Made by a program: the position numbers and the translations under genes. The notes beneath the pieces were generated by a model that ran no database searches, was not told the DNA's origin, and was given only the letters and a program-made list of their open reading frames with translations. Below are positions 1-64,000 of a stretch of 64,000 bases of DNA, in pieces. The stretch lies in assembly GCF_005887615.1 (NCBI RefSeq), contig NZ_VANS01000001.1, positions 1,103,415 through 1,167,414 on the forward strand. Reading direction: 5' to 3'. Within the stretch, counting starts at the first letter, position 1; each line of letters starts with the position of its first letter. This DNA comes from Sulfitobacter sabulilitoris. GTDB lineage: Bacteria > Pseudomonadota > Alphaproteobacteria > Rhodobacterales > Rhodobacteraceae.

Positions 1-828
1 GCCCGTCGCGCCAAAACGGAACGACGACTTGGCCGACAGCGTCTCAAGCTCCGCCGAGATCGTCAGCAAATCGTGCAGGGTCCGTTCCGCAGGGGCGCTT
101 TCGTCGGTCATGGCGCTCATCAGACCGGTAAGCCGCGTATCGAGCGTGTTCAGCTTGGGCTGCAGGGATCGCACACGCGCAAAGCCGAGCATCGACATGC
201 TTTTGTAGGTCTCGATCTCGCACAGGCGTTGAACGATGCGCCCGGTTCGCCGGGCGCCGGTGCCGGGGCTGACAAACACCGCAAAACGCATGTGCCCCGA
301 GGTATCGATGCGGAAATCGCCCGCCACGATGGCGTGATCGTCCAGAACGCAGGACACCGCGAGGCTCTCCGAGACGAACCAGTCCTCCAACCGCTCCGTC
401 ACCTCGGCGTCGGCAGCGGGACGTTCGACCACCTGCATCACCACCGATGTGATCCGCTGACCCGGCGCATCGTCAAGCCACTCGGAGGGAAAGATGTCGA
501 ACACCGAGGGGTCGAACACACGTTCCCCGTTTGCGGTTGAAAACGCCGTATAGGTCACGAATTCAGTGTGTTGTTCCCATTTCAGCCAATGCTTGCCGAT
601 CTGCCCGTACCAATGCGTCGCCCCCGGCTGCGGATGCGATGCGCCATGCCGGTCCAACAACCGCGTCAGATGCGCCAGGTCGACGCTCCGGTCGCGGCTG
701 ACGGCATCGTTGGGTTGCTTGAACGCCAGATACGCGGCGGCACAGGGCGCCGTCATCGACGGAAAAGGGCGCGCATGCAGTTCGTTTGCCAGTTTGTACC
801 GCAGGGGATGATCGGTGATGGGCGACAT
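1..828 (-). CDS. DUF3422 family protein, 3' part outside the window
   Basis: The reading frame starts at an ATG at 828 and runs through position 1 without a stop, giving 276 codons, so the C-terminus is missing. The N-terminus reads MSPITDHPLRYKLANELHAR, the hallmark opening of DUF3422 proteins. A purine-rich GGAGCTTGAGA lies just upstream of the ATG and serves as ribosome binding site. Family members are usually over 400 residues and end in membrane helices, which would lie outside this window. The function of the family is unknown. The gene is divergent from the MATE exporter, and the AT-rich stretch at about 880-950 probably holds one or both promoters. Confidence 0.85.
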   Translation of the reverse strand, partial: MSPITDHPLRYKLANELHARPFPSMTAPCAAAYLAFKQPNDAVSRDRSVDLAHLTRLLDRHGASHPQPGATHWYGQIGKHWLKWEQHTEFVTYTAFSTANGERVFDPSVFDIFPSEWLDDAPGQRITSVVMQVVERPAADAEVTERLEDWFVSESLAVSCVLDDHAIVAGDFRIDTSGHMRFAVFVSPGTGARRTGRIVQRLCEIETYKSMSMLGFARVRSLQPKLNTLDTRLTGLMSAMTDESAPAERTLHDLLTISAELETLSAKSSFRFGATG

Positions 829-1084
829 TCTCAAGCTCCGTTGTTGCAGTCAGACTTAGCCGGCTGCGCCCGCAAGTCAACAAATTTAACATTCTTTATC
901 AATGCGTTATGTGAATGCAATGGTATACCGCGCCGATCGTGCCGCAGAATCCGGCCCTGAAAGGCCGCGCGCCGCCACACCGGCGCAGGGCCGCGGTGCG
1001 ATGGCGGGCTGGGCGATGGGGGTCGGCGCGCTATATCGTGCGCGTGGCCATGGCAGGCCGCTGACCCCACGCAAAGGCGGACCA

Positions 1085-2473
1085 ATGGCTGACAAGACAT
1101 CCCAAGACCTGACCACCGGCCCGGTGTGGCGCGCGCTGGCCACCATGTCCGCCCCGATGAGCTTTGGCATCTTCGCGGTACTCAGTGTCGGTCTGGCCGA
1201 TGCCTATTTTCTCGGTCAGGTGGGCGGCGCGGCGCTGGCGGCGGTCGGCTTCATCTATCCGGTCACGACCGCGGTCACCTCGCTGTCCATCGGGCTGAGC
1301 GCCGGGGCGAATGCCGCCCTCAGCCAGGGCGTGGGCCGCGGCGACAGCGACGACGACACCCGGCGGCTGGGACTTCATGCCATCGGCCTCGGCCTGATCC
1401 TGTCGGGCCTCGTGGCGCTGGGTGTCTGGGCGGTCTATCCCCTTTTGTTCGGCGCGATGGGGGCCAGCGGCAACGTGATGCCGCAGATCGCCGGGTACAT
1501 CCCGGTCTGGGCGGTCAGCTTTCCGTTTCTGGTGGTGATGATGATCACCAATTCGGTATTTCGCAGCCATGGCGACAGCCTGACGGCGGCCTGGATCATG
1601 GTGCTGGCGGCGGTGGTGAACGTCGGTCTCGATCCGCTGCTGATCTTTGGACTGTGGGGCCTGCCCGAAATGGGCACCCAAGGGGCCGCCACGGCCACCC
1701 TGATCGGGCGCGTGATCGCCGTGGTGCTGGCGCTGTTCATCGCGTGGCGGCGCGGTTTGCTGGGGGTCTGCGGCAACGTGCTTGACGGCGCGCTGGCCTC
1801 GGCGCGCAAGATCCTGAGCGTCGGCCTGCCGGCGTCCTTTTCCAACGCGATCAACCCGGCCGGCATGGCACTGGTCACGGCAGCTGTGGCGACGGTGGGC
1901 GAAACGGCGGTAGCCGGGTTCGGCGCGGCCACGCGGGTGCAGTCGATGGCGCTGGTGCCGCTGCTGGCGCTGTCCGCGGGGATCGGCCCGGTGGTGGGCC
2001 AGAACTGGGGCGCCGAGGCCCGGAGCCGGGCGCAGGACGCCACGCAACTGGCGTTCTGGATCTGCCTGGGCTACGGCGCGCTGGTCGCGCTGGTGCTGGG
2101 TGTCTTTGCCGGACCCATCGCCGGGCTGCTGGCCTCGGGCCCCGAGGATGCCGCCTTTGCCGCGACCTACCTGCGCTGGGTCGGGGCGACGCTGTTCGGC
2201 TACGGAATCATCGTGGTGGCCAACGCGGCGATGAACGCGCGCGACAAGGCGCTGTGGTCCATGTCGCTGAGCCTGGGGCGGATCTTCGTGATCTACCTGC
2301 CGCTGGCCTGGATCGGGGCGCTGACGCTGGGCTATCCTGGCATCATCGCCGCCGCGGTGCTGGCCAATGTGCTGGCCGCCTGGGGCGGAGTGGTGGCCGC
2401 CAAGGCGACAGGGCTGGTGCGACTGGAAATCGCGCTGGTGGACGGACCGCGAAAGCTGGTCCAGCCAGAGTGA
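1085..2473 (+). CDS. MATE family efflux transporter
   Basis: This is a 462-residue integral membrane protein with about twelve hydrophobic segments, the usual size of multidrug and toxin extrusion (MATE) transporters, which export cationic compounds in exchange for Na+ or H+. Two similar halves are visible, the first from about residue 15 and the second from about residue 230. A longer frame reaches back to 902, but that extension has no family character. The ATG at 1085 (MADKTSQDLTTGPVWRAL) is preceded by AAAGGCGG and matches the usual start, so I chose it. The substrate cannot be predicted. The gene appears monocistronic. Confidence 0.85.
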   Translation: MADKTSQDLTTGPVWRALATMSAPMSFGIFAVLSVGLADAYFLGQVGGAALAAVGFIYPVTTAVTSLSIGLSAGANAALSQGVGRGDSDDDTRRLGLHAIGLGLILSGLVALGVWAVYPLLFGAMGASGNVMPQIAGYIPVWAVSFPFLVVMMITNSVFRSHGDSLTAAWIMVLAAVVNVGLDPLLIFGLWGLPEMGTQGAATATLIGRVIAVVLALFIAWRRGLLGVCGNVLDGALASARKILSVGLPASFSNAINPAGMALVTAAVATVGETAVAGFGAATRVQSMALVPLLALSAGIGPVVGQNWGAEARSRAQDATQLAFWICLGYGALVALVLGVFAGPIAGLLASGPEDAAFAATYLRWVGATLFGYGIIVVANAAMNARDKALWSMSLSLGRIFVIYLPLAWIGALTLGYPGIIAAAVLANVLAAWGGVVAAKATGLVRLEIALVDGPRKLVQPE

Positions 2474-2546
2474 TTGAGCCACCGGGTCAGCGCGTGCCCG
2501 CAAAGCGGGACGCCTGAGCGTCGATCGGCGCAGGACCGTCCCCGCG

Positions 2547-2966
2547 CTAGGCGTCTCTGGCCGCCTGATCCTGCAACACGGTCAGGATTTGCAATGCCCG
2601 GTCGTGCATCTTTGTCGGCACGAACAGGTGGTCGTGGTGAAATGCCGCGACCATGTTGCAGGGAATGGCGTTATCCCCCAGCGCCGTTGACACCGCCGAC
2701 GTGAGCCCGACCCCATCCAGCGAGGAATACACGTTGAGCGTGATGCAGCGCATCGGCTGATCGACGCTCAAGCTGGCTCCCCGGGCTGTCTCGACCGGAA
2801 TGATCAACGACATCCCTTCGTCTTCCTTGAAGAATGAAATCGCCTCGGAGGACAGTGACGCGGCAAGAGCGGGGTCAGCGACGGTCACAAAAACAAATTC
2901 GCCCGACCGCACCGTCGGCGTCATCCCGGAGACCATCTCCTGCGCCGTTCGAGAGATTTCAGGCAT
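2547..2966 (-). CDS. ACT domain-containing protein (ACT_3/DUF2241 type)
   Basis: This is a small soluble protein of 139 residues if started at the ATG at 2966 (MPEISRTAQEMVSGMTPTVR). A second ATG two codons upstream at 2972 is equally possible; I preferred 2966 because the GCGGA motif is better spaced from it. The pattern of MVSGM, then GEFVFVTV, then LNVYSSLDGVGLTSAVS, then FHHDHLFVP is typical of the tandem-ACT DUF2241 family, which is presumed to sense small ligands, often amino acids. No enzyme domain is attached. It lies downstream of pntB on the same strand, but a strong terminator separates the two, so it is probably transcribed alone. Confidence 0.8.
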   Translation of the reverse strand: MPEISRTAQEMVSGMTPTVRSGEFVFVTVADPALAASLSSEAISFFKEDEGMSLIIPVETARGASLSVDQPMRCITLNVYSSLDGVGLTSAVSTALGDNAIPCNMVAAFHHDHLFVPTKMHDRALQILTVLQDQAARDA

Positions 2967-3076
2967 TCGCATGATCCGCTTTTGTGTGACGCCCAAGCAT
3001 CGCAGCGTTTCCGGGTGCCCGCAACGCCCAGCACGGTCGCTGCGGTCGCAAAACTCCCCCGGCCACCCGCGCACGA

Positions 3077-3107
3077 AAAAGCCCCGCACGGGTGGTGTGG
3101 GGCTTTT
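3077..3107 (-). terminator. Rho-independent terminator of pntAB
   Basis: On the minus strand a stem AAAAGCCCC/GGGGCTTTT with a 13-base loop ends in a T run, 23 bases past the pntB stop. The arms are at 3077-3085 and 3099-3107. The stem is nearly symmetrical, so it could also stop transcription from the other side. Confidence 0.8.
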
Positions 3108-3129
3108 CCATATCTGCCTGTCGGGCCGC

Positions 3130-4578
3130 TTAGTCGATCAGCGGCAGCAGCTTGTTCAGGCTGTCCTTGGCATCGCCATAGAACATGCGCGTGTTCTCCT
3201 TGAAGAACAGCGGGTTCTCGATACCCGAATACCCCGTGCCCTGACCCCGCTTGGAGACGAACACCGTCTTGGCCTTCCAGCATTCCAGCACCGGCATCCC
3301 GGCGATGGGGCTGTTGGGGTCGTCCTGTGCGGCGGGGTTCACGATGTCGTTCGACCCGATCACGATGGCGACGTCCGTGTTGGGGAAGTCCTCGTTGATC
3401 TCGTCCATCTCCAGCACGATGTCATAGGGCACCTTGGCCTCGGCCAGCAGCACGTTCATGTGGCCCGGCAGACGCCCCGCCACGGGGTGAATGGCAAAGC
3501 GCACGTTCTTGCCCTTGGCGCGCAACTTCTTGACCAGTTCGCTGACCGCCTGCTGCGCCTGTGCCACCGCCATGCCGTAGCCGGGGATGATGATGACGCT
3601 GTCGGCCTCGTTGAGGGCCTGGGCAACGCCGTCGGCCTCGATCGCGACCTGCTCGCCCTCGACCTCCATCTGCGGGCCCGAGGTGCCGCCAAAGCCGCCA
3701 AGGATCACGCTGACGAACTTGCGGTTCATCGCCTTGCACATGATGTAGCTCAGGATCGCACCGGAGGAGCCCACGAGCGCGCCCGTGACGATCAGCAGAT
3801 CGTTGCCCAGCGTGAAGCCGATGGCCGCCGCCGCCCAGCCCGAGTAGCTGTTGAGCATTGACACCACGACCGGCATGTCCGCGCCGCCGATGCCCATGAT
3901 CAGGTGCCAGCCGATAAAGCCCGCGATCAGCGTGACCAGCACCATCGTCCAGATGCCCGCCCCGTTGAAATACAGCAGGCCAAGCAGGATCGACGCCGCC
4001 AGCGCGGTCGCGTTCAGCATGTGGCCGCCCGGCAGCTTGCTGGGCTTGCCGTCGACCTTGCCCGCCAGTTTGCCGAAGGCGATGACCGATCCGGTAAAGG
4101 TCACCGCACCGATGAAGATGCCCAGGAACACCTCGACCTTGAGGATCGCGATTTCCACCGCATCCTTTTTCCAGAGCTGTTCGCCGAACCCCGTCAGGTC
4201 CGCATCGGCGATGTTCACGCCGCTGTCGCGCAGCGCCACGACCGAACTGAGCATCATGTCGGCATTCAGCCCGATAAAGACCGCTGCCAGACCGACGAAG
4301 CTGTGCAGCGCCGCCACAAGCTGCGGCATTTCGGTCATCTGGACCTTGCCCGCCACGTAGTAGCCCGCGAACCCGCCCGCCGCGATGGCGATCAGGATCA
4401 GCAGCACGTTGCTGACACCGGGGCCAAAGACGGTGGCAAAGACCGCCACCCCCATGCCCACGATGCCGTACCAGACCGCGCGCTTGGCGCTTTCCTGGTT
4501 GTTCAGCCCGCCAAGGCTGAGGATGAAGAGAACCGACGCCGCGATGTAGGCGGCAGACGTCAAACCAATCGAAAACAT
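3130..4578 (-). CDS. pntB: NAD(P) transhydrogenase subunit beta
   Basis: PntB is the membrane and NADP(H)-binding subunit of the proton-translocating transhydrogenase, which uses the proton gradient to reduce NADP+ with NADH. The 482-residue protein begins with about nine membrane helices (roughly residues 1-260) and ends in the soluble domain III. There the Rossmann motif [10 protein letters not shown] sits near residue 330 and a late [11 protein letters not shown] near residue 410. I start at the ATG at 4578, with GGGAG 8 bases upstream; an in-frame TTG one codon earlier is less likely. It follows pntA by 13 bases, so the two form an operon closed by the terminator at 3077-3107. Confidence 0.95.
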
Positions 4579-4591
4579 CAAGACGTCTCCC

Positions 4592-6166
4592 TTACGACTT
4601 CTGGAACATGGCGAGCATCCGCCGCGTCACGAGAAAGCCCCCCACGATATTGATGGAGGCAATCAGCACCGAGATGAAGGCGAGCAGAACCACCAGCAGG
4701 TTGCCTGAGCCGACCTGTAGCAGTGCGCCGAGAATCACGATGCCGGAGATGGCGTTGGTCACGGCCATCAGCGGCGTGTGCAGGCTGTGCGCCACGCCCC
4801 AGATCACCTGGAAGCCCACGAAACACGCCAGCGCGAAGACGATGAAGTGCTGCATGAAGCTGGCGGGTGCAAAGGCCCCGATCAGTAGCATCACCGCACC
4901 GCCGATGGCAAGCAATGTGACCTGGCTCTTGGTCTGTGCCTTGAAGGCGGCCACTTCGGCGGCGCGCTTTTCCTGCGGGCTCAGTTCCTTGGCCTTTTCC
5001 TTTTTGGGGGCCGCCGCGATCGCGGCCACCTTGGGCGGCGGCGGCGGGAATGTCACCTCGTGGTCATGGGTGATCGTCGCGCCGCGGATCACGTCGTCTT
5101 CCATGTCGTGATCGATCTTACCGTCCTTGCCGGGCGTCAGATCGGTCAGCATGTGACGGATGTTGGTTGCATAAAGCGTGGAGGCCTGCGTCGCCATCCG
5201 GCTGGGGAAATCGGTGTAGCCGATGATCGTCACGCCGTTCTCGGTCACGACCTTCTCGTCCATCCTGGTCAGCTTGCAGTTGCCGCCCTTCTCCGCCGCC
5301 AGATCGACGATGACCGATCCCGCCTTCATCGACGCGACCATATCCTCGGTCCAAAGCTCGGGCGCTTCGCGGTTGGGGATCAGCGCGGTGGTGATCACCA
5401 CGTCCATGTCAGGCGCCAGTTCGCGGAACTTGGCCAGTTGCGCCTCGCGGAATTCCGGCGAGGACACGGAGGCATAGCCGCCCGATGCCGACCCGTCCTG
5501 CTGCTCTTCCTCAAAGTCGAGGAACACGAACTCGGCGCCCATGCTCTCGACCTGCTCGGCCACTTCGGGGCGCACGTCAAAGGCATAGGTGATCGCGCCG
5601 AGGCTGGTGGCCGTGCCGATCGCGGCAAGCCCCGCAACACCCGCGCCCACGACCAGAACCTTGGCCGGGGGCACCTTGCCCGCCGCCGTGATCTGACCGG
5701 TAAAGAAGCGGCCGAAGTTGTTGGCGGCCTCGACCACCGCGCGGTAACCCGCGATATTGGCCATCGACGACAGCGCGTCCATCTTCTGGGCACGCGATAT
5801 GCGCGGCACCATGTCCATCGCGACGACGGTCGCGCCCTTCTTGGCGGCGGCCTCCATCAGATCGGTGTTGCCGGCGGGATTGAACATCGAAATCAGGGTC
5901 TGACCCTCGCGCAGGCGCTTGACCTCGGTGTCGCTGGGGGCGCGCACCTTGGTCACGACGTCGGCGGCCTTCCAGAGCGCGGCGGCCGTCTTGGCGATTT
6001 CGACACCGGCCTCCTTGTAATCCTCGTCGGAAAAGCCGGCATCCGCTCCGGCGCCCGTCTCGATGATGCACTCATGCCCGAGTTTTTGCAGCATCCGGGC
6101 GCTGTCGGGCGTCATCGCAACGCGACGCTCGCCCTCGATTGTTTCTTTTGGTGTCCCGATCTTCAC
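4592..6166 (-). CDS. pntA: NAD(P) transhydrogenase subunit alpha
   Basis: PntA carries the NAD(H)-binding domain I and part of the membrane domain of the transhydrogenase. It is a single 524-residue chain like the E. coli type, not the split PntAA/PntAB form. Visible are the N-terminal [20 protein letters not shown], a Rossmann motif [13 protein letters not shown] near residue 170, a proline- and alanine-rich linker ([15 protein letters not shown]) near residue 375, and three or four C-terminal membrane helices. I start at a GTG at 6166, which has a GGGGGG run nearby and matches the conserved N-terminus. The longer frame up to 6295 has no homologous character. It is the first gene of the pntAB operon. 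Confidence 0.95.
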
Positions 6167-6567
6167 GTCGATCCCCCCAGTTATGGTCAATATGGGCGCT
6201 AGATGGTGCGCGGTGCAGGACTGTCCACTACCCGCTGAGGGGGTCGGACACAAGCACCACGACCCCTTCGCCACGCAATTTCTGGAAAGGTTCAAGGCCC
6301 GGATGCGCAGTTTTTGTGCGATTTGGAAAGAACTGTGGCCGACATGCCGCGCTGCAGATCTTTGTGTGCATGGATGCGCAAATCACCAGGCGCCTTGAGG
6401 TCGCGTCGGACCGAACAGCGCGTTGACCGGCGCGGCGCCGATGATCCGGGCGCCGACCCGTCCCGCCTGCCCGGTCACGCCACCGAACCGGCCCGCGCCG
6501 CCACGGCAGCGCTTGCGCCTGCCGCCGTGCCGCCTAAGCTGCCGCCAGCAAACAGGGAGAGACGGAC
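6167..6567. other. Intergenic region between pntA and an SDR gene
   Basis: These 401 bases separate divergent genes and must hold both promoters. I see no convincing coding frame; the open frames here lack a ribosome binding site and resemble no protein I know. The left half, about 6290-6390, is less GC-rich than its surroundings and is the likeliest place for the pntA promoter. No clear operator or RNA structure was recognised. Confidence 0.5.
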
Positions 6568-7320
6568 ATGACACTGACAGGAAAACACGCGCTGGTCACC
6601 GGCGGCGGCACCGGTATCGGGCTCGCCATCGCACGCGATCTGGCGGCCAAGGGGGCGCAGGTCACCATCACCGGCCGTCGCCAAGAAGTGCTGGACGCGG
6701 TCGCGGGCGACGGACTCTTCGGCTTGGCGATGGACGTGCGCGACGAGGACGACGTCGTATCCAAGATCGCCGCGGCGGTCGAGGCGCGCGGCCCGATCCA
6801 GATCTGCGTCGCAAACGCCGGCATCGCCGAAGGCAAATCCCTGCTCAAGACCGACATGGCGTTCTGGCGCAACATGATGGCCACGAACCTCGACGGCGCC
6901 TTTCTGACAATCCGGGAATCGCTCAAGTCGATGTGCGAAACGGACTGGGGTCGGGTCATCGCGGTGTCCTCGATGGCGGGCATCCGCGGGCTGCCGGGGG
7001 CCGCGTGCTATACCGCCTCGAAACACGGGCTGGTCGGCCTGATCCGCGCGCTGAGCGAGGATTACATCGCCAAGCCCTACACCTTCAACGCGCTCTGCCC
7101 CGCCTATGTCGACACCCCCATCGTGACGCGCAACACCGTCTCGATCTCGCAGCGCGCCGGGCTGTCCGAGGACAAGGCCCGCGACGTGATGGTCAACGCC
7201 AACCGCCACAAGCGCCTGATCACACCCGAAGAGGTCGCGGCGGCGGCAAGCTGGCTGGTCTCGCCCGGATCGGAGAGCGTGAACGGTCAGACCATAGAAA
7301 TCGCCGGCGGCCAGATGTAG
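6568..7320 (+). CDS. SDR family oxidoreductase
   Basis: This is a 250-residue classical short-chain dehydrogenase/reductase with an NAD(P)-binding Rossmann fold. The cofactor motif TGGGTGIG is at residues 10-17, NAG follows near residue 89, the catalytic serine is in VSSMAG, and the YTASK tetrad motif is near residue 150. The C-terminal pattern CPAYVDTPIVTRN resembles 3-hydroxybutyrate dehydrogenases and 3-oxoacyl-ACP reductases, but the substrate is not certain. The ATG follows GGGAGAGACGGAC, a good ribosome binding site. It stands alone between pntA (divergent) and the transposase-like gene, with a G-rich hairpin just after its stop. Confidence 0.85.
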   Translation: MTLTGKHALVTGGGTGIGLAIARDLAAKGAQVTITGRRQEVLDAVAGDGLFGLAMDVRDEDDVVSKIAAAVEARGPIQICVANAGIAEGKSLLKTDMAFWRNMMATNLDGAFLTIRESLKSMCETDWGRVIAVSSMAGIRGLPGAACYTASKHGLVGLIRALSEDYIAKPYTFNALCPAYVDTPIVTRNTVSISQRAGLSEDKARDVMVNANRHKRLITPEEVAAAASWLVSPGSESVNGQTIEIAGGQM

Positions 7321-7330
7321 CGAGCGATCC

Positions 7331-7378
7331 GGGGGGGGGGGCGGCGACCAGCGGCGGGTCGCCCCCATCCTCCCCCCC
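7331..7378 (+). repeat. G11 tract and GC-rich hairpin after the SDR gene
   Basis: Ten bases after the SDR stop comes a run of eleven G (7331-7341). It is followed by GGCGACC and GGTCGCC arms and then a run of seven C (7372-7378). The whole unit folds into a very stable hairpin, but there is no T tract, so it is not a classical terminator. Long G tracts are prone to slippage, and this one could vary in length between isolates. Confidence 0.5.
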
Positions 7379-7476
7379 GCGCCCCGGCCCGCAGAGTCAT
7401 CAGTCGATCCCGCCGACGCTGGCGGCCGTTGCGGCATTTACCATCCGTTAACCAAGGCGCGGCTAGGCTGGCCACC

Positions 7477-8043
7477 ATGTCCGATGTCATTCCCCCCAAG
7501 GCCCGCGGCGCGGCGCATTTCTTCACCGTCCGCCTCAGGGACCCCTCCAGCGATCTTCTGGTGCGCGAGGTCGCCCGCCTGCGGCAAGCCACGCGCATGA
7601 CCCGCGCGCGCTATCCCTTCGACATCGACGCGATCGTCGTTCTTCCGGGCACCGTGCACACGCTGTGGTCCGTGCCCGCCGACGACAATGACATTTCGCA
7701 CCGCTGGACCCTGCTGAAATCGCTGTTCTCGCGCGGTCTGCGCGGCGCGGCGAATCGCACGCCCGCCCAGGCGCTGCGCGGCGACAAGGCGATCTGGCAG
7801 CGCCGCATCTGGCACCACGTGATCCGCGACAGCGACGATCTTGAACGACACCGCAGGATGATCCACGCAGCCCCGGTTCAGGCCGGATTGGTCGCGCGCC
7901 CGCAGGACTGGCTGTTCACCTCCCTGCACCGCGACCTAGCCCTCCGGCACCGGGAGGACACCCCTGCCGCGCCACCGCCGTTCAGCCGGATGCGCAATAA
8001 GACGGTCGCATCGCGCCCTGCGGCCACGTCACCCGCGCAGTGA
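7477..8043 (+). CDS. REP-associated tyrosine transposase-like protein, catalytic residues degenerate
   Basis: The 188-residue protein follows the layout of REP-associated tyrosine transposases (RAYTs, IS200-like Y1 domain): AAHFFTVRL near residue 12, an FDIDAIVVLP strand near residue 48, WQRRIWHHVIRD near 107 and VQAGLVARPQDW near 134. The catalytic positions have decayed. The usual HxH after LP is T59-V-H61, so the first metal-binding histidine is gone. The usual YIHxNPV is MIHAAPV, so the nucleophilic tyrosine is replaced by Met128. The frame is otherwise intact, which points to a retained non-catalytic role rather than a fresh pseudogene. I start at the ATG at 7477; the upstream extension to 7429 is unsupported. 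Confidence 0.7.
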   Translation: MSDVIPPKARGAAHFFTVRLRDPSSDLLVREVARLRQATRMTRARYPFDIDAIVVLPGTVHTLWSVPADDNDISHRWTLLKSLFSRGLRGAANRTPAQALRGDKAIWQRRIWHHVIRDSDDLERHRRMIHAAPVQAGLVARPQDWLFTSLHRDLALRHREDTPAAPPPFSRMRNKTVASRPAATSPAQ

Positions 8044-8046
8044 CCC

Positions 8047-8823
8047 TCAGACGACCGCCGCCGGCACCGCGCCCTGCCCCTTGGCCCAGGCCCGGACGGC
8101 ATCCCCGAACGCGGTGAACAACGGGCGCGAAACCGGGTCGTTGGCCGCATCCCATTCCGGATGCCACTGCACCGCCAGGGTGAACCCCGGCGCATCCTTG
8201 ACGTAAATCGCCTCCGGCGTGCCATCCGGAGCATGCCCGTCCACCACGACGCCGGCGCCCGGCGTCTTGATGCCCTGACCGTGCAGGGTGTTGGTCAATA
8301 CCTCCGGCGCGCCCATCAGCCGGTGAAACACCCCGCCGTCGCAAAACCGGACCGTGTGGCGCAACTCGAACTTCTCCTCCAGTGTGCCGTCGGGCGGCAT
8401 ACGGTGGTTCATACGCCCCGGCAAATCGCGGATTTCGGGATAAAGCGTCCCGCCCATGGCCACGTTCACCTCCTGAAAGCCCCGGCAGATGCCCAGGATC
8501 GGCTGCCCCCGCGCCACACAGGCACGGATCAGCGGCAGCGCGATGGCATCACGGTCGCGATCGAACGCGCCATGCGCCTCCGTCTCGGCCTCGCCGTATT
8601 CCGCCGGATGAACGTTGGGCCGCCCGCCGGTGAACAAAAACCCGTCGCAGCGCGCCAACAGATCCTCGACCGAGACATATCGCGGATCGGTGGGGATCAG
8701 CAGCGGCAGACACTGCGCGACCTGCGCCACCGCCTCCGAATTCATCGTCCCACCCGTATGGACAGGATACTGATCGTTCATCAGATAGCGGTTGCCGATG
8801 ATTCCAACAATGGGACGTGCCAT
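8047..8823 (-). CDS. Gamma-glutamyl-gamma-aminobutyrate hydrolase family protein (class I glutamine amidotransferase fold)
   Basis: This 258-residue protein has the peptidase C26/class I glutamine amidotransferase fold. The nucleophilic cysteine is in PILGICRGFQEVN near residue 113, and the His-Glu pair is in LAVQWHPEWD near residue 225. The best characterised relative, PuuD, cleaves gamma-glutamyl-GABA in putrescine breakdown. No other puu genes are nearby, so the actual substrate is open. The N-terminus MARPIVGIIGNRYL is typical of the family. Its stop lies 3 bases from the stop of the transposase-like gene, so the two converge closely. Confidence 0.85.
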   Translation of the reverse strand: MARPIVGIIGNRYLMNDQYPVHTGGTMNSEAVAQVAQCLPLLIPTDPRYVSVEDLLARCDGFLFTGGRPNVHPAEYGEAETEAHGAFDRDRDAIALPLIRACVARGQPILGICRGFQEVNVAMGGTLYPEIRDLPGRMNHRMPPDGTLEEKFELRHTVRFCDGGVFHRLMGAPEVLTNTLHGQGIKTPGAGVVVDGHAPDGTPEAIYVKDAPGFTLAVQWHPEWDAANDPVSRPLFTAFGDAVRAWAKGQGAVPAAVV

Positions 8824-8943
8824 GACAGGGGGGCCTTCAGTTGTGCGTTCGCGCCACTATACAGAGGCCGAAAACCGGTGAACAGCCTCTTGCCGCACAG
8901 CACCCCCTGCACCCGCGCCCACCTCCGGCGCGCGGCGCTGGCC

Positions 8944-9369
8944 TCAGATCTCGCCCTGAAGCCCTGCCGCCTCGATCCCCGCCACTGCCGCCAGCACATC
9001 GTTGTCGGACGTGTCGCCGGTCACGCCGACCGCGCCGATCACCGCGCCCTTCTTGTCGCGCAGCAGCACACCGCCCGGCACCGGCACGACCTGCCCGCCA
9101 TAGACACCGTTGACCGCCGCCATGAAATAGGCCTGCGCCTCGGCCCGCGCCATCTGCGCCGTGCCCGCCATTCCCAGCATGACCGCGCCATAGGCCTTGC
9201 CCTGCGCGATCGCAAAGCGCCCCGGCGCCGCGCCGTCCTCCCGCTCGAAGGCCTGCACATGGCCGCCCGCGTCCAAAACAACCACCGACAGCGGCTTCAG
9301 CTCCAGCTCGCGGCCCTTCTCCAGCGCCTTGCGAATGATCGTGCGTGCTTTTCTCAACGATATGGTCAT
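8944..9369 (-). CDS. GlcG/HbpS family heme-binding-like protein
   Basis: The 141-residue protein belongs to the GlcG/HbpS family (PF03928): an N-terminal helix MTISLRKARTIIRKALEK, the strand LSVVVLDAGGHVQAFERED, then VPVPGGVLLRD and GAVGVTGDTSDNDVLAAVAG. Relatives bind heme or cobalamin-like ligands, or have unknown roles in glycolate operons. It lies directly downstream of malate synthase G on the same strand, as glcG does beside glcB in other bacteria. The glycolate oxidase genes glcDEF are absent here. A REP-like hairpin element occupies the gap between the two genes. No signal peptide is visible, so it is probably cytoplasmic. Confidence 0.8.
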   Translation of the reverse strand: MTISLRKARTIIRKALEKGRELELKPLSVVVLDAGGHVQAFEREDGAAPGRFAIAQGKAYGAVMLGMAGTAQMARAEAQAYFMAAVNGVYGGQVVPVPGGVLLRDKKGAVIGAVGVTGDTSDNDVLAAVAGIEAAGLQGEI

Positions 9370-9385
9370 CTTGGTCGTCCCCTTG

Positions 9386-9445
9386 CTTCTTTGGGTCTAA
9401 AATACTCTAGGGGGAGTGTGAGGGGGCAGACGGCCCCCTCACCCC
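9386..9445. repeat. REP-like intergenic element, copy A
   Basis: The element starts with CTTCTTTGGGTC, continues AAAATACTC and GGGGG, and ends in a hairpin whose 10-bp arms GTGAGGGGGC and GCCCCCTCAC are at 9418-9427 and 9433-9442. The same head is found near 51077 and, inverted, near 28850. A related tail without the head is at 48621. The shared layout marks a dispersed repeat rather than chance. Confidence 0.6.
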
Positions 9446-9457
9446 CGCAACCGGCGC

Positions 9458-11695
9458 TCAGCCCGCCGCCTTCAGTTCCAGCCGACGCGCATGCAGCACC
9501 GGTTCGGTATAGCCCGACGGCTGTTCGCGTCCCTTGAACACCAGATCGCAGGCCGCCTTGAACGCGATCCCGTCGTATCCCGGCGCCATCGCGCGATAGG
9601 CGGCATCGCCCGCATTCTGCCGGTCCACGACCTCCGCCATTTTTTTCATCGCGTCCATCACGCGGTCCTCGCTCACCACGCCGTGGTGCAGCCAGTTCGC
9701 CAGGGCCTGCGCCGAGATCCGGCAGGTCGCGCGGTCTTCCATCAGGCCGACGTCGTGGATATCGGGCACCTTGGAACAGCCCACACCCTGATCGACCCAG
9801 CGCACCACGTAGCCAAGGATGCCCTGCGCGTTGTTCTCGATCTCCTGCACGATCTGGTCGTCGCTCAGGTTCTGCCCCGCCATCACCGGAATGGTCAGCA
9901 GGTCGTCCAGCGTGCCGCGCGCGCCGCCGGCCTTGATGTCCGCCTGACGCGCAAGCACGTCGACCTGGTGATAGTGCATCGCATGCAATGTGGCCGCCGT
10001 GGGCGACGGCACCCATGCGCAGTTGGCGCCCGCCTTGGGGTGGCCGATCTTCTGCTCCAGCATGTCGGCCATCCGGTCGGGCATCGCCCACATCCCCTTG
10101 CCGATCTGCGCGCGGCCCTGCAACCCGCAGGCAAGGCCGATATCGACATTCCGGTCCTCGTAGGCGGCGATCCAGGGCGTCGATTTCATCTCGCCCTTGG
10201 GCACCATCGGCCCAGCCTCCATCGAGGTGTGGATCTCGTCGCCGGTACGGTCCAGAAAGCCGGTGTTGATAAAGGCCACCCGCGATTTCGCCGCGCGGAT
10301 ACATTCCTTGAGATTGACCGAAGTGCGCCGCTCCTCATCCATGATACCCAGCTTCACGCTGTTGACCGGCAGCCGCAGCACGGTCTCAACGCGGGTAAAG
10401 ATCTCGTCGGCAAAGGCCACTTCCTCGGGGCCGTGCATCTTGGGCTTGACCACATAGACCGATCCGGCAACGGAATTGCGCATCCCGCCTTCCTTGCGCA
10501 GGTCGTGCATCGCGATCAGCGTGGTGATCATCGCATCCATCAGGCCTTCGCCCACCTCCTGGCCGTCGCGGTCGCGCACGGCGGGATTGGTCATCAGGTG
10601 GCCGACGTTGCGGATCAGCATCAGCGCGCGGCCCTTGACGCTGACCTCGCCGCCCTGCGGCGCGGTATAGCGGCGATCGGGGTGCATGGTGCGCGTCATG
10701 CTCTGGCCGCCCTTCTCAAAAGTCTCGCTCAGGTCGCCGCGCATCAGGCCCAGCCAGTTCGAATAGGCCACCACCTTGTCCTCGGCATCCACCGCGGCGA
10801 CGCTGTCCTCGCAATCCATGATCGTCGACAGCGCCGATTCCAGCCAGACATCGGCGACATGCGCCGGATCGTTCTGCCCGATGGGATGCGTGTCATCCAC
10901 ACGAATCTCGACATGCAGGCCATTGTTGCGCAACAGGATCTTGCTGGGCGCCTCGGGCGGTCCCTCGTAGCCCACGAACTGTTCCGGATCGGCGAGGGAA
11001 ATGCCGTGATGCACGTCCGGCGTGCTGCCCGAGGGGCGATCGCTTTGCGATTTGCGGGTCGCATCCGCGGCACGCCAGTCCTCGGAATTCAGGATGATCC
11101 CCTCAAGCCCCTGTTCGGTCACGCGGTAGCCCACAAGCTGGGCATGGCTGCCCGACACCAGCGGCGCCGCCTCGTCGAGGAACGCCTTGGCGCGGGCCAC
11201 GACCCGCGCGCCGCGGTCGCTGTCATAGCCCTTGCCCCCAGGCAGATCGCCCAGCGCGTCGGTGCCGTAGAACGCATCGTAAAGCGACCCCCAGCGCGCG
11301 TTGGCGGCATTCAGGGCAAAGCGCGCATTGGTGATCGGCACGACAAGTTGCGGACCCGGCACTTGCGCGATCTCAGGATCGACATGGGTTGTCGTGATCT
11401 CGAAATCGGGGCCTTCCTCGACCAGATAGCCGATTTCGCGCAGGAACGCCGTGTAGGCCTGCGCGTCATGCGGTTGGCCGCGGTGGTCGATATGCCACTG
11501 GTCGATCTTGGACTGGATGTCCTCCCGCTTGGCCAGAAGCGCGCGGTTGCGCGGGCCGAACCCATGCACCAGGTCCGAAAACCCCGACCAGAAGCGATCC
11601 GCCTCGACGCCGGTGCCCGGCAGGGCATGGTCCTCGATGAAGCTGGCAAGCTGCGGGTCCACCTCCAGGTCGCTTCGTTTCACAAAATCGGTCAT
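9458..11695 (-). CDS. glcB: Malate synthase G
   Basis: Malate synthase G condenses glyoxylate with acetyl-CoA to malate and is used in the glyoxylate shunt and glycolate utilisation. The 745-residue protein is close to the 720-730 residues usual for isoform G. Recognisable blocks include [20 protein letters not shown] near residue 120, [17 protein letters not shown] near 290, the catalytic-core pattern [19 protein letters not shown] near 475 and [20 protein letters not shown] near 560. I start at the ATG at 11695 ([14 protein letters not shown]), preceded by GGGAGACGG; the longer frame runs into unrelated sequence. glcG-like follows. The AT-rich bases at 11740-11800 probably carry the promoter. 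Confidence 0.95.
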
Positions 11696-11801
11696 GGCTG
11701 GCCGTCTCCCTCTGGTCCGGTCTGAATGTTGCGGGCAGATGTAGGACGTTTGTTTCCGATAGGCAACAAATTTTGGTAAGAAGATATTACCAATCCGTAC
11801 A

Positions 11802-11954
11802 TCAGGACGATTTAGGCCGCGCACGGCGGCACCGGTCAGAGCAATAGCGCACCTCGTCCCAGACCTTTTCCCACTTCTTGCGCCAGGTGAACGGGCGGCC
11901 GCAAGTGGCGCAGAGTTTGCTGGGCAAGTCGGATTTCCGGGTCATGCGCGGCAT
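11802..11954 (-). CDS. DUF2256 domain-containing small protein
   Basis: This is a 50-residue basic protein beginning [10 protein letters not shown]. It contains [16 protein letters not shown] and [15 protein letters not shown], the conserved core of DUF2256, with two CxxC-like pairs (C15/C18 and C38/C42) that probably bind zinc. Its ATG shares one base with the photolyase stop (TGATG), so translation is almost certainly coupled. A second ATG at 11945 is possible. DUF2256 genes are very often found beside cryptochrome or photolyase genes, so a role in that DNA repair or light-response system is likely, but no biochemical function is established to my knowledge. Confidence 0.85.
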
Positions 11955-13486
11955 CAGAAATCGAACCCCTGCTGGCGCGGATCCGCCGTGCCGGAGGACG
12001 GCGCGGCGCGTTTGCGCTGCTTCTGTGCGCGGTCGTCGACGAAATGGCCCGCGCTGTCCTTGCGGCTGGCGTGCGCGTGCACGATGCGTCCGGCTTCGCT
12101 GCGAAACCCCGGTGCCTTGCGCAGCGCCCAGACCCTGTCACGCGCCGCGCGGGCCGCGTCGGCGACATCCACGATCGGCTCCGGATAGGACCGGCCCAGC
12201 AGCCTGCCGGCGCCGTCCCACCGCCAAGGCCGGTGAAGATGTCGGTCCGGCACCTCGGCCAGTTCGGGCAGCCAGCGCCGGGTGAACGCGCCGTCGGGGT
12301 CCTGGTCCTGCCCCTGTTTGACTGGATTGTAGATGCGCGGTGTGTTGATGCCGGTGGTGCCCGCCTGCATCTGCATCTGCGGCCAGTGGATACCGGGGTC
12401 GTAATCGGTGAACAGCCGCGCCAGATGCGGCCCGGTGCTGCGCCAGTCCAGCCACAGGTGATAGGACGCGACCGACACCAGCATCGCGCGCATCCTGAAA
12501 TTCAGCCACCCGGTGCCGCGCAGCGACCGCATGCAGGCGTCCAGAAACGGCAGACCCGTCTCGCCCCTCTCCCATGCCGCCAGCCGCGCGGCATCGGGCA
12601 CGCGCGGGCGCATCTCTTCATAGGCAGAGTGCAGGCACTGCGTCTCGATCCGCGGCGCGTCCTCCAGCTTTTGCGTGAAATGATCCCGCCACGCTAGGCG
12701 CGCCTCGAAGCTCTTGATCGATCCGCTCCAGCCCGACCGCGTGCCTTTGACCTGTGCCGCGCGGGCGCGGGCCGCCTGCGCCGCCTCGCGCACGGACAGC
12801 GTGCCAAGGGCCAGATGCGGCGACAGGCGCGAACAGGCATCCCACCCGGTCAGCGGCGACGACATGGCGCGGCGGTAGTCGCGTCCCCGCACGGACAGGA
12901 AACTGCTCAGGCAGGCTTCGGCGGCGCGCCGCCCGCCGGACTGGCGCTGCGGACACGGGTCAGGGGCACAGAGATCGGGAATGTCGTCCGAGCGCAGCGG
13001 TGCCGCCGCCTCGATCCGGATCGGTTGGGTTTGGGGCTGCGCGACAAAGGCATTGCGCCGCGCCGCCCAACCGTCGCGCCCGTTCAGCCGGCGCACCACG
13101 CCGGACTGGGCGAATTCCTCCCATGCTACGCCATTCGCCCGCGCCCACAGGGCGACGCGGCGGTCACGCGCATAGGACCATCCGTTGCCGGTTTCCTCGT
13201 GGCTGACCATGCGCCGCGCGCCGGTTTCCTGTCGCAGGCGCTCCAGCACCTCGACCGCATCGCCGACGCGCAGGCAAAGCGTTGCGCCCAATTGGTGCAG
13301 GTGTTGGCGCAGATCGCCCAGGCTCTCGCGCAGAAACGCGAAATGACGGCCGGAGCTGTCGCTCTGCCGCCACGCGTCGGGCTCGATGATATAGACCGGA
13401 CAAACCGCCCCCTGCCGCGCCGCGGATGCAAGCGCAGGATGATCGCTTACCCGCAAATCCCGTTTGAACCAGACCAGTGTCGTCAT
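11954..13486 (-). CDS. Deoxyribodipyrimidine photolyase/cryptochrome family protein
   Basis: This 510-residue flavoprotein belongs to the photolyase/cryptochrome family, which uses blue light and FADH- to split UV-induced pyrimidine dimers or to signal. The N-terminal antenna domain starts [18 protein letters not shown]. The FAD domain shows [17 protein letters not shown] near residue 225, [17 protein letters not shown] near 268, [20 protein letters not shown] near 320 and the FAD-loop region [16 protein letters not shown] near 375. The C-terminus (about residues 450-510) is a basic tail. Whether it repairs DNA or acts as a cryptochrome cannot be told. Its stop overlaps the DUF2256 start. Confidence 0.9.
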
Positions 13487-13500
13487 GGATCACAAGGATA

Positions 13501-13521
13501 GGCCGCGCGGCGCGCGCGGCC
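13501..13521 (-). terminator. GC-only hairpin between the small membrane gene and the photolyase gene
   Basis: GGCCGCGCG and CGCGCGGCC arms (13501-13509 and 13513-13521) enclose a 3-base loop just after the 70-codon gene and just before the photolyase start. It has no T tract, so it may weaken read-through or shield the transcript end rather than terminate cleanly. Confidence 0.45.
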
Positions 13522-13528
13522 AGCGCAA

Positions 13529-13735
13529 TCACTCCGTCGCGGTGGTCGCGGCGGGGGCGTCCGCGCCATTGGCGTTCGTCACCGCATCGGCGTCGTCTTC
13601 GTCGGCATTGCCCAGCACATAGGCGATCAGGGCGACAATCATAATGCCACCAAACACGACGGCGGCACCGACACCCAGAAGCGACGGCGCGTGGCGGGAT
13701 TTCTGTTTCTCGATATTGGTGTTCGGGGCTGACAT
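13529..13735 (-). CDS. Small single-pass membrane protein of unknown function
   Basis: The 68-residue protein has a polar, basic N-terminus (MSAPNTNIEKQKSRHAPS), one hydrophobic segment at about residues 19-41 (LLGVGAAVVFGGIMIVALIAYVL) and an acidic, alanine-rich C-terminus. The ATG at 13735 is chosen because AAGGAG sits 6 bases upstream; the ATG two codons earlier would be too close to it. I do not recognise the family. It may share a promoter with the photolyase, from which it is separated by a GC hairpin, or be transcribed alone. It is divergent from pepN. Confidence 0.65.
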   Translation of the reverse strand: MSAPNTNIEKQKSRHAPSLLGVGAAVVFGGIMIVALIAYVLGNADEDDADAVTNANGADAPAATTATE

Positions 13736-13886
13736 GAGCATCTCCTTGTCGTCGTCATTTTGTCGTCGTCATCGCGTGATCCGCCTGCCCTGCGGGCAAG
13801 CGTCGCGACCCGCTTGCGGGTTGGCTGTCGTGGGCTTAACGTCCGCGACGATCCATCGGTTCCATCAGACAGCGAGAAGTCATGCC

Positions 13887-16442
13887 ATGCGCGACGCGAC
13901 CCCCCAGACGATCCACCTGAGCGATTACACCCCGTTCGGGTTCGATGTGACCTCGGTCGATCTGACATTCGACCTTGCACCTCGCGCGACGCGGGTGCGC
14001 AGCAAGATCACGTTCGCCCCCCGCGCGGGCGCCGCCGACACGCGGTTCTTTCTGCACGGCGAAAACCTCAAGCTGATCGGCGCCAGCATCGACGGCACGC
14101 CCGTCACCCCGCAGGTCACGCCCGAGGGGCTGACCTGCGACGTGCCCGACCGGCCCTTTGTCTGGGAGGCCGAGGTCGAGATCGATCCGCAGGGCAATAC
14201 CGCGCTCGAGGGGCTTTACATGTCCAACGGCATGTATTGCACGCAATGCGAGGCCGAGGGCTTTCGCAAGATCACCTACTACCCCGACCGCCCCGACGTG
14301 ATGAGCGTGTTCACCGTGCGGATCAACGGCCCGCATCCCGTGCTGCTGAGCAACGGCAACCCCGTGACGCGCACCCAAGGCTCCGCTGAATGGCACGATC
14401 CCTGGCCGAAACCCGCGTATCTCTTTGCGCTGGTGGCGGGCGAACTGGTCAATCATCCCGGCCGGTTCACCACGAAATCGGGCCGCGACGTCGAGCTGAA
14501 CCTCTGGGTCCGGCCCGGCGACGAGGGCAAATGCGCCTTTGGCATGCAGGCGCTCAAGGACAGCATGACATGGGACGAGCAGGTCTATGGCCGGGAATAC
14601 GATCTCGATGTGTTCAACATTGTCGCGGTCGATGATTTCAACATGGGGGCGATGGAGAACAAAGGCCTCAACATCTTCAACTCCTCCGCCGTGCTGGCCA
14701 GCCCCGAAACCTCGACCGACACGAACTTCGAACGGATCGAGGCGATCATCGCGCATGAATATTTCCACAACTGGACCGGCAACCGCATCACCTGCCGCGA
14801 CTGGTTCCAGTTGTGCCTCAAGGAGGGGCTGACAGTCTACCGCGACAGCCAGTTCACCTCCGACATGCGCTCGGCGCCGGTCAAGCGGATCGGCGATGTC
14901 ATCGACCTGCGCGCGCGGCAATTCCCCGAGGATCAGGGCCCGCTGGCGCATCCCGTCCGGCCCGAAAGCTTTCAGGAGATCAACAACTTCTATACCGCCA
15001 CCGTGTACGAGAAAGGCGCGGAGGTCATCGGAATGCTGCGCACCCTGGTCGGGCCGGAGGCCTATTCGAAGGCGCTCGATCTCTATTTCGAGCGGCACGA
15101 CGGGCAGGCCTGCACGATCGAGGATTGGCTCAGGGTCTTCGAGGACACCACGGGCCGCGATCTGGCGCAGTTCAAGCGGTGGTACAGCCAGGCGGGCACA
15201 CCGCATGTGAAAGTGACCGAGCACTGGGACGACGCGGGCACCTATACACTGACCTTTGCGCAATCCACGCCACCCAGCGCCGCCAGCCCCGACCCGCAGC
15301 CGCTTGTCATTCCCATCGCCGTGGGCCTGCTGTCGCCCAACGGCGACGAAGTCCGCGCGACACAGGTGCTGGAGGTGACGCAGGCCAGGCAGACATTCAC
15401 CTTCGAAGGGCTGGCATCAAGGCCCGTGCCGTCGCTGCTGCGCGGATTTTCCGCGCCCATCGTGCTGGAGCGTGACGTACCGCCCGGCCAGACGGCGTTC
15501 CTGCTGGCGCATGACACCGACCCCGTCACCCGATGGGAGGCCGGGCGCACATTGGCGCGCGACAGCCTGCTGGCGATGATCCGCGATGGCGTCCGACCGG
15601 ATGCCGATTACCTTGACGGTCTGCGCAGGCTGGTCGCGGACGACACGCTGGACCCCGCGTACCGCGCCCTGATGCTGGGCCTGCCCAGCCAGTCCGACCT
15701 GGCCGCCCGCCTGTCGGAGGCCGGAACGACCCCCGACCCGGACGCGATCTATGCCGCGAGCGAGGCGATGCGCGACGCGCAGGCAGAGCACCTGTCGGAT
15801 CTGCTTGCGGGGCTTTACGCCGATCACCAGGTCGATGGCCCTTATGCGCCCGATGCCCATCAGGCGGGCAAGCGATCGCTGGCGGGCGCCGCCCTGTCGC
15901 TGCTGACCCGGACCGACGGCGGCACGCAGGCGATGGCGCAATTCGCGGCCGCCGACAACATGACGCAGCAACTTTCGGCCCTGGCCAACCTCATTCGTGC
16001 GGGGAAAGGCAAGACCGCGCTCGACGCGTTCGAAACGCAGTGGCACGCCGACAGGCTGGTGATGGACAAGTGGTTCGGCCTTCAGGTCATCGAGGCCAAG
16101 CCGGAAGACGCCGTCGCCACCGCCGCCCGCCTGACCGAACACCCCGATTTCAACTGGAAGAACCCCAATCGCTTCCGGTCGGTGCTGGGCGCGCTGACGC
16201 AGCACCACGCGGGGTTTCACGCGGCCGACGGATCGGGCTACAGCCTGCTGGCGGACTGGTTGATCAAGCTCGATCCGGTCAATCCGCAGACCACGGCGCG
16301 CATGTGTTCGGCGTTCCAGACCTGGCGGCGCTATGACGCGGACCGCCAAGACGGAATCCGCGCCGAGCTGGACCGAATTCTGGCCACGCCCGAGCTGTCG
16401 CGCGACACCACCGAAATGCTCAGCCGCATCCGGGGGGTCTGA
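13887..16442 (+). CDS. pepN: Aminopeptidase N
   Basis: PepN is an M1-family zinc metallopeptidase that removes N-terminal amino acids from peptides in the cytoplasm. The 851-residue length fits the proteobacterial family. The exopeptidase motif GAMENKG is near residue 255, the zinc site HEYFHNWTGNRI near residue 290 and the second glutamate in KEGLTVYRD near residue 312. The C-terminal half (about residues 430-850) is the alpha-helical domain typical of PepN. I start at the ATG at 13887 (MRDATPQTIHLSDYTPFGFD); the 81 upstream codons of the open frame overlap the divergent small gene and look non-coding. An SDR gene follows by 3 bases. Confidence 0.95.
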   Translation: MRDATPQTIHLSDYTPFGFDVTSVDLTFDLAPRATRVRSKITFAPRAGAADTRFFLHGENLKLIGASIDGTPVTPQVTPEGLTCDVPDRPFVWEAEVEIDPQGNTALEGLYMSNGMYCTQCEAEGFRKITYYPDRPDVMSVFTVRINGPHPVLLSNGNPVTRTQGSAEWHDPWPKPAYLFALVAGELVNHPGRFTTKSGRDVELNLWVRPGDEGKCAFGMQALKDSMTWDEQVYGREYDLDVFNIVAVDDFNMGAMENKGLNIFNSSAVLASPETSTDTNFERIEAIIAHEYFHNWTGNRITCRDWFQLCLKEGLTVYRDSQFTSDMRSAPVKRIGDVIDLRARQFPEDQGPLAHPVRPESFQEINNFYTATVYEKGAEVIGMLRTLVGPEAYSKALDLYFERHDGQACTIEDWLRVFEDTTGRDLAQFKRWYSQAGTPHVKVTEHWDDAGTYTLTFAQSTPPSAASPDPQPLVIPIAVGLLSPNGDEVRATQVLEVTQARQTFTFEGLASRPVPSLLRGFSAPIVLERDVPPGQTAFLLAHDTDPVTRWEAGRTLARDSLLAMIRDGVRPDADYLDGLRRLVADDTLDPAYRALMLGLPSQSDLAARLSEAGTTPDPDAIYAASEAMRDAQAEHLSDLLAGLYADHQVDGPYAPDAHQAGKRSLAGAALSLLTRTDGGTQAMAQFAAADNMTQQLSALANLIRAGKGKTALDAFETQWHADRLVMDKWFGLQVIEAKPEDAVATAARLTEHPDFNWKNPNRFRSVLGALTQHHAGFHAADGSGYSLLADWLIKLDPVNPQTTARMCSAFQTWRRYDADRQDGIRAELDRILATPELSRDTTEMLSRIRGV

Positions 16443-16445
16443 CCG

Positions 16446-17186
16446 GTGCGCCCCGTTGTGTTGATCACCGGCGCATCGGCGGGCATCGGCGCGGCCTGTG
16501 CGCGGCTGGCGGCGGCGCGCGGCCATGACATCGCGTTGAACTACCGGCAGGACGCTCAGGGCGCGCAAGACGTGGCACAGGCGGCGCACTCCTGTGGCGC
16601 GCGCGTGCTGCTCTGCCCCGCCGATGTGGCCGATCCGCAGGCGATCGCGGCGATGTTTTCCCAGATCGACGCGGAGTTCGGCCGCATCGATGCGCTGATC
16701 AACAACGCGGGCATCGTGGACCAGCCGACCACGGTGGCCGAGATGACCCACGCCCGCCTGCGCCGGATGTTCGACGTCAACGTGATCGGCGCGATGCTGG
16801 TGGCCAAGGAGACCGTAGCCCGCATGCTGGCGCAGGGCGACGGCGGCGCCATCGTCAACATCTCTTCGGTCGCGGCGCGGCTGGGGTCGGCCAACGAATA
16901 CGTCGATTACGCCGCCAGCAAGGCCGCCATCGACACCTTTACCAAGGGCCTGTCGGACGAGGTGGCGGCCAGCGGCATCCGCGTCACGTCGCTGCGCCCC
17001 GGCCTGATCGACACCGGCATCCACGCCAAGGGCGGCACCCCCGGTCGCGCGCAGCGGCTTGCGCCCAACATTCCCATGAAACGCCCAGGCACGGCGGACG
17101 AAATCGCGCAGGCAGCGCTTTGGCTGCTGTCGCAGGACGCAAGCTATGTCACCGGCGGGGTGCTGGATGTCTCGGGCGGGCGCTGA
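16446..17186 (+). CDS. SDR family oxidoreductase
   Basis: This is a second classical short-chain dehydrogenase, 246 residues, starting at a GTG only 3 bases after the pepN stop, so the two are probably cotranscribed. The cofactor motif TGASAGIG is at residues 8-15, NNAG is near residue 82, the catalytic serine is in NISSVAARLG near 138, and the active-site tyrosine and lysine are in YAASK near 154. The C-terminal VTGGVLDVSGGR is typical of 3-oxoacyl-ACP reductase or glucose dehydrogenase-like SDRs. Its substrate is unknown and the pairing with a peptidase gives no clue. Confidence 0.85.
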   Translation: MRPVVLITGASAGIGAACARLAAARGHDIALNYRQDAQGAQDVAQAAHSCGARVLLCPADVADPQAIAAMFSQIDAEFGRIDALINNAGIVDQPTTVAEMTHARLRRMFDVNVIGAMLVAKETVARMLAQGDGGAIVNISSVAARLGSANEYVDYAASKAAIDTFTKGLSDEVAASGIRVTSLRPGLIDTGIHAKGGTPGRAQRLAPNIPMKRPGTADEIAQAALWLLSQDASYVTGGVLDVSGGR

Positions 17187-17616
17187 GCCGTTTCGGTATC
17201 GCAGCCGGGGCCGCAACCGAACCACGGCCATTGCGGTCGCGGCCTACTACGGTGTCCTCGTGCTGGCCATCGTGGCGGTCGAGGCCTCCGTGATCCTGAT
17301 GGCGGTGCTGGCGCTTTTCGCCCTGCCCGCAACGATCGATCTGTGGCGCGATCCGCGCGCGGGGCTCGATCTCGACGACGAGGGCCTGCGCTGGTTCAGC
17401 GGCACGCGCCACGCCGAGGTGGCCTGGGGCGAGGTCGGTCACGTCCGCCTCGATACCCGGCTGGATTTCTCTGTCCGCGCCAGCGTCGTGCTGGCCGATG
17501 GCGGGCGCAAGATCCGCCTGCCTTACGAATCGACACCGCCGCACAAGGCCCTTGAGGCCGCGTTGCTGGCGCGCGGCATCGCGGTGCAGCGGCACCACTT
17601 TTCACTGATCGGATGA
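17167..17616 (+). CDS. Membrane-anchored protein with a PH-like domain, unknown function
   Basis: The 149-residue protein has two adjacent hydrophobic stretches at about residues 19-55 (AIAVAAYYGVLVLAIVAVEA and ILMAVLALFALPATIDL). A soluble domain follows, of alternating strands (GLDLDDEGLRWFSGTRHAEV, then VLADGGRKIRLP), resembling the bacterial PH-like domains found in small membrane proteins. I start at the ATG at 17167, giving a 20-base overlap with the SDR gene; an earlier in-frame start at 17146 is possible. It is the third gene of a pepN-SDR-this unit. No function is assigned. Confidence 0.6.
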   Translation: MSRAGAEPFRYRSRGRNRTTAIAVAAYYGVLVLAIVAVEASVILMAVLALFALPATIDLWRDPRAGLDLDDEGLRWFSGTRHAEVAWGEVGHVRLDTRLDFSVRASVVLADGGRKIRLPYESTPPHKALEAALLARGIAVQRHHFSLIG

Positions 17617-18318
17617 CGCCGTGCGTTCCGCCGTGACGGGCCGCAACCGCGGCCGGGTCGCGTCCAGCGGCGCGCAGTAGGGTTGCCGTCGCAACCATCC
17701 CGCCATGTCGCCGCGCTTGGCCGCGCTGCGCATCGGGCCCCAGTCTGCGGAAACGCCGCGCCACCGGCTGTCGCGGGCATGCACCACACCGTCGCGCGGC
17801 ACCGTGGTGGCCATGATCCGCACCGCGCAACTCAGGTTCGCGGCCCCGTTTTTCAACGACTCGCCATCGCCCACGTTGCATTTGTATCCGCGCGCCGTGG
17901 CCGGCAGAATCTGAAGCAGCCCGTACCAGCGCCCTCCACCGCCCACCGCCCACGGTTTGTAGGTGCTTTCGTGCTTGGCCAGCGCCGACATGAAGCCGAC
18001 CCAGAACGCCCGGCGCCCCGCCTCGTCCGCGTCGGGATAGCGCGGACACCACGTGGCGATATCGGCGGGCACCATATCCGTGAGCGGCTTGCCATGCGCC
18101 TTGAGCGCCGACAGGGCCGCACGGTTCCATAGAACGTGCCCGCGCATGTGACGCCAGCGCGTGCGCGGCACGTTTCCGTCGCGCGCCGGCGGGCGCAGGG
18201 TAACCCCCTGCACCGACGACAGCATGGCGGGCGGCTGGGCCTGGGCCAGGGCGGGCCGCTCTGCCAGCGCGGGCGGCGCGCCAAGCATCAGCATCAAGAG
18301 GGCGATGGTCCGTAACAT
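17602..18318 (-). CDS. Lytic transglycosylase (SLT-like) exported protein
   Basis: This is a 238-residue exported protein with a clear signal peptide, MLRTIALLMLMLGAPPALA, cleaved after about residue 19. The core ALAKHESTYKPWAVG near residue 125 supplies the catalytic glutamate, and WYGLLQILPATARGYKC follows, the pattern of goose-lysozyme-like soluble lytic transglycosylases that cut the peptidoglycan glycan strand. I start at the ATG at 18318; the 44 codons upstream lack signal-peptide character. The last 15 bases overlap the end of the convergent membrane protein gene. It probably acts in the periplasm on cell-wall turnover. Confidence 0.8.
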   Translation of the reverse strand: MLRTIALLMLMLGAPPALAERPALAQAQPPAMLSSVQGVTLRPPARDGNVPRTRWRHMRGHVLWNRAALSALKAHGKPLTDMVPADIATWCPRYPDADEAGRRAFWVGFMSALAKHESTYKPWAVGGGGRWYGLLQILPATARGYKCNVGDGESLKNGAANLSCAVRIMATTVPRDGVVHARDSRWRGVSADWGPMRSAAKRGDMAGWLRRQPYCAPLDATRPRLRPVTAERTASSDQ

Positions 18319-18585
18319 GGCACACAGTATGTGGCGGGCGCCGCGCCCCTGACAAGCGCGCAAAACCGCCGATGGGCGGCATTGCGCGCATCCCGCGCAA
18401 CAATCCCGCCATCCCGCGCCGCACCGTCCCGCGGTGGGCAACAAAATCAAGGCAGACAGGTGTTTGCGGCCCTGTCAGCCCCTTTCGCGTCGGCGAAAAA
18501 GCCCGAGAACTCCCCGCCCGCGCCATCATTCGGCCCGAAAGCGCCGACAGGATGTGACAACAACAAAAACACTCGGGACCCCGTA

Positions 18586-19911
18586 ATGATCCTTTCGCTT
18601 TCCAAGGCGCTCGCCAGCCGCTTATCGCCCCTGACACCCCGGATCTTGCGGGGGCGCACACCGCGCTGGCCTCTGGCCGTGGATCCGTCCGATTCGGGCA
18701 CCGGGTCCTTGCTGCGGCCCCGGTTTCGCGCGTCCGGTCGCGGGTCCGCGGTCGCGCCGGAAAAGGCACTGTCGATCCCCTGCCCCGACATCACCGCCGA
18801 AGACGAGCATCGCGACCGCAACCAGATGAAGGGCCAGTTTCTGGCCCGCCAGGAACGCTGGGACGAATTGGCCATCGCCATCGAGGCCGCCGATCAGGAC
18901 CGTGCCGCCACCCCCGGCGGGATGCCGGTCGCCGATCTGCTGGCCTATGGCGCGCGCGCCGATGTGGTGATGGCGGTCGAACACGCGTTGCTGGATGGCA
19001 CGCCGGCGCGCGATGCGCCGTTGATGGCAGGGATCGAGGCGCTGGAATCGATCCTGATCGAGCATGAGGACAGCTATCCCATCGCGGTGATCGTGGCGCT
19101 TGCGCATATGGATCTGGGATGGGCCTGGCGTGGCAACGGCTGGGACGCCGATGTTCCCCGGCGCAACCGCGCGGCCTTTGACGCGCATTTCGAACGCGCG
19201 ACAGATATCCTCGACCGGTTTTGCGGCGTCGAAAGCAATTCGCCCCTGCTGGCGGCGGCCCGCTGCATGTTGCTGGGCGGGGCGGCGAACGCCCATGACC
19301 GCGTGGCCGACGATTACGAAGACCTGATCGACCTGAACCCGCTCAACCCCGGGCCGATGCGCGCGATGGGCAACTACCTGCTGCCGCGCTGGTTCGGCAG
19401 CTATGACCAGCTCGAGCTGGAGGCCCGCCGCACGGCGGCCCGCACGCAGGACGTGTGGGGCGCGGGTGGCTATACCTGGGTGATGTTCGATGCCATTTCC
19501 GGCGATGATACCGCCTGCGCCCGTCTGGACCTGCCGTTCTTCATCGAAGGGTTGCACGATATCCTGGCGCGCGCGCCGCACCAGCATACGGTCAACCTGC
19601 TGGCGGCCTATTGCGCCAAGACCATCGGCATCGCGCCGTCGACGCATGACGCGGCCGGCCACGTCCGCAGCAGCATCGCCAACTGCGCCGACTGGATCAT
19701 CCGCTCGCACCTCAAGGAATTGCACCCGATGATCTGGGCCCATGCCGCGCAGGGCTTCGACAACACGCTGCGGGTACGCTCGCCCCGCGCCTTTGCCGCC
19801 TCGGGACAGGAGGACGCCTTGCGGATCATCGCGGGACTGTTTCGTCGTGAGATCGCGGCAGGCCACAAGATCGTGTTCACCAACACCGGCCCCGTGACAC
19901 AGCCCGGATAA
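18586..19911 (+). CDS. Conserved hypothetical protein, about 441 residues
   Basis: I do not recognise this family. The protein has a basic N-terminal 40 residues (MILSLSKALASRLSPLTPRI), which may be a leader or a disordered tail. A helical body follows with blocks such as RNQMKGQFLARQERWDEL near residue 82, LAHMDLGWAWRGNGWDADVP near 170, DLNPLNPGPMRAMGNYLLPR near 250, and a C-terminal RIIAGLFRREIAAGHKIVF. Its helix-rich make-up and repeated LxxxA spacing suggest a tetratricopeptide-like or enzyme-associated scaffold. The start is the ATG at 18586, chosen because the upstream 85 codons are out of character. It is divergent from the transglycosylase gene. Confidence 0.7.
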   Translation: MILSLSKALASRLSPLTPRILRGRTPRWPLAVDPSDSGTGSLLRPRFRASGRGSAVAPEKALSIPCPDITAEDEHRDRNQMKGQFLARQERWDELAIAIEAADQDRAATPGGMPVADLLAYGARADVVMAVEHALLDGTPARDAPLMAGIEALESILIEHEDSYPIAVIVALAHMDLGWAWRGNGWDADVPRRNRAAFDAHFERATDILDRFCGVESNSPLLAAARCMLLGGAANAHDRVADDYEDLIDLNPLNPGPMRAMGNYLLPRWFGSYDQLELEARRTAARTQDVWGAGGYTWVMFDAISGDDTACARLDLPFFIEGLHDILARAPHQHTVNLLAAYCAKTIGIAPSTHDAAGHVRSSIANCADWIIRSHLKELHPMIWAHAAQGFDNTLRVRSPRAFAASGQEDALRIIAGLFRREIAAGHKIVFTNTGPVTQPG

Positions 19912-19951
19912 GTGCCCTGCCGCGCCCGGTCTTGCGCCGGCGCAGGCGCTC

Positions 19952-20479
19952 TCAGCCCGGGGCGTTGATCCGGCGCGCGGCAGAGGCCAGCAGCGCGCGC
20001 GAATAGATCCGGTGTGGCGCAAGAAGCAGGGCCAGCACGCGCGATCTTTGCGGACTGCGCGCCAAAGCGGTGGGCGTGCCGATACCCGCCCCCGGCGGCA
20101 CCACCGCCGACCCGAACCAAAGCTGCGTCGCGCCGTCCCGCGGCACCACCATGAACCACGACCGCGTCCGCCCCGAAAGATCGCACAGCAAAAGCTGGTC
20201 GGCGGTGCGCGCCTCCATCCACCAGACGGCGAAACTGTCGGCGTCGCCCGCCCCAAGCGCATGCGCCTGCCGGTCGGTGGACCGCCGCGCCAGAAGCACG
20301 CGCAGCACGCCCCGCTCCAGCCGGAACAGGGGGGTCGTGTAAAAGGCGGCGACGAACCGCGCCAGGCTGATATCGCCCCGGACCCGGCACATGAAAGCAT
20401 CGGTATAGCAGCCCGGCCTTTGCACATAGCGTGCCAGCAGGGCGGTGTGCGGAACCTCCTTGGCCTCGATCCCCATCAT
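19952..20479 (-). CDS. Hypothetical protein (DUF2867-like)
   Basis: The 175-residue soluble protein starts at ATG-ATG (20479) with AAGGA about 10 bases upstream. The pattern of DAF near residue 28, an AFYTTPLFRLERGVLRVLL block near 43, DSFAVW near 79 and WFMVVPRDGATQLWFGSAVV near 106 resembles the DUF2867 family, whose function is unknown. The match is by eye only and tentative. A longer open frame up to 20569 has no ribosome binding site. It is convergent with the hypothetical gene to its left and divergent from gatB. Confidence 0.6.
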   Translation of the reverse strand: MMGIEAKEVPHTALLARYVQRPGCYTDAFMCRVRGDISLARFVAAFYTTPLFRLERGVLRVLLARRSTDRQAHALGAGDADSFAVWWMEARTADQLLLCDLSGRTRSWFMVVPRDGATQLWFGSAVVPPGAGIGTPTALARSPQRSRVLALLLAPHRIYSRALLASAARRINAPG

Positions 20480-20650
20480 TGCGCCGGTCCTTTTTGCTGA
20501 CTGCTGCGCCCGTGCCGCCATCCTACACCATTTCGCGCGAAACCCGAATGCGGGCGATGCGCACGCCAAGCGGGGCCTTGCAGCACTTGACGCCCTGAAT
20601 TATGACCGGATTGACGCGCGACCAACCCGCCGAGAGCCCAAGGGATACCC

Positions 20651-22162
20651 ATGCTTGATCTGACCTACGACACACCGAAACCCCGCGTTATCGCAGGGGC
20701 GCAGCACGACTGGGAACTGGTCATCGGGATGGAGGTCCACGCGCAGGTCACCTCCAAGGCCAAGCTGTTCTCCGGCGCCTCCACCAAATTCGGAGCCGAG
20801 CCCAACTCCAACGTGTCCTTCGTCGATGCGGCGATGCCCGGCATGCTGCCCACGATCAACGAATACTGCGTCGAACAGGCGGTCCGCACCGGGCTGGGCC
20901 TCAAGGCGCATATCCACCTGGAAAGCGCGTTCGACCGCAAGAACTATTTTTATCCCGATCTGCCGCAGGGCTATCAGATCAGTCAGCTTTACCACCCGAT
21001 CGTGGGCGAGGGCGAAGTGCTGGTGGAGTTGGGCGACGGCACCGCGCGCACCGTCCGTATCGAACGGATCCACCTTGAGCAGGACGCGGGCAAGTCGATC
21101 CACGACATGGACCCGACGATGTCCTTCGTGGACCTGAACCGCACGGGCGTGGCGCTGATGGAAATCGTCAGCCGCCCCGACATCCGCGGCCCCGAGGAAG
21201 CGGCGGCCTACCTGACCAAGCTGCGCCAGATCCTGCGCTACCTGGGCACCTGCGATGGCAACATGCAGTCGGGGTCGATGCGCGCGGATGTGAACGTGTC
21301 GATCTGCCGCCCCGGCCAGTACGAGAAATACCAGGCGACGCAGGATTTCAGCCATCTGGGCACCCGTTGCGAGATCAAGAACATGAACTCCATGCGGTTC
21401 ATCCAGCAGGCGATCGAGGTCGAGGCCAAGCGCCAGATCGCCATCGTGGAGGGCGGTGGCAAGGTGGTGCAGGAAACCCGGCTGTTCGATCCGGACCGCG
21501 GCGAAACCCGGTCCATGCGCTCCAAGGAAGAGGCGCATGATTACCGCTACTTCCCCGACCCCGACCTGCTGCCGCTGGTGCTCGAGCAAGAATGGGTCGA
21601 TCACATCGGCGCCACCCTGCCCGAATTGCCCGACGCCAAGAAGGCGCGGTTCATCGGCGATTTCGGCCTGAGCGATTACGACGCATCGGTGCTGACCGCC
21701 GACCTGGATTCGGCCGGGTACTTCGAGGCCGTGGCCCAGGGCCGCGACGGCAAGATCGCCGCGAACTGGGTCATCAACGAATTGTTCGGCCGCCTGAAAA
21801 AGGACGACAAGACGATCACCGACAGCCCCGTCAGCCCCGCGCAACTGGGCGGTGTGATCGACCTGATCGCCAGCGACGCGATTTCCGGCAAGATCGCCAA
21901 GGATGTGTTCGAGATCGTCTATTCCGAAGGCGGCGACCCCGCGCAGATCGTCGAAGAGCGCGGCATGAAACAGGTCACCGACACCGGCGCCATCGAAGCG
22001 GCGGTGGACGAGATCATCGCCGCCAACCCCGCGCAGGTCGAAAAGGCCCGCGAGAACCCCAAGCTGGCAGGCTGGTTCGTGGGTCAGGTGATGAAGGCCA
22101 CGGGCGGCAAGGCCAACCCCAAGGCCGTGAACGAACTGGTCGCGAAAAAGCTGAACGGCTAG
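20651..22162 (+). CDS. gatB: Asp-tRNA(Asn)/Glu-tRNA(Gln) amidotransferase subunit B
   Basis: GatB is the kinase and tRNA-binding subunit of GatCAB, which amidates mischarged Glu-tRNA(Gln) or Asp-tRNA(Asn). The 503-residue protein shows the conserved [20 protein letters not shown] near residue 24, [16 protein letters not shown] near 97, [15 protein letters not shown] near 172, [16 protein letters not shown] near 222 and the [12 protein letters not shown] signature near 297. It ends in the YqeY-like tail domain. gatA and gatC are not in the window, so the complex is encoded at separate loci. Its stop codon lies inside a hairpin shared with the convergent OsmC gene. Confidence 0.97.
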
Positions 22163-22185
22163 GCCGCCGGGCCCGGGCCGTTCAG
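22151..22185. terminator. Shared bidirectional hairpin at the gatB/osmC stop codons
   Basis: CTGAACGGC (22151-22159) pairs with GCCGTTCAG (22177-22185) around an 18-base GC-rich loop. The left arm reaches the gatB stop and the right arm contains the OsmC stop, so this one structure could end transcription in both directions. Confidence 0.55.
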
Positions 22186-22586
22186 TCGGGATAGTCGAAG
22201 TCCACGCGCATCGTTATCGTCTCGCGAAAGCTGTTCTTGATAGGGCAGCTTTCGGCGGCTCTTTGCAGTTTCCTGCGCTGAAGATCGGTCAGCCCGGGCG
22301 GCATCCGGACCCGCACCGTGATGGCGCGATAGGCGATACGGGGCGGCGGCGCGCTGTCAACCACGACCGATACCGTCACGTCTCGCAGATCGACGCCTTC
22401 GCGCGCCGCCGTGGGGCCCATCGCAATCAGCATGCAGCCCGCCAGCGCCGCCTGGAGCAGGTCGCCGGGCGACAGTTCCTCTCCCTTGCCGGTATAGGGG
22501 CAATCCATCGCGACGGACCTGTTCTTGGCCGGGTCCGTGGCCGTGCAATGCTGGTCGCCGTCATAGGTGATCGTGAGCGTTCCCAT
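22182..22586 (-). CDS. OsmC family protein
   Basis: This 134-residue protein belongs to the OsmC/Ohr superfamily of thiol peroxidases. The two conserved cysteines are visible, in AALAGCMLIAMG near residue 55 and ESCPIKNSF near residue 117, with the usual 'DCP' and 'GxxLSPGDLL' neighbourhood (GKGEELSPGDLL). OsmC proteins detoxify organic and fatty-acid hydroperoxides with reduced lipoyl or thiol donors; many relatives have unknown substrates. I start at the ATG at 22586 (MGTLTITYDGDQHCTATDP); the 15 upstream codons are not conserved. The gene is divergent from the thioesterase gene, with about 220 bases between. Confidence 0.85.
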   Translation of the reverse strand: MGTLTITYDGDQHCTATDPAKNRSVAMDCPYTGKGEELSPGDLLQAALAGCMLIAMGPTAAREGVDLRDVTVSVVVDSAPPPRIAYRAITVRVRMPPGLTDLQRRKLQRAAESCPIKNSFRETITMRVDFDYPD

Positions 22587-22809
22587 CGCCGTCTCCTGTC
22601 TTGCCCTGTGCCGGGGCCCGCACCACCACACATCGCTGGCTGGCGGTTGCGCGGGCCGTGGTCACTGATCTGTACCAGCCCGCCGCGCGCGGCACACCCC
22701 GGTGCCCTGCGAAATCGAAACAACCGGCAATCGGTCCGCACACAATCGCTTTGCGCTTGGCCGCGTCGCTCGGTAGCCTGCCGCAAATGCCGCCACGCAA
22801 AGGGACCAC

Positions 22810-23286
22810 ATGACCCAGCCTGCCCCCTTCCGATCCTCGGTGATGCACGTCAAGCCGGAATGGATCGATTTCAACGGCCATCTGAACATGGCCTATTACA
22901 ACGTGCTGTTCGATCACTGCGCGGACGAGATCTATGCCGATCTGGGCTTTGGCCCCGACTACCAGAAAACCGGCTGCACCACCTACACGGCGGAATTTCA
23001 CCTGTGCTATGTGCGCGAATTGCACGAAGGCGACGCGGTGACCGTGACGCTGCACCTGCTGGATCACGACGAAAAGCGGTTTCACACCTTTCAGGAAATC
23101 TGGCACGAGGACGGCTGGCTGGCCGCCACGGGCGAAGCGATGGCGCTGCACATCGACCAGTCGGGCCCGCGCGTCGCCCCCATGCCCGCCGAAATCAAGG
23201 CCCGGCTGGAGGCGCTTCAGGCCGCGCACGACGCCCTGCCCCGGCCCGATCGCGCAGGCCGCAAGATCGGCATCACCCGCCGCTGA
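22810..23286 (+). CDS. Thioesterase family protein (hotdog fold)
   Basis: The 158-residue protein has the 4-hydroxybenzoyl-CoA thioesterase-like hotdog signature WIDFNGHLNMAYYNVLFDHC near residues 18-37, including the catalytic aspartate and the HxN pair. LCYVRELHEGDAVTVTLHLL follows. Relatives hydrolyse acyl-CoA or carnitine/betaine-CoA thioesters in the cytoplasm. Nothing nearby defines the substrate. The ATG at 22810 is 10 bases after CAAAGGGAC, a fair ribosome binding site. It is probably the first gene of a short unit with the DUF4177 gene about 130 bases on. Confidence 0.85.
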   Translation: MTQPAPFRSSVMHVKPEWIDFNGHLNMAYYNVLFDHCADEIYADLGFGPDYQKTGCTTYTAEFHLCYVRELHEGDAVTVTLHLLDHDEKRFHTFQEIWHEDGWLAATGEAMALHIDQSGPRVAPMPAEIKARLEALQAAHDALPRPDRAGRKIGITRR

Positions 23287-23418
23287 CTGACCGGGCGGCA
23301 ACCGTCCGGACCACACCGAGAGCGGCGCGGAATACTCTGCGGATCGCGCCACCTTCCCCCTTGGCCTTGGTCCGGCACGTTGCTAAACAGCAGGCTCTTC
23401 CCAGCCAGAGGACAGCCC

Positions 23419-24063
23419 ATGCCCCGCTATGAATACCGTGTCGTGCCCGCCCCCAATCGCGGTGTCAAAGCCCGTGGCGTCAAAGGTGCAGAAGCGCGTT
23501 TTTCTTATGCTTTGCAAGAGCTTATGAATCAGATGGGGCACAACGGATGGGAATATCAGCGTGCCGAAACCCTGCCCAGCATCGAGCGGTCGGGCCTGAC
23601 CTCGACCACCACGGAATGGCGCAATGTGCTGGTTTTCCGCCGCGCGATCACCACCGATCTGGACGCATTTCAGCCCGAATTGCTGCCCGCCCCGAACAGC
23701 AGGCCAGAGCCGGCGATCGCCGACGGCCCGCCCGCACAGGTCAGCGCTGACGCGGCGCAGAGCGAGGCCGAAACGCCGGAAGCGGATGAGCCTGTCGGCG
23801 ACATCGCGAAAGAGGCGGCCATGACAGCCACGCCGACGCCCGAGGAGGCCGACGCGAAAGCGCCTTCTGACGGTGCGGCGGACACCGGGGACGACGACGA
23901 CGGCGAGGGCCAGCACCCCGGCGCGCGGGATGCGTCACGGTCGGTCGGCGCGACGCAAATGCTGCGCGACAACGGGGTGGAAGACATCAGCGATGTCTCG
24001 GGGATGACGAATTCGCTGCGCCGTCTTGTCGCAACCCGTAAACCCAAGCCGCCGAGCTCCTGA
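23419..24063 (+). CDS. DUF4177 domain-containing protein
   Basis: The 214-residue protein opens with the DUF4177 core (MPRYEYRVVPAPNRGVK, then LMNQMGHNGWEYQRAETLP), a small alpha/beta domain of about 75 residues. An acidic, alanine- and proline-rich low-complexity region follows at about residues 85-180, then a short conserved tail, SVGATQMLRDNGVEDISDVS. The start at 23419 fits the family; the 13 upstream codons do not. The function is unknown. The acidic middle resembles a flexible linker, and the tail could be a docking segment. Confidence 0.75.
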   Translation: MPRYEYRVVPAPNRGVKARGVKGAEARFSYALQELMNQMGHNGWEYQRAETLPSIERSGLTSTTTEWRNVLVFRRAITTDLDAFQPELLPAPNSRPEPAIADGPPAQVSADAAQSEAETPEADEPVGDIAKEAAMTATPTPEEADAKAPSDGAADTGDDDDGEGQHPGARDASRSVGATQMLRDNGVEDISDVSGMTNSLRRLVATRKPKPPSS

Positions 24064-24101
24064 TCGAAACCCTGCCGCCCGCCCCGCCCGCACCGCGTGA
24101 T

Positions 24102-24365
24102 CTATGCGTCGATATCCAGCGCCAGCGCATGGATGCGGCCGATCAGGTCCGGACCAAGCGCCGCATGCACGGCGCGGTGACGGGCCAGACGGGTCATGCC
24201 CTTGAACGCCGCAGCGCGGATCGCCACATTGAAATGGCTCTCCCCGCCCTCCTGAAACCCCGCGTGGCCCCGATGGCTTTCGCTGTCGTCCACCACCTCA
24301 AGGTGGGTCGGCGCAAAGGCCGCGCGCAAATGCTCCTCGATCTCCCGAGTGACGGATCCCTGCAT
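24102..24365 (-). CDS. BolA family protein
   Basis: The 87-residue protein has the BolA/IbaG fold: SVTREIEEHLRAAFAPTHLEV, then DDSESHRGHAGF, then SHFNVAIRAAAFKGMTRLARHRAVHAAL. It includes the conserved histidine used to share a [2Fe-2S] cluster with monothiol glutaredoxins. BolA proteins act in iron homeostasis and Fe-S transfer; some affect cell shape. I start at the ATG at 24365 because AAGGAA lies 6 bases upstream; the ATG eight codons earlier has no ribosome binding site. It is divergent from the J-domain gene, with only 100 bases between them. Confidence 0.9.
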   Translation of the reverse strand: MQGSVTREIEEHLRAAFAPTHLEVVDDSESHRGHAGFQEGGESHFNVAIRAAAFKGMTRLARHRAVHAALGPDLIGRIHALALDIDA

Positions 24366-24465
24366 CGCCGTTCCTTGTGTGACTGACATTTTTTTACCGC
24401 GCCCCCTTCAATCTTTGTGCAGGCAGTCTAAACTCAACCGCCCGAGTCGAATAGGTTACTAACAC

Positions 24466-25092
24466 ATGCCAAAACCAGATCCCTTCGGATTCGACATGTC
24501 CGTGTCGTCCTCGAAAAAGAAAAACCCCCGCGGTCGCCGTGGCATGTCAGGCGCGTCCGAGACATCGACCCGCGTATGCGATCACGAGGGCTGCGAAGAG
24601 GCGGGCAAGTACCGCGCACCCAAGGCGCCCGACGTGCTGGACGACTACTTCTGGTTCTGCCAGCAGCACGTCCGGGAATATAACCTCAAGTGGAACTTCT
24701 TCGATGGCACCACCGAGGCGGAACTGAACGCGCAGATGTCCAAGGACAAGGTCTGGGAACGCACGACCAAGCCGCTGGGCGATCCGGAGGCGCGCGCATG
24801 GGCCCGCCTGGGCATCGAGGACCCGCATCAGGTGCTGGGCGCCAATTCGACGCAGAACCCCGGACGCGGGCCGCAGGCCGGTCGCCGCCTGCCGCCGACC
24901 GAGCGCCGCGCGATCGAGATCCTCGACGCCAAGGACACCTGGTCCAAGCCCGAGGTGCGCAAGGCCTACAAGGCGCTGATCAAGGTGCTGCACCCCGACA
25001 TGAACGGCGGCGACCGCAGCCAGGAAGAGCAGCTGCAAGAGGTCGTCTGGGCCTGGGACCAGATCAAGGGCAGCCGCAACTTCCGCGACTGA
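24466..25092 (+). CDS. J domain-containing protein
   Basis: The 208-residue protein carries a C-terminal J domain (about residues 145-205) with the essential HPD in [14 protein letters not shown], so it should stimulate an Hsp70 ATPase. The N-terminal half has a cysteine pattern ([15 protein letters not shown], then [18 protein letters not shown]) that may bind metal. It is conserved in alphaproteobacteria as a gene just upstream of cobS. The start at 24466 is the first ATG of the frame. cobS follows by 121 bases on the same strand. Confidence 0.9.
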
Positions 25093-25213
25093 CGCGCCGC
25101 GGCGATCCGGGCTTTTGCCCTTTCCCTTGCAGCCCGCCACGATATGTTGCACCACGAGCAGCAACCGCAGACATCTCTGCTACACGACCGCTAACACGAA
25201 GGGTAGAACCGCA

Positions 25214-26200
25214 ATGGCCGACGGCGCACTGGATATCGACACGAAACCCACCGAAGAGATTTCCGTTCGCGACGTCTTTGGCATCGACACCGATATGGTC
25301 GTCAAAGGCTTTGCCGAGCGCACCGAACGCGTGCCTGAACGCGACAGCACCTACAAGTTCGACCCCGACACCACGCTGGCCATCCTCGCGGGGTTCACCC
25401 ACAATCGCCGCGTCATGATCCAGGGCTATCACGGCACCGGCAAGTCGACCCACATCGAACAGGTCGCCAGCATGCTCAACTGGCCCACCGTGCGCGTGAA
25501 CCTCGACAGTCACATCAGCCGGATCGACCTGATCGGCAAGGACGCGATCAAGCTCAAGGACGGCAAGCAGGTCACCGATTTCCAGGAGGGAATCCTGCCT
25601 TGGGCCCTGCGCAATCCGACCGCGATCGTGTTCGATGAATACGACGCCGGCCGCGCCGACGTGATGTTCGTCATCCAGCGGGTGCTGGAAACGGACGGCA
25701 AGCTGACACTGCTGGACCAGAACAAGGTGCTGACGCCGCACCCCTATTTCCGCATCTTCGCCACCGCCAACACCGTGGGCCTGGGCGACACGACCGGCCT
25801 TTACCACGGCACCCAGCAGATCAACCAGGGCCAGATGGACCGCTGGTCGCTGGTGGCGACGCTGAACTACCTCAGCATCGATGCGGAAACCGCGATCGTG
25901 CTGTCGAAGAACCCGCATTACAATACCGACAAGGGCCGCAAGACCGTCAAGCAGATGGTGACGGTGGCGGACCTCACGCGCACCGCCTTCATGAACGGCG
26001 ATCTGTCCACGGTCATGTCGCCGCGCACCGTGATCGCATGGGCCCAGAACGCCGAGATTTTCCGCAATGTGGGCTATGCCTTCCGGCTGTCGTTCCTCAA
26101 CAAATGCGACGAGCTTGAGCGTCAGACCGTGGCGGAGTTCTACCAGCGTCTCTTTGACGAAGAGTTGCCCGAAAGCGCCGCCAGCCTGAGCCTGGGGTAA
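25214..26200 (+). CDS. cobS: Cobaltochelatase subunit CobS
   Basis: CobS is the AAA+ ATPase partner of CobT in the ATP-dependent aerobic cobaltochelatase, CobNST, which inserts cobalt into hydrogenobyrinic acid a,c-diamide. The 328-residue protein begins [20 protein letters not shown]. The Walker A motif GYHGTGKST is near residue 74, the Walker B region [12 protein letters not shown] near 141, and sensor 1 in ATANTVGLG near 185. I start at the ATG at 25214; the 33 upstream codons are unsupported. It heads cobS-(racemase-like)-cobT. cobN is not in the window. Confidence 0.95.
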
Positions 26201-26225
26201 TCCCGAAGATGGCGGGGGGCATATC

Positions 26226-26933
26226 ATGCATATTGGCCTGATCGGCGGCATCGGCCCTGCGGCGACCATCGTCTATTACCAACGGCTGACACGCGCGATG
26301 CGACAGCGTGGGGCGCGGCTTGACCTGACGATCGTGCAGGCCGATATCGACGATCTGATCCGCACCAACCTTGCCGATCTGCGCGATGAACAGGCCCGGA
26401 CCTATGCCGGGTTGATCGACCGGCTCAGGGCCGCGGGGGCCGAGTGCGCCGCGATCACGTCGCTGGGCGGACATTTCTGTTTCGCCGAAACGCAGGCGAT
26501 GGCATCGCTGCCGCTTGTCAGCGCGGTCGACCCGCTGGACGCGTATTTCGCGCGAAAGGGTTTCGGAACGGTCGGATTGCTGGGAACGGACGTGGTCATG
26601 CGCACCAAGCTGTACGGGCAGTTGCACAAGACCGGCGCGGTCAGCCCGGACGGAAACCTGGAGCAGGTCGGCGACGCCTATCGCGACCTTGCGTTGCGCG
26701 GCACCGCCACCGCCGAGGATCGCGCATTGTTCTTTGCCGCCGGGCAGGAGATGATGGAGCGGCAGGGCGCGGATGCCATCGTGCTGGCCGGCACCGACCT
26801 GAACCTCGCCTTTGACGGGCAGGACCCGGGGTATCCGGTGATCGACGCGCTGGACGCACATGTGGCACTGCTGGCCGATCTCGCTTCGGGCGAGGGCGAT
26901 CTGCCGACCGCGACGAAGGAATGGACCAGATGA
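26226..26933 (+). CDS. Aspartate/glutamate racemase family protein lacking both catalytic cysteines
   Basis: The 235-residue protein has the racemase fold: [18 protein letters not shown] at the start, [18 protein letters not shown] near residue 116 and [17 protein letters not shown] near 180. In two-base racemases the two cysteines sit in CNTxH and GCTE motifs. Here the first motif is SLGGH (Ser79 in place of Cys) and the second AGTD (Gly189 in place of Cys). It should therefore not racemise amino acids by the standard mechanism. It sits between cobS and cobT and overlaps cobT by 4 bases, so it is cotranslated with the cobaltochelatase genes. Confidence 0.8.
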
Positions 26934-28807
26934 CCAAGCAATCCGACAACCCCGCCGATCCGTTCAAGAAGGCATTGGCCGAGGCGACCAAGGTCATGGC
27001 GCATGACCGCGATCTGACGGTCAGCTATTCGGTCGATCCGTCGGGCGTGTCGGGCGATGCGATGCGCCTGCCGCAGGTCAGCCGCCGCATGACCCGCGAC
27101 GAGGTGCTGCTGGCGCGCGGCACGGCGGATGCGCTGGCGTTGCACCGCCGCTATCACAACGGCCAGACCCACGCGCGCTATCAGCCGCAGGGCGAGATGG
27201 CGCGCGATCTGTACGAGGCGATGGAAACCGCGCGCTGCGAGGCGATGGGCGCGCGCGACATGCCCGGCACCGCGGGCAACATCGACGCCAAGATCGCCCA
27301 TGACGCGATGCGCAAGGGGTATGATCAGGTCAAGCAGCCCGCCGACGTGCCGCTGGCCACCGCCGCGGGCTACCTCATCCGGCATCTGGCCACGGGGCGC
27401 CCCCTGCCCAGCGGGGCCAACAACGTGATGGAGCTGTGGCGCGGCTTCATCGAGGACCAGGCCGGCGAGACGCTGGACAACCTCGATGCCACGCTGAGCG
27501 ATCAATCCGCCTTTGCCAGGTTCGCGCGCAAGATCATCAGCGATCTGGGCTATGGCGATCAGTTGGGCGACGACCCTGACCAGATCGACGAGGATCAGGA
27601 GGACGAAGCCGAAGAGACATCGGACGAGGAGCAGGAGCCCGACAGCACCGGTCAGGATGATCAGGACGACGAGGACGCCGAAGCCAGCCCCGAGCAGAGC
27701 CAGGAAGATCAGGACGATGCCGCCCAGGCGCAAGTCAGCATGGACGACATGGCCGATCAGGAGATGGGCGAGGAGGCCGAAATGCCCGAGGGCGAGGCCC
27801 CGCTCGAGCCGCCCGCCCCGCAGCCTGCGTCGGATGCCGACCCCAACTACCTGGTCTACCTGGGCACCCACGACGAGGAGATCGGCGCCGAGGAACTGGC
27901 CGAGCCGATCGAGCTCGAGCGCCTGCGCGCCTACCTGGACCAGCAGCTTGAACCGCTCAAGGGCGCGGTCAGCCGTCTGGCCAACAAGCTGCAGCGCCGC
28001 CTTCAGGCGCAGCAGAACCGCAGCTGGGAATTCGACCTCGAGGAAGGCATGCTGGACGCGGGGCGCCTTGCGCGGGTCGTGGCCAACCCCACGACGCCGC
28101 TCAGCTTCAAGGTCGAAAAGGACACCGAGTTTCGCGACACGGTCGTGACGCTCCTGCTCGACAACTCCGGTTCGATGCGCGGGCGGCCGATTTCCATCGC
28201 CGCCATCTGCGCCGACGTTCTGGCCCGGACGCTGGAGCGGTGCAACGTCAAGGTCGAGATCCTTGGCTTTACCACCCGCGCCTGGAAGGGCGGACAGGCC
28301 CGCGAGGCCTGGTTGAACGATGGCCGCCCACAGCAGCCCGGTCGCCTGAACGACCTGCGCCATATCATCTATAAATCCGCCGACGCGCCCTGGCGGCGGA
28401 CGCACCGCAACCTTGGCCTGATGATGAAGGAAGGGCTGCTGAAGGAGAACATCGACGGCGAGGCGCTGGAATGGGCGCACCGCCGGATGCTGGGCCGTCA
28501 CGAGGCGCGCAAGATCCTGATGGTGATTTCGGACGGCGCGCCGGTCGATGACAGCACCCTGTCGGTGAACCCCGCGAATTACCTAGAAAAACACCTGCGC
28601 GACGTGATCGCGATGGTCGAAAGACGCCGCGCGGTGGAGCTGCTGGCGATCGGCATCGGGCATGACGTGACCCGCTACTACGATCGCGCCGTCACGATCA
28701 CCGACGTGGACCAGTTGGCGGGGGCGATGACCGAACAGCTCGCGGCGCTGTTCGACAGCGATCCACGGGCGCGGGCGCGCGTGATGGGCATCAAAAAGGC
28801 CGGTTAG
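26930..28807 (+). CDS. cobT: Cobaltochelatase subunit CobT
   Basis: CobT is the MIDAS-bearing subunit that forms the CobS-CobT ring of the aerobic cobaltochelatase. The 625-residue protein has an N-terminal helical domain, an acidic linker at about residues 215-300 rich in Asp, Glu and Gln, and a C-terminal von Willebrand A domain whose MIDAS motif is [13 protein letters not shown] near residue 408. I choose the ATG at 26930, which overlaps the racemase-like stop (ATGA), over the ATG three codons earlier, because AAGGA is then well spaced. A hairpin covers the stop codon. Confidence 0.95.
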
Positions 28808-28816
28808 ACCGGCCTT
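28796..28816 (+). terminator. Hairpin overlapping the cobT stop codon
   Basis: AAGGCCGG (28796-28803) pairs with CCGGCCTT (28809-28816) with the TAG stop at the loop. T-rich bases follow only further on, at 28831-28837. It probably terminates the cobS operon or protects its end. Confidence 0.55.
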
Positions 28817-28850
28817 GCCTTCGGCGAGAGTATTTTTGACCCAAAGAAGA
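28815..28850. repeat. REP-like intergenic element, copy C (inverted, head only)
   Basis: Read on the minus strand this shows CTTCTTTGGGTCAAAAATAC followed by TCTCGCC, the same head as copies A and B. It lacks their G-rich tail and hairpin, and it lies between cobT and the aminopeptidase gene. Confidence 0.5.
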
Positions 28851-28869
28851 CGAGAGCGAGGAGAGACGG

Positions 28870-30660
28870 TTGTTCCAGTCATTCGAGGTATCCGCGCGGC
28901 CCGAGCAGGGACCGCCCCGGTTGAAGGCGCTGCGTACGGAGATGGCGGGCGAAGGGCTGGACGGTTTTCTTGTACCGCGCGCCGATGCGCATCAGGGCGA
29001 ATACGTGGCCCCGCATGACGAACGGCTGGCCTGGCTGACCGGGTTCACCGGGTCGGCGGGATTTTGCGCCGCGCTGCGCGATGTGGCGGGGGTCTTTATC
29101 GATGGCCGTTACCGCACGCAGGTCAAGGCGCAGGTGGCCTCCGACTTCACGCCGGTGCCCTGGCCCGAGGTCTCGCTGGGCCAGTGGCTCAAGGAGCAGT
29201 TGCCGGAGGGCGGGACCGTCGGGTTCGACCCGTGGCTGCATGTTCCCGGCCAGATCGAAGAGCTGGAAAAGACGCTCGATGGCTCGGGTGTTTCGCTCAG
29301 GGCGAGCGATAATCTGGTGGACCGCATCTGGGCCGATCAGCCCGCGCCGCCAAGGGCGCCCGCCAAGGCACACCCCATCGAGTTCGCGGGAGAAAGCCAC
29401 GCCGACAAGCGTGCAAGACTGGGGCAGGCCCTGCGCGACAAGGGCGAGGTCGCGGCGGTGATCACCCTGCCGGATTCGCTGTGCTGGCTGTTGAACATCC
29501 GCGGCTCGGACATTCCGCGCAATCCCATCGCGCAGGGCTTTGCCGTGCTGCATGGCAGCGCCGTCGTCGATCTGTTCATGGACCCCGCCAAGCTGGAGGG
29601 GCTGGAGGAGCACCTGGGCGACAAGGTCTCCATACGCCCGCCCGACACGCTGCTGGCCTATCTGCAGGCGCAGCCCGGTCCGGTCCGGCTCGAGAAATCA
29701 TCGGTTCCGGTGATCGTGGCCGAGGCCGTGGGCGACAAGGTCGTCTGGGGCGACGACCCCTGCGCGCTGCCCAAGGCCTGCAAGAACGCCGCCGAGATCG
29801 AAGGCGCGGCACAGGCGCATCTGCGCGACGGGGCGGCGGTGGTCGAACTGCTGGCCTGGCTGGATGCGCAGGCGCCCGGCACGGTGACCGAAACGCAGGT
29901 TGTCAGCCGATTAGAGGCGCAGCGGCGCACCGACAACGCGTTGCAGGACATCAGTTTCGAAACCATCGCGGGCACCGGCCCCAATGGCGCGATCATGCAC
30001 TACCGCGTGACCGAGAACACCGACAGCGTGTTGGAGAGCGGCCACCTGATCGTCATCGACAGCGGCGGGCAGTACCTTGACGGCACCACCGACATCACCC
30101 GCACCGTGCCCATCGGCCCCCCGCCGCAGGAGGCGTGCGAGGCGTTCACCCGCGTCCTTCTGGGGATGATCGCGATGAGCCGCCTGCGCTGGCCCCGCGG
30201 CCTGGCCGGGCGCGACATCGAAGCGGTGGGACGCTTGCCGCTGTGGCTGGCGGGCCAGGATTTCGATCACGGGCTGGGGCATGGCGTCGGCGCATACCTG
30301 AGCGTGCACGAAGGGCCGCAACGGCTGAGCAAGACCAGCCATGTGCCGTTTCAACCCGGGATGATCCTGTCCAACGAGCCGGGGTATTACCGCGAAGGCG
30401 CGTTCGGCATCCGTCTGGAAAACCTGCTGGTGGTGCAGGACGCGCCCGATCTGCCCGGTGGCGACCACCACCGCAAGATGCTGGACTGGCGCACCTTGAC
30501 CTTTGCGCCGATCGACCGGCGGCTTGTAGTGGTGGACATGCTGGATCGGCCCAGCCGCGACTGGTTGAATACCTACCACGGTCAGGTTGCGGAAAAGATC
30601 GGCCCCCGGCTATCGCCCGAGGCAAAAACATGGTTGGATGCGGCCACCGCACCGATCTGA
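28870..30660 (+). CDS. Aminopeptidase P family protein (M24B)
   Basis: The 596-residue enzyme is a Xaa-Pro aminopeptidase of the large, eukaryote-like P type, with two creatinase-like N-terminal domains (about residues 15-310) and a pita-bread metallopeptidase domain. Metal ligands are visible in VIDSGGQYLDGTTDITRTVP near residue 395, GHGVGAYLSVHEGPQRL near 472, NEPGYYREGAFGIRLEN near 500. It removes N-terminal residues that precede proline. The start is a TTG at 28870 with AGGAGAGA just upstream; no ATG in frame precedes the conserved region. The gene is probably transcribed alone or with the DUF427 gene 75 bases on. Confidence 0.9.
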   Translation: MFQSFEVSARPEQGPPRLKALRTEMAGEGLDGFLVPRADAHQGEYVAPHDERLAWLTGFTGSAGFCAALRDVAGVFIDGRYRTQVKAQVASDFTPVPWPEVSLGQWLKEQLPEGGTVGFDPWLHVPGQIEELEKTLDGSGVSLRASDNLVDRIWADQPAPPRAPAKAHPIEFAGESHADKRARLGQALRDKGEVAAVITLPDSLCWLLNIRGSDIPRNPIAQGFAVLHGSAVVDLFMDPAKLEGLEEHLGDKVSIRPPDTLLAYLQAQPGPVRLEKSSVPVIVAEAVGDKVVWGDDPCALPKACKNAAEIEGAAQAHLRDGAAVVELLAWLDAQAPGTVTETQVVSRLEAQRRTDNALQDISFETIAGTGPNGAIMHYRVTENTDSVLESGHLIVIDSGGQYLDGTTDITRTVPIGPPPQEACEAFTRVLLGMIAMSRLRWPRGLAGRDIEAVGRLPLWLAGQDFDHGLGHGVGAYLSVHEGPQRLSKTSHVPFQPGMILSNEPGYYREGAFGIRLENLLVVQDAPDLPGGDHHRKMLDWRTLTFAPIDRRLVVVDMLDRPSRDWLNTYHGQVAEKIGPRLSPEAKTWLDAATAPI

Positions 30661-30734
30661 CCCCCGTGCCCGTCACGATACTGTCAAGGCGCGCGCAACG
30701 ACCTATATCACCGACCACAAGGGGGAGAGATCGA

Positions 30735-31079
30735 ATGGCCGACCATATCAAGATCCGCAAGGCAGACGGCACGTGGAGCGTGCGCGCCGGCGGGGCCGTG
30801 CTGGGCGAAAGCAGTGCGGCGCTGGAGCTGATCGAGGGCGATTACCCCCCCGTCATCTATTTCCCGCGCGGCGACATCGCGATGGCGTTTCTGGACAGGA
30901 CCGACAAGACCAGCCATTGCCCGCACAAGGGCGATGCGAGCTATTTCTCGGTCGTGACCAAAAGCAAGACGCTGCAGGATGTCGTGTGGAGCTATGAGAC
31001 CCCCAACGAGGCGGTGGCGCGGATCAAGGACCACCTGGCCTTTTACACGAACGGCGAAGTAACGGTTGAGCAGATCTGA
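30735..31079 (+). CDS. DUF427 domain-containing protein
   Basis: The 114-residue protein matches DUF427: MADHIKIRKADGTWSVRAGG, then VIYFPRGDIAMAFLDRTDKT, then CPHKGDASYFSV and VVWSYETPNEAVARIKDHLAFY. The family has a small beta-barrel-like fold with a conserved CPxKG motif, and its biochemical role is unknown. The ATG at 30735 is preceded by GGGGGAGAG, a strong ribosome binding site. It converges on the ClC channel gene. It is probably cytoplasmic, as no signal peptide is seen. Confidence 0.85.
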   Translation: MADHIKIRKADGTWSVRAGGAVLGESSAALELIEGDYPPVIYFPRGDIAMAFLDRTDKTSHCPHKGDASYFSVVTKSKTLQDVVWSYETPNEAVARIKDHLAFYTNGEVTVEQI

Positions 31080-31109
31080 TCGCGCCTTCCGCCGGCCCGC
31101 AAGTGCCGT

Positions 31110-32798
31110 TCAGGAATGTTCTTCGGCGGCGGTGGCGGCCAGCGCGCGGTTATAGGCCTTGAGCGCATCGACGTGAAACAGCGCCCCCACAAGGACCGGG
31201 GGCGCGCCGTCCTGCCCCTCGCGCACGACCGGGACGAAGGATAACATGGTCTTGTCGAACACCGGCAGCGCGGCTTCGAGTGTGGCGTTGGCATCGATAT
31301 AAACACCGGAGTCGACCAATTCGGCGCAGGTCTCTGCATTGCCCTCGCGCAGATCGCCCGCCCGGCGCATCACCGCCGACACGCGGAACATCGCCAACAG
31401 ATACGCCTGCGGCCCGGCGGCAAGGTGGATACCCCGGCGTTCGAGTTGCGTCAGGAAAAAGCTGCGGTCCACCAGGCGCGACGCCAGCGCGGTGGACATC
31501 GACACCGCCACCATCACCGCAAGGCCGGTCTGCCAGTCGCCCGTCAGTTCGAACACGATCAGGGTCGTCGAAATCGGGGCGCCCAGCACCGCCGCCGCCA
31601 CCGCCCCCATTCCCGCCAGCGCATACAGCGTGACGGATCCCGACACGTCCGGAAAAATCCCGGTGGCGATCAGGCCAAAGGCAAGCCCCGTCAGCGCACC
31701 CACCATCAGCGAGGGCGAGAATATGCCGCCCCCCATGCGCCCGGCCATCGTGATGGCCACGGCCACACATTTGAGCACCGCGAACACGATCGCCTCGTTC
31801 AGCGCCAGTTGCCCGGTCAGGGCGAGCGACGTCGTCTCGTAGCCGACGCCGATGATATGCGGATACCAGATCGCCATCCCGCCCAGAAGCGCGCCCGCAC
31901 AGGCCGGACGCAGCCAGCGCGGCAGATGTATCCTGGTCTGGACGCGGGTGCCCACATCGTCGGCCCAGAAGATCGCCCGCATCAACAGGACCGAGACCAG
32001 CCCGGCCATGAGCCCGAGCAACAGGAAGGCGGGCAATTCCTGGTAGAACTGGACATCGCCCGTGGTGGGCAGGACAAATTCGGTAACGCCGCCGAATTCA
32101 AGCCGGTTGATCACCGTGCCGGCCACGCTCGCGATCACGATGGGCGCAAAGGCATGGACCGCGAAATGGCGCAGCACGACCTCCAGCGCGAAAAGCGCCC
32201 CCGCGATCGGCGCATTGAAACTGGCGGACACAGCCGCGGCCACGGCACAGCCGAGCAGGTCACGCCCGGTGATGCCATCGGCGTGGATGCGGCGGCTGAC
32301 CCAGGTGGCGATGACGCCTGCCATGTGAACCACCGGTCCTTCGCGACCCGACGACCCGCCGCTGCTGAGCGTGATCAGCGACGCCAGCGCCGACGCGAGC
32401 CCCGCGCGCGTCTCGACCTGCCCATCGCGCATGGCGGCGCCCTGGATCACATCCGCCACGCCGCGCGCCCGCCCGTCGCGGGTAAAGACATGCAAGATCA
32501 GCCCGACCGCCAGCCCCCCGGCAATGGGAATGAGCAGGATCAGATACCACGGCAGCGACGACGCGAAGCTGTGCAGGAACTGCACGTCATCTGTGCCGTA
32601 AAGCGCCGCTTGCAGGGCGTTGATGCCCTTGCGGAAAAACAGCGCCGCGAATCCGGCGCCGATGCCGATGGCCAGGGCGATGAACCAGAACTGCACCTGG
32701 CTGGGCCCGCGATGCCGCAGGATATGCAGCCCGTCCCGACAGGAGGTCAGGGCAAGCGTCATCTGCTGGGACAGGAAGGAGCGGCGGGGCTCTGTCAT
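31110..32798 (-). CDS. ClC family chloride channel/antiporter with C-terminal CBS region
   Basis: The 562-residue membrane protein has the ClC core of about ten hydrophobic segments. The anion-filter motifs are GGSSGREGPVVHMAG near residue 155 and GGGIFSPSLMVGALTGLAFG near 355. The former contains the gating glutamate of GREGP, so a Cl-/H+ antiporter is likely. The last 120 residues form a CBS-type domain. The start at 32798 (MTEPRRSFLSQQM) has no long upstream alternative. It lies 83 bases from the recN stop on the same strand, and no operon relation is evident. It could serve acid resistance or volume control. Confidence 0.9.
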   Translation of the reverse strand: MTEPRRSFLSQQMTLALTSCRDGLHILRHRGPSQVQFWFIALAIGIGAGFAALFFRKGINALQAALYGTDDVQFLHSFASSLPWYLILLIPIAGGLAVGLILHVFTRDGRARGVADVIQGAAMRDGQVETRAGLASALASLITLSSGGSSGREGPVVHMAGVIATWVSRRIHADGITGRDLLGCAVAAAVSASFNAPIAGALFALEVVLRHFAVHAFAPIVIASVAGTVINRLEFGGVTEFVLPTTGDVQFYQELPAFLLLGLMAGLVSVLLMRAIFWADDVGTRVQTRIHLPRWLRPACAGALLGGMAIWYPHIIGVGYETTSLALTGQLALNEAIVFAVLKCVAVAITMAGRMGGGIFSPSLMVGALTGLAFGLIATGIFPDVSGSVTLYALAGMGAVAAAVLGAPISTTLIVFELTGDWQTGLAVMVAVSMSTALASRLVDRSFFLTQLERRGIHLAAGPQAYLLAMFRVSAVMRRAGDLREGNAETCAELVDSGVYIDANATLEAALPVFDKTMLSFVPVVREGQDGAPPVLVGALFHVDALKAYNRALAATAAEEHS

Positions 32799-32881
32799 TG
32801 GTTACGCATTCTCTGTGTGCCCCTTGTCTAGGGCAAGGTGCGAGCGGATAAAACCCCGTTTGCGCCGTGGCTTAGCGCCGA

Positions 32882-34531
32882 TCAACCGGCCAAGAGCGCC
32901 CGCGCGGCGCCCCGTGCCTCGTCGGTGATGGTATCGCCCGCCAGCATACGCGCGATTTCATCCACCCGGTCGCTGCTGGGCAGCGGCACCACGGTCGAGG
33001 TCGTCATCCCGTCGGTCACGCGTTTCTCGACCCGCCAGTGATGCGCGCCAAGGGCGGCCACCTGCGGCGAATGGGTCACGACCAGCACCTGGCCGCCCTG
33101 TGCGATCGCGGCCAGGCGGCGCCCCACGGCGTCCGCCGTCGCGCCGCCGACGCCTCGGTCGATCTCGTCGAAAATCATGGTCAGACCCACCTGCCCGCGC
33201 GTGAGGCACACCTTGAGCGCCAGAAGAAAGCGGCTCAGCTCGCCCCCGCTGGCGATCTTGTTCAGCGGCCCGGCCGGCGCACCGGGATTGGTGGCCACGG
33301 AAAAGGCCACCGTGTCGCGGCCTTCGGGGCCGGGCGTTTCGGGCGTGATCTGGGTCTCGAACACTGCCCGGTCCATTTTCAGCGGCGCAAGCTCCGCAGT
33401 GACCGCCGTATCGAGGCGTCGTGCGGCCTCCTTCCGGGCTTCCGTGAGGGCGGTGGCGGCCGCGTCATAGGCAGCTTCGGCCTCGGCCACGGAACGTTTC
33501 AGTTCGGCCAGATCGGCATCGCCCGCATCCAGTGCCGCCAGCTTGGCGCGCAGGTCATCCGCAAATCCCGAGAGATCATCCGGGGCGACGTCATGCTTGC
33601 GCGCCAACCCGCGAATGGCAAACAGGCGCTCTTCGGTCTCCTCAAGCTCGGCGGGGTTGAACGACAGCGCGTCGATGGCGCTCACGATCCCCTCCATCGC
33701 ATCGTCAAGTTCCACCATCGCGCGGCCCAGGGCGGCCATCGGCGCCTCGAGCCGCCCATCGGCGCGGTCCGCAGCGGCATCGAGCCAGCGCATCGCGTTC
33801 GTCATGCTGGCCTCTGCCCCGTCGTGGCCCAGCCCTTCGTAGGCGCGCACCACGTCGCCGCGGATTTTTTCGGCGCCCTGCATGTGGCGGCGCTGCTGGT
33901 CCAACTCTGCATCCTCGCCCGACCTGGGGGCCAGCGCGTCCAATTCCGCCACCGCGTGACGCAAGTAATCTTCCTCGGCGCGGATGGCCTCCATCGCCTG
34001 TTGCGCGGCATCATGCGCCTTTCGGGCGTGGCCCATCGCGGACCATGCCGCGCGGGCCGCGGCGCGGGCATCGTCCAGCCCGGCGAAGTCGTCCAGAATG
34101 GTGCGGTGGCCGCGTGGGTTCAGCAGGCCGTGATCGTCATGCTGACCATGCAGTTCCACCAGCGTTTCCGACAGGCTGCGCAGCATTTCACCCGAACAGC
34201 GGCGGTCGTTGACCCAGGCCGTCTTGCGCCCGTCGGATGTGTTCACCCGCCGCAGGATCAACTCGTCACTGACCGGCAGCCCCGCTTCCTCGAGCACCGC
34301 GCGCGCGGGATGACCCTCGGGTATGTCGAACCACGCCGTGACCTCGCCCTGCGCTGCGCCTTGCCGCACGAGATCGGCGCGCCCCCGCCATCCCAGCACG
34401 AAACCCAGCGAATCCAGCAAGATCGACTTGCCCGCGCCGGTCTCTCCGGTCAGCACGTTCAGCCCCGGCTGAAACCCAAGTTCCAGCCGGTCGATGATCA
34501 GCATGTCCGATATTTCAAGACCGCGCAGCAT
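32882..34531 (-). CDS. recN: DNA repair protein RecN
   Basis: RecN is an SMC-like ATPase that acts on double-strand breaks with RecA. The 549-residue protein starts MLRGLEISDMLIIDRLELGF, with the Walker A motif GETGAGKS at about residues 30-37. A long coiled-coil middle spans about residues 155-370. The C-terminal half has the ABC signature SGGELSRFLLALK near 427 and Walker B TMIFDEIDRGVGG near 453. It follows bamD by 37 bases on the same strand, so lpxC-bamD-recN may be partly cotranscribed, though lpxC is 206 bases away from bamD. Confidence 0.95.
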   Translation of the reverse strand: MLRGLEISDMLIIDRLELGFQPGLNVLTGETGAGKSILLDSLGFVLGWRGRADLVRQGAAQGEVTAWFDIPEGHPARAVLEEAGLPVSDELILRRVNTSDGRKTAWVNDRRCSGEMLRSLSETLVELHGQHDDHGLLNPRGHRTILDDFAGLDDARAAARAAWSAMGHARKAHDAAQQAMEAIRAEEDYLRHAVAELDALAPRSGEDAELDQQRRHMQGAEKIRGDVVRAYEGLGHDGAEASMTNAMRWLDAAADRADGRLEAPMAALGRAMVELDDAMEGIVSAIDALSFNPAELEETEERLFAIRGLARKHDVAPDDLSGFADDLRAKLAALDAGDADLAELKRSVAEAEAAYDAAATALTEARKEAARRLDTAVTAELAPLKMDRAVFETQITPETPGPEGRDTVAFSVATNPGAPAGPLNKIASGGELSRFLLALKVCLTRGQVGLTMIFDEIDRGVGGATADAVGRRLAAIAQGGQVLVVTHSPQVAALGAHHWRVEKRVTDGMTTSTVVPLPSSDRVDEIARMLAGDTITDEARGAARALLAG

Positions 34532-34568
34532 CTGGATTATTCCGTCGGGTGGGGGCGTGCGGGCACGG

Positions 34569-35435
34569 CTAGAGCCATTGCCCCTTGATCGTCTGGCGAT
34601 AGATCTGCTGCAACCATCCGTCGCCCGCCGCCTCGAGCTTGAGGCCCTGACCGGTCAGCAGTTTGTAGCTGTCCTCGTACCAGTCGCTCGAGCGGTAGTT
34701 GTAGCCCAGGATGGCGCCGGCGGTCTGCGCCTCGTTGACCAGCCCAAGCGACAGATACGCCTCGACCAGACGGTGCAGCGCCTCGGCGGTGTGGCTGGTG
34801 GTCTGGAAATCCTCCACCACGACGCGGAAACGGTTGATCGCGGCAGTGTAATGATCGCGGCGCAGGTAGTAGCGCCCGATTTCCATTTCCTTGCCCGCCA
34901 GATGATCAAAGGCCAGATCGAACTTGAGGATCGCCGCGCGCGCGTATTCGCTGTCGGGATACCGTTCGATCACTTCGCGCAGGCTTTGCAACGCCTGGAA
35001 CGTCAGGCCCTGGTCACGGCCCACTTCGTCGATCTGATCGTAATAGCTCAGCGCCAGCAGGTATTGGGCATAAGCCGCATCGTCATCGTCGGGATAGAAA
35101 TCGATGAAGCGTTGCGCGGCGGACCGGCTGTTGGGGTAATCCTGATCCTGATGATAGGCAAAGGCCTGCATGATCAGCGCGCGCTTGGCCCAGTCGGAAT
35201 AGGGATAGAGCCGCTCGATCTCCGCGAAATAGAACGCCGCTTCGGACGGGCGCTTGCGGTTCAGTTCGAACTCCCCACGCTCGAAAATCTGCTCGGCGGT
35301 GTAGGTTTCAAGCGGAATTTCCTGCGGATTGAAGAAACTGCCATCGGTTCGACCGGCATCGCTGCCACATGCCGCCAGCGTCGCTGCAAAAAGCACCGCA
35401 CCGATCACCCGTGTTCGGGACCCGCCGCCTGTCAT
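34569..35435 (-). CDS. bamD: Outer membrane protein assembly factor BamD
   Basis: BamD is the essential lipoprotein of the BAM complex that inserts beta-barrel proteins into the outer membrane. The 288-residue protein has a lipoprotein signal with the lipobox LAAC near residue 23 (AVLFAATLAACGSD). TPR-like repeats follow, for example AEQIFERGEFELNRKRPSEA near residue 48 and KRALIMQAFAYHQDQDYPNS near 84. The length fits the family (about 240-290). It lies between lpxC and recN, as in many alphaproteobacteria, and the gap to lpxC is 206 bases. Confidence 0.95.
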   Translation of the reverse strand: MTGGGSRTRVIGAVLFAATLAACGSDAGRTDGSFFNPQEIPLETYTAEQIFERGEFELNRKRPSEAAFYFAEIERLYPYSDWAKRALIMQAFAYHQDQDYPNSRSAAQRFIDFYPDDDDAAYAQYLLALSYYDQIDEVGRDQGLTFQALQSLREVIERYPDSEYARAAILKFDLAFDHLAGKEMEIGRYYLRRDHYTAAINRFRVVVEDFQTTSHTAEALHRLVEAYLSLGLVNEAQTAGAILGYNYRSSDWYEDSYKLLTGQGLKLEAAGDGWLQQIYRQTIKGQWL

Positions 35436-35641
35436 GCCTTGCTACCCTCGTCTTACCTGATCAGGGCCCGTTCGGGCCGCTATTGCATTGGTCCTAGCAC
35501 AGAATTTTCCGGTGCAAAACGCCCATTGCGACTTTCGCGAGGTCCAAGATCGGGAAAATCACCGCAACCCCGGACCGGAAAAATGCGAATGTGCCGGCGG
35601 ATCGGCTCCCCCCGCCGGGTTGGCGCGCGGTCCGGCGCGGT

Positions 35642-36565
35642 TCAGGCGACCTGCGGAATTTCGTCCCAGACAAGGCCGGCACCGGGCAGACGCGCCGTCA
35701 TGTCGCGGTCGCAGATCACCATGCGCACCGCGCCCGGCGTCGCGAAAAGCTTGCGCAGCAGCGTGTTGGTCATCGAATGACCCGCGCGCACACCGGTGTA
35801 ATGGCCGATCAGCGGGCCACCCGCCAGCGCCAGGTCGCCCAGCGCATCCAGCATCTTGTGGCGGACCGGTTCGTCCGCATGGCGCAGACCACCGGGGCTG
35901 AGCACGCGGTCGCCGTCAAACACCACCGCGTTTTCCCCCGGATTGCCGCCCAGCGCCAGGCCATTTGCCTGCATCGCGTCCACATCCGCCTGACGGCAGA
36001 AGGTGCGGCTGTCACACAATTCGCGGGCGAAGCTGCCGTTGTTCATCACCAGCGACCGTTGCTGGTGGCCGATTGCGGCATCGGTGAAATCGATCTCGAA
36101 GTCGATCCGAAGCGTGTCGGCGGGGGCCAGCGTGGCACTGGCCGCCCCATCGGTCACGGTAACGGTCTGCAGCACCTGGAATGCCCGGACAGGCGCGTTC
36201 AGCTGACGCAATCCGCGCTGCATGATGCCGCGCACAAAGGGCGCCGCCGATCCGTCCAGGATGGGCACTTCGGGTCCGTCGATTTCGACCAGCGCATTGT
36301 GCACGCCGCACCCCGCAAGCGCCGCCATCAAATGCTCCACCGTCGATACGGTAAGGCCCGAGGCGTTTTCGATCTTGGTGCACAGCGGCGAGCGGTTGAC
36401 CACATCCCAGCGCGCCGGAATCAGCCTGTCGCCCACGGCGACGTCGGTGCGCGAGAACCAGATGCCATGCTCCGCCATCGCCGGACGCAGGGTCAGCGTG
36501 GCAGGCTGGCCTGAATGCAGACCAGTGCCGGTGAACCGGATCGGTGATTTCAAGGTTGTCTGCAC
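35642..36565 (-). CDS. lpxC: UDP-3-O-acyl-N-acetylglucosamine deacetylase
   Basis: LpxC carries out the first committed step of lipid A synthesis, a zinc-dependent deacetylation in the cytoplasm. The 307-residue protein starts at a GTG (36565) with GGAGG 6 bases upstream; an ATG four codons earlier (36577) is possible but lies inside that ribosome binding site. Zinc ligands are in the HLMAAL motif near residue 78 and VRHKMLDALGD near 236. The fold is two related halves. A terminator at 36727-36754 separates it from ftsZ, so it probably has its own promoter in the AT-rich gap between. Confidence 0.95.
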   Translation of the reverse strand: MQTTLKSPIRFTGTGLHSGQPATLTLRPAMAEHGIWFSRTDVAVGDRLIPARWDVVNRSPLCTKIENASGLTVSTVEHLMAALAGCGVHNALVEIDGPEVPILDGSAAPFVRGIMQRGLRQLNAPVRAFQVLQTVTVTDGAASATLAPADTLRIDFEIDFTDAAIGHQQRSLVMNNGSFARELCDSRTFCRQADVDAMQANGLALGGNPGENAVVFDGDRVLSPGGLRHADEPVRHKMLDALGDLALAGGPLIGHYTGVRAGHSMTNTLLRKLFATPGAVRMVICDRDMTARLPGAGLVWDEIPQVA

Positions 36566-36726
36566 GAGAGCCTCCATAGGGCAACTGTGAACATTCGTTC
36601 TTGTGCAGCGAGAGTTAGGGTGCCGCCCCAAAAGCCTCAACTCAATCTTTGCAACGGACTGAAACACAACCGTTACAATTGGGCGCGAACCCGCCCAGGA
36701 GCATGTAACTCCCTGTTTTTCATAAA

Positions 36727-36754
36727 AAAAGGGCCGCCCTTGGGCGACCCTTTT
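36727..36754 (-). terminator. Rho-independent terminator of ftsZ
   Basis: On the minus strand AAAAGGGTCGCCC pairs with GGGCGGCCCTTTT with a 2-base loop and a long T tract, starting about 20 bases past the ftsZ stop. The stem is 13 bp with one G-U pair. It ends the division-gene unit before lpxC. Confidence 0.85.
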
Positions 36755-36773
36755 CGATGCATTCGTGAACCGG

Positions 36774-38420
36774 TCAGTTCGCTTGACGGCGCAGGAAGGC
36801 CGGGATTTCGATGCGTTCCTGCTCGGGATCCGCCTCTTCCTGGGGCTGGCGCACCGGCGCTGCGGCGCGGGCCTGAACCGGTGGCTGCTGGCGTGCGGGC
36901 TGTTGCTGGGGGCGCTGTTCGGCAGCGCCGCCATCGGAATGGCCGGTCATGCGGTTGATCAGCGAATTGATGCCAAAGCGAGGGCGCTCGCCCGCCGCCG
37001 GGGCTTGCGCCTGCTGCGGCATACGCGCGCCGGGGGCTGCAGGCGGTGCCTTCTGGGCCGCGGCGCGCAGACGGGCCATCGCCTCGGGCGACGGTGTGCC
37101 GGGGGTCGGGGCACGCGGCGCGACAAAGCTTTCGGCCTCGGCCTCGATCTCGTTGCGCCGCGGCTCGAACGTATCGCGGCGCGGCTGATAGGCCGGCGGC
37201 GGCAGATCGTCCGTCTCTTCCTCCATCACCTCGTCCGCAAAGATATCCTCGGCCATGTCCCGGGCCGCGGCCTCGTGCACGTCGATCTCCTCGTCGAACA
37301 GGGTCGGCTCATCGCCTTGACGGGTGCGCGCGGCGTCGGCGGCGACCGGTTCAGGCTGCGGCGCGGGTTCGACCGCGGGCTCTTCGACCTGCACGCTCTG
37401 CTTGAGCGGCGCGGACATGGAACGGCGCGGCACGGGCATTTCGGTGTTCACGTCCATCGCGTCGATGCCGGTGGCGACAACACTGACGCGCATCATGCCT
37501 TCCATCGCGGTATCCAGCGTGGAACCGACGATGATGTTCGCCTCGGGGTCCACTTCCTCGCGGATGCGGTTGGCGGCTTCGTCCAGTTCGAACAGCGTCA
37601 GGTCGTGGCTGCCGGTGATGTTGATCAGCACGCCCTTGGCGCCGCGCAGCGAAATTTCGTCGAGCAGCGGGTTGGCGATGGCCTTCTCGGCGGCCTGGAT
37701 CGCGCGGTCTTCGCCCTCGGCCTCTCCGGTGCCCATCATCGCCTTGCCCATCTCGTCCATCACCGCGCGCACGTCGGCAAAGTCGAGGTTGATCAGGCCG
37801 GGGCGCACCATCAGGTCGGTCACGCCCTTGACGCCCTGATAGAGCACGTCGTCGGCCATGCTGAAAGCTTCGGTGAAGGTGGTCTTTTCATTGGCCAGGC
37901 GGAACAGGTTCTGGTTGGGAATGATGATCAGCGTATCGACGACCTTTTGCAGCGCCTCGACGCCATCCTCGGCCTGGCGCATCCGCTTGGCGCCCTCGAA
38001 CTGGAACGGCTTGGTCACGACGCCGACGGTCAGCACGCCCAATTCGCGCGCGGCCTGTGCGATGATCGGGGCCGCGCCCGTGCCCGTGCCGCCGCCCATG
38101 CCGGCGGTGATAAAGCACATGTGCGCGCCGGCCAGATGATCGACGATCTGTTCGATCGACTCTTCGGCGGCGGCAGCCCCGACAGAGGCGCGCGCCCCCG
38201 CGCCCAGACCTTCGGTCACCTTGATGCCAAGCTGCACCTTGTTTTCGGCCTTGGCCTGCTGAAGCGCCTGCGCGTCGGTGTTGGCGACGACAAAGTCCAC
38301 ACCGTCGAGCTGCTTTTCGATCATGTTGTTGACGGCATTCCCACCTGCTCCGCCGACACCGAACACGGTGATACGAGGTTTCAGATCGTCCTGTCCGGGC
38401 ATCGAGAGGTTAAGGGTCAT
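36774..38420 (-). CDS. ftsZ: Cell division protein FtsZ
   Basis: FtsZ is the GTP-binding tubulin homologue that forms the division ring. The protein is 548 residues, much longer than the 380-400 of most bacteria. The GTPase domain begins [17 protein letters not shown] near residue 17 and has the tubulin signature [10 protein letters not shown] near 109. About residues 320-535 are a linker rich in Ala, Pro, Glu and Arg, and the end [14 protein letters not shown] is the conserved peptide that binds FtsA and other partners. The ATG at 38420 is chosen; the 21 upstream codons of the open frame are unsupported. The long linker is common in alphaproteobacteria. Confidence 0.97.
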
Positions 38421-38595
38421 GTCAGTGTCCGCCTGTTCTGCTTGGCCGCGTTCGCGGGTGATTTTTTGCCTGTGTCGCGCCAATCCTACCGATCCAGCGC
38501 CTCAACGTCACCTAAAAAACGTAAATTCGCCCCAAAATATGGGCAATTTCTCGCTGATTCTCGCTGCATTTCGGGCTCTGCACCCGATATTGCGA
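38421..38595 (-). promoter_or_regulatory. ftsA-ftsZ intergenic region, likely ftsZ promoter
   Basis: The 175-base gap is AT-richer than the flanking genes. It contains a directly repeated decamer, TTCTCGCTGA at 38548-38557 and TTCTCGCTGC at 38558-38567. A GATTC (CcrM-type GANTC) site at 38556-38560 spans the junction of the repeats. ftsZ of alphaproteobacteria is known to be under cell-cycle control, so a promoter here is likely. No -35/-10 pair is certain. Confidence 0.4.
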
Positions 38596-39930
38596 TCACC
38601 AGTTGTCACGGAACCATTTAACCGCCCGTTTCAGTGACCGCGACGGATACCTGTCCGCCGGGATATCGAAGTCCCACCACTCGTCCTGCGGGTGCGCCGC
38701 AAAGAGCGAGAGGCCGACCGCGCTGGCAAATCCGGGGCCTGTCGCCGCCTGCGGCAAGCCGTGAACCCGAAGCGGGCGGCCCAGCCGGACCTGCTGGCCC
38801 AGGATCTTGCTTGCCAGCCCGTCGAGACCGGGGATCTGGCTGCCGCCGCCCGTCAGAACGATCTGCTGGCTGGGCAGGTGGTCGAACCCGGCCGCATCCA
38901 GACGCGCGCGGACCTCTTCCAGGATTTCCTCGACCCTGGGGCGCATGATCCCGATCAGCTCGGCACGGCTGGCGGTGCGGCGGTCATGTTCGAAATCGCC
39001 GGTATCGCCGCCGATCTCGATCATCTCGCGGTCATCCATGCCGGTGGCGTGCACCCCGCCGTAAAAGGTCTTTATCCGCTCGGCGTTGGCCATCGGCACC
39101 TGCAACCCCATCGAGATATCGGAGGTGACGTGATCTCCGCCCATGCGCACCGCATCGCCGTAGATCATGTGCTTCTTGATGAAGATCGACACACCGGTCG
39201 ATCCGCCGCCCATGTCGATGCAGGCGGCCCCCAGTTCCTGTTCGTCCTCGACCAGTGCGGCAATGCCCGACACATAGGCCGACGACGCGACCCCCGCGAG
39301 TTCGAGATCGCAGCGTTTGATGCAATGCGCCAGATGCTGGATCGCGTCGGCATCGACCGTCAGCATGTGCATGTCCACCGACAGCGTATTTCCCAGCTGC
39401 CCACGCGGATCGCTGAGCCCCGAGCGATGGTCGAGCGCGAAATTCACCGGCTGTGCATGCAGAACCTCGCGCCCTTCGCCGTAGTCTGGCACGTCGCAAT
39501 GCGACAACACCCGCGCGACATCCTGTTCGCTGACCACCCGGCCCTCAAGCTCGACCTGAGCATCGAGACCGTAGCTGCGCGGCTCGGCGCCTGAAAAACA
39601 CGCGATCACGTGATCGACGCGGATGCCCGCCATCTTTTGCGCCGCCTGAAGCGCGGTGCGGATGGCGCGTTCGGTTTCCTGCATGGCGCAGATTTCGCCA
39701 AAGCGGACACCGCGCGACCGGGTCGTGGCCGCACCGATGACGCGAAAGCCGGACTGCCCCGCAAGCGATCCGATCTCGCCTTCCTCGCTCAGCGGGCCAG
39801 TGCCGTCAAACCGCAGCACGAGGCAGGCGATCTTGGAACTGCCCACGTCCAGAATGGCCACGACGCCACGTTGCATCGCCAGCTTTCGCATGTTTCGCAT
39901 ACTGCGCTGGCCGTCATAAAGATCGCTCAT
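38596..39930 (-). CDS. ftsA: Cell division protein FtsA
   Basis: FtsA is the actin-like ATPase that anchors FtsZ to the membrane. The 444-residue protein opens with a basic N-terminal tail (MSDLYDGQRSMRNMRKLAMQ) and the phosphate-1 motif VAILDVGSSKIACLVLRFDG near residue 24. The SHS2 (1C) insertion lies at about residues 105-185, and phosphate-2 is IDMGGGSTGVSIFI near 238. The C-terminus PSRSLKRAVKWFRDNW is the amphipathic membrane-targeting helix. Its start is one base past the ftsQ stop, so it belongs to the murB-ddl-ftsQ-ftsA run. Confidence 0.95.
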   Translation of the reverse strand: MSDLYDGQRSMRNMRKLAMQRGVVAILDVGSSKIACLVLRFDGTGPLSEEGEIGSLAGQSGFRVIGAATTRSRGVRFGEICAMQETERAIRTALQAAQKMAGIRVDHVIACFSGAEPRSYGLDAQVELEGRVVSEQDVARVLSHCDVPDYGEGREVLHAQPVNFALDHRSGLSDPRGQLGNTLSVDMHMLTVDADAIQHLAHCIKRCDLELAGVASSAYVSGIAALVEDEQELGAACIDMGGGSTGVSIFIKKHMIYGDAVRMGGDHVTSDISMGLQVPMANAERIKTFYGGVHATGMDDREMIEIGGDTGDFEHDRRTASRAELIGIMRPRVEEILEEVRARLDAAGFDHLPSQQIVLTGGGSQIPGLDGLASKILGQQVRLGRPLRVHGLPQAATGPGFASAVGLSLFAAHPQDEWWDFDIPADRYPSRSLKRAVKWFRDNW

Positions 39931-39931
39931 A

Positions 39932-40822
39932 TCACTGTCCCGACATCTGCCTGATGTGCCACCATTCGCGGGTGGCCTCTTTTTTCATTTGCACGGTGGG
40001 CCGCCGGCCCAGCCGCATGTCCACGCGCGCCACATCGCGCGACAGCACGTCCTGCGCGGTCTCGAGCGCGATCACCCGCTCCAGCGCCTGAAGCGCGCCC
40101 GTCTCGGGCAGCAAGATGCGCTGCTCGCGGTCAAGAACGACATCCCATCGCCGCTCGCCCATGCGCACGATACCGCGCAGCCGCCCCCCCAGCGGCGCCG
40201 CCGCCCGGTACAGATCGAGCGCTTCCTTGATGTGGTCCTGCGCCCCCGGCCCCGCGATCAGCGGCAGATCGGGGCGCGCGTCGCGCCGCTCCAGCGTGGC
40301 GACCTGCATGCCCGACACATCCACCGTGGTCAGCCCGTCGCGGTTGCGCCAGATCGCGACGGGCGTGCGTGGCGTCACGTCGATCTGCAAGACGCCACCG
40401 GGGCGGATGCGCACGCTGACCGCCTTGACGGGGTCCAGTTCGACGATCGCCTGGCGGACCTGCTCCACGTCGACATCGAACGAACTGGTGGGAAAGCTGA
40501 TCGGCACAATCTCGCGGATTTCGCGCGACACGCGCGGGCTGGCGCCGTCGATCGCCATCAGCTTGACCATGAACTCCGGCCGGCTCTCAAAGCTTTCGCG
40601 GGCTTCGGCCACGGCGGTCTGGATCGCCAAGCGGCGGGCGTCATTGCCCAGCCAGATCGCCCCGGCGGCAAAGGTCAGCGCAAAGGGAACCCCGACCCGC
40701 AGACCGAAGCGGAACGCGGGCGTCAGCATCAGCCGCTGCATCCGCCAGGCCCAGCGCGACGGCGCGGGATCGGCACGCGACAGTCGCGGGCGGCGGGCGA
40801 CAAGGCGCTTCAGCGGTTGCAT
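39932..40822 (-). CDS. ftsQ: Cell division protein FtsQ
   Basis: FtsQ is a bitopic inner-membrane protein linking early and late division proteins. The 296-residue protein has an arginine-rich N-terminus ([19 protein letters not shown]), one transmembrane segment near residues 42-60 ([19 protein letters not shown]), a POTRA-like domain starting near [17 protein letters not shown] (residue 92), and a beta domain. I start at the ATG at 40822, which has GGAGG 7 bases upstream and overlaps the ddl end by 13 bases. The upstream open frame overlaps ddl and is a shadow. Confidence 0.93.
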
Positions 40823-41730
40823 GAGGCATCCTCCACCATCCAGGCACAGAGATCGGGAAACGAGATGCCGCAGGCTTCGGCCTGTTCGGGCGACAGCGAG
40901 GTCGCCGTCATGCCGGGCTGGGTATTGGTCTCGAGCAGGATCAGCCCCTCGGCGCCGCGCGCCTCGTCCCAGCGAAAGTCGGTCCGGCTGACACCCCGAC
41001 ACCCCAGCGCGCGATGCGCCCTGAGTGCGTAGTCAAGGCACAGATCGAAGATGTCGGACGGGATATCGGCGGGCACCACGTGGGTCGATCCGCCGGGCGT
41101 ATACTTGGCGTCGTAGTCGTACCAGCCGGTCGTGATGATGTCGGTCACGGTCAGCGCCCGGTCGTCCATCACGGTCGTGGTCAGCTCGCGCCCCGGCGCG
41201 AAGGCCTCGACCATCACGGTGTCGGGCATCGTCTTGGCCAGTTGCGGCGGCGTGTTGGCGCCCTCCTCGACGATGTAGATCCCCACCGAGGAGCCTTCGT
41301 TGTTGGGCTTGACGACATAGGGTGGCGGCAGGATATGGCCCGCCATCGCGGCCTCGCGGCTGACGATGCGGCTTTCGACCACCGGCAGACCCGCGGCCCG
41401 GAAAAGGTCCTTGCTGCGCTGCTTGTCCATCGCCAGTGCCGAGGACAGGACCCCGGAATGGCTGTAGGGCAGCCGCATCCATTCCAGCAGTCCCTGCACG
41501 CAGCCGTCCTCGCCCCAGCGGCCATGCAGGCAATTCAGAACGGCGTCGGGCCCAAGATCGGTCAGCACCGCACAAAGATCGGGGCCGGCGTCGACCTCGA
41601 TCACGTTGTAATCCCGTTCCCGCAAGGCGGCGGCGCAGGCGCGCCCAGTCGACAGCGACACTTCGCGCTCTGCCGAAGGCCCGCCCATCAATACCGCCAC
41701 TTTCGGGGGTGTCCTGCTCGACTGACCCAC
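40810..41730 (-). CDS. ddl: D-alanine--D-alanine ligase
   Basis: Ddl joins two D-alanines for the peptidoglycan pentapeptide and is an ATP-grasp enzyme. The 306-residue length fits DdlB. Visible are [20 protein letters not shown] near residue 10, [16 protein letters not shown] near 65, [19 protein letters not shown] near 140 and the metal-binding [17 protein letters not shown] near 265. The start is a GTG at 41730 with AAGAGG upstream; the 36 upstream codons of the open frame are basic and unconserved. It follows murB by 65 bases and overlaps ftsQ. Confidence 0.95.
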
Positions 41731-41795
41731 CAGAGTGCCTCTTGTACCGGGCCTTTTTCGGCCCTTGTTTTTTGTTTGGTTTGCCGATTTCCGGC

Positions 41796-42731
41796 TTATG
41801 TTTCTGCGGTCGGTTCGCCGATCCGCATAATTTCCCATTCTAGCGTGATACCACTGGAATCGTAAACCTTTTTTCGCACTTCTTCGCCCAAACCTTCAAG
41901 ATCGGCGGCGGTGGCGCCGCCGGTGTTGACCAGAAAGTTGGAATGCTTGGGGCTCATCTGGGCGCCACCACGGGTTGCACCGCGCAGACCGGCCTCGTCG
42001 ATCACCTTCCACGCCTTCAGGTCATGCACATCATCCGCCGCCCCGGTGCTGGAAAACCCCGCCGGGTTGCGAAAGGTCGATCCGGCGCTGCGGTCGCGCG
42101 TGGGCTGGGTGGCGTCACGCTTGGCCAGTTGCTCCTCCATCCGCGCATGAAGCGCCTGCGGATCACCCGGCGGCCCTTCAAACGTCACCTGCGTCAACAC
42201 CCAGCCCTCGGGCAAGTCACTGTGGCGATAGCCGAAGTTCAGATCTTCGGCGGTCAGCGTCACGATCTGCCCGTTGCGGGTGACCGCCTGCGCGCTGACG
42301 AAGACATCGGCCGTGTAGCGCCCGTAGCACCCCGCGTTCATCCGCACCGCGCCGCCGATGCTGCCGGGAATGGTGCGCAGGAATGCAAGATCCACCCCCG
42401 CATCCGCCGCGCGTCGCGCCACATGCGCGTCCAGCGCCGCGACACCCGCGGTGACCCGCGTGCCGTCGATGGCGATTTCGTTGAATCCGCGCCCCATGCG
42501 GATCACCACCGCGCGCACGCCGCCATCGCGCACGATCAGGTTCGACCCCACACCCATCGGGAACACCGGCACCGCCGGATCGAGCGCGGCGAGAAAGCTG
42601 CTCAGGTCATCGCGATCGGCAGGCTGGAACAGGTAATCGGCGGGCCCGCCCACGCGCAGCCAGGTCAGATCGCTCAAGGATCGCTGCGGCGTGATCCGGC
42701 CACGCACAGGGGGAAGAACAAGATCGGTCAT
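41796..42731 (-). CDS. murB: UDP-N-acetylenolpyruvoylglucosamine reductase
   Basis: MurB reduces UDP-GlcNAc-enolpyruvate to UDP-MurNAc with NADPH and FAD. The 311-residue protein shows the FAD-binding block [18 protein letters not shown] near residue 57, GIPGSIGG-like [20 protein letters not shown] near 114, and the proton-donor serine in [19 protein letters not shown] near 215. It is the compact (type II-like) form without a long loop insertion. It lies at the boundary between the three small membrane genes and ddl, all on the minus strand. Confidence 0.95.
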
Positions 42732-42783
42732 GGGCGGCTCTGTAACCGGGTGCGGCGGCGGGCGCCAGTCGTGTGCGTGGCGA

Positions 42784-43056
42784 TCATTCCACCCGACCGG
42801 CGCGAAACTGCTGAACCATGCGCCCGATCAGCCACCCCGACGCAAAGGCGCAGACCGCATAAAGACAAGCGGCAAGCTGTGCGATGACAAAGGACGGATT
42901 GACCGGAGACGCCCCGAGCCCGACCATCAGCCACACGGTGTTGGCCGTCAGACCGGCCAACAGCGCGATGACGAATCCGCGCACCGAGGCGGCGTAGCCG
43001 CAGACCCCCACCACCAGCATCCAAAGCGCCAGAACGGCGATCAGCACGGTTGCCAT
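42784..43056 (-). CDS. Small membrane protein of unknown function in the dcw cluster
   Basis: The 90-residue protein is almost wholly hydrophobic, with about three membrane segments ([40 protein letters not shown] and [20 protein letters not shown]) and a short basic tail. Its ATG lies one base past the stop of the upstream DUF2484 gene, so it is in the same unit. I do not recognise the family with certainty. Its place among murC and murB suggests a link to envelope growth, but that is inference only. Confidence 0.65.
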
Positions 43057-43057
43057 G

Positions 43058-43309
43058 TCATCCCCCCAATGTCCGTCGGCGCAGCCACCGGGCCAGGTAG
43101 ATCACCGGCCAGCGCAGCACAGACATGCCCCCCGCCAGCACCAGCAAACCAAGCCAGGGACCGTGTTGCCAAGTGACAAGCCCGATCATCGGAATTCCGA
43201 TGGCGATCAGCACATAGGCATTGCGCCAGTGATGGTCCCGGCTGGGCGTCATGGCCAGCACGTTGGCGGTCACGGCCCAAAGGCAGACAAGGATCAGCGA
43301 CAGGCTCAT
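43058..43309 (-). CDS. DUF2484 family membrane protein (second copy)
   Basis: The 83-residue protein has three predicted hydrophobic segments and the DUF2484 look: MSLSLILVCLWAVTANVLAM, then RNAYVLIAIGIPMIGLVT, then LVLAGGMSVLRWPVIYLARW. Its ATG overlaps the stop of the preceding DUF2484 gene by four bases (ATGA). The ending VLRWPVIYLARWLRRR parallels SMFRNPLRYFWARARG in the neighbour, so the two probably arose by duplication. DUF2484 proteins are known mainly in Rhodobacterales between murC and murB, and their role is unknown. Confidence 0.75.
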   Translation of the reverse strand: MSLSLILVCLWAVTANVLAMTPSRDHHWRNAYVLIAIGIPMIGLVTWQHGPWLGLLVLAGGMSVLRWPVIYLARWLRRRTLGG

Positions 43310-43557
43310 TTCGGCAGCTCGGGGTGCTGGCCCCGCGCCCGCGCCCAGAAATAGCGCAGCGGATTGCGGAACATCGACACGAAGGCGGCCAGCGCCAGCA
43401 GTCCGGGAATCCAGCCGACCTGAGCCCCGATGAAGTAGATCAGCACCGGCGCCGCCACCAAGAGAGCCACACCGGGCACATATTGATGACGCATCGGCAG
43501 CATCGCCACCCCGGCGGATGCCAGAACCCACAGAACGGAGGCCCAGAGCAGCATCAT
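43306..43557 (-). CDS. DUF2484 family membrane protein (first copy)
   Basis: The 83-residue protein has hydrophobic segments MMLLWASVLWVLASAGVAML and VALLVAAPVLIYFIGAQVGW, then GLLALAAFVSMFRNPLRYFW and a basic tail. It follows murC by 37 bases and its stop overlaps the next gene (ATGA). The start is ATG-ATG at 43557 or 43554; the ribosome binding site is weak (GGAGCGG at 9 or more bases). The longer open frame to 43641 overlaps murC and is unlikely. The function is unknown. Confidence 0.75.
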   Translation of the reverse strand: MMLLWASVLWVLASAGVAMLPMRHQYVPGVALLVAAPVLIYFIGAQVGWIPGLLALAAFVSMFRNPLRYFWARARGQHPELPK

Positions 43558-43594
43558 GCCCGCCGCTCCGCGCGGCCCTTGGCCGGTTGCGCGA

Positions 43595-45010
43595 TCACGC
43601 GGCCGCCCCCTTGAGCGCCTCGAGCTTTTCAGGCAACGCATTTGCCCACGCGCTGATCGTGCCGGCGCCGAGACAGACCACCATATCGCCCGGCCGCGCC
43701 TGTTCGCGCACCAGCCGGATCAGATCGTCTTCGGAGGTGACGGCGCGCGCATGACGGTGGCCGTGACGAATGAGCCCCGCCACCAAATCGTCGCGGCTTG
43801 CGCCCGGAATGGGGTCTTCGCCCGCGGCATAGATATCCGCGATTCCCACCACGTCGGCATCGTTGAAACAGGCGCAGAAATCGTCGAACAAGGTCGACAG
43901 ACGGCTGTAGCGGTGCGGCTGGTGCACCGCGATCACCCGGCCCTCCGTCGCCTGCCGCGCAGCCTTGAGCACGGCGGTGATCTCGACCGGGTGGTGGCCG
44001 TAGTCATCGATGATCGTGACGCCATCGACTTCGCCCACGCGGGTGAACCGGCGGTTCACGCCGCCGAAACCGGCGAGCGCGGCGCGGATTTCCTCGCGCT
44101 TCATGCCCAGGTGCCGCGCCACGGCCACTGCCGACAGCGCGTTGGAGACATTGTGATCCCCCGGCATCGGCAGGCTGCAGCCTTCGATCACCGTGCCCTC
44201 GGCCTGCAGCGCCACATCGAAATGCGCCACGCCGGCCTTGTAATGCAAATTGACCGCCCGCACATCCGCCTGCGCGTTGAAGCCATAGGTCATCACGCGG
44301 CGATCGGTGATCTTGCCGACAAGGCTTTGCACCTCGGGGTGGTCGGTGCAGCAGACCGCCAGCCCGTAAAAGGGGATGTTGCTGACGAAGTCCATGAAGC
44401 CTTGCCGCAACCGGTCGAAATCGCCCCAATGCTCCATATGCTCGGGGTCGATGTTGGTCACGATGGCGATGGTCGCGGGAAGCCGGTTGAAGGTGCCGTC
44501 GCTCTCGTCGGCCTCCACCACCATCCATTCGCCTTCGCCAACCCGCGCGTTCGATCCGTAGGCATGGATGATCCCGCCGTTCACCACCGTGGGATCGTAA
44601 TCACCATGATCCAGAAGCGCCGCGACCATCGTCGTCGTCGTGGTCTTGCCATGCGTGCCCGCCACCGCGATGTTGGACTTGAGCCGCATCAGTTCGGCCA
44701 GCATCTCGGCGCGGCGCACGATGGGCAGCCCGCGCAACCGCGCGGCGTCCAGTTCGGGATTTCCGGGTTTGATCGCGCTCGAGATCACCACGACCTCGGC
44801 GTCCTCGATGTTTTCGGCCCGCTGGCCTTCGAAGATATGCGCGCCCAATTCGACCAGGCGGTCGGTGATCTTGGAGGTCTTGAGATCGGACCCCTGCACC
44901 GTGTAGCCGTGGTTCAAAAGCACTTCGGCGATGCCGGACATGCCGATCCCGCCAATGCCCACAAAGTGAATGGGCCCCACGTCGCCCGGCAGTTTCGTCG
45001 CTGCGTTCAT
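43595..45010 (-). CDS. murC: UDP-N-acetylmuramate--L-alanine ligase
   Basis: MurC adds L-alanine to UDP-MurNAc. The 471-residue ligase has the UDP-binding N-domain [19 protein letters not shown] near residue 15, the ATP-binding P-loop GTHGKTTTT near 117, and the Mur ligase central pattern [19 protein letters not shown] near 165. The C-terminal domain includes [11 protein letters not shown] near 337. Its ATG overlaps the murG stop by four bases (ATGA), so the two are translationally coupled. The N-terminus [20 protein letters not shown] is typical. Confidence 0.97.
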
Positions 45011-46110
45011 TCGATCTGACCTTTCTGCGCGAGGTATTCAACCATCTCGACCAGGGTGTCGGTGGCATCCGGCGTGCCGACGCCAAGCGCCGCGTTGGCC
45101 ATTTGCAGCGCACCGTCCGGATTGTCCAGCACATTGACGATCTGCTCGGCCAGCGCCTCGGGCGTCAGGTGCCGTTCCGGGATCAGGATAGCGCCGCCCG
45201 CATCGACCAGCGCGCGCGCATTGGCCGTCTGGTGATCGCCCGTGGCGGCGGCAAAGGGTATCAGGATCGATGGCCGCCCGATGATCGTGAGGTCCGCGAT
45301 GGTCGACGCGCCCGCGCGGCTGATGACAAGCTGCGCCTCGGTCATGCGGCGCGGTATATCGTGAAAGAACGGCTGCACATCCGCATCGATGCCCAGTTGG
45401 GCGTAATACTCGGTGACGCGCGCGTGGTCTTCGTCGCGCGCCTGATGGCTGACGCGGATATTGCGCAGCATCGCCATCGGCAACGCGCCGATCGCCGGCG
45501 GCACCACATCGCTCAAGACGCGCGCGCCCTGGCTGCCGCCCATCACCAGAATCTCCATCGGGTAATCGCCCGGCACGATATAGCCCGCGCGCGCCCGGTC
45601 CAGCACCGCAGCGCGCACCGGGTTGCCGACGTGATGCCCATCGACGCCATCGGGCAGGTTGGTGGGCCATGTCCCGCAGGCCACCAGATCGACGCGCCTG
45701 GCAAAGACGGAATTCACCCGCCCCAGAACACCGTTTTGTTCATGGATCATCCGCGGACGGCGCAGACCGTAGGCCGCCGCCATCGCCGGGATCGTCGGAT
45801 AGCCGCCAAAGCCCACGACCACGTCAGGCATGTCGCGCCACATGCGCCAAATCGCGCCCAAAATGCCCACGCCGATCTTGAAGGGGGCGGTCAGCTTGGC
45901 CAGCGTCCCGCCGCGCGCGGTCGTGGCGCTGCCGACCTGTTCGATTTCCGTCGAATGCGGAAAGCCGCCGGTGTACCGCGCGCCGCGCACGTCGGTGGAC
46001 AGCTTGACGCGCCAGCCACGCCTGAGCATCGCTTCCGCCAGCGCCTGGGCGGGGAACATATGCCCCCCCGTGCCGCCCGCGGCGATGACGAGAAGCGGCG
46101 CGTCGGTCAT
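45007..46110 (-). CDS. murG: UDP-N-acetylglucosamine--N-acetylmuramyl-(pentapeptide) pyrophosphoryl-undecaprenol N-acetylglucosamine transferase
   Basis: MurG transfers GlcNAc to lipid I, making lipid II on the inner face of the membrane. The 367-residue GT28 enzyme has the N-terminal glycine loop [19 protein letters not shown] near residue 9, [16 protein letters not shown] near 92, and the C-terminal donor-binding [18 protein letters not shown] near 188 and [19 protein letters not shown] near 270. I start at the ATG at 46110, which overlaps the ftsW stop by four bases; the longer open frame is inside ftsW. Confidence 0.97.
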
Positions 46111-47276
46111 CGGCTGCGGCCCCGCGACAGCAGATCGCTGATCTCGCCCTGCGGGCGTGTGCGGGTAAAGGCCAGCAACATGCCCACGGCGATGCCGCTG
46201 GCGATGACCGAACTGCCGCCATAGCTGACGAACGGCAGGGTCATGCCCTTGGCGGGCAGCAAACGCACCGCCACGCCCATGTTGATCATCGCCTGCACCC
46301 CGAACATGCAGGCAAGGCCCGTGCCCGCCAGCCGGATGAACGGATCGCGTTCGCGCACCAGCCGCACCAGCGACCGCACCACCACGCCAGTATAAAGCGC
46401 GATGATCACCAGCACCAGGATCAGGCCGTATTCCTCTGCCGCCACGGCGATGATGAAATCGGTATGCGCATCGGGCAGCGACCATTTCACCTGCCCCTCG
46501 CCCACGCCGACACCGAACAGCCCGCCCTCGCGGATCGCGTTGGTGGCATAGCCAAGCTGCGTCGTCGGGTCCACGTCAGGCGACAGAAAACCGTCGATCC
46601 GTCGCGCGAAATGCTCCGAGTTGGAATAGGCGAAACTGCCCGCCAGCACCACGCAGGCCGCCATGCCCACCAGCAGCAGCATCGGCGCACCGGCCACGAA
46701 ATACATCACGCCCCAGCCAAACAGCACCAGGCAGGCCTGTCCGAAATCGGGCTGCATCGCCAGCATCAGCACGATGGCGATGCACAGCGCAAAGGACCAC
46801 AACCGCCCCGGCGGTCCATTCAGCTCGAGCGAGGCCGCCATCATCCATGCCGCCGCGACCACGAATCCGGGCTTGAGGAACTCCGACGGCTGGATGCTGG
46901 CAAAGCCAAGGCTGTACCAGCGCATCGCCCCCTTGCCGAAATCGGTCCCGAAAAACGGCAAGAACACCAGCGCCACGAACGACACCAGGAACCCCAGCAC
47001 CGCCAGCCGCCGCACCACCGTGGGCGACATCATCGACGTCAACAGCATCGCGATCAGCGCCAGGCCACCGAAAAACGCCTGCCTCTGGACATAGTGAAAC
47101 GGCTCGAACCCGTTTTTGGCGGCCAAGGGCGGCGACGCCGCAAGCCCCAGCAAAAGCCCGACGGCAAACAGCATCAGAACACACGACATCGCCCATTTGT
47201 CGATCGTGCGCCACCATTTCGGCAGGATCGGCTCGCCATCACGAACCGGAACTGCGCCATAGACCATCTCTGTCAT
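46107..47276 (-). CDS. ftsW: Peptidoglycan glycosyltransferase FtsW
   Basis: FtsW is the SEDS-family septal glycan polymerase that works with FtsI. The 389-residue membrane protein has about ten hydrophobic segments. SEDS motifs include [20 protein letters not shown] near residue 115, [19 protein letters not shown] near 172 and [20 protein letters not shown] near 344. It begins the ftsW-murG-murC-ftsZ transcription unit. About 140 bases separate it from the divergent flavoprotein gene, and these must hold the promoter of this unit. Confidence 0.95.
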
Positions 47277-47417
47277 GGGGTACTCGCTTTACACTGCCTC
47301 GCTTGCGCCCCTTTTCGGGGTCTCAGGTGGCACAGTAACCCGGAATTTCCGATCACGCTACCCTTCTTGGGCGCGCCGGGCCTTGTCATTTGGGCGAAAT
47401 CACGCCACTTCGCGCCC

Positions 47418-48593
47418 ATGCACTTCGACACCGTGATCATAGGCGCAGGCGCCGCCGGCATGATGTGCGCGGCCCATGCCGGCGGTCGCGTGCTGCTGGT
47501 CGATCATGCCCGCGCTCCGGGCGAGAAAATCCGCATCTCGGGCGGCGGGCGGTGCAACTTCACCAACCTGCATTGCGATCCCCGGGCATTCCTGTCGCAG
47601 AACCCGCATTTCGCGAAATCCGCGCTGGCCCGTTACACCCAGTGGGATTTCATCGATCTGGTGAACCGCAGCGGCATCGCATGGCACGAAAAAACGCTCG
47701 GTCAACTGTTTTGCGACCACTCCGCCAAGGACATCGTCGCGATGCTGCGCCGGCTGATGCAGGACGCGGGCGTGGATCTGCATTTGCAAACCAGTGTGAC
47801 GCAGTTTGCAAAATTGCCGCAGGGCTTCGCACTCACCCTCTCGCGCGACGGCAAGGAAACCGACGTTACCGCCCGCAACGCCGTATTGGCCACCGGCGGC
47901 AAGTCCATCCCCAAGATGGGCGCCACCGGCTACGCTTATGACATCGCGGCGAAATTCGACATCCCCGTGACCGACACACGCCCCGCGCTGGTGCCCTTCA
48001 CCTTCGCCGAAGGCCGCTTTGCCCCCCTCGCCGGCGTCGCGGCCCCCGCCCGCGTCACCGCCAACGCCACCAGCTTCAAAGAGGCACTCCTCTTCACCCA
48101 TCGCGGCCTCTCGGGGCCTGCGGTCCTGCAGGCCTCTTCCTACTGGCGCGAAGGCCAGCCGGTGACCGTCGATCTGTCACCCGACGCCGACCTTTTCGAC
48201 ACCCTGCGCCTCCGCCGCCAGCAGCGGGGCAGGCGCAACCTCACGACCGAACTCTCCACCCTGCTTCCCGCCCGCCTCGTCGAACATCTGGCCACGTCGA
48301 TGGACCTGTCGGGAAATCTTGGCGATCGCTCCGATGCAAGCCTTCGACAGCTCGCCGAAGCCCTGCAAGGCTGGCAACTGCACCCCTCCGGCACCGAAGG
48401 CTACCGCACCGCAGAGGTCACGCTGGGCGGTATCGACACCGATGCGCTCAACTCCGCCACCATGGCGGTCAAATCCGTGCCGGGCCTCTACATCATCGGT
48501 GAAGCGGTCGACGTCACCGGCTGGCTCGGCGGCTACAACTTCCAGTGGGCGTGGTCCTCCGGCATGGCCGCGGCGCGCGCGCTCTCGGCCTGA
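47418..48593 (+). CDS. HI0933-like flavoprotein (NAD(P)/FAD-dependent oxidoreductase)
   Basis: The 391-residue protein belongs to the HI0933/YhiN family of FAD proteins. The N-terminal dinucleotide motif is IIGAGAAGMMCAAHAGG at residues 7-23, with the family signature IRISGGGRCNFTN near residue 43, ATGGKSIPKMGATGYAYDIA near 160 and the C-terminal YIIGEAVDVTGWLGGYNFQW near 355. The substrate is unknown. It lies on the plus strand between murD and ftsW and so interrupts the minus-strand dcw cluster. The ATG at 47418 is the start of the conserved part; the much longer open frame upstream is a shadow of ftsW. Confidence 0.9.
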   Translation: MHFDTVIIGAGAAGMMCAAHAGGRVLLVDHARAPGEKIRISGGGRCNFTNLHCDPRAFLSQNPHFAKSALARYTQWDFIDLVNRSGIAWHEKTLGQLFCDHSAKDIVAMLRRLMQDAGVDLHLQTSVTQFAKLPQGFALTLSRDGKETDVTARNAVLATGGKSIPKMGATGYAYDIAAKFDIPVTDTRPALVPFTFAEGRFAPLAGVAAPARVTANATSFKEALLFTHRGLSGPAVLQASSYWREGQPVTVDLSPDADLFDTLRLRRQQRGRRNLTTELSTLLPARLVEHLATSMDLSGNLGDRSDASLRQLAEALQGWQLHPSGTEGYRTAEVTLGGIDTDALNSATMAVKSVPGLYIIGEAVDVTGWLGGYNFQWAWSSGMAAARALSA

Positions 48594-48620
48594 CGCCCTC
48601 CTGCCCTTCCAAATGGCGCG

Positions 48621-48653
48621 AAATACCGCGGGGGTTCGGGGGCAGTGCCCCCG
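48621..48653. repeat. REP-like intergenic element, copy D (tail only)
   Basis: AAATACC and GCGGGGG are followed by a hairpin with arms CGGGGGC (48637-48643) and GCCCCCG (48647-48653). The tail matches copies A and B, but the CTTCTTTGGGTC head is missing. It lies between the convergent flavoprotein and murD genes. Confidence 0.5.
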
Positions 48654-48667
48654 CCTCGGCGCGGCCA

Positions 48668-50062
48668 TCAAAGATGGCGCGCCACCTCCGCCACGAAATC
48701 ATCGCCACGCTGCTCGAAATTGTCGTATTGGTCGAAACTTGCCGCCGCCGGCGCCAGCAGCACCACATCGCCGGGCTCCGCGTCCTCGACCGCGCGCGCC
48801 ACCGCCACCGCCATCGTGCCGCAGACCTCCGCCTCGACCTCCAACTGCAGGGCGAACCCCGCCGCCTCACGTCCGATGACATAGGCCTTGCGCACGCTGG
48901 CGGACAGATCGCCCAGGCCCGCCAGGCCACCGTCCTTCTCCAGCCCTCCGCAAATCCAGCGGATGTTGCGGAACGCGGCAAGCGCCTTGGCCGCGCTGTC
49001 CACGTTGGTGGCCTTGCTGTCGTTGACAAACCGCACGCCGCGCGCCTCGCCCACGGTCTGGCTGCGGTGCGGCAGACCCGCAAAGCTGTGGAACGCCGCC
49101 TCGATCCCTTTCGGCGCCAGACCCAGGCCACGGCACGCGGCATAGGCGGCACAGGCATTCTGGTGATTGTGCGCCCCCGGCAACCCCTCGATGCCGCGCA
49201 GGTCGATGGACCCGACCTGGCGCCCCTTGCGATACTCCGACAAGAACCCCTTGCGCGCAAAGACCTGCCAGCCCGGTCCGGTCAGCTTGCGGGTGACGGA
49301 CACACGGATCACGCGGTCGTCGCCGCGCCCCTCCGCCATCTGCCCGGCCAGAAACCGCCCCTCCGCCTCGTCCACTCCGATCACCGCCCGGTCGGGCCCG
49401 CCTTCGGCGAACAGCCGCCGCTTGGCCGCGAAATAGCCGCCCATGCCGGCGTGCCGATCCAGGTGATCGGGGCTCAGGTTGGTGAACACCGCCACATCGG
49501 GTGTCAGGCTGCGCGCCAGCTCCGTCTGGTAGCTCGACAACTCGAGCACCACCACCTCGCCGTCCTGCGGCGGCTCGATGTCCAGCACCCCGCGCCCGAT
49601 GTTGCCCGCAAGCTGGCTGGGCCGTCCCGCCGAAGTCAGGACATGATGGATCAACGCCGAGGTCGTGGATTTCCCGTTCGATCCGGTCACCGCGATCACC
49701 CGTGGCGGCGTGTCGAACGCGGCCCAGTCGCCGGTAGCGAAAGACTGGAAAAACAGGCCGATGTCGTTGTCCACCGGCACACCCGCCTCCAACGCGGCGG
49801 CAACGACCGTATTGGGCGCCGGATAAAGATGCGGGATCCCCGGGCTGACCACCAGGCGGGCGATCTCGTCGAAATCCTCGATCCGGCTCAGCGGACGGCA
49901 GGCTAAACCCTCCGCCTCGGCCCGCGCCCGCGCCGCCGGGTTGTCGTCCCAGCACAGCGGTGTCGCACCGCCCGCCGCCAGCGCCCGCGCCGCGCTCAGA
50001 CCCGAACGCCCGAGCCCCAGAACCGCCACAACCGCCCCCGCAAGGCCCTGAACTGGTATCAT
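48668..50062 (-). CDS. murD: UDP-N-acetylmuramoylalanine--D-glutamate ligase
   Basis: MurD adds D-glutamate to UDP-MurNAc-L-Ala. The 464-residue ligase starts [20 protein letters not shown]. It has the ATP P-loop GSNGKST near residue 123, [20 protein letters not shown] near 170 and [18 protein letters not shown] near 345. The ATG at 50062 is the first in the conserved region. It stands alone, flanked by two rightward genes (glsA upstream and the flavoprotein downstream), so it needs its own promoter in the 90 bases before 50153. Confidence 0.95.
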
Positions 50063-50152
50063 GCCATCGTTCCTGTTATCCGCACCACGTTTCGGGCATC
50101 CTGCCCCTGCTCCACAAACCACCGCGGCGCAGCAGACGCAAGAGAGGCGCCC

Positions 50153-51064
50153 ATGACAGACCTGCAATCCATCCTGACCCGGCTCAGCGACGACATGCAT
50201 TCGGATGGCGACTGGGGCGACGTTGCGGCCTATATCCCGGAACTCGCAGGGGTGGACCCCGCGCAGTTCGGCATTGCCGCCGTCCTCGCCGATGGCACCA
50301 CCTTCACCGCAGGCGATACCGATGTGCCGTTCTCGGCGCAAAGCATCACCAAGGTGTTCACGCTGGCAATCGCCCTCGGTCGCTCCGGCGATCAGTTGTG
50401 GACCCGCGTGGGCCGCGAACCCTCGGGCCGGGCCTTCAACTCCATCGTCCAGCTCGAGCAGGAACAGGGCCGCCCCCGCAACCCTTTCATCAACGCCGGC
50501 GCCATCGCGGTCACCGACGAAATCCTCGCCGGGCGCGCGCCCCGCGACACGCTGGCCGAAATCGTGCAGTTCATCCGCGCCGCCGCCGATGATCGCGACA
50601 TTCACATCAACGACGCCGTGGCGCGCTCCGAATTCGCGCATGGCCACCGCAACTTCGCGCTGGCGCATTTCATGGCCTCCTGCGGCAATCTGAAAAACAC
50701 GCCCGAACGGACGCTTGGCACCTATTTCCACCACTGCGCGATTGAAATGAGCGTACTGCAACTGGCCCGCGCCGGCCTCTTCCTCGTCGAGGCCGCCGAG
50801 GCGCCGCGGCTCATCTCCGCCGGACGGATGCGCCGCCTCAACGCGCTGATGATGACCTGCGGGCACTACGACGGCTCGGGCGATTTCGCCTACCGCGTGG
50901 GCCTGCCCGCCAAATCGGGCGTCGGCGGCGGCATCCTCGCGATCGTGCCCGGCCGGGCCAGCGTGGCGGTCTGGTCGCCGGGCCTCAACCGCTACGGCAA
51001 CTCCCTCAAGGGCACCGAGGCCATGGCCCGCCTTGCCCGCGAAATGGACTGGTCGGTGTTCTGA
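50153..51064 (+). CDS. glsA: Glutaminase
   Basis: The 303-residue enzyme hydrolyses glutamine to glutamate and ammonia. It belongs to the beta-lactamase-like glutaminase family: [15 protein letters not shown] near residue 62 holds the SxxK catalytic serine and lysine, [20 protein letters not shown] is near 95, and [20 protein letters not shown] near 258 is the conserved end block. The length is right for the family. It lies on the plus strand inside the dcw cluster, between mraY and murD, and may supply glutamate close to murD, which consumes D-glutamate; that link is inference. Confidence 0.95.
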
Positions 51065-51076
51065 CCGCGTCCCGCC

Positions 51077-51123
51077 CTTCTTTGGGTCGGAAATACTCCG
51101 GGGGTATGGGGGCTGGCCCCCAT
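51077..51123. repeat. REP-like intergenic element, copy B
   Basis: CTTCTTTGGGTCGGAAATAC and TCCGGGGG lead into a hairpin with 8-bp arms ATGGGGGC (51106-51113) and GCCCCCAT (51116-51123). It is the closest match to copy A (9386-9445). It lies just after glsA and before the mraY stop, between convergent genes. Confidence 0.6.
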
Positions 51124-51152
51124 GCACGCCCGCCGCAGGCGCAGGCCCGGCC

Positions 51153-52235
51153 TCAGCGCACCTTCAGCGTCGCCAGCCCGATCATCGCCAGGATCAGCGA
51201 GATGATCCAGAACCGGATCACGATGGTCGGCTCCGCCCAGCCCTTCTTCTCGTAATGGTGATGAATGGGCGCCATCAGGAACACGCGCTTGCCGGTGCGC
51301 TTGAAATACAACACCTGGATGATCACGCTCAGCGCCTCGACCACGAACAATCCGCCCACGATCGCCAGCACCAGTTCGTGCTTGGTGGATACCGCGATCG
51401 CCCCCAGGGCCCCGCCCAGCGCCAGCGACCCGGTATCGCCCATGAACACCGCCGCCGGTGGCGCGTTGTACCACAAAAAGCCCAGCCCCCCGCCGAACAG
51501 CCCGGCGGAAAAGATCAGGATCTCGCCGGTGCCCGGCACGTAGTGCACATCCAGATACTCGGTGAAATCGACGCGGCCCACCGCATAGGCGATCACCCCC
51601 AGCGTTCCGGCGGCGATCATCACCGGCATGATCGCCAACCCGTCGAGCCCGTCGGTCAGGTTCACGGCGTTGGCCGATCCCACGATCACGATGATGGAAA
51701 ACGGAATGAACAGATACCCCAGGTTGATCAGGGTGTCCTTGAACACCGGCAGCGCCAACTGGTTCTGCAAGGCCTCGGGATGCGCCTGCGCCGCCAGGTA
51801 GGCCGCCACACCGGCGATCAGAAACCCCAGCAAAAGCCGCAGCTTGCCCGGCACCCCGGCCGAGGATTGCTTGCTGACCTTGGCGTAGTCGTCGGCAAAC
51901 CCGATGGCGGCAAAGGATACGGTGACGAACAGCACGATCCACACGAACGCATTGTCCAGCCGCGCCCAGAGCAGCGTCGACGTCAGCAACGCCCCCACGA
52001 TCAGCAGCCCGCCCATCGTCGGCGTGCCCGCCTTGGCGAAATGCCCCTCCGGGCCGTCGCCGCGAATGGGCTGACCCTTGCCCTGGCGGCGGCGCAGCAC
52101 CGAGATCAGCGGCTTGCCGAAGATGAACCCGAACACGAGCGCCGTCAGAAAAGCCCCCCCCGCGCGAAAGGTGATGTAGCGAAACAGATTAAAGACGTCG
52201 CCGCCATCCGACAGAAGGGTCAACCAGTAAAGCAT
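51153..52235 (-). CDS. mraY: Phospho-N-acetylmuramoyl-pentapeptide-transferase
   Basis: MraY transfers phospho-MurNAc-pentapeptide to undecaprenyl phosphate, forming lipid I. The 360-residue protein has about ten membrane helices. The MraY signature [20 protein letters not shown] is near residue 72, the catalytic aspartates are in [18 protein letters not shown] near 110, and [18 protein letters not shown] is near 190. It ends the mraZ-rsmH-ftsL-ftsI-murE-murF-mraY run and is 12 bases past the murF stop. Its stop faces glsA. Confidence 0.96.
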
Positions 52236-52247
52236 GTCGTGCAGTCC

Positions 52248-53696
52248 TTATGTCAGCGCGTCCGGATCGGTCGCGTCCGCGGCGGGATGGCCCATTTTGC
52301 GGATCGCGTCAACGATCCGTGCAAGACCCATCGACAATGACCCCTTGGCCAGCACCACGTCGCCACTGTCAAGCTTGTGGCGCAGGCCCTCGGCCATCTC
52401 GGCAGAGGTTTCGGTCCAGCTGCCGCGCTGGTGCTCGGGCAGGATATCGAACAGCGCCCGCATCAGCGGCCCGATGCAATGCACCACGTCCAGGGTTTTC
52501 GTCGCCTCCAGATGCGCCAGACCCGCATGCAGGGCCACCGCGTCCGGTCCCAGTTCCTTCATGTCACCCAGAAACGCGATGCGCCGGCCCTTGGACACGC
52601 GCCCGATGTCATGGGTGACCGCACTGCCCGCCAGCACCTCCAGCGCGGCGGCCATCGAGGTGGGATTGGCGTTATAGCTGTCGTCGATCAGCTCCAGCGT
52701 CAGATGCGTCTCGACGGGATCCAGCAGGATCGTCTCGCGCACGCCCCTGCCGGCATAGGGCGTCCAGCGGCCAAGGCTCGCGGCGGCCAGCGCCAGATCG
52801 GCGCCCAGCGCCTGCGCGGCGGCCAGCGCCCCCAGGCCGTTGAGGGCGAAATGCCGCCCCGGCGTGCCGATCTTGTAGAGCAGCGGCGCGCCCTGCGCCT
52901 CGGCCTGCACCACGGTCGTATCGCCCTGAACATCCGCCTTCAGCAGCTTGAAATCGAAACCATATTCTCCGAACCCGATATCGCGCACCCTGCAATCGAT
53001 GGCCTTGGCCGCCAGGATCGCCGCGGTTTCGACATCGTTATTGAGCACGGCAATCCCGCCCGGCTCCAAACCCTCGATGATCGACGCCTTTTCGACGGCG
53101 ATCTGGGCCACGTTCTCGAAGGCTTCGAGATGCGCGGCCGCCACCGTGGTGACCAGCACCACATTCGGCCGCGCCAGACGTGCCAGCGGCGCGATTTCGC
53201 CGGGGTGGTTCATGCCGATCTCGATCACCGCGAATTCGGTATCCGCGGGCATCCGCGCCAGTGTCAGCGGAACGCCCCAGTGGTTGTTGTAGCTGGCCAC
53301 GGAGGCATGCGCCCGCCCCTGATCCGACAGGATCGAAAGCAGCATTTCCTTGGTCGAGGTCTTGCCGACGCTGCCCGTCACGGCCACCACGCGCGCATCC
53401 GTCCTGCGGCGCCCCGCGCGGCCCAGATCCCGAAGCCCTTCGAGCACGTCATCGACGATCAGCAACGGCGCGTCCGCGGCCACGCCCTCGGGCACATGGG
53501 TCACCATCGCGGCCCCCGCCCCGGAGTTCAGCGCCCGCGCGACGAAATCATGCCCGTCGCGGGCCGCCGTCAGGGCAACGAAAAGATCGCCCGGCTGCAG
53601 GGTCCGCGTATCGATCGACACCCCGTCGCAGGACCAGTTTCCCTGCGCGCGGCCGCCGGTGGCTTTCGCGGCCTCCTCGCTCGTCCAAAGGCTCAT
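52248..53696 (-). CDS. murF: UDP-N-acetylmuramoyl-tripeptide--D-alanyl-D-alanine ligase
   Basis: MurF attaches D-Ala-D-Ala to the muramyl tripeptide. The 482-residue ligase begins MSLWTSEEAAKATGGRAQGN. The P-loop GSVGKTSTK is near residue 107, with the EIGMNHPGEIAPLARLARPN region near 162 and DDSYNANPTSMAAALEVLAG near 345. Its ATG overlaps the murE stop by four bases (ATGA). The length fits MurF. It follows murE and precedes mraY by 12 bases. Confidence 0.95.
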   Translation of the reverse strand: MSLWTSEEAAKATGGRAQGNWSCDGVSIDTRTLQPGDLFVALTAARDGHDFVARALNSGAGAAMVTHVPEGVAADAPLLIVDDVLEGLRDLGRAGRRRTDARVVAVTGSVGKTSTKEMLLSILSDQGRAHASVASYNNHWGVPLTLARMPADTEFAVIEIGMNHPGEIAPLARLARPNVVLVTTVAAAHLEAFENVAQIAVEKASIIEGLEPGGIAVLNNDVETAAILAAKAIDCRVRDIGFGEYGFDFKLLKADVQGDTTVVQAEAQGAPLLYKIGTPGRHFALNGLGALAAAQALGADLALAAASLGRWTPYAGRGVRETILLDPVETHLTLELIDDSYNANPTSMAAALEVLAGSAVTHDIGRVSKGRRIAFLGDMKELGPDAVALHAGLAHLEATKTLDVVHCIGPLMRALFDILPEHQRGSWTETSAEMAEGLRHKLDSGDVVLAKGSLSMGLARIVDAIRKMGHPAADATDPDALT

Positions 53697-55174
53697 GCCA
53701 GTCTCCCGTCCAGGGCCGCGACCGCAACGCTCGCCTGCTCCACATCGTCAAAGGGCAGAACGTCGTCGCCCACGGTCTGGCCGGTCTCGTGCCCCTTGCC
53801 CGCGATCAGCAGCGCATCCCCCGGCCCCAGCGCGTCGATACCGCGCAGGATCGCTTCGGCGCGGTCGCCCACTTCGAAAGCCCCCGGCGCCCCTTGCAGA
53901 ACGGCGGCGCGGATCGCTGCGGGGTCTTCGGAACGGGGGTTGTCGTCGGTCACGATGACGAGGTCGGCGTGATCCGCGGCCGCCTGTCCCATCAGCGGGC
54001 GCTTGGCCCGGTCGCGATCGCCGCCCGCGCCCACGATCGCCACCAGGCGACCCATCACATGCGGGCGCATCGCGGCCAGCGCGGTCGCGATGGCGTCGGG
54101 CGTATGGGCGTAATCGACGAACACCGCCGCGCCGTTGTCGCGGGTTGCGGCCAGTTGCATCCGGCCCCGCACAGTTTTCAGATGCACCAATGTCTCGAAC
54201 ACGCGCGCGGGCTCACCGCCGCAGGCGATCACCAGGCCCGCCGCCAGCATCACGTTATCTGCCTGAAACCCACCGATCAGGTTGAGCCGCGTCTGGTAAG
54301 TCTTGCCGCGATAGGAAAACCGCACGTCCTGCCCGGTCGCATCCATGCGCTGCGCATCGAGATGCAGATCGCCGCCATCGCGCCCAACGGTCAGCACCGC
54401 ACAGCCGCGCGCCTTGGCAATCGCGGCCATGTCGATGCCGCGCGGATCGTCGATATTGATCACCGCCACGCCGTCTTCGGGCAGGACCCGCGCGAACAGC
54501 CCCGCCTTGGCGTCGAAATAGGCGTCGAAACTGGCGTGGTAATCCAGATGGTCCTGCGTGAAATTGGTAAACCCCGCCGCGGTCAGCGTCACGCCATCCA
54601 GCCGCCGCTGGTCAAGCCCGTGGCTTGACGCCTCCATCGCGGCGTGGGTGATGCCTTCGGCAAAGGCCGCGGCCAGCGTACGGTGCAGGGTAATGGGCTC
54701 GGGCGTGGTATGCGCGAGCGGCGCGGTCCATGCCCCCTCGACCCCGGTGGTGCCGAGATTGACCGCCGGCAGGTCCATTTCCATCCAGATCTGGCGCACG
54801 AAGGTGCTGACCGAGGTCTTGCCGTTGGTGCCGGTGACGGCGACCATGGTCGCGGGCTGCGCGCCGAACCAGATCGCCGCCGTCCGCGCCAGCGCCTCGC
54901 GCGGGGCGTCGGTCACGACCAGCGCCGCATCTGACGCCGCGAGCGCCGCCGCCGCGATGCGCGCGCCGGCCGGATCGGTCAGAATCGCCGCGGCCCCCAT
55001 CTCGAGTGCGTATTGGATGAACGTCGCGCCATGCACCCGGCTGCCGGGCATGGCCGCGAACAGAAATCCGTTGCGGATCTGGCGGTTGTCCACGGCGATG
55101 CCGGTAATCCGGGGATTGGCCCCGGACCGCGCCGTGAGCCCGAGGGAGGATAGAGAAACGGCGCGCTCGCCCAT
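53693..55174 (-). CDS. murE: UDP-N-acetylmuramoyl-L-alanyl-D-glutamate--2,6-diaminopimelate ligase
   Basis: MurE adds meso-diaminopimelate to UDP-MurNAc-dipeptide. The 493-residue ligase starts MGERAVSLSSLGLTARSGAN, with the P-loop GTNGKTSVS near residue 114, EASSHGLDQRRLDGVTLTA near 183 and the DNPRSEDP motif near 407 that selects diaminopimelate over lysine. The next gene, murF, overlaps it by four bases, and ftsI ends 19 bases upstream. DAP selection fits the usual Gram-negative cell wall. Confidence 0.96.
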   Translation of the reverse strand: MGERAVSLSSLGLTARSGANPRITGIAVDNRQIRNGFLFAAMPGSRVHGATFIQYALEMGAAAILTDPAGARIAAAALAASDAALVVTDAPREALARTAAIWFGAQPATMVAVTGTNGKTSVSTFVRQIWMEMDLPAVNLGTTGVEGAWTAPLAHTTPEPITLHRTLAAAFAEGITHAAMEASSHGLDQRRLDGVTLTAAGFTNFTQDHLDYHASFDAYFDAKAGLFARVLPEDGVAVINIDDPRGIDMAAIAKARGCAVLTVGRDGGDLHLDAQRMDATGQDVRFSYRGKTYQTRLNLIGGFQADNVMLAAGLVIACGGEPARVFETLVHLKTVRGRMQLAATRDNGAAVFVDYAHTPDAIATALAAMRPHVMGRLVAIVGAGGDRDRAKRPLMGQAAADHADLVIVTDDNPRSEDPAAIRAAVLQGAPGAFEVGDRAEAILRGIDALGPGDALLIAGKGHETGQTVGDDVLPFDDVEQASVAVAALDGRLA

Positions 55175-55193
55175 AAACCTGTGCCTTTGCGGC

Positions 55194-56978
55194 TTAGTTG
55201 CTGGTGAGCGTTATACCTGACAGATCGACCGGTTCAACGGTTGGTCGCAATCCAAGAAGCGGTGCGACGCGACGGATCATTTCGGCGGCCACCGGAACGG
55301 CCGTCCAGCCCGCCGTGCGGCGCGGCTTGTCGCCCGAGGTCTCGACCGGTTCGTCCAGCGTCACGATCAGCACATAGCGCGGGTCGTTAGCCGGGAACAT
55401 CGCGGCAAAGGTCGCGATCACCTTGTCGGTGTAATAGCCCCCCTGTGGACGCGGCTTGTCTGCGGTTCCGGTCTTGCCGCCCACGGCATAGCCTTCGACC
55501 TCGCCAAAGCTGGCGGTGCCGCTGGTCACGACCTTGCGCAGCATCGCCCGCGCATCGCGTGCGGCCTCCTCCGACATCACGCGCGGGCCCATCCTCGGGC
55601 CCCTTTGCTTGAGGATCGTCGGTTCGACCTTGCGGCCGCCGTTGGCGATGGCCGAATACCCGGCCGCCAGGTGCATCGCGCTGCTCGACATGCCGTGCCC
55701 GTAGGAAATCGTCACGCTGCTCAGGTCGGTCCAGCGCGACGGCAGCAAGGGTTTTCCACCCGAGGCCTCGACGATCTCGAAGGGGGTCGCCTCGAAAAAG
55801 CCGAGGCTTTCGAGAAATGCCTTCTGCCGTTCGGCGCCGATCTGCAGCGCCAGCCGACCGGTGCCGCGGTTGGAGCTGTGCACGATCACATCCGCCACGC
55901 TGATCGTGCCATAGTTCTTGCCGCGGAATTCACCGATGGAATGGCCGCCGACGCGCATCGGTCCGGCGGTTTCGATCATCGTCTCGGCGTTGACCAGCCC
56001 CAGGTCGATCGCCTGCGCCGCCGTGAAGATCTTGAAGGTCGAGCCAAGCTCGTACACGCCCTGCACCGACCGGTTGAACAGTGGGCTGTCCGAGGCATCG
56101 CCCTTGGTCGCCGGGCGCGGCCGGTCGTTGGGATCAAAGCTGGGCAGGGACACGACGCTGACCACCTCGCCGGTATAGACATCCATCAGGATCGAGGTCG
56201 CGCCCTTGGCGTTCATCAGCTTCATGCCGCCGTACAGCACCCGCTCGGAGGCGGCCTGCACCGTCAGGTCAAGCGACAGCTCGAGCGGGGTATTGCCGTT
56301 GGCGGGATCGCGCAGGTAATCGTCGAAATACTTCTCGACACCCGCCACGCCGATCACTTCCGCCGCGCTGACCCCTTCCTTGCCATAGCTCGCGCCGCCC
56401 AGAACATGCGCCGCCAGCGTGCCGTTGGGGTATAGGCGCATGTCGCGCGGGCCGAACAGCAGGCCGGGATCGCCGATTTCATGCACCGCCTGCATCTGCT
56501 CGGGGCTGATCTTGCGCTTGATCCACAGGAACTTGCGTTTGCCGGTGAACCGCTTGAGCAGCGCCGCTTCGTCAAGATCGGTGAATATCCGCGCCAGTTC
56601 GCGCGCGGAATGCGCCGGGTCGATCATCGCGGGGGGCTGCGCATAAAGCGCGTGGGTCTCGAAATTCGTGGCCAGCAGACTGCCGTGGCGGTCCACGATA
56701 TCGGCGCGGCTGGCGCTGATGATGGACCCGGGCGCCTCGGCGCGCGGCTCCGACGGCTCCGACGTGGCCAAAAGGCCCATGCGGCCGCCCACCACCGCAA
56801 AGGCACAAAGGAAAAACACCCCCAGCACCAAAAGCCGCCCCTCGGCGCGCTGGCGCGACTGGTCGCGCATCTGTTCGTGCCGGATGCGGATGTTTTCACG
56901 CTCGATCGCTTCCGGGTTCTCGCCGCGCGACCGGGCATCGAGGATGCGCGCCAAGGGGCGCAGGGGCGTGCGGATCAT
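55194..56978 (-). CDS. ftsI: Peptidoglycan D,D-transpeptidase FtsI (PBP3)
   Basis: FtsI is the septal class B penicillin-binding protein. The 594-residue protein has an N-terminal membrane anchor near residues 48-67 (LLVLGVFFLCAFAVVGGRMG), a dimerisation domain, and the transpeptidase domain. There the catalytic serine is in YELGSTFKIF near residue 312, SSN is in IVHSSNRGTG near 365 and KTG is in VGGKTGTADKPRP near 501. I start at the ATG at 56978, which overlaps the ftsL stop by four bases; the longer frame to 57170 overlaps ftsL. Confidence 0.95.
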   Translation of the reverse strand: MIRTPLRPLARILDARSRGENPEAIERENIRIRHEQMRDQSRQRAEGRLLVLGVFFLCAFAVVGGRMGLLATSEPSEPRAEAPGSIISASRADIVDRHGSLLATNFETHALYAQPPAMIDPAHSARELARIFTDLDEAALLKRFTGKRKFLWIKRKISPEQMQAVHEIGDPGLLFGPRDMRLYPNGTLAAHVLGGASYGKEGVSAAEVIGVAGVEKYFDDYLRDPANGNTPLELSLDLTVQAASERVLYGGMKLMNAKGATSILMDVYTGEVVSVVSLPSFDPNDRPRPATKGDASDSPLFNRSVQGVYELGSTFKIFTAAQAIDLGLVNAETMIETAGPMRVGGHSIGEFRGKNYGTISVADVIVHSSNRGTGRLALQIGAERQKAFLESLGFFEATPFEIVEASGGKPLLPSRWTDLSSVTISYGHGMSSSAMHLAAGYSAIANGGRKVEPTILKQRGPRMGPRVMSEEAARDARAMLRKVVTSGTASFGEVEGYAVGGKTGTADKPRPQGGYYTDKVIATFAAMFPANDPRYVLIVTLDEPVETSGDKPRRTAGWTAVPVAAEMIRRVAPLLGLRPTVEPVDLSGITLTSN

Positions 56979-57331
56979 GGCTGATCCCCCGTGGCGGCGG
57001 TCATGTTGGACACATCGACCGGGTTCGTGATCGGCAGCAGCGGATCGGGCGGATAGGCGACCTCGTCCACGCGGCCGAACTGATCGGGGTGCAGCGGCAA
57101 AAGCCCAAGACGGTCGAAGTTCAACTCGGCCAGATCGCGCAGCCTGTCGGGCCGGTTCAGATACGCCCACTCGGCCCGCAGCACCGCCAGCCGCGCATGC
57201 GAGGCGCGGATCGTGCGGCGCAGTTCCTGCGTGTCCGACAGCGCCTTTTGCGTGGCATAGTTTTCGCGGTAGGCCCAGAAGGCCAGCCCGATGACCGACA
57301 GCGTTGTCAGGATGAACAGGATTGTCCGCAT
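56975..57331 (-). CDS. ftsL: Cell division protein FtsL
   Basis: The 118-residue bitopic protein has an N-terminal membrane helix (residues 3-20, TILFILTTLSVIGLAFWAYR), then a coiled-coil segment (ATQKALSDTQELRRTIRASH) and the conserved NRPDRLRDLAELNFDRLGL block typical of alphaproteobacterial FtsL. Its start is adjacent to the rsmH stop, and its stop overlaps the ftsI start (ATGA). FtsL works with FtsB and FtsQ to activate FtsWI. The position between rsmH and ftsI confirms the call. Confidence 0.92.
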   Translation of the reverse strand: MRTILFILTTLSVIGLAFWAYRENYATQKALSDTQELRRTIRASHARLAVLRAEWAYLNRPDRLRDLAELNFDRLGLLPLHPDQFGRVDEVAYPPDPLLPITNPVDVSNMTAATGDQP

Positions 57332-58321
57332 TCAGAAGTCTCCCTTGACCATCGGCATTCCGAGGCTTTTCGCATCCACGGCGCCCGCTGGCGCATCCGT
57401 CCGGATGCCGACCCGCAACTTGGCCGACCGCGCGCGCGGGTTCTCCGCCAGTTCCTGCGCATCCGGGCCGATAGCCTTGCGGGATTTCAGCGTGAAGCGG
57501 GGCGCGTCCTCCTCGATCTGGGGGGCAAAGCGGTTGGCCTTTCCGCCAGCGTTCGACCGCGCGGTCAGGAACCGCTTGACCATCCGGTCCTCGACCGAAT
57601 GAAAGGTCACGACCGCAAGCTTGCCGCCCGGTTTGAGCGCCCGTTCAGCCGCCATGAGCCCGCGGAACAATTCGCCGTATTCATCGTTCACCGCAATCCT
57701 GAGCGCCTGGAAGCTGCGCGTGGCGGGGTGCGACTGTCCGGGTTTCTGACGCGGCAGGCACCCCTCGACCAGATGCGCCAGTTGCAGCGTGGTGGTGATC
57801 GGCGCCTCGCTGCGGGCGCGCACGATGGCCTTCGCGATCCTGCGGCTGGCGCGTTCCTCGCCGTACTGGAACAGGATATTGGCGATCACCTCTTCCTCGG
57901 CCGTGTTCACGATGTCGGCGGCCGACGGGCCCTCCTGGCTCATCCGCATGTCCAGCGGGCCGTCCCGCATGAACGAAAACCCGCGCTCCGCCTGGTCGAG
58001 CTGCATCGAGGACACGCCCAGATCCAGCACGACGCCATCCAGATCGGTGGCGTAATCGTCCATCTTTGAAAACACGCCCTGCTGCATCACGATCCGGTCG
58101 CCGTATCGGTCGGACCACGATCTGGCCATTTCAAAGGCCACCGGGTCACGGTCCACCGCGATCACGCGCGCGGCGCCGGCCTCCAGCAATCCGCGGGTAT
58201 AGCCGCCCGCGCCGAACGTGCCGTCCAGCCATGTTCCCGTGACCGGTGCCACCGCCGCCAGAAGCGGGCGCAGCAGGACAGGAACATGAGGGGCGGAGGA
58301 CGCGGAGGAAGGAGCCGCCAT
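57332..58321 (-). CDS. rsmH: 16S rRNA (cytosine(1402)-N(4))-methyltransferase RsmH
   Basis: RsmH (MraW) N4-methylates C1402 of 16S rRNA using S-adenosylmethionine. The 329-residue protein starts [20 protein letters not shown] at 58321, 4 bases past the mraZ stop. SAM-binding motifs are [20 protein letters not shown] near residue 42 and [20 protein letters not shown] near 93. The closing block [20 protein letters not shown] is near 245. The longer upstream frame inside mraZ is a shadow. It is the second gene of the dcw unit. Confidence 0.96.
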
Positions 58322-58325
58322 ATCG

Positions 58326-58829
58326 TCAGGCCCCCGGCGCGCCATCCAGGAATTCCAGCGGATCGAAATTCTCCGGAAGGTCGTCCAGCCAGTCTTCGGT
58401 GCGGGCCAGTTCCTCGGCCTCGTAAGTCTCGGGCTTCCATATCTGGAAGGTATCGCCGGCGGCAATGAAGAACGCCTCGCCGTCGAGCTCGATCTTGTTG
58501 CGCAGCTTGGCGGGCAGCACCAGGCGGCCCGTGTCATCGATCGAGGTCGGAAAGCTTTGACCGTGAAACAGCCGTTGCAGCATCTTGCGCTGCATCGATC
58601 CGCGCGGCAGCGCGTCGATCTTGGCATCGACCTCCTCAATGGCCTCCATCGTGTAACATTCGAGGAAATTCCGGCGGTGATCGCCATAGACGATGACCAG
58701 TTCCGGCGGGTTGCCCGGGGTCCAGTTGGGGTCGGCGGCCTCGATCACACGGCGAAAGAAGGCCGGGATGGACACCCGCCCCTTGCTGTCGACCTTATGT
58801 TGGCCTTCGCCTCTGAACCTACGGCTCAC
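58326..58829 (-). CDS. mraZ: Transcriptional regulator MraZ
   Basis: MraZ is the conserved first gene of the dcw cluster and a DNA-binding repressor or activator of its own operon in several bacteria. The 167-residue protein holds two SpoVT/AbrB-like halves: [20 protein letters not shown] near residue 14, and [20 protein letters not shown] near residue 95. I start at a GTG (58829; [20 protein letters not shown]), which matches the usual family N-terminus and length; the open frame to 58895 would run into the leader hairpin. GGCAGGG lies 9 bases upstream. Confidence 0.92.
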
Positions 58830-58865
58830 TTTGTCGTACCCTGCCTGCGCTGTCGCGCCCCTTGA

Positions 58866-59085
58866 AATGGAAACGGCGGGTTGATCTGCTGCCACTGATC
58901 AACCCGCCGCCTGTGTCCCGCGTTGCGGGGAAGTCCGACTGCGCGCGCCACCTGGGGGGATGTCTGCTCGCCCGCGCGCCGGATCTCTTGGTCGTTGGAA
59001 AACGAGGTGCCTGTATGAAACCTGCTAGAGTTTTTTTGTCTTGCTTGGGGTCGTTTGGTGCCCCGTCTCGCTCTCTTCCGATGAA
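58866..59085 (-). ncRNA. UpsM-like leader sRNA upstream of mraZ
   Basis: In Rhodobacter sphaeroides the dcw cluster has a very long 5' leader that is cut short by a terminator to give the abundant sRNA UpsM, of about 200 bases. Here the same place holds a structured, non-coding stretch that ends in a 13-bp perfect hairpin 45 bases before the mraZ start. Other possible stems lie at 58948-58985 (GCGCGC arms). The 5' end given is only an estimate from the UpsM length. I call it by position and structure; sequence identity was not tested. Confidence 0.45.
58871..58909 (-). terminator. Hairpin (attenuator-type terminator) in the mraZ leader
   Basis: Arms 58874-58886 (CGGCGGGTTGATC) and 58897-58909 (GATCAACCCGCCG) form a perfect 13-bp stem with a 10-base loop. 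On the minus strand TTTCCATTTC follows, a weak T tract. It would let only part of the transcription pass into mraZ. Confidence 0.6.
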
Positions 59086-59210
59086 CAATGAATGACATGG
59101 GAATTCATGGGAGGCAACGATTTTCTACGGCTCCAATCCCGGAATACAGTTTTGCACAGTCGAAAAAATCGCCCTGCCAGACCAGGTCTTGGGGCGTTTT
59201 TAGCCTAATT

Positions 59211-59226
59211 AGTTCAATATTGAACT
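59211..59226. promoter_or_regulatory. 16-bp perfect palindrome upstream of mraZ
   Basis: AGTTCAATATTGAACT is its own reverse complement and sits in an AT-rich island. Its symmetry fits the operator of a dimeric regulator. No regulator can be named from the sequence alone. Confidence 0.45.
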
Positions 59227-59301
59227 TTGCACACTATATATGGTGAGTCTAAGCGCTGACCACTCTGTCCCATAAATTCCCGAGTTTTTTCACACACAGA
59301 C

Positions 59302-59310
59302 TTATCCACA
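59302..59310 (+). promoter_or_regulatory. Consensus DnaA box
   Basis: TTATCCACA matches the high-affinity DnaA box exactly. A weaker copy (TGTTCCACA, two mismatches) follows at 59327-59335 in the same orientation. They may tie dcw transcription to the DnaA level; a replication origin here is not supported. Confidence 0.45.
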
Positions 59311-59536
59311 AGCAATGTTTTTGCTTTGTTCCACATTGGCGCAACACGGACAAACAAGAAATGCGCAGATTCACCGCGTTTTTCCAGGAATTGATTCGGA
59401 ATGAACGGAAATCCGCCGAAATCCGCCGGGACGCCAGGCCGCCGGGTGGGATGAAATCCCATGCCGGCCATAAATGCCCATCCCGGACCATGAAAGCCGC
59501 CGGTCCGATGGCACGATGCACCGGACCGTCAGCGGA

Positions 59537-60607
59537 TCAGGCCATGCCGCCCTTGATCAGACCCTGCGCCAGCCGCGCATAGGCGTCGGCCATCGCCCCC
59601 TCGCCCGCGGCCACGGGCGTGCCGCTGTCTCCCGCCAACCTGGTCTCCAGGTCGATGGGCAGCGTCCCCAGCAAGGGCACGCCGAGCGCCTCCGCCTCAC
59701 GGGCGACGCCGCCATGACCGAAGATCTGGTGTTCCGACCCGCAGGTCGGACAGACGAAGAGGCTCATGTTCTCGATCAGGCCCAGAACCGGGGTCTTCAG
59801 CGTTCCGAACATGTTGATCGCCTTGCGCGCATCGATCAGCGCCACATCCTGCGGCGTGCTGACGACAATCGCGCCGGTCAGTTCGGTCTTGGTACACAGC
59901 GTAAGCTGCACGTCGCCGGTGCCGGGCGGCAGATCCACCAGCAGCACGTCAAGCTCGCCCCATTCCACCTGGCCCATCATCTGCTGCAAGGCCCCCATCA
60001 ACATCGGCCCGCGCCATACGACCGCCTTGCCCTCTTCGACCATGAACCCGATAGACATCAGCGTGACGCCGTGGGCGTGCAGCGGGATGATGCGCTTGCC
60101 GTCGGGCGACGCGGGGCGTTTGTTCACGCCCATCATGCGCGGTTGGCTGGGACCGTATATATCGGCATCCAACAGCCCTACCTTGCGCCCCGCACGCGCC
60201 AGCGCCACCGCGAGGTTCGAGCTGACGGTGGATTTGCCCACTCCACCCTTGCCCGACCCGATCGCAATGATGCGCTTGACGCCCGAAGGTTTGGTCGGCC
60301 CCTCCTGCGGCTTGGGGTGGCCGCCGATCTTGAGGCTGGGCGCCGCGGGTTTCGCCGCGGGGCCATGCGCCGTCAGCGCGACAGCGGCGGAAACGACCCC
60401 CGGCAGGTCGCGCACCAGCTTTTCGGCGGCATCGCGGATGGGCCCCATCTGGCGGGCCACCTCCGGGCTCGGCGCTTCGATGACAAAACGCACCACGCCC
60501 TCCTCGACGCTCAGCGCGCGAATCAAATCATGCGCGATCAGGCTGCGCCCATCGGGAAGCTGGATCCGCGCGAGGGCGGCTTCGATTTCGGCTTTCGTTA
60601 CGGACAT
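59537..60607 (-). CDS. apbC: Mrp/NBP35 family iron-sulfur carrier ATPase
   Basis: This Mrp/ApbC protein is a P-loop ATPase that carries [4Fe-4S] clusters to target proteins. The 356-residue chain has an N-terminal DUF59 (MIP18-like) domain at residues 4-80, a linker rich in Ala, Pro and Lys, the deviant Walker [10 protein letters not shown] at 119-127, [11 protein letters not shown] near 220, and the cluster-binding CPTCG near 275. The ATG at 60607 is chosen; the 32 upstream codons are unconserved. It is divergent from the DUF1127 gene, sharing a 220-base regulatory region. Confidence 0.92.
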
Positions 60608-60644
60608 GCTCAATTTCTCCTCATCTGCGCCCGTTGAAATGGCA

Positions 60645-60659
60645 GCTTTGCAGCAAAGC
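60645..60659. promoter_or_regulatory. Palindrome in the apbC upstream region
   Basis: GCTTTG and CAAAGC flank a CAG spacer. The site lies about 40 bases before the apbC start, on the leader side, so it could be an operator or a short RNA hairpin. Confidence 0.3.
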
Positions 60660-60728
60660 ACAAGTCGATCGGCGGAATTGCCTAAGCCATTAGCAGACCG
60701 CACAAATTTACGCTACGTCCCCTATGCA

Positions 60729-60790
60729 AATGCTGCATGGCAGCATTGTTTAGGTATCCATTGTGCAGGTGCAGCATTGGCTTAAGTATG
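60729..60790 (+). promoter_or_regulatory. Palindrome and direct repeats upstream of the DUF1127 gene
   Basis: AATGCTGC and GCAGCATT flank ATG at 60729-60747. The right arm continues as GCAGCATTGTTTAGGTAT (60740-60757), and a second copy reads GCAGCATTGGCTTAAGTAT (60771-60789). The copies are 31 bp apart, about three helical turns, so a regulator could bind both on the same face. In R. sphaeroides the equivalent gene is driven by RpoHI/RpoHII; I could not identify such a promoter with confidence. Confidence 0.45.
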
Positions 60791-60828
60791 GTCCACAAGC
60801 AACGCAGATACAGCAAGCGAGACGCCAC

Positions 60829-61065
60829 ATGGCTTATTACAACGAAACAACTTCCGCAGGTTCCACCCTGGTCGAGCGCGCCCTCGGGTATGCCGCGCAC
60901 CTTTTGGAAACCGCCGCGACACGGCACGCGCAACGCCGCGTGTACAACCAGACACTGACCGAACTGGGGGCATTGTCCAACCGCGATCTGGCCGATCTTG
61001 GCCTGCATCGCTCGGAACTGCCCCGCGTGGCATGGGACGCGTCGCAAGACGCGACCCGCAGCTAA
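60829..61065 (+). CDS. DUF1127 domain-containing protein (CcaF1-like)
   Basis: The 78-residue protein starts MAYYNETTSAGSTLVERALG and ends with the DUF1127 domain at about residues 33-68 (ELGALSNRDLADLGLHRSEL). Small arginine-rich DUF1127 proteins are RNA-binding; in R. sphaeroides the homologue CcaF1 is cotranscribed with the CcsR sRNAs and affects their maturation. The same layout is seen here, since three CCTCCTCCC-loop hairpins follow directly. I start at the ATG at 60829; the 22 upstream codons contain the regulatory repeats and are unlikely to be coding. Confidence 0.85.
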   Translation: MAYYNETTSAGSTLVERALGYAAHLLETAATRHAQRRVYNQTLTELGALSNRDLADLGLHRSELPRVAWDASQDATRS

Positions 61066-61080
61066 GGTCCAACCGGATCA

Positions 61081-61109
61081 GGCACGTCTCTCCTCCTCCC
61101 TGACGTGTC
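61081..61109 (+). ncRNA. CcsR-like 'cuckoo' RNA hairpin 1
   Basis: GGCACGTC (61081-61088) and GACGTGTC (61102-61109) form an 8-bp stem, with one G-U pair, around a loop that contains CCTCCTCCC at 61092-61100. The loop is complementary to Shine-Dalgarno sequence, which is the hallmark of this sRNA family. Confidence 0.8.
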
Positions 61110-61118
61110 TGTAAAGCG

Positions 61119-61152
61119 GCGGCGGCATCTTCCTCCTCCCTGATGTCGCCGC
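61119..61152 (+). ncRNA. CcsR-like 'cuckoo' RNA hairpin 2
   Basis: GCGGCGGCATC (61119-61129) pairs with GATGTCGCCGC (61142-61152) in an 11-bp stem with one G-U pair. The loop holds CCTCCTCCC at 61132-61140. It is the most stable of the three copies. Confidence 0.8.
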
Positions 61153-61164
61153 TCTCAACCATCC

Positions 61165-61180
61165 GCATCCTTCGGGATGC
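61165..61180 (+). ncRNA. UUCG-capped spacer hairpin
   Basis: GCATCC-TTCG-GGATGC forms a perfect 6-bp stem capped by the very stable UUCG tetraloop, between the second and third CcsR-like hairpins. It may act as a processing barrier. Confidence 0.6.
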
Positions 61181-61194
61181 ACGTCGATACGCGG

Positions 61195-61222
61195 CAAGGG
61201 TCCTCCTCCTCCCTGACCCTTG
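61195..61222 (+). ncRNA. CcsR-like 'cuckoo' RNA hairpin 3
   Basis: CAAGGGTC (61195-61202) and GACCCTTG (61215-61222) form a perfect 8-bp stem around a loop with CCTCCTCCC at 61205-61213, extended 5' by another CTC. Confidence 0.8.
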
Positions 61223-61234
61223 ACGCGGAAGATG

Positions 61235-61270
61235 CGGCGGCTCCCATCCTCCCGGGAGCCGCCGTTTTTT
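61235..61270 (+). terminator. Rho-independent terminator of the DUF1127/CcsR-like transcript
   Basis: CGGCGGCTCCC (61235-61245) pairs with GGGAGCCGCCG (61254-61264) and six T follow (61265-61270). The loop ATCCTCCC still carries a CCTCCC, so this stem may itself derive from a fourth cuckoo RNA. Confidence 0.9.
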
Positions 61271-61359
61271 CTTGCCATCGGGCGATTTGCCCTGGGCGGC
61301 GCTGCCCGTGTGGCGCACGTCTTGCGGTCAGGGGCCGGTGCACCCTGCCGCGCGCACCA

Positions 61360-61635
61360 TCAATGCAACCGAAGCCGCCGACCTGCCGCACCGCCGCGCC
61401 TGAATGGCGGCGTCTGGGGCTGGGCCGCCTGGCGCAGAAAGCCCACAAAGGCCCTGGCCGCGGGTTCCAGCGTCATATCCTGCGGCACCCGGTCCAGCGC
61501 GTCGCGCGCCGCCGGATGCGGGCAACCGTCGAGCGAAAAAACCCACTCCAAAAATCCTTGCCGCGCCGCCTGATCGGCCTGCGCGCCCGTCGCATCCAGA
61601 GCCTGCAACCCGGCGAGAATCTGCGAAAAAACCAT
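61360..61635 (-). CDS. Small protein of unknown function under a cobalamin riboswitch
   Basis: The 91-residue frame starts at an ATG at 61635 with GGAG about 10 bases upstream. It reads MVFSQILAGLQALDATGAQA, then FLEWVFSLDGCPHPAARDAL, then LEPAARAFVGFLRQAAQ, ending in a basic tail. No membrane helix, signal or known motif is visible. It looks like a compact helical protein. It is the only plausible gene between the riboswitch at 61750-61936 and the convergent terminator at 61264, so it should respond to cobalamin. I do not recognise the family. Overlapping frames on this strand (61328-61732) look like shadows. Confidence 0.55.
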   Translation of the reverse strand: MVFSQILAGLQALDATGAQADQAARQGFLEWVFSLDGCPHPAARDALDRVPQDMTLEPAARAFVGFLRQAAQPQTPPFRRGGAAGRRLRLH

Positions 61636-61749
61636 GTTCTTGTCTCCGACCACCGCCCGTGGCCCTTGGGACGGGCGCAGCATCGGGGGCCGTCGCGGCC
61701 AGGGATGGCCCGCATGCGTCCCCGACCGCCACCCGCGATCAACGTCAAT

Positions 61750-61936
61750 CCAAGGCTGGTTTCCGGGCTCGGGGTTAAACGGGCGGGCCGTGAGGGCCCA
61801 AGGTCCGGCACCTTCCCAAGACGCTTGCGCGCCTCAGTGGTCCTGCCGATCCACCCACCCTTACCGTTGCGGGGGCAGCGCCGGGGTCTCACCGGCTTCC
61901 CAATTCTCCCGACCCCGTTACAGGGCAAGGCACCTC
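61750..61936 (-). promoter_or_regulatory. Cobalamin riboswitch
   Basis: On the minus strand the family landmarks occur in order: GGTGCC (61933-61928), GGGAAGCCGGTGAGAC (about 61901-61886), CGCTGCCCCCGCAACGGTAA just after, a CCACTG near 61820, GGGAAGG near 61812, and GAGCCCGGAAACCAGCC ending near 61754. This is the aptamer of the adenosylcobalamin class. The expression platform down to the ATG at 61635 has a CGCCCGT/ACGGGCG stem but no T tract, so control may be at translation. Confidence 0.9.
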
Positions 61937-62082
61937 GGATCCCGACGCTACGCCGCGCGGAGTGAGTCTCGCAAGACCTGATTTGGCGGCGCGTCCCGGT
62001 CGGGCCCGCAGGTGGCCTGCCACCGGCAGGGCACCTCATCATGGTGCGCGCGCGCCAGCGCGCTCCGCGGGATCACGGACAC

Positions 62083-64000
62083 TTAAAAGGGAATGTCGTC
62101 GCAGCCGGTGATGAACTTGGCCACCACCTTCTTCACCCCGGCCTTCTCGAACGCGATCTCAAGCTTGTCGCCCTCGATCCCCGTCACTTCGCCATAGCCG
62201 AATTTCTGGTGGAACACCCGCTCACCCATGGTGAAACTCGACAGCGCGTTCATGTCGATCACGGTGTTGCGGGTCTCGCGCGGCTGGCTCATCGGCCGCT
62301 CGGCGCTGCGTGACTGCAGGCGTCGCCAGCCGGGCGAGTTGTAGACATTCGCTTCGGCCGCCGCATCGTGCAGCCTTGACGCCGGCATCGCCGCGGCCCC
62401 GTATCCGCCGCCATAAAGCCCCGGCGGCGTCAGCACCTCGACGTGCTCATCCGGCAGTTCGTCGATGAACCGCGACGGCATGGAGGATTGCCATTGCCCG
62501 AACACCCGTCGATTGGCGGCAAAGGAGATGGTGCAGACCTCTTCGGCCCGCGTGATGCCGACATAGGCCAGCCGCCGCTCCTCCTCCAGCCCCTTCAGCC
62601 CGCTTTCGTCCATCGACCGCTGCGAGGGGAACAACCCATCTTCCCATCCGGGCAGAAACACCACCGGAAATTCCAGCCCCTTGGCGGCGTGCAGGGTCAT
62701 GACAGAGATTTTCTCTCCCCCGTCGTCGGTTTCGTTGTCCATGATCAGGCTGACGTGTTCCAGAAACCCCTGCAGGTTCTCGAACTGCTCCAGCGCCTTG
62801 ACCAGTTCCTTGAGGTTTTCCAACCGGCCCGGCGCCTCGGGGGTCTTGTCGTTCTGCCAGAACCCGGTGTAGCCGCTTTCGTCGAGGATGATCTCGGCCA
62901 ATTCCATGTGGGATACATCCGCGTCGCCTGCCATGCGGCCCCAGCGGGCGATCCCCTCCATCAGCCGGGCCAGTTCCGCCCCGCCCTTGCCGCCGATCGC
63001 CTTGGTCTCGACCACCAGCCGCGCGCCCTCGACAAGGCTGAGACCGTTGTCGCGGGCATGGCGCTGGATCGTCTGCTGCGCCTTGTCGCCAAGGCCGCGT
63101 TTGGGCGTGTTGACGATCCGCTCGAAGGCCAGATCGTCGTCAGGCGACGTGACGACGCGGAAATAGGCCATGGCGTCGCGGATCTCCATCCGCTCGTAGA
63201 AGCGTGGCCCGCCGATCACCCGGTACGGCAGCCCGATGGTCAGGAACCGGTCCTCGAAGGCGCGCATCTGGTGGCTGGCGCGCACCAGGATCGCCATGTC
63301 GTCCAGACCGAACCTGTCCATCCCGCGCGTGCCGCGCTGCGCCGCCTCGATCTCCTCGCCGATCCAGCGCGCCTCCTCCTCGCCGTCCCAATGGCCGATC
63401 AGGCGAACCTTCTCGCCCTCCTGCGCCTCGGTCCAGAGCGTCTTGCCCAGCCGGCCTTCATTGCCTTCGATCACACCCGAGGCCGCAGCCAGAATATGCG
63501 GGGTGGACCGGTAGTTCTGTTCCAACCGGACCACATGCGCGCCGGGAAAGTCCTTTTCGAACCGCAGGATATTGCCCACCTCGGCCCCGCGCCAGCCATA
63601 GATCGACTGGTCGTCGTCACCGACGCAGCAGATGTTCTTGTGCGCCCCCGCCAGCAGCCGCAGCCACAGGTACTGCGCCACGTTCGTGTCCTGGTATTCG
63701 TCCACAAGGATGTATTTGAACCAGCGCTGGTATTGCTCCAGCACATCGGGGTGGGCCTGAAAGATCGTGACCATATGCAGCAGCAGATCGCCGAAATCGG
63801 TGGCGTTCAGCTCGCGCAGGCGGGTCTGGTACTGCGCATAGATTTCGGTGCCGCGGTGGTTGTAGGCCCCTGCATCCGCGGCTGGCACCTTCTCGGGCGT
63901 CAACGCGCGGTTCTTCCAGCCGTCGATGATGCCAAGCAGCATCCGCGCGGGCCAGCGCTTGTCGTCGATGCCCTCGGTCGCGACCAGTTGCTTGAGCAGT
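62083..64000 (-). CDS. uvrD: ATP-dependent DNA helicase UvrD/PcrA, 5' part outside the window
   Basis: Translation is open from position 64000, so the N-terminus, with the Walker A motif, is missing. About 639 codons are visible. They include the partial SF1A core: WFKYILVDEYQDTNVAQYLW (motif II) near 63700, EQNYRSTPHILAA near 63500, VMTLHAAKGLEFPVVFLPGW near 62690 and RRLAYVGITRAEEVCTISFA (motif VI). The C-terminal about 60 residues hold the Tudor-like end (FHQKFGYGEVTGIEGDKLEI). UvrD acts in nucleotide excision and mismatch repair and displaces RNA polymerase. An internal ATG at 63942 is not the true start. Confidence 0.93.
   Translation of the reverse strand, partial: LLKQLVATEGIDDKRWPARMLLGIIDGWKNRALTPEKVPAADAGAYNHRGTEIYAQYQTRLRELNATDFGDLLLHMVTIFQAHPDVLEQYQRWFKYILVDEYQDTNVAQYLWLRLLAGAHKNICCVGDDDQSIYGWRGAEVGNILRFEKDFPGAHVVRLEQNYRSTPHILAAASGVIEGNEGRLGKTLWTEAQEGEKVRLIGHWDGEEEARWIGEEIEAAQRGTRGMDRFGLDDMAILVRASHQMRAFEDRFLTIGLPYRVIGGPRFYERMEIRDAMAYFRVVTSPDDDLAFERIVNTPKRGLGDKAQQTIQRHARDNGLSLVEGARLVVETKAIGGKGGAELARLMEGIARWGRMAGDADVSHMELAEIILDESGYTGFWQNDKTPEAPGRLENLKELVKALEQFENLQGFLEHVSLIMDNETDDGGEKISVMTLHAAKGLEFPVVFLPGWEDGLFPSQRSMDESGLKGLEEERRLAYVGITRAEEVCTISFAANRRVFGQWQSSMPSRFIDELPDEHVEVLTPPGLYGGGYGAAAMPASRLHDAAAEANVYNSPGWRRLQSRSAERPMSQPRETRNTVIDMNALSSFTMGERVFHQKFGYGEVTGIEGDKLEIAFEKAGVKKVVAKFITGCDDIPF

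Follow-up and report, generated by a model that had tools for sequence, protein, structure and literature searches.

A conserved small-protein gene family linked to cobalamin riboswitches in the Rhodobacteraceae

The riboswitch locus of Sulfitobacter sabulilitoris

The window, as we call the whole 64 kb stretch of Sulfitobacter sabulilitoris DNA analysed here, carries a cobalamin (B12) riboswitch and a short reading frame on its minus strand, with the following features.

61737..61952, minus strand: cobalamin riboswitch aptamer RF00174, complete, model positions 1-189 (cmscan, 97.4 bits, E 4.5e-23)
61724..61740, minus strand: putative P13-type hairpin GAUCGC-GGGUG-GCGGUC at the 3' end of the aptamer (read by eye)
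61636..61736, minus strand: leader or expression platform, 101 nt (terminator scan, folding against shuffles)
61644..61647, minus strand: Shine-Dalgarno-like GGAG, 8 nt ahead of the ATG (read by eye from the sequence)
61360..61635, minus strand: small helical protein of 91 aa with a C-terminal RRGGAAGRR tail (profiles, dN/dS, AlphaFold)

The aptamer covers all 189 positions of the RF00174 model in an Rfam covariance-model scan, and scores 97.4 bits where the gathering score is 31.5; no other Rfam match in the 64 kb scanned reaches its gathering score. A sequence-only reading of this DNA had proposed a complete adenosylcobalamin aptamer on the minus strand, and this proved right; its upper limit of 61936 falls 16 nt short of the aptamer's end at 61952. 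Cobalamin riboswitches usually control genes such as btuB, cbtAB or metE. The whole S. sabulilitoris genome contains two RF00174 matches, of which the second (C1:90306-90516) lies ahead of transport-type frames and a TonB receptor gene whose best NCBIfam match, below cut-off, is the B12 receptor family; these are targets of the usual kind. The window aptamer is like other members of RF00174 (clan CL00101) in being complete, above the gathering score and 5' of a gene, but unlike them in that the gene it controls, a co-directional frame of 91 codons at a spacing of 101 nt, encodes an undescribed small protein and not one of those targets.

The putative P13-type hairpin could, judging from its sequence, kiss loop L5, but 61600-61790 folded by itself to minimum energy does not reproduce the hairpin in the form read by eye, and folding of the same interval does not exceed that of shuffled controls (z +1.23). 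A terminator scan of 60600-62300 returned a single terminator-like site (1 found, against 1.9 expected in shuffles), at 61234-61265 plus a T-run, on the plus strand. The same scan found no such site on the minus strand, either 3' of the 91-aa frame or between the aptamer and the ATG. An end of the transcript before 61635, which would have told against the sequence-only reading, was thus not indicated: the scan detected no intrinsic stop ahead of the ATG, though the transcript may end there by the action of Rho.

The next coding gene after the frame runs in the opposite direction and encodes a DUF1127 protein (60829-61065, plus strand; PF06568 at 1.3e-10). The sequence-only reading had seen nothing else before a convergent terminator; the next gene is indeed convergent, but the terminator, lying on the plus strand, belongs to the opposite transcript. 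The interval 60829-61270 on the plus strand comprises the DUF1127 (CcaF1-like) gene, two matches to CcsR1/ar14-like sRNAs at 61060-61270, both below gathering score, and the terminator. In this it resembles the ccaF1-CcsR locus of R. sphaeroides, described as a stress locus (PMC10253847), here placed convergent with the B12-controlled gene. The small protein shares with the RNA-binding CcaF1/DUF1127 proteins its small size and arginine-rich character, and a DUF1127 gene adjoins it, but it has no match to DUF1127 (PF06568) itself.

The small protein

The frame runs from an ATG at 61635 to a stop at 61360, and is also open in a longer in-frame form of 107 aa from an ATG at 61683; the ATG at 61635 is preferred because alignments of the family begin there. 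Neither form is matched above cut-off by any Pfam or NCBIfam model, the lone Pfam match having E 0.2. Three family members searched against PHROG and PADLOC gave no match, so that a phage or defence origin was dropped, and no relative was found in the viral contigs searched. A search of the open-access literature found no paper on the family, whose members range from 86 to 114 aa and which is real, conserved and without description in the libraries searched.

AlphaFold models the window protein with pLDDT 86.2 and pTM 0.72 (pLDDT falling to 53-69 from residue 71 onward), and a member of the large branch of the family referred to below as group B with pLDDT 89.1 and pTM 0.78, as four helices followed by a short C-terminal helix. 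The family protein is therefore predicted with confidence to have a four-helix fold, to which a conserved RRGGAxxRR tail is appended, and is probably soluble. Foldseek gave 20 matches to the group-B model and 32 to the window model, none at E <= 0.001, and the best VIA-align hit to the group-B model (1t5o_A, Z 4.9, rmsd 5.0, 96 aligned) is under the level that the tool treats as meaningful. Three matches from a PDB sequence search, at E about 2, were disregarded. On these models no solved fold matches convincingly, which is not proof of a new fold. Nine residues are invariant across 61 aligned rows, M1, L10, G27, W31, A46, F63, G81, G82 and R87 in the numbering of the window protein.

Distribution and conservation of the family

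Homologues were sought in 295 genomes of the window's own family, one per genus and drawn from a larger group. When the 107-aa form served as query, 35 of the 295 matched at E <= 0.01; many of the weaker matches are unrelated frames, while the better ones share start, core and tail. (The long-frame matches L014, L019, L021-L024, L027, L030 and L031 were judged unrelated from their translations.) A 16-row profile separated the family cleanly: 27 of the 295 genera, about 9% of those sampled, gave one strong match per genome (E <= 3.7e-20), and the next score was at E 5.5e-8. Weak profile matches in 63 genomes that have no strong match are attributed, from four examined loci only, to a paralogue described below. 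Across the class, E <= 1e-4 was reached in 2 of 385 genomes, one being the own genome and the other belonging to another family, in a draw that contained few genomes of the window's own family.

Scanning named genome contigs with the window protein alone found nothing, because it is too divergent; scanning them with a profile of 16 group-B-side rows gave 63 loci. Most are titled Rhodobacterales (Rhodobacter, Shimia, Roseovarius, Roseicyclus, Rhodovulum, Lentibacter and others), together with some metagenome-assembled genomes whose titles name other Alphaproteobacteria and one duplicate contig whose title names Flavobacteriia. Counts below refer to 62 distinct loci, L147 being a duplicate of L146; L140, L141 and L147 were left out of two alignments, and the 27-genome and 62-locus sets overlap.

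The window protein is 30-47% identical to 15 homologues (47% at most) and 21-39% identical to group B. Nei-Gojobori dN/dS was 0.05-0.58 in 20 of 22 chosen pairs and undefined through saturation in the other two, and the close pairs show that the small gene is under purifying selection. In most pairs that involve the window dS is nearly saturated, and the evidence there comes from protein identity and from codon third positions, which are the least conserved positions of the window frame against all five homologues compared. Judged from this pattern of sequence conservation, the 91-aa frame is a real gene, and the check on conservation between related genomes that the sequence-only reading had called for came out in its favour.

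These data bear on the suggestion that the riboswitch is genuine and the frame decaying, its transcript being non-coding or antisense, for instance to the CcsR-like sRNAs at 61060-61270. The divergence of the window copy would fit such a view, as would the scan's finding no minus-strand terminator ahead of the convergent sRNA genes. It is nevertheless highly improbable, given that frame, start, core residues and tail are all kept across those 15 homologues and that substitutions gather at third positions.

Branches and a paralogue without a detected riboswitch

The window copy and eight others, as clustered by blastp, lie beside a helicase gene, which from its motifs we take to be uvrD/pcrA-like; these uvrD-side copies are called group A. 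In a tree built on 79 rows and 101 columns, in which many forks are unresolved, the window pairs with L004 (98/82), and a large group B of 62 rows is set apart (99/84). Group A does not come out as a clean clade: L012, from the uvrD side, and L009 and L010 fall toward group B, while four paralogues of glnE type fall among the other group-A rows.

The paralogue family is homologous by profile (hhalign 96.7%, E 3.5e-10), and its profile (A2) in turn matches the window ORF at E 1.4e-6. It has in common with the small protein the tryptophan core and the RRGG tail, but its N-terminus carries a DPKGLI..YRI motif that the window member lacks, its genes adjoin glnE in three of the four loci examined, and no riboswitch was found at the three paralogue loci scanned, in contrast to the window member. 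Two paralogue members tested had no Pfam match. S. sabulilitoris itself encodes one (L178, G000:C1:486667-486933). The existence of this relative, at which no riboswitch was detected, suggests that a general activity was put under B12 control in the branch of the small gene.

Linkage to the riboswitch across genomes

A cobalamin riboswitch precedes the small gene in 24 of the 27 strong members. In 23 of them an RF00174 match at gathering score lies directly upstream; in the remaining one (G266) it lies upstream of two oxygenase genes, a GbcAB-like pair, and the small gene is third in the run. The other three strong members (G277, G041 and G252) have no riboswitch within about 1.5 kb. Among the 62 named loci, where riboswitches were called not by Rfam but by nhmmer (E <= 1e-3) with a DNA profile built on 25 copies that Rfam had confirmed, 59 have one ending within 600 nt upstream; its distance from the start codon has a median of 126 nt and a longest value of 325 nt, and is 106-145 nt in 57 of the 59. 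No riboswitch was called within 600 nt upstream in L099, L106 and L125. Because the pairing of aptamer and frame recurs in other genomes it goes beyond chance, and the linkage across Rhodobacterales that the sequence-only reading had proposed to look for was found.

Neighbouring genes

In 31 of the 62 loci the small gene lies within about 6 kb of B12-type genes, as judged against reference proteins named by Pfam and NCBIfam and drawn from loci of the same set, so that a few are self-matches: transport genes in 18, MetH in 10, GbcAB in 8 and Cob genes in 2. Full 6 kb flanks were available for 47 of the 62 loci and shorter ones for 15. We put the background rate of such neighbours at a few per cent. 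The proteins called BtuF-like belong to Peripla_BP_2 and match the NCBIfam BtuF model below its cut-off; GbcA and GbcB are likewise assigned from best NCBIfam matches below cut-off (for GbcA, two genes tested, in L042 and L094). Half of the loci have no recognised B12 gene nearby, and several neighbours, such as malate synthase and a phosphate transporter, are unrelated to B12. With the same references none of the four paralogue loci was matched, nor was anything else in the 64 kb window, and on the window's side of the family a B12-type gene is found near only two of the ten larger loci (L035, BtuB/BtuC-like; L042, GbcAB-like). The proposal of a new cobalamin-related factor is thus supported as to regulation and association, and more weakly for the window's own side.

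Gene order close to the small gene invites two other explanations of its function. By a simple gene picker, and with L115, L126, L150 and L151 set by hand to the same strand from neighbour comparison, the next gene is co-directional in 36 loci, convergent in 25 and beyond the contig in one. In 14 loci a BtuF-like gene, and in 6 a MetH gene, follows co-directionally within 900 nt of the small gene's start, 20 of the 62 in all, and in some loci (L050, L164) the ends of the small gene and of the following gene touch or overlap. The frame might then be a regulatory leader ORF coupled to the next gene, through translational coupling or Rho protection, its peptide having no task in trans. There are precedents described for M. 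tuberculosis (PMC11260477, PMC12810186), where riboswitches control conserved small ORFs, namely the uORFs of the metE and ppe2 B12 switches and uORF2/Rv1805A of the Mbox, and Rv1805A has a homologue outside the switch, as has the small protein here. Those ORFs are reported as lying upstream of a larger gene. The present family, likened to them by arrangement, differs in its length of 86-114 aa, in its confidently predicted fold, in a conservation that extends into the RRGG..RR tail under purifying selection, and in the frequency of a convergent next gene. At the window that convergent order leaves no downstream gene to be controlled, although candidates exist in other loci. With a paralogue that has no detected riboswitch also speaking for an independent protein, we regard a mere leader ORF as improbable.

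Alternatively, the small protein could be produced under B12 scarcity as a dedicated partner of cobalamin enzymes or of cobalamin uptake, serving methionine synthase, an MtgC-type corrinoid protein or a BtuF-like protein as a subunit, chaperone or trafficking factor. The recurrent same-strand MetH and BtuF-like genes are in keeping with this, as is the own genome, in which four places encode a B12-binding domain and no match was found to MetE (PF01717) or to the activation domain of MetH (PF02965). Given that complement, methionine synthesis should need a split corrinoid enzyme of the MtgC type, such as is described in PMC12478193, and a shortage of B12 should strike it. Yet no one enzyme partner accompanies the small gene everywhere, the window copy stands alone, and most of the paralogue loci examined adjoin glnE. 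A cysteine near-invariant in group B is retained by only some of the other members (L006, L011) and not through the family, which makes it an unlikely cobalt ligand, and that role was rejected. A dedicated partner is on balance rather unlikely, if the least so of the alternatives considered here.

A start-site hairpin in group B

At the start site of group B the leader bears an additional element. The 13-mer GCGCGGAGGGCGC stands just ahead of the ATG in 51 of the 62 loci and would form a hairpin, GCGC-GGAGG-GCGC. Four pairs are kept with other letters in a further four loci (GUGC..GCGC twice, GUGC..GCAC twice) and three pairs in one, and the hairpin is absent from six. RNAalifold, run on 30 chosen group-B leaders, draws the start hairpin and, closer to the aptamer on its 3' side, a further two; the first of this pair, and not the start hairpin, contains the two-sided changes that it counts. 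The exception is seen outside those counts in the start hairpin, where L139 and L143 alone have one. In a search of 16 whole genomes the exact motif followed by ATG occurs once per genome in all 14 from group B (three of them under 90% complete), each time at the start of the small gene, and is absent from the two from group A; a reversed control pattern gave one match, in one of the genomes searched. The hairpin thus sets group-B leaders apart from RF00174 leaders in general, being found only at the small gene in these genomes. The window leader lacks it, and G252, which was not among the 16, has neither hairpin nor riboswitch. The riboswitch class is already known; the protein family and the start hairpin are the new part.

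In 42 of the 62 leaders there is also a short upstream ORF with an SD-like sequence and ATG, often reading MDxxGPxTSPL..., mostly 64-81 nt before the start; one or two of these are the small gene's own longer frame. In L102, for example, it lies about 68 nt before the start, between aptamer and gene. Its frame relative to the small gene varies, and it was not counted as part of the unit.

Proposed role of the small protein

Taking as our basis the aptamer, the conserved coding frame with its conserved linkage, and B12-related neighbourhoods that lie mainly in the sister branch, we think it fairly probable that riboswitch and small gene form a stand-alone unit, producing a low-B12 factor that acts in trans and is likely to bind RNA or protein. 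Our confidence was slightly lowered because those neighbourhoods are mainly those of group B and not of the window's side. The riboswitch would be of the OFF type, since it is co-regulated with uptake-type genes, and the small protein would accordingly be made when B12 is short. Some caution is due here, because MetH shares some of the operons and an ON switch is possible. With no intrinsic terminator in the leader, control would probably be exerted at the translation start or by Rho. The protein would then serve as a low-B12 response factor, its basic tail binding an RNA or protein partner, rather than the protein acting in catalysis, and the binding might adjust B12-dependent methyl-transfer and uptake functions. 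The arginine-rich tail is, as a feature of sequence, a weak pointer to RNA binding; a small protein made at low B12 and bearing a basic tail would fit the part of regulator or adaptor in the B12 network. We infer in this way a role in B12 biology beyond regulation by B12.

It is tempting to go further, and to see in the family the trans arm of the B12 response of Rhodobacteraceae: an RNA-binding regulator, induced by B12 starvation, of methyl-transfer and uptake mRNAs, which in group B would also bind the start-codon hairpin (GCGC-GGAGG-GCGC) of its own mRNA and so add feedback on top of the riboswitch. This fuller version is speculative, and we consider it unlikely as it stands. For the stand-alone unit as proposed above, the wider point is that a riboswitch regulon is commonly viewed as a catalogue of familiar uptake and synthesis genes, and that here a conserved family, with no library match or recognised fold, is linked with B12 riboswitches throughout a bacterial family in which B12 can be needed for making methionine and for using glycine betaine. 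Family and switch together are probably an unrecognised part of how these related bacteria cope with B12 shortage, and offer an entry point, complete with a start-site hairpin, into a response that reaches beyond uptake.

Other riboswitch-led genes near the family

Several loci contain further genes behind B12 riboswitch matches. A MetH encoded by two genes, the homocysteine domain apart from the pterin, B12-binding and activation part, lies riboswitch-led and on the same strand 3' of the small gene in L044/L127, L126, L135, L142, L149 and L151; a B12-dependent MetH under an OFF switch is odd and was not expected. GbcA-like Rieske oxygenase genes occur in L042 (10370-11920) and L094 (1526-3049), and also in L095, L097, L105, L123, L135 and L149. 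A riboswitch match stands directly ahead of the GbcA-like gene in eight of the nine loci that have one, L124 being the exception, and the oxygenase is possibly a B12-independent back-up for a corrinoid-dependent glycine betaine demethylase. In L099 a riboswitch match lies about 3 kb upstream of the small gene, and between them (2798-5904) lie genes for a metal transporter of ABC, ABC-3 and ZnuA type, which might be a cobalt transporter.

On three Cereibacter plasmids (L163, L164 and L165) the small gene, annotated as 'hypothetical protein' on two and unannotated on the third, adjoins cobyric acid synthase genes and an ABC transporter. Each of these copies carries the sequence of the start hairpin and is preceded, at 125 nt, by a riboswitch; all three lie in a plasmid-borne B12 island that bears several riboswitch matches, about five each in L163 and L165 and about six, plus one marginal, in L164.
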